10,341 nucleotides of DNA from Erysipelothrix rhusiopathiae (GTDB lineage: Bacteria; Bacillota_I; Bacilli_A; Erysipelotrichales; Erysipelotrichaceae): positions 1 through 10,341 of the forward strand of contig CADBTK010000042.1 of assembly GCA_902797585.1 (NCBI GenBank). Direction: 5' to 3'. Positions 1 through 10,341 of this stretch are shown here, piece after piece (within the stretch, counting starts at the first letter, position 1; every line of letters starts with the position of its first letter). The notes under the pieces are model-generated. The model saw only the letters and a program-made list of their open reading frames with translations, searched no databases and had not been told where the DNA came from. The position numbers and the translations under genes were made by a program.

Positions 1-1418
1 ACACTTAAATCAAAGTAGTAATCCAATAAGTTTTTATATTGTTGGTAAAAGGCATCGAAAGTCTTAAAAGAGGATAAAGGCTTTAACTTTACTGGACCTG
101 CCTTATATTTTCCATCCATTGGGTCGATTCCTTCATTCATAGAAATCTGAAGAATTTTCAACAAATTCAATAATGTATTTGGCGTACCTACACTTTTTCC
201 TTGAATGACATATTCTCCACATCCAAATGGCACATATTGTTGGGCAACTTTCTTATCTACACCCATCGCATATTGAACCGCTGGAACATTGACATCATCG
301 TTATATAAAGTTGGATAGGTTGCTCCAGAAGCGATACAATCATAGGCCATCTCTTTGATATCTTGTGGTGTATGTTTATCGAATCTCAATGTAAATTGGG
401 GTTCTACAAAACGTGTATTTTTACATACTTCTAAACATAAACGCGTAAAGGTATCACAAGCTGCTTCATTTTCTCTTCCTTGACCACCTACAATAATTCG
501 CCCATTAACAGTAGTTCGTCTATTCTCTATCAACACCCACAAAGAATGAACCATGTCATAAGCTTGTTGCCAAGTAATGCGTTTGGCTTCTAAATCTCTT
601 TGTAAAAATGGTCCTAAGACAATATCTAAGCGTCCATAATTGATACATCCTGCCACTAATGCATATAACCAAAATAGTTGTAATGCTTGATGAAACGTTT
701 TTGGTTTATGATCACGAATATAAATAAGATCTTCTTTCATCCAAATCAATTGTTTTTGACGAGGAATACTTTCTTGTGAATAAACCTCATCAATCTTTTG
801 TACTTGATAATCAATCACTGTTTTAAACAATTCCATGGCTTGAATACTTTGTTCAATAAACTCATTGGATTCTTGTTGGGATAATAAATCAATAATCCCA
901 TTGATTCCACAATCAACCAATTTTTTATAGTCCAACATCATTCCACTCAGTCTTGCGGTAGCCATAAATGGATAAGTACAATCAATAAATCGACCCGTTG
1001 TATCGTCATTTAAAACATCTTGACAATAAATGGATTTCACATCATTTTCTTGCCAATAGTCATAGAGTAAATCCACTCGATTTTGTTGATCTAGTGGCAA
1101 TTGTTTTTGAAATTTACGCAATTCATGAAAGACACAATAATGTCCGACTCCGCCGATGCTGGTGACACTACCAAAACCAATCGGTAAAAACTCCAATCTT
1201 CCAGCAATCAAATCATTTTTTTGGATCTTGGCAAACATCTTTGGAAAGAGCACTTTTAAACAAGCCAATTCTCGCTTAGCTTTTTCTTGCGTGGAAAAGG
1301 AGGCATGTATACGTGTATACTCTTCCATAATTTCCAATTGTTCTAATAATGGTTTTTCACAAGGAATTCGTTGTGATACATTCACATTTTGTTCCCCTTC
1401 AATATTTATCCGTGCCAT
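1..1418 (-). CDS. Glycyl radical enzyme (pyruvate formate-lyase superfamily), uncharacterised class, C-terminus cut off
   Basis: An open frame with no stop runs from an ATG at 1418 off the left edge, giving 472 residues of a family whose members are usually about 750-850 long. The start is set by AGGAG at 1432-1428, 9 bases upstream. Family hallmarks seen in order: DLIAGR near the N-terminus, GRLDIVLGPFLQRDLE, the glycine motif IVGGQGRENEAACDTF, EPQFTLRFDKHTP, YNDDVNVPA, and the thiyl-radical loop PFGCGEY with Cys400 and Glu402. In dehydratase-like family members such as glycerol dehydratase and choline lyase the loop reads GCVE, with Cys carrying the radical and Glu acting as general base; here Val is Gly and a Tyr follows. 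True pyruvate formate-lyase has two adjacent Cys, so this is not PFL. The C-terminal glycyl radical loop (RVxG type) and any radical-SAM activase lie outside the window. Substrate unknown. The enzyme would act in the cytoplasm without oxygen. Confidence 0.88.
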   Translation of the reverse strand, partial: MARINIEGEQNVNVSQRIPCEKPLLEQLEIMEEYTRIHASFSTQEKAKRELACLKVLFPKMFAKIQKNDLIAGRLEFLPIGFGSVTSIGGVGHYCVFHELRKFQKQLPLDQQNRVDLLYDYWQENDVKSIYCQDVLNDDTTGRFIDCTYPFMATARLSGMMLDYKKLVDCGINGIIDLLSQQESNEFIEQSIQAMELFKTVIDYQVQKIDEVYSQESIPRQKQLIWMKEDLIYIRDHKPKTFHQALQLFWLYALVAGCINYGRLDIVLGPFLQRDLEAKRITWQQAYDMVHSLWVLIENRRTTVNGRIIVGGQGRENEAACDTFTRLCLEVCKNTRFVEPQFTLRFDKHTPQDIKEMAYDCIASGATYPTLYNDDVNVPAVQYAMGVDKKVAQQYVPFGCGEYVIQGKSVGTPNTLLNLLKILQISMNEGIDPMDGKYKAGPVKLKPLSSFKTFDAFYQQYKNLLDYYFDLS

Positions 1419-1438
1419 ATACCTTTTCTCCTATTTTC

Positions 1439-1466
1439 ATTATATCTTCAAAACGTTCACAGTCAA
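1439..1466 (-). promoter_or_regulatory. Housekeeping promoter of the glycyl radical enzyme gene
   Basis: Read on the minus strand, TTGACT (1466-1461) and a perfect TATAAT (1444-1439) are separated by 16 bases. The predicted start of transcription is near 1432, which leaves a leader of only about 14 bases beginning at the AGGAG ribosome binding site. The promoter lies just beyond the pyk terminator, so the gene is probably transcribed independently of pfkA-pyk. Confidence 0.72.
1448..1461. promoter_or_regulatory. Cre-like CcpA site inside the promoter spacer
   Basis: The plus strand reads TCAAAACGTTCACA. Against the Gram-positive catabolite-response consensus TGNAANCGNWNNCW it has a single mismatch, C for G at position 2. 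It keeps the central CG and the CA end. It fills almost the whole gap between the -35 and -10 boxes of the glycyl radical enzyme promoter, where bound CcpA is known to block RNA polymerase. The match is degenerate and AT-rich DNA yields chance hits, so this is tentative. Confidence 0.4.
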
Positions 1467-1480
1467 TCAACTTCGTTCAC
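1454..1480. repeat. Direct repeat of CGTTCAC, 20-base period
   Basis: CGTTCAC occurs at 1454-1460 and 1474-1480, exactly 20 bases apart, or about two helical turns. The copies flank the -35 box (1461-1466) of the glycyl radical enzyme promoter on both sides. Such phasing is typical of operators that bind a dimer on one face of the DNA. The copy at 1454 is also part of the cre-like site. The regulator is not identifiable here. Confidence 0.4.
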
Positions 1481-1498
1481 TTTGTGTCATGTCAAACC

Positions 1499-1525
1499 AA
1501 AAGAAAACCAGTCTTTCGACTGGTT
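1499..1525 (-). terminator. Rho-independent terminator of the pfkA-pyk operon
   Basis: On the minus strand an 8-bp perfect stem AACCAGTC/GACTGGTT (1525-1506) closes a GAAA tetraloop and is followed by TTCTTTT. The stem starts one base after the pyk stop codon. The stable tetraloop and T-rich tail make this a convincing intrinsic terminator. Confidence 0.85.
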
Positions 1526-1526
1526 C

Positions 1527-2939
1527 TTATAGTTTTTCAATACGCATCATATTTGTGTTTCCAGATCCTACAGGGTATCCAGCAACAACAATGATGTAAT
1601 CTCCAGGGTGGCATCCGTGCGCTAAGGCAACGTTACGAGCCAACTCTGTATCATTTTGTTGAGAGTTTTGGAATGAAGAAACAACTGGACAAACTCCAAA
1701 TACATTCAACAAACTACGTTGTGTTACTTCATCGAAACATACGGCCAATACCGGAGCAATTGGACGGAATTTTGCTAAACGACGAGCAGAGTTCCCTCTT
1801 TGTGTAAAGGCAACAATGCATTTAATATCAATTGCTAAAGATGTTTCAGCAGCTGAAATACCAATGGCATCTTCCAATGTACGTTTAGATGTTTTAATTT
1901 CTTGATTCAAACGGTCTTCATAAGGAATCATTGGTTCAATTGCTGTGGCAATGTAGTTCATAGTCTTAACTGACTCTTCTGGATACATACCCGCTGCACT
2001 TTCCCCAGATAACATAATGGCATCAGTACCATCCATGATTGCGTTGGCAACATCACTTGCTTCAGCACGAGTTGGACGTGGATTTCCTTGCATACTTTCT
2101 AACATGTGAGTGGCAGTAATAACTGGTTTCCCTAATTCATTGGCAATAGAGATAATTTTCTTTTGGTAAATTGGCACCAATTGTAAAGATACATCTACCC
2201 CTAAATCACCACGGGCAACCATAACACCATCACTGACTTCTAAGATGTCACGTAAGTTATCGAAACCTTCTTGGTTTTCGATCTTTGGAATGACTTGGAT
2301 CGCATCTTTGTTTTCATCAGCTAATAATGCTTTTACAGCTAATACATCTTCTCTACGACGAGTGAAACTTGCCGCAATAAAGTCTACATCATTTTGTGCT
2401 CCAAAACGAATATCTGCTTCATCTTTTTCAGATAAGAATGGCATACTTAGAATAATACCTGGTAAGTTACACCCTTTACGACTCTTTAGTTCATGTGGGT
2501 TTTCTACAGTACCAGTTAATACATCTGGTTGAACATCGGTAAATGTAATTTTCATTTTCCCATCGTCAACCAAAATATAATCTCCGACTTTTACATCGTT
2601 AAATACTTCTGGACAATTTAAAGTAAAACGTTCTTTATTACCTAGAACTTGTTCTTTTACTAATTGAACTGTATCTCCTTGTTCAAAGGAAGCACTTCCT
2701 CCTTCGAATTCACCAATACGAATTTCTGGCCCTTTTGTATCCAATAAAATCGCAACTGGTTTATTCAATTCTTTTGATACTTCACGAATTCGATCAATAC
2801 GTGTTTTATGTTCTTGGTAATCCCCGTGAGAGAAATTCAAACGAGCTACATTCATTCCTGCTTTTACCAATTTGGTAATCATTTCTTTTGACTCACTGGC
2901 AGGCCCAATGGTACATACAATTTTTGTTTTTCTATACAT
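1527..2939 (-). CDS. pyk: Pyruvate kinase
   Basis: Makes pyruvate and ATP from phosphoenolpyruvate and ADP, the last step of glycolysis, in the cytoplasm. The protein is 470 residues, the usual short bacterial form without the extra C-terminal PEP-utiliser-like domain of Bacillus enzymes. An in-frame TTG at 2945 lies one base from the ribosome binding site; the ATG at 2939 sits 7 bases from AGGA (2950-2947) and is preferred. Visible motifs: KIVCTIGPAS, NFSHGDY, LLDTKGPEIR (the Glu associated with K+-dependent enzymes), catalytic Lys219 and metal ligand Glu221 in IPKIENQEG, Asp245 in ARGDLG, Thr277, and NPRPTRAEASDVANA. Oddities: the usual TATQML reads TATHML (His278), and the residues after GDLGV are SLQLVP where relatives have an acidic pair. 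It lies 20 bases downstream of pfkA and is probably cotranscribed. Confidence 0.97.
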   Translation of the reverse strand: MYRKTKIVCTIGPASESKEMITKLVKAGMNVARLNFSHGDYQEHKTRIDRIREVSKELNKPVAILLDTKGPEIRIGEFEGGSASFEQGDTVQLVKEQVLGNKERFTLNCPEVFNDVKVGDYILVDDGKMKITFTDVQPDVLTGTVENPHELKSRKGCNLPGIILSMPFLSEKDEADIRFGAQNDVDFIAASFTRRREDVLAVKALLADENKDAIQVIPKIENQEGFDNLRDILEVSDGVMVARGDLGVDVSLQLVPIYQKKIISIANELGKPVITATHMLESMQGNPRPTRAEASDVANAIMDGTDAIMLSGESAAGMYPEESVKTMNYIATAIEPMIPYEDRLNQEIKTSKRTLEDAIGISAAETSLAIDIKCIVAFTQRGNSARRLAKFRPIAPVLAVCFDEVTQRSLLNVFGVCPVVSSFQNSQQNDTELARNVALAHGCHPGDYIIVVAGYPVGSGNTNMMRIEKL

Positions 2940-2959
2940 AATCAATTCCTTTTCCTTTT

Positions 2960-3922
2960 TTATACTAAATCTTCAAACAAACGCAACATCGGTTTGGATG
3001 GATCTGCTTGCATTGTTAATGCTTCTTCAATTGGGATTGCCACAATTTCATTGTTTTGGTATCCCACGCATAGACCACCACGTCCTTTTTCGAGGCAGTC
3101 AATAGCCGCTTTCCCTAAACGACTCGCTAATACTCGATCAAATGGCACAGGAGCTCCACCCCTTTGAATATGCCCCAAGATGGTTGCACGCGCAGCAAAT
3201 TGTGTTTCATCGCTAATACGTTTAGCCAATTTGTGGACATCTCCCATTTTCTCGCTAATAATCACAATCGCATGATCTTTCTTACGAATGTAATGAAGAT
3301 CATTTAATTGTTGGATGATACGGTCTTCGTTATATCCTGTTGAACGAGTAACTAAGACTTCTGCTCCACAAGAAATAGCCGTAGATACCGCTAAATCATC
3401 ACAGCGGTTTCCCATTACTTCCACAATCGAGCATCGGTGGTGAGAACTGGATGTATCTCGTAGTTTATCCACACATTCTACCGCTGTGTTCACCGCTGTT
3501 TGATACCCAATTGTATATTGGGTACTGGCAATATCGTTATCAATGGTTCCTGGAATACCCACACATTGGATCCCCATTTTTGTTAGGCTCAAGGCTCCTC
3601 TGTATGTTCCGTCTCCACCAATGGTAACAAGTGCTTCAATCCCGTATTGTTCTAGAACTTCAACAGCTTTTTTACGAACTTCATACTCTTCAAATTCTTT
3701 TAAACGGGCACTTCCTAAAAATGTTCCTCCACGGTTTAGAATGCTGCTGACCGAATCAATTCCCAATGGAAAAATATCTCCATCAACCAATCCTTTGTAT
3801 CCATGTCGGATTCCATAAACTTCCATTCCTCTGGCAATTGCCACACGTGTAACAGCACGAATTGCTGCGTTCATTCCTGGCGAATCTCCCCCAGAAGTAA
3901 GGACTCCAATTTTCTTGATCAT
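2960..3922 (-). CDS. pfkA: ATP-dependent 6-phosphofructokinase
   Basis: Phosphorylates fructose 6-phosphate to fructose 1,6-bisphosphate, the committed step of glycolysis. It has 320 residues, matching the E. coli and Bacillus enzymes and colinear with them. The ATG at 3922 is chosen because a full AGGAGGTG (3936-3929) precedes it by 8 bases after the core; an upstream in-frame GTG at 3931 is part of that ribosome binding site. Motifs: nucleotide-binding GVLTSGGDSPGMN, GTFLGSAR, GGDGTYRGA, catalytic Asp128 in GTIDND, and HIQRGG with the substrate His and Arg. Allosteric-site residues Arg22, Arg26 and the DTSSSH Arg are present, so ADP/PEP control is likely. Oddity: the substrate loop MGR reads MGNRCDDLA, with Asn172 where E. 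coli has Arg (codon AAC at 3409-3407). It is first gene of the pfkA-pyk operon. Confidence 0.97.
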   Translation of the reverse strand: MIKKIGVLTSGGDSPGMNAAIRAVTRVAIARGMEVYGIRHGYKGLVDGDIFPLGIDSVSSILNRGGTFLGSARLKEFEEYEVRKKAVEVLEQYGIEALVTIGGDGTYRGALSLTKMGIQCVGIPGTIDNDIASTQYTIGYQTAVNTAVECVDKLRDTSSSHHRCSIVEVMGNRCDDLAVSTAISCGAEVLVTRSTGYNEDRIIQQLNDLHYIRKKDHAIVIISEKMGDVHKLAKRISDETQFAARATILGHIQRGGAPVPFDRVLASRLGKAAIDCLEKGRGGLCVGYQNNEIVAIPIEEALTMQADPSKPMLRLFEDLV

Positions 3923-3962
3923 GGAATTCACCTCCTGTGATCATCCTTTAAAAACTTTTTAC

Positions 3963-3990
3963 ATTATATTACAAACTTGTTAGGTGTCAA
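3963..3990 (-). promoter_or_regulatory. Promoter of the pfkA-pyk operon
   Basis: On the minus strand a perfect TTGACA (3990-3985), a 16-base spacer and a perfect TATAAT (3968-3963) form a consensus housekeeping promoter. Transcription should begin near 3956, giving a leader of about 34 bases that contains the AGGAGGTG site. Confidence 0.9.
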
Positions 3991-4003
3991 TATGTAATCT
4001 AAG

Positions 4004-4017
4004 TGAAAACGGTGCCA
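4004..4017. promoter_or_regulatory. Catabolite-response element (cre) for CcpA upstream of pfkA
   Basis: TGAAAACGGTGCCA fits every fixed position of TGNAANCGNWNNCW; only the optional leading W is missed (G at 4003). Its centre is about 54 bases upstream of the predicted pfkA start and clear of the -35 box. Upstream cre sites at such distances activate, as known for Bacillus ackA and for the Lactococcus pfk-pyk-ldh operon. I infer CcpA activation of glycolysis. An effect on the divergent acyltransferase gene is possible but less clear. Confidence 0.65.
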
Positions 4018-4073
4018 CTTTGTCATTTTTTTCACAATTCCATATTTTTTTATTCAGAAAGACAAACAATATC

Positions 4074-4101
4074 TTGTTTCTATCACTATAAATGATAGAA
4101 T
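4074..4101 (+). promoter_or_regulatory. Possible promoter of the acyltransferase operon
   Basis: TTGTTT (4074-4079), a 16-base spacer and TAGAAT (4096-4101) preceded by TG (an extended -10). It is the best plus-strand candidate in the 194-base divergent region. Weakness: transcription would start near 4108, leaving only about 9 bases before the ATG and cutting into the AAAGGT ribosome binding site at 4105-4110, so the true promoter may lie upstream. Confidence 0.35.
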
Positions 4102-4116
4102 AAAAAAGGTAAATTT

Positions 4117-5541
4117 ATGGTATTTTCAAGCTTATTATTCGTCTTTGCGTTTTTCGCATTGCAGATGATGGTCTACTTACTGGTAGATGATGAAAAAAAG
4201 AACAAAGTATTGCTAGGGTTCTCCCTAGTATTTTATGCATGGGGGGGTCCACGCTACATCTTTCTTTTGTTAATTGATACCTTTGCCTCATGGTTTTTCG
4301 CCCTACAAATACACCAACACAAGAAAAAAAGCGATAAGAAGCTTTTCTTGCTTGGAGAATGTTTGGTTGTATTAGGGCTTTTATTTATTTTCAAATACAC
4401 AACTTTTATACTCGGAACCACAAATGCTCTCTTTAATTTTCCAAAAGTAGTTCCTAATATCGTATTACCAATCGGTATCTCTTTCTATACTTTCCAATTA
4501 TTATCTTATGTCATTGATGTTTACCGTGGACATGTCGCTCCACAAAAACATTTTTGGAAACTATTATTATATTCTAGTTTATTTCACCAATGTATTGCCG
4601 GTCCTATTGTCCGTTACGAAACTGTCGCCAACGAAATAGATCATCGAAAAGTCAATTGGAATGATATCTATTATGGTGTACGTCGCTTCAGTATTGGTTT
4701 AGCTAAAAAAGCACTGCTTGCTAATGGTTGTGCCAGTGTTGCTGATACTTTATTGCCAAGTGGATTGGATGCCATTCATTCTCAAAGCGTCGTAGGATTA
4801 TGGTTCGGACTTTTATTCTATTCCTTACAAATCTATTTAGATTTTTCAGCATACTCTGATATGGCCATTGGTATGGGGCGTATGGTTGGTTTCCACTATT
4901 TGGAAAACTTTAACTATCCTTACCTAGCCGATAGTGTTCAAGATTTCTGGAGACGTTGGCATATATCATTAGGTTCTTTTTTCAGAGACTATGTTTATAT
5001 TCCCCTAGGAGGTTCCCGTTGTTCTGATCATTTAATTGTTCGAAATATGTTCATTGTTTGGTTATTAACTGGACTTTGGCACGGAGCGAACTGGAACTAT
5101 GTTTTATGGGGATTATACTTCTTTATATTCTTATACTTGGAACGTTTTGTCTTCCATATGAAACAATGGACAACCTTACGCAAACACTTATATGCATGTT
5201 CTGTTATCTATTTTGGGTGGTTATTATTCCGTCATGAAAATATGTCCGAAGCGATGGCTATTCTATTTGGATTGTTTGGAATTGGCGTGAAAGGATTCTT
5301 TGATATGAGTACACAATCCTTGTTATTGAGCAATTGTTTCTTCTTACCTATTAGCATGTTGGCATGTACTCCAATTTCTAAATATTTCCGCAGCCTTCTA
5401 CACTACGGAGCCAAAAAGAATCAATTAATATTCATCATTTACAACGCAACAGAAGTTATTCTTCCTCCATTGTTACTAATATTAGCTGTACTTGCATTAA
5501 TTGGAGATAGTTATAATCCATTCTTATACTTCCAATTCTAG
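4117..5541 (+). CDS. MBOAT-family membrane O-acyltransferase (AlgI/DltB-like)
   Basis: A 474-residue multi-spanning membrane protein. Members move an acyl group, usually acetyl, across the membrane for attachment to an exported polymer. Seen: hydrophobic segments over most of the length; YAWGGPRYIFLL near residue 40; PIGISFYTFQLLSYVIDVYRG around 118-136; DFWRRWHISLGSFFRDYVYIPLGG with His282; and TGLWHGANWNYVLWG with the conserved catalytic-type His322. Length and motif order match AlgI/PatA-type proteins better than DltB, and no other dlt gene is present. The start ATG follows AAAGGT by 6 bases. A run of seven G (4241-4247) lies in the codons for Trp42-Gly-Gly. The gene for its DHHW partner begins 12 bases downstream, so the two form an operon. 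Substrate polymer unknown. Confidence 0.92.
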   Translation: MVFSSLLFVFAFFALQMMVYLLVDDEKKNKVLLGFSLVFYAWGGPRYIFLLLIDTFASWFFALQIHQHKKKSDKKLFLLGECLVVLGLLFIFKYTTFILGTTNALFNFPKVVPNIVLPIGISFYTFQLLSYVIDVYRGHVAPQKHFWKLLLYSSLFHQCIAGPIVRYETVANEIDHRKVNWNDIYYGVRRFSIGLAKKALLANGCASVADTLLPSGLDAIHSQSVVGLWFGLLFYSLQIYLDFSAYSDMAIGMGRMVGFHYLENFNYPYLADSVQDFWRRWHISLGSFFRDYVYIPLGGSRCSDHLIVRNMFIVWLLTGLWHGANWNYVLWGLYFFIFLYLERFVFHMKQWTTLRKHLYACSVIYFGWLLFRHENMSEAMAILFGLFGIGVKGFFDMSTQSLLLSNCFFLPISMLACTPISKYFRSLLHYGAKKNQLIFIIYNATEVILPPLLLILAVLALIGDSYNPFLYFQF

Positions 5542-5553
5542 AAAGGAGAAATT

Positions 5554-6855
5554 GTGAACCGAAAGAAACGTATCCTTTTACAAAAATCACGACGTATCAG
5601 TGTTTTAGTTTTTTCTATCCTAATGATATTAGGATGTTTTATTGGTGCTTTATTCTTTGTTCGACCAACCACTTCATCGGTTGAAAAACGGACATTAACG
5701 ACCTTCCCTTCATTTACTATTTCTTCCTTTTTAGATGGATCTTACTTTTCTCAAATATCTACTTGGTATGCTGATACATATCCAGGACGAGATACATTAA
5801 TCTCTATGAATTCGAAAGTAAAAGATACCTATGGAATTCAAGGTCAAACTATGATGGTAGGGGGTCAAACACAAAGCGATGATATTCCTGATGAAGCAAC
5901 ACAAGGAAAAACAAGAAAAAAGAAAAAAGCAGAAGTGCCTGACCAAACACAAATGCAAGAAGAAATGCAAAACCAAATCATGCAAGGTCTATATGTAGAG
6001 AATGGAGCCGCCTATGGTATGTACTACTTTACGCAAGAGGCAGCCGATACATATATCGATGGAATCAACAAAAGTGCCAAGAAATTAGATGGTACAACGA
6101 AAGTCTATTCCATCCTAGTTCCAAACAACTCTATTGTTTTAGATAAAAAATTACAAGATAAACTAGGAGGTTCCGACCAAGAAAAAGCCATCGATTACTA
6201 TATGGATTCTTATTCTGATAAAGTCGGAAAAGTGGATACTATCCAACGATTGAAAAAACATCGTGATGAATATTTATACTTTAAAACCGATCACCATTGG
6301 ACCGCTTTAGGTGCCTATTATGCCTACCAAGAATTCTGTGAAGTAAAAGGAATCAAAGCGCATAAATTGGATTATTATAAAACACAAAAGAGTTCTCCAT
6401 TTTTAGGAAGTTATTATGCAGAGCTTCAATTAGAGGATATGGAAAAAGATCCAGATAAAGTAATCGCATATATCCCAAAGGCAACCAATAAACTAACATT
6501 CTGGCGCGATGGAGTGAAATACGATGGAAATGTCATTACGTCTCCAGATCTCTGGGATGAGAATTCGCAATATATGCAATTTATACATGGAGACCAACCA
6601 TTAACAAAAATCACAAATAAAAAGATTAAGGATGGATCTAGTTGTGTTGTATTAAAAGAAAGTTACGGAAACTGTTTTGTGCCATTCTTAGTTGACCATT
6701 ATGAAACTGTGTATGTCATGGATTTCCGTTATACTGATGAAGATCCATATAAATTTTGTAAAGAAAAGAAAATCGATGACTTAATTGTCATCAATAACAT
6801 TCAAATCATTTCCAACAATGAAGTATCTACTGTAATTGGTGATATGATTTCTTAA
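5554..6855 (+). CDS. DHHW-family extracytoplasmic acetyltransferase partner (AlgJ/AlgX-like)
   Basis: The 433-residue protein has a basic N-terminus and one membrane segment at about residues 15-36, with the rest predicted outside the cell. Translation starts at GTG, with AAAGGAG (5542-5548) five bases upstream. The fold family is SGNH-like: the DHHW motif spans residues 246-249 and KESYGN contains Ser370; Asp246, His248 and Ser370 correspond in order to the Asp-x-His and Ser of AlgX. RTLTTFPSF and the region after it are also typical of DHHW proteins. Such proteins receive the acyl group moved by the MBOAT protein and place it on a polysaccharide. Oddity: residues about 105-145 form a hydrophilic Gln/Glu/Lys/Met-rich insert with RKKKK, probably a flexible linker. 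The polymer acetylated cannot be told from the sequence. Confidence 0.88.
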   Translation: MNRKKRILLQKSRRISVLVFSILMILGCFIGALFFVRPTTSSVEKRTLTTFPSFTISSFLDGSYFSQISTWYADTYPGRDTLISMNSKVKDTYGIQGQTMMVGGQTQSDDIPDEATQGKTRKKKKAEVPDQTQMQEEMQNQIMQGLYVENGAAYGMYYFTQEAADTYIDGINKSAKKLDGTTKVYSILVPNNSIVLDKKLQDKLGGSDQEKAIDYYMDSYSDKVGKVDTIQRLKKHRDEYLYFKTDHHWTALGAYYAYQEFCEVKGIKAHKLDYYKTQKSSPFLGSYYAELQLEDMEKDPDKVIAYIPKATNKLTFWRDGVKYDGNVITSPDLWDENSQYMQFIHGDQPLTKITNKKIKDGSSCVVLKESYGNCFVPFLVDHYETVYVMDFRYTDEDPYKFCKEKKIDDLIVINNIQIISNNEVSTVIGDMIS

Positions 6856-6897
6856 AAAAAGCGAAGAGATGAATAGAATTCCCTCTCTTCGTTTTTA
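6856..6897. terminator. Bidirectional intrinsic terminator between convergent genes
   Basis: CGAAGAGA (6862-6869) pairs with TCTCTTCG (6884-6891), and the loop holds a small inner hairpin GAAT-AGA-ATTC. A7 precedes the stem and T5 follows it, so the structure has a T-tail on both strands. It sits between the stop codons of the DHHW gene and the convergent transporter gene and can serve both. Confidence 0.85.
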
Positions 6898-8703
6898 TTA
6901 TGATTTTATAAGAATCTCATCCAATTTTTTAAAGTATTCCTCTTTCACTTCTTGGTATCGTCTATTAAAATCTTCATCTTTTCCGGAATGTAAATAATTC
7001 GAATATTCATGCGATTCTGCACCTAATTCCGGTTTTACACGAGCCACAATGGCTAATCCAATATTTGAACAAATGTCGGATATTCTTTCCAAATCACCCA
7101 ATACATCTACGTAATTGGTTCCTGTCATATAATTACAATCTCCCTTTGAAAGACGCGCCAAGTGATTATTGGATAAAATATCCACTAAATCATCAAAAAC
7201 TTCTTCCATAGGCTCAATGGTCATTGCTGCTTCAATATCTCGAGATTGAAAAGCTGTTTTCGCACAAGCCAATTCTTTTTCCAACAATTCTTGTACAATA
7301 TCCAATTCGCGTAGAGCTTGAGAAGAAAAAGAAGCTTTTCGATCATGTAATATTTGTGCTGTTTCGGACAAGTTAAGTGCATAATCTCCCAAACGTTCAA
7401 AGTCTGTTACCATTTTATAGTATTGATTAAAAATGGATGTATTTGGACCTTGTTTCAATGTTGGCGCTAAAGAAGCCATATAATTTCCAGTCTTATCACT
7501 CATTCGATCAATGTCTGCTTCTTTTTCCTTAATTGTTTGCATCGTTTTTTCATCATAGGATCGAATCATTTCTAATGCATCCAAAATATTCGATTGCGCT
7601 AAATCAAAAATAGCAGACAAACTGTCATAACAACTTGATAAAGCTAAGGCTGGAGTTCCAAAGAAGACTGGGTTCAATCCATCCATCTTATCTTCTATAA
7701 AACTATCTGGTTGTGCAGGTTGTTTTACAATCCGTTCACTTATCTGCTCAAACACCATCAAGAATGGGAATAAACCAATAGCAGCCACTAAATTAAAGAT
7801 TGTATTTGTATCTGCAATAATCCCTGAGTTCACGTTTTCATTCCATAATCCATCTAGTATTCCCATCCAATGTAGAATACTAACACCTATAAGAATCATC
7901 AAACATTTAGCGATATTATAAATAATATTGAAAACCCCTACTTGTTTCGCTTCCGGTTTTGCCCCTAAGGAACAAACCAACCCCGTTGTCAAACAATCTC
8001 CCATGAAAATCCCGACAATCACTGCATATATGGCATTAAAAGTTAGTTGCCCACTAGAAGAAAAAGCTTGCAGAATCCCTACACTGGCTGAAGCGCTTTG
8101 TAAAATAAAAGCAACAACTCCACCGGTCATAAATCCAAAGAATGGATTATTACCAAGACTGGTCAATAAGTTTTCTGCCATCCCACTTTGAATCACAGAA
8201 TCCACAGAAGATGTCATCGTCAATAATCCTGTAAATAGAATTCCAAATCCTATCGCAATATTGGCAATTGTTTTGGAATTCTTAAATTCTTTCCCCATCA
8301 GTAAGATAATCCCAATGATTAGTGATAAAGGAGCCAAAGTAGATGGCGTAAACAAACGTAAGATTCCACTAGCAGATGAGTCCACATCCAACAAACGAAT
8401 AATTTGTCCTGTCACAGTAGTCCCAACGTTAGCTCCTACCACTATTCCCAATGATTTTCGATTAGAAATAATTCCAGCAGCAACCAACCCAGAAGTAATC
8501 ACAATAGTTGCTTTGGAAGATTGGATAATTGCTGTTAATAAAAGTCCTAACAGAAAGGCTTTTATTTGATTTCCTGTCACATATTCAATGGCGTGTTTCA
8601 ATGTCCCAGATGAGCTTTCCTTCAATCCATCTCCCATAAGACGCATTCCATATAAAAACATGGCCAACCCACCGAACAAACTTAATAGATCAAATATTGT
8701 CAT
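6898..8703 (-). CDS. Na+/phosphate cotransporter-family protein with C-terminal PhoU domain
   Basis: The 601-residue protein is predicted to move phosphate with sodium, or a related anion. The ATG at 8703 is chosen because AGAGG (8715-8711) lies 7 bases upstream; an in-frame extension to 8742 has no such site. Residues 1-320 are membrane-spanning and contain the two inverted-repeat signatures of the PNaS family: QSSKAT at 61-66 and QSASAS at 202-207, plus GANVGTTVTG at 90-99. Residues about 350-595 are a soluble helical PhoU-like domain with two metal-binding-type motifs, DFERLGD (434-440) and DLERISD (537-543). Both QSS motifs differ from the usual QSSSA; Lys64 in the first is notable. No phosphate regulon gene is nearby. 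Direction of transport is not determinable: some relatives export phosphate. Confidence 0.9.
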   Translation of the reverse strand: MTIFDLLSLFGGLAMFLYGMRLMGDGLKESSSGTLKHAIEYVTGNQIKAFLLGLLLTAIIQSSKATIVITSGLVAAGIISNRKSLGIVVGANVGTTVTGQIIRLLDVDSSASGILRLFTPSTLAPLSLIIGIILLMGKEFKNSKTIANIAIGFGILFTGLLTMTSSVDSVIQSGMAENLLTSLGNNPFFGFMTGGVVAFILQSASASVGILQAFSSSGQLTFNAIYAVIVGIFMGDCLTTGLVCSLGAKPEAKQVGVFNIIYNIAKCLMILIGVSILHWMGILDGLWNENVNSGIIADTNTIFNLVAAIGLFPFLMVFEQISERIVKQPAQPDSFIEDKMDGLNPVFFGTPALALSSCYDSLSAIFDLAQSNILDALEMIRSYDEKTMQTIKEKEADIDRMSDKTGNYMASLAPTLKQGPNTSIFNQYYKMVTDFERLGDYALNLSETAQILHDRKASFSSQALRELDIVQELLEKELACAKTAFQSRDIEAAMTIEPMEEVFDDLVDILSNNHLARLSKGDCNYMTGTNYVDVLGDLERISDICSNIGLAIVARVKPELGAESHEYSNYLHSGKDEDFNRRYQEVKEEYFKKLDEILIKS

Positions 8704-8878
8704 AATAAATCCTCTATTCTTTATTATCATATCAAAAGGCAATAGATAGCCCTATAAAGATGCACAATAAAAGAGTTATTAAAATGTCTAAACCTTTAGT
8801 ATGTTCTCATTCTAACAACCCTATATTTAAGTCATACGAATTTCATGTAAAACTTCTGTATATTTTTAAAAGAATAAA
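8704..8878. other. Intergenic region upstream of the transporter gene
   Basis: A 175-base AT-rich gap between two minus-strand genes. It holds the transporter's ribosome binding site at 8715-8711. I see no good hairpin terminator after the glycosyltransferase stop codon and no strong promoter. The best candidate, TTTAGA-N17-TATTGT on the minus strand, matches only 4 of 6 bases in each box. Readthrough from the glycosyltransferase gene is therefore possible. Confidence 0.5.
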
Positions 8879-9946
8879 TTAATATTTTCCCGTCACTATC
8901 ATTTGAATTTTCTTCACAATATACCAGGTACTAACCAATTCATATTTCCATAAAAAGATCATCAACCGAGTAGATAAATCTAGTGTTTTACTCAATTGTT
9001 TTTCTTTAGAAATATTTTTAATTTCTTGATATAAATCAGGATAAGATTTTATATCTTTTTTTAATGTATTTACTCTCTTCATTCTTTCAAAAAGGCCCAA
9101 AGAAGCAGTACTTTCTAACAATCGATTCTTTATTTTATTCATGAAATAATATTGGTATCCAGCACATACTGGATCTTTATAGAATGAACGTCTTTTTGCC
9201 AATATATCTAACGAAGAAAAGACCGTATCATTATTTGCCCCTTTTAAAGCTTGATCCTGTAAAGAATCATCTATTTGATGAACAATATAATATGGATGAG
9301 GATCATATCCAAATCTTTTTACATAATGAAGCATGTCATAATTGAATAATAGATCTTCTCCATAGGCTAAGGTCTCATCAATGTACAAATGGTTAGATCG
9401 AATCAATTGTGTTCGATACATCCCCAACACATTGCTCATAAGTCCACGTCCCCATTTTCCATTAAAACAAATATTCAAAAATTCATTTTTATCTTGGCTT
9501 GTTAAGATTTTTCGTTGGCTATAATAGAAAAATATATCGGAATCATCTATTTCTTTTCCACTGGAATCATCAATGGTGCGACAATTGTGATACATCCAAT
9601 CCAATTGTTCATTTTCCATCCAAGCTATTTTTTCTTCCAATGCTCGTGTTTCAATTTCATCATCCGCATCTATAAAACATAGATACTTCCCTTTTGCCTT
9701 TTCTATTCCAAGATTACGACAATAACTAACCCCTTTATTCTCATGAGTAAAAACAACAATACGATCATCGTTTTGTTCATATTCCTTCATGATTGATAAA
9801 GTACCATCATGTGAACCGTCATCAATAAGAATCAATTCATAATCAGTAAATGTATTATTTAGTACACTATTAATCGATCTATCAATGAATCGTTGTGCAT
9901 TATAAGCTGGGATTACAATTGTAAGTAATGGATGAACTCTAGACAT
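8879..9946 (-). CDS. Family 2 glycosyltransferase
   Basis: A 355-residue enzyme expected to transfer a sugar from a nucleotide-sugar donor to a cell-surface glycan, working at the inner face of the membrane. The N-terminal GT-A domain is clear: LLTIVIPAYNAQRFIDRSI, the nucleotide-binding LIDDGSHDGT (Asp42-Asp43), NKGVSYCRNLGIEKAKGKY, and the metal-binding FIDADDE (Asp93-Asp95). A GEDLLFN motif near residue 215 supplies the probable catalytic base region. The last ~40 residues are basic and partly hydrophobic and may touch the membrane; there is no signal peptide. ATG 9946 is the only sensible start, yet it lacks a purine-rich ribosome binding site (GATTTAGAC precedes it). A terminator lies 28 bases upstream, so it probably has its own promoter. 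The sugar and acceptor are unknown. Confidence 0.93.
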   Translation of the reverse strand: MSRVHPLLTIVIPAYNAQRFIDRSINSVLNNTFTDYELILIDDGSHDGTLSIMKEYEQNDDRIVVFTHENKGVSYCRNLGIEKAKGKYLCFIDADDEIETRALEEKIAWMENEQLDWMYHNCRTIDDSSGKEIDDSDIFFYYSQRKILTSQDKNEFLNICFNGKWGRGLMSNVLGMYRTQLIRSNHLYIDETLAYGEDLLFNYDMLHYVKRFGYDPHPYYIVHQIDDSLQDQALKGANNDTVFSSLDILAKRRSFYKDPVCAGYQYYFMNKIKNRLLESTASLGLFERMKRVNTLKKDIKSYPDLYQEIKNISKEKQLSKTLDLSTRLMIFLWKYELVSTWYIVKKIQMIVTGKY

Positions 9947-9952
9947 GTCTAA

Positions 9953-9963
9953 ATCATATCATA
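9953..9963 (-). promoter_or_regulatory. Overlapping -10 boxes close to the glycosyltransferase start
   Basis: On the minus strand TATGATATGAT (9963-9953) contains two overlapping TATGAT boxes, each 5 of 6 bases of consensus. The nearer one ends exactly 6 bases before the ATG, where transcription would begin at the start codon. No good -35 box is seen at the right distance; that stretch is occupied by the upstream terminator stem. Confidence 0.35.
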
Positions 9964-9973
9964 TTGTATAAAT

Positions 9974-9998
9974 GAAAAAGTGGATAGAATCCACTTTC
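9974..9998 (-). terminator. Intrinsic terminator of the gene at the right edge
   Basis: On the minus strand an 8-bp stem AAAGTGGA/TCCACTTT (9997-9977) with a five-base loop follows the stop codon by one base; the T run extends two bases past the stem before a C. The short tail makes it moderate in strength. It lies just before the glycosyltransferase promoter region. Confidence 0.7.
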
Positions 9999-10341
9999 TT
10001 AAAACAATTCTTCTTTTCCAAAATACTCTTGGGCTAATTTCTTATTCCCTTCTTCAAACTTTTTTTTAAACTCATCTATTTCTTTTGCACTAAATCCTTT
10101 ATTTTCAATCGTTTCCTTTTTTCCTTTTGAAGCTTTTAAAGACCATCGCCAGATGAGACTTTTCCATTTCGTTTTCAAAGGATTGGGCAAGATTTTAGCC
10201 ACCATATTTAAATAGCGTTTTTTCTTCGCAATAGAGAATACGATAGAAGGATTGGAATAAATCCCTTTTTGTTGGTCAAATCTATCATCCCATTGTAATC
10301 CAATAGTCAAAATGAAATCTGTAAATAGATTCCCTTGCAAG
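9999..10341 (-). CDS. C-terminal end of an unrecognised protein, possibly polysaccharide-modifying (sulfotransferase-like)
   Basis: The last 113 residues of a gene that continues past the right edge; the TTG at 10340 is probably an internal codon, not a start. The end is rich in Lys, Trp and aromatic residues and finishes FKKKFEEGNKKLAQEYFG then KEELF. The pattern, an Asn-Pro-Ser segment, a RYLN helix and a terminal helix ending in Asn-x-x-Leu-Ala-x-x-Tyr-Phe-Gly, resembles the tails of sulfotransferase-like and similar proteins of surface-polysaccharide clusters. That is recall of a pattern, not a firm match, and no catalytic motif is visible. The neighbouring glycosyltransferase agrees with a role in glycan assembly. 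No membrane segment is evident in this part. Confidence 0.6.
   Translation of the reverse strand, partial: LQGNLFTDFILTIGLQWDDRFDQQKGIYSNPSIVFSIAKKKRYLNMVAKILPNPLKTKWKSLIWRWSLKASKGKKETIENKGFSAKEIDEFKKKFEEGNKKLAQEYFGKEELF

Follow-up and report, generated by a model that had tools for sequence, protein, structure and literature searches.

YbiW and PflD are glycyl radical enzymes (GREs) that open 1,5-anhydroglucitol-6-phosphate and 1,5-anhydromannitol-6-phosphate, respectively, to 1-deoxyfructose-6-phosphate after PTS uptake, according to a part of PMC12441222 and the titles of PDB entries 8id7 and 8id0. These 1,5-anhydrohexitol 6-phosphates are relevant to the gene described here, and their absence left the list of known GRE substrates in an earlier note on the locus incomplete. 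The gene lies in a stretch of 10,341 nucleotides of Erysipelothrix rhusiopathiae DNA (the window) and belongs to a GRE clade to which no known reaction could be assigned. By sequence, the solved structures nearest to a full-length relative, P0001, are glycerol dehydratase (1r8w, 250 bits), CutC (225 bits) and YbiW (210 bits).

The start of the window is the start of its contig (C42), and the GRE reading frame runs off this edge (Table 1); only this truncation keeps the glycyl radical loop out of the window. The translation of the remaining part matches PF02901 (PFL-like) with 251 bits. The window's own assembly (G000; 68.6% complete, 254 contigs) yielded neither the 3' part of the gene nor a matching activase. 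P0001 was taken as a stand-in for the whole protein; it is one of the two closest full-length relatives, which are both 754 residues long and 93% identical over all 472 residues of the window GRE. The earlier note had allowed for a protein without a C-terminal glycyl radical loop; the C-terminus of P0001 carries one (DLIVRVAGYSA, fitting the pattern RVxG[FYW]). Codon mapping bore out the GCGEY loop, its coordinates and the Cys400 and Glu402 numbering. By the roles known across the GRE family, we take Cys400 to be the thiyl cysteine and Glu402 the catalytic glutamate. G399, C400 and E402 are invariant in an alignment of 37 GREs (A2), and C400, E402 and Gly731 (P0001 numbering) are invariant in 35 GREs drawn from the clade or its sister group, as well as in two from outside.

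Table 1. Features in the window (positions count from its first nucleotide; strand relative to the sequence as presented)
Feature	Position	Strand	Basis and remarks
GRE gene, 5' part	3..1418	minus	Open reading frame, read from 1418 to 3; 472 of ~754 codons; truncated by the contig end
Active-site loop G399-C400-G401-E402-Y403, PFGCGEYVIQGK	210..224	minus	Codon mapping: G399 222-224, C400 219-221, G401 216-218, E402 213-215, Y403 210-212
RBS-like AGGAGA	1427..1432	minus	Sequence reading; 8 nt before the ATG of the GRE gene
Promoter-like TTGACT-16-TATAAT	1439..1466	minus	Motif scan; 11/12 consensus
Terminator-like hairpin	1504..1527	minus	After pyruvate kinase, between pfkA-pyk and the GRE gene
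MBOAT O-acyltransferase, then DHHW protein	4117-6855	plus	Weak DltB and weak AlgX similarity, respectively
Na/Pi cotransporter with fused PhoU-like domains	6898-8742	minus	

A search for promoter-like sites upstream of the GRE gene found one, against a shuffle mean of 0.8, which is chance level by count, and as the GRE promoter this site is only suggestive. The terminator-like hairpin was found as two sites (one per strand, the same hairpin) against a shuffle mean of 0.0, and the 55-base stretch that contains it after pyk folds with -18.4 kcal/mol. Because this hairpin separates them, the pfkA-pyk operon is uninformative for the GRE and was dropped as a functional clue. Elsewhere in the window, the adjacent MBOAT and DHHW genes are probably a pair for O-acetylation of a cell-surface polysaccharide, judging from their similarities.

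Relatives of the window GRE numbered 2190, and loops were read in the best 120 of these: 106 have PFGCGEF, 11 PFGCGEY, two PFGCTEF and one PFGCTEY. This conservation across the best 120 of 2190 shows that the loop is not a chance feature. The earlier note had also treated GCGEY as the signature of a class, which does not hold, as Phe follows Glu in 108 of the best 120 of 2190 relatives and Thr can replace Gly; the signature of the clade is GC[G/T]E, and Tyr after Glu is not a hallmark. Outside the clade, all 23 non-PFL GREs compared read GC[V/I]E and two PFL-type enzymes read CC; one further outside GRE, found later (L086), reads GCND. In a FastTree phylogeny rooted on one PFL-type sequence, the Gly/Thr-loop sequences form one clade (39 tips with the sister group, support 0.92), within which the main clade without the sister group has 35 tips and support 1.0. 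P0001 falls apart from YbiW, PflD and PFL in this tree and is 20-26% identical to the compared GREs outside the clade.

P0001 matched 12 NCBIfam models, which were scored against their curated cut-offs, and reached the cut-off in none of the 12; it is far below the equivalog cut-offs for HpfG/HpsG, the indoleacetate and 4-hydroxyphenylacetate decarboxylases and PFL. An AlphaFold2 model of P0001 (pLDDT 91.0) has the GRE fold, many GREs align to it about equally well, and with the best rows so close together the fold comparison singles out no GRE family. Judged by sequence, the P0001 clade is a group of GREs outside every characterised family tested, and membership in those families was ruled out by the tree and the NCBIfam cut-offs. 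The earlier note's proposal of a new enzyme class thus survives insofar as the tests run assigned no reaction or family and the tree and NCBIfam gave no clustering with a characterised family among those tested; the detail of the motif was over-read. No description of the clade was found in the open-access literature, judged by titles and the beginnings of abstracts.

P0001 is 23.7% identical to Escherichia coli YbiW and 24.5% identical to PflD and stands in a clade separate from both, and the window clade has GC[G/T]E where YbiW and PflD have GC[V/I]E. Residues constant in the clade, including R156, N260, R301, R307, R315, E519 and N640, differ in four YbiW/PflD-type rows, and the absence of these polar residues there makes a different substrate likely. 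The B12-independent glycerol/1,2-propanediol dehydratases, to which the best solved sequence match belongs (1r8w) and which are the top Foldseek hits, are 21-27% identical to P0001 (two aligners), and P0001 does not reach the cut-off of the corresponding subfamily model TIGR01774 (305.1 vs 678.2 bits). His164, His281, Ser282 and Asp447, which we take to be pocket residues of glycerol dehydratase, are not conserved in the alignment with the window clade. CutC and HypD share the fold and the Cys-x-Glu pair with P0001, with scores of 240.6 and 266.6 bits against equivalog cut-offs of 1050 and 1100 bits, respectively. Isethionate sulfite-lyase (7kq3, 5ymr; 132-138 bits) and arylsuccinate synthase (9o8u, 4pkc; 115-141 bits) score below glycerol dehydratase (250 bits) among PDB matches and are absent from the NCBIfam matches.

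Since the window ends within the GRE gene, its downstream context was read from related loci. Forty loci (23 from named genomes, 11 and 5 from other relatives, and one plasmid-collection record) were reduced to 37 by dropping three that were broken or short (L026, L027, L068), and the 37 were merged at 95% identity into 31 non-redundant groups; GRE-only short loci (L028-L039, L069, L070), sister-clade loci (L071-L074, L076) and loci of other GREs were kept outside this tally. Bacteroidota were covered through plasmid-collection records only. Genes up to 9 kb from the GRE were identified by BLAST against annotated examples. The radical-SAM activase that the earlier note suggested looking for is present in 29/31 groups and was not found in the window genome; the Faecalitalea copy scores 326 bits against the GRE-activating family TIGR02494 (cut-off 174). 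A NanE-type hexose-6-phosphate C2-epimerase is present in 24/31 groups. Regulators are of the DeoR (12/31) and AraC (9/31) types, and sugar-phosphate genes recur: ManA-like isomerase (7/31), ROK kinase and Gfo/Idh/MocA oxidoreductase (6/31 each), and mannose-type PTS, DeoC-type aldolase and HAD phosphatase (5/31 each). The transporters and downstream enzymes that the note had also proposed to seek were found, as transporters, kinases and possible downstream enzymes, in the related loci and not in the window, and they point to a sugar phosphate.

The aldolase had been regarded as LacD-like (PF01791 covers both types), and this was replaced by DeoC-type on TIGR00126 scores of 222 and 192 bits (cut-off 117), obtained for the copies that accompany other GREs in L077 and L078; BLAST to these two copies identified the five DeoC-like genes near clade GREs. 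Neither NagA nor NagB was found in the subset of neighbouring ORFs run through Pfam or NCBIfam. A PDB sequence search at E 5 gave no match for a GH94-like protein of L013.

Several loci are compact. Holdemanella (L008) and Faecalitalea (L005) have the order GRE-activase-DeoR-NanE, L066 has PTS-NanE-GRE-activase preceded by a LevR-type activator, and L021 has ABC transporter-ROK-NanE-GRE-activase; L025 has the order of L021 except that a ManA-like gene separates the GRE from the activase. In Parabacteroides distasonis (L075), ROK, NanE, GRE and activase stand in a row, and the NanE and GRE are 84% and 61.5% identical to their respective queries. The L075 record, labelled a plasmid, may be a chromosomal fragment, since it carries ftsH, rodA, nusB and coaE. 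In L023 (5166-20213; also L022), four tandem GRE paralogues with loops GCGEM, GCGEM, GCGEQ and GCGEM follow a single activase gene and two NanE-like genes. A DeoC-type aldolase and a mannose-type PTS are encoded upstream of this array, and a HAD phosphatase and an FMN oxidoreductase downstream of it. A second GRE in the L086 cluster (6330-8660) has the loop GCND (no Glu) and the glycyl loop RVTGYSA, adjoins a Zn-alcohol dehydrogenase, an FGGY kinase and a DeoC-type aldolase, and has the diol dehydratase 5i2a as its best solved match (274 bits).

The partner gene is a NanE homolog. According to a part of PMC8482478, NanE anchors the 6-phosphate and acts on the open-chain aldehyde, and its signature is hydrophobic-P-hydrophobic-I-G-I-hydrophobic-K-basic. 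In the same source, Q11, R40, K63, D124, Y149, E180 and R208 are the catalytic and substrate-binding residues of the Staphylococcus aureus enzyme (SaNanE); Tyr149 contacts the acetamide, and Phe72 stands where CpNanE has an acetamide-contacting Tyr. The Faecalitalea GRE-linked copy scores 170 bits to PF04131 and 245 bits to PRK01130 (cut-off 189), and copies from both Faecalitalea and Clostridia pass the NCBIfam NanE cut-off. In columns read by eye, the GRE-linked rows keep Q11, R40, K63, D124, E180 and R208, and most keep Y149 and F72. They mostly read P[VIM]IGL[WYHD]K[VI], which departs from the signature in lacking the basic residue that true NanE has after Lys, and most have PTLYGYT and MEGH motifs; the differences from true NanE lie after the catalytic Lys and at the Glu/phosphate site. 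Rows from L023, L065, L066 and L067 depart in part from this motif set, and the L067 copy is nearer to canonical (GTTL and AEG motifs) and adjoins a mannose-type PTS and SIS proteins. A second, higher-scoring NanE lies elsewhere in 4/7 genomes checked, so the GRE-linked copy, whose motifs differ, looks like a paralogue and is unlikely to be the usual ManNAc-6P epimerase.

This NanE version is tied to the clade GRE by phylogenetic profile. In a phylum sample, the GRE clade is present in 9/392 genomes and the NanE version (at least 55% identity, a line set after the hits were seen) in 6/392, all within the nine; it is absent at that identity from all 383 genomes without the GRE (Fisher 1.7e-11, not corrected for kinship), two of which have NanE relatives at 48% and 45%, under the 55% line. 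Among 41 relatives, it is present in 10/12 GRE genomes vs 0/29 others (Fisher 5.9e-8). The exceptions among GRE genomes are the incomplete window genome and G003, in which NanE passes only a looser threshold. On one contig of G003 (C63; L026, L068), stops or frame breaks interrupt the GRE gene as well as the NanE-like gene next to it, as if the pathway were decaying together. No NanE match was reported in the GRE-bearing genome G034. NanE is absent within 9 kb in 7/31 groups (L007, L011, L018, L059, L062, L063, L086), of which L018, L059 and L086 end within 2 kb on one side, and the genomes of L059 and L063 carry NanE on another contig. In a Clostridia-type sample, GREs were found at 1e-120 in 4/391 genomes, the main clade only in the sample centre (G408), which is also the 1/391 genomes with the NanE version at 1e-75. 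Other overlapping samples, centres included, gave GREs at 1e-150 in 3/150, 2/86 and 2/80 genomes. No link between glycyl radical enzymes and N-acetylmannosamine-6-phosphate was found in the open-access literature, and the open-access literature joining GREs with deoxyribose-phosphate aldolase concerns microcompartments, as far as titles and the beginnings of abstracts go.

Our best explanation, to which we give about an even chance, is that the window GRE is a radical eliminase in the catabolism of a hexose- or hexosamine-type 6-phosphate. This substrate class is predicted from NanE, which holds its substrate by the 6-phosphate and acts on the aldehyde of the open chain. After import, a hexose or hexosamine analogue would be phosphorylated at C6 by the ROK kinase or the mannose-type PTS, and the NanE-like partner, predicted to act ahead of the GRE, would set the C2 stereochemistry of the open-chain aldose 6-phosphate. 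The activase would install the radical on Gly731 (P0001 numbering), which would pass it to Cys400; with Glu402 holding a carbinol carbon, the Cys400 thiyl radical would abstract a hydrogen from that carbon, and loss of a group from the neighbouring carbon would yield a deoxy-carbonyl sugar phosphate. This product could then be split by a class I aldolase, of the DeoC type in some genomes, into a small aldehyde or ketone and a tetrose or triose phosphate. Against this scheme, NanE requires an aldehyde while a 2-deoxyaldose, the natural substrate of DeoC, implies a GRE substrate at the alditol level; no single redox-balanced route joining NanE, GRE and DeoC could be assembled, and DeoC is near the GRE in only 5/31 groups. 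The 7/31 groups without a nearby NanE, the lack of a NanE match in G034, the two GRE-less genomes with NanE relatives below the 55% line and the non-conserved glycerol dehydratase pocket residues also count against it.

The main result against tying the GRE chemistry to NanE is the sister clade, which is about 40% identical to the window clade and has the GCGEY loop in common with it. It keeps R156, N260, R307, R315, E519 and N640 in 4/4 rows, and its glycyl loop, present in the four loci read, is RV/RIGGFSA. In five sister-clade loci, two of them on short contigs, no NanE was recognised beside the GRE, and the chemistry itself may therefore be independent of NanE. The neighbours of the sister-clade GRE differ between loci, with a URO-D-type protein and the arginase family at L071:16124-17173 and L072:12203-13189. 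On Persicobacter plasmid pPP4 (L076:14215-24247), a sister-clade GRE and activase lie near sulfatases, in the order phytanoyl-CoA dioxygenase gene, GRE/activase, malectin-domain protein and GH20 gene.

The foremost alternative, which we consider unlikely, is a third enzyme of anhydroglycolysis that opens a 1,5-anhydrohexitol 6-phosphate of other stereochemistry or ring to a 1-deoxyketose phosphate for cleavage by an aldolase. The YbiW and PflD reactions are its precedent (PMC12441222, in part; PDB titles 8id7, 8id0), and the ROK kinase and mannose-type PTS would phosphorylate glucose or mannose analogues. The GRE-linked NanE also occurs beside such enzymes: in G012, where the clade GRE is on a different contig, its neighbours are a PflD orthologue (889 bits to PflD, 8yjo) on the opposite strand and an FSA-type aldolase, and in G007 it is clustered on the same strand with a DeoC-type aldolase and a YbiW-like GRE that scores 576 bits to YbiW. 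DeoC-type aldolases likewise accompany both the window clade and the YbiW-like GRE of L078. However, identity to YbiW and PflD is as low as given above, the polar residues just listed for the sister clade are among the many clade-constant ones that differ in YbiW/PflD-type rows, and an anhydrohexitol has no aldehyde for NanE. The L078 cluster (7981-19680) itself combines the YbiW-like GRE with a corrinoid-binding protein, URO-D-type proteins and a RACo-like activator, and its OMPdecase-family and SIS proteins share 54-55% identity with two L019 proteins, hexulose-6-phosphate synthase and phosphohexuloisomerase, which suggests a putative O-demethylation-linked sugar pathway.

Somewhat less probable again is that an N-acetylhexosamine 6-phosphate (ManNAc-6P/GlcNAc-6P series) loses acetamide or water by CutC-like C-N or C-O cleavage; this is a specific version of the best explanation, and its probability is contained in that one. 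The retention in GRE-linked NanE of the catalytic residues and mostly of Y149 and F72, which are acetamide-side positions, argues for it, as do the near-canonical NanE of L067 beside a mannose-type PTS and SIS proteins and the GH20 and sulfatase genes near the Persicobacter sister-clade GRE. The second, higher-scoring NanE in 4/7 genomes, the differing motifs of the GRE-linked copies and the lack of NagA/NagB among the subset of neighbouring ORFs run through Pfam/NCBIfam argue against it, and we know of no precedent for acetamide loss by a GRE. It is improbable that a shared regulon or neighbourhood accounts for the NanE link and that the GRE, like known eliminases, acts on a small molecule unrelated to NanE, such as a diol, an amino alcohol or an acid, as the two genes co-occur across family, order and phylum samples and the same adjacency is found in Clostridia and Parabacteroides.

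Tentatively, and at lower odds than the best explanation, we propose that the GRE and a dedicated NanE paralogue work as a unit of two enzymes, in which the GRE performs a novel radical reaction and its substrate is an aldohexose or N-acetylhexosamine 6-phosphate rather than an anhydrohexitol. Holdemanella, Faecalitalea, Thomasclavelia and Parabacteroides inhabit the gut, and possible carriers of this pathway, at a similarly guarded level, would be these gut-associated genera and other anaerobes such as Clostridium lacusfryxellense.

According to a part of the review PMC11574389, many of the GREs that are abundant in the gut still lack an assigned function, so the window clade is not a new kind of thing. 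New here is a recurrent partner, a sugar-6-phosphate C2-epimerase, for the GC[G/T]E clade. Together with the kinase, PTS and aldolase genes found in a minority of loci, this partner narrows the substrate search from an open-ended one to a short list of sugar phosphates, and the compact ROK-NanE-GRE-activase unit of P. distasonis is amenable to expression and assay. If the reaction is new, radical cleavage of a C-O or C-N bond on an ordinary sugar phosphate would join anaerobic carbohydrate metabolism.
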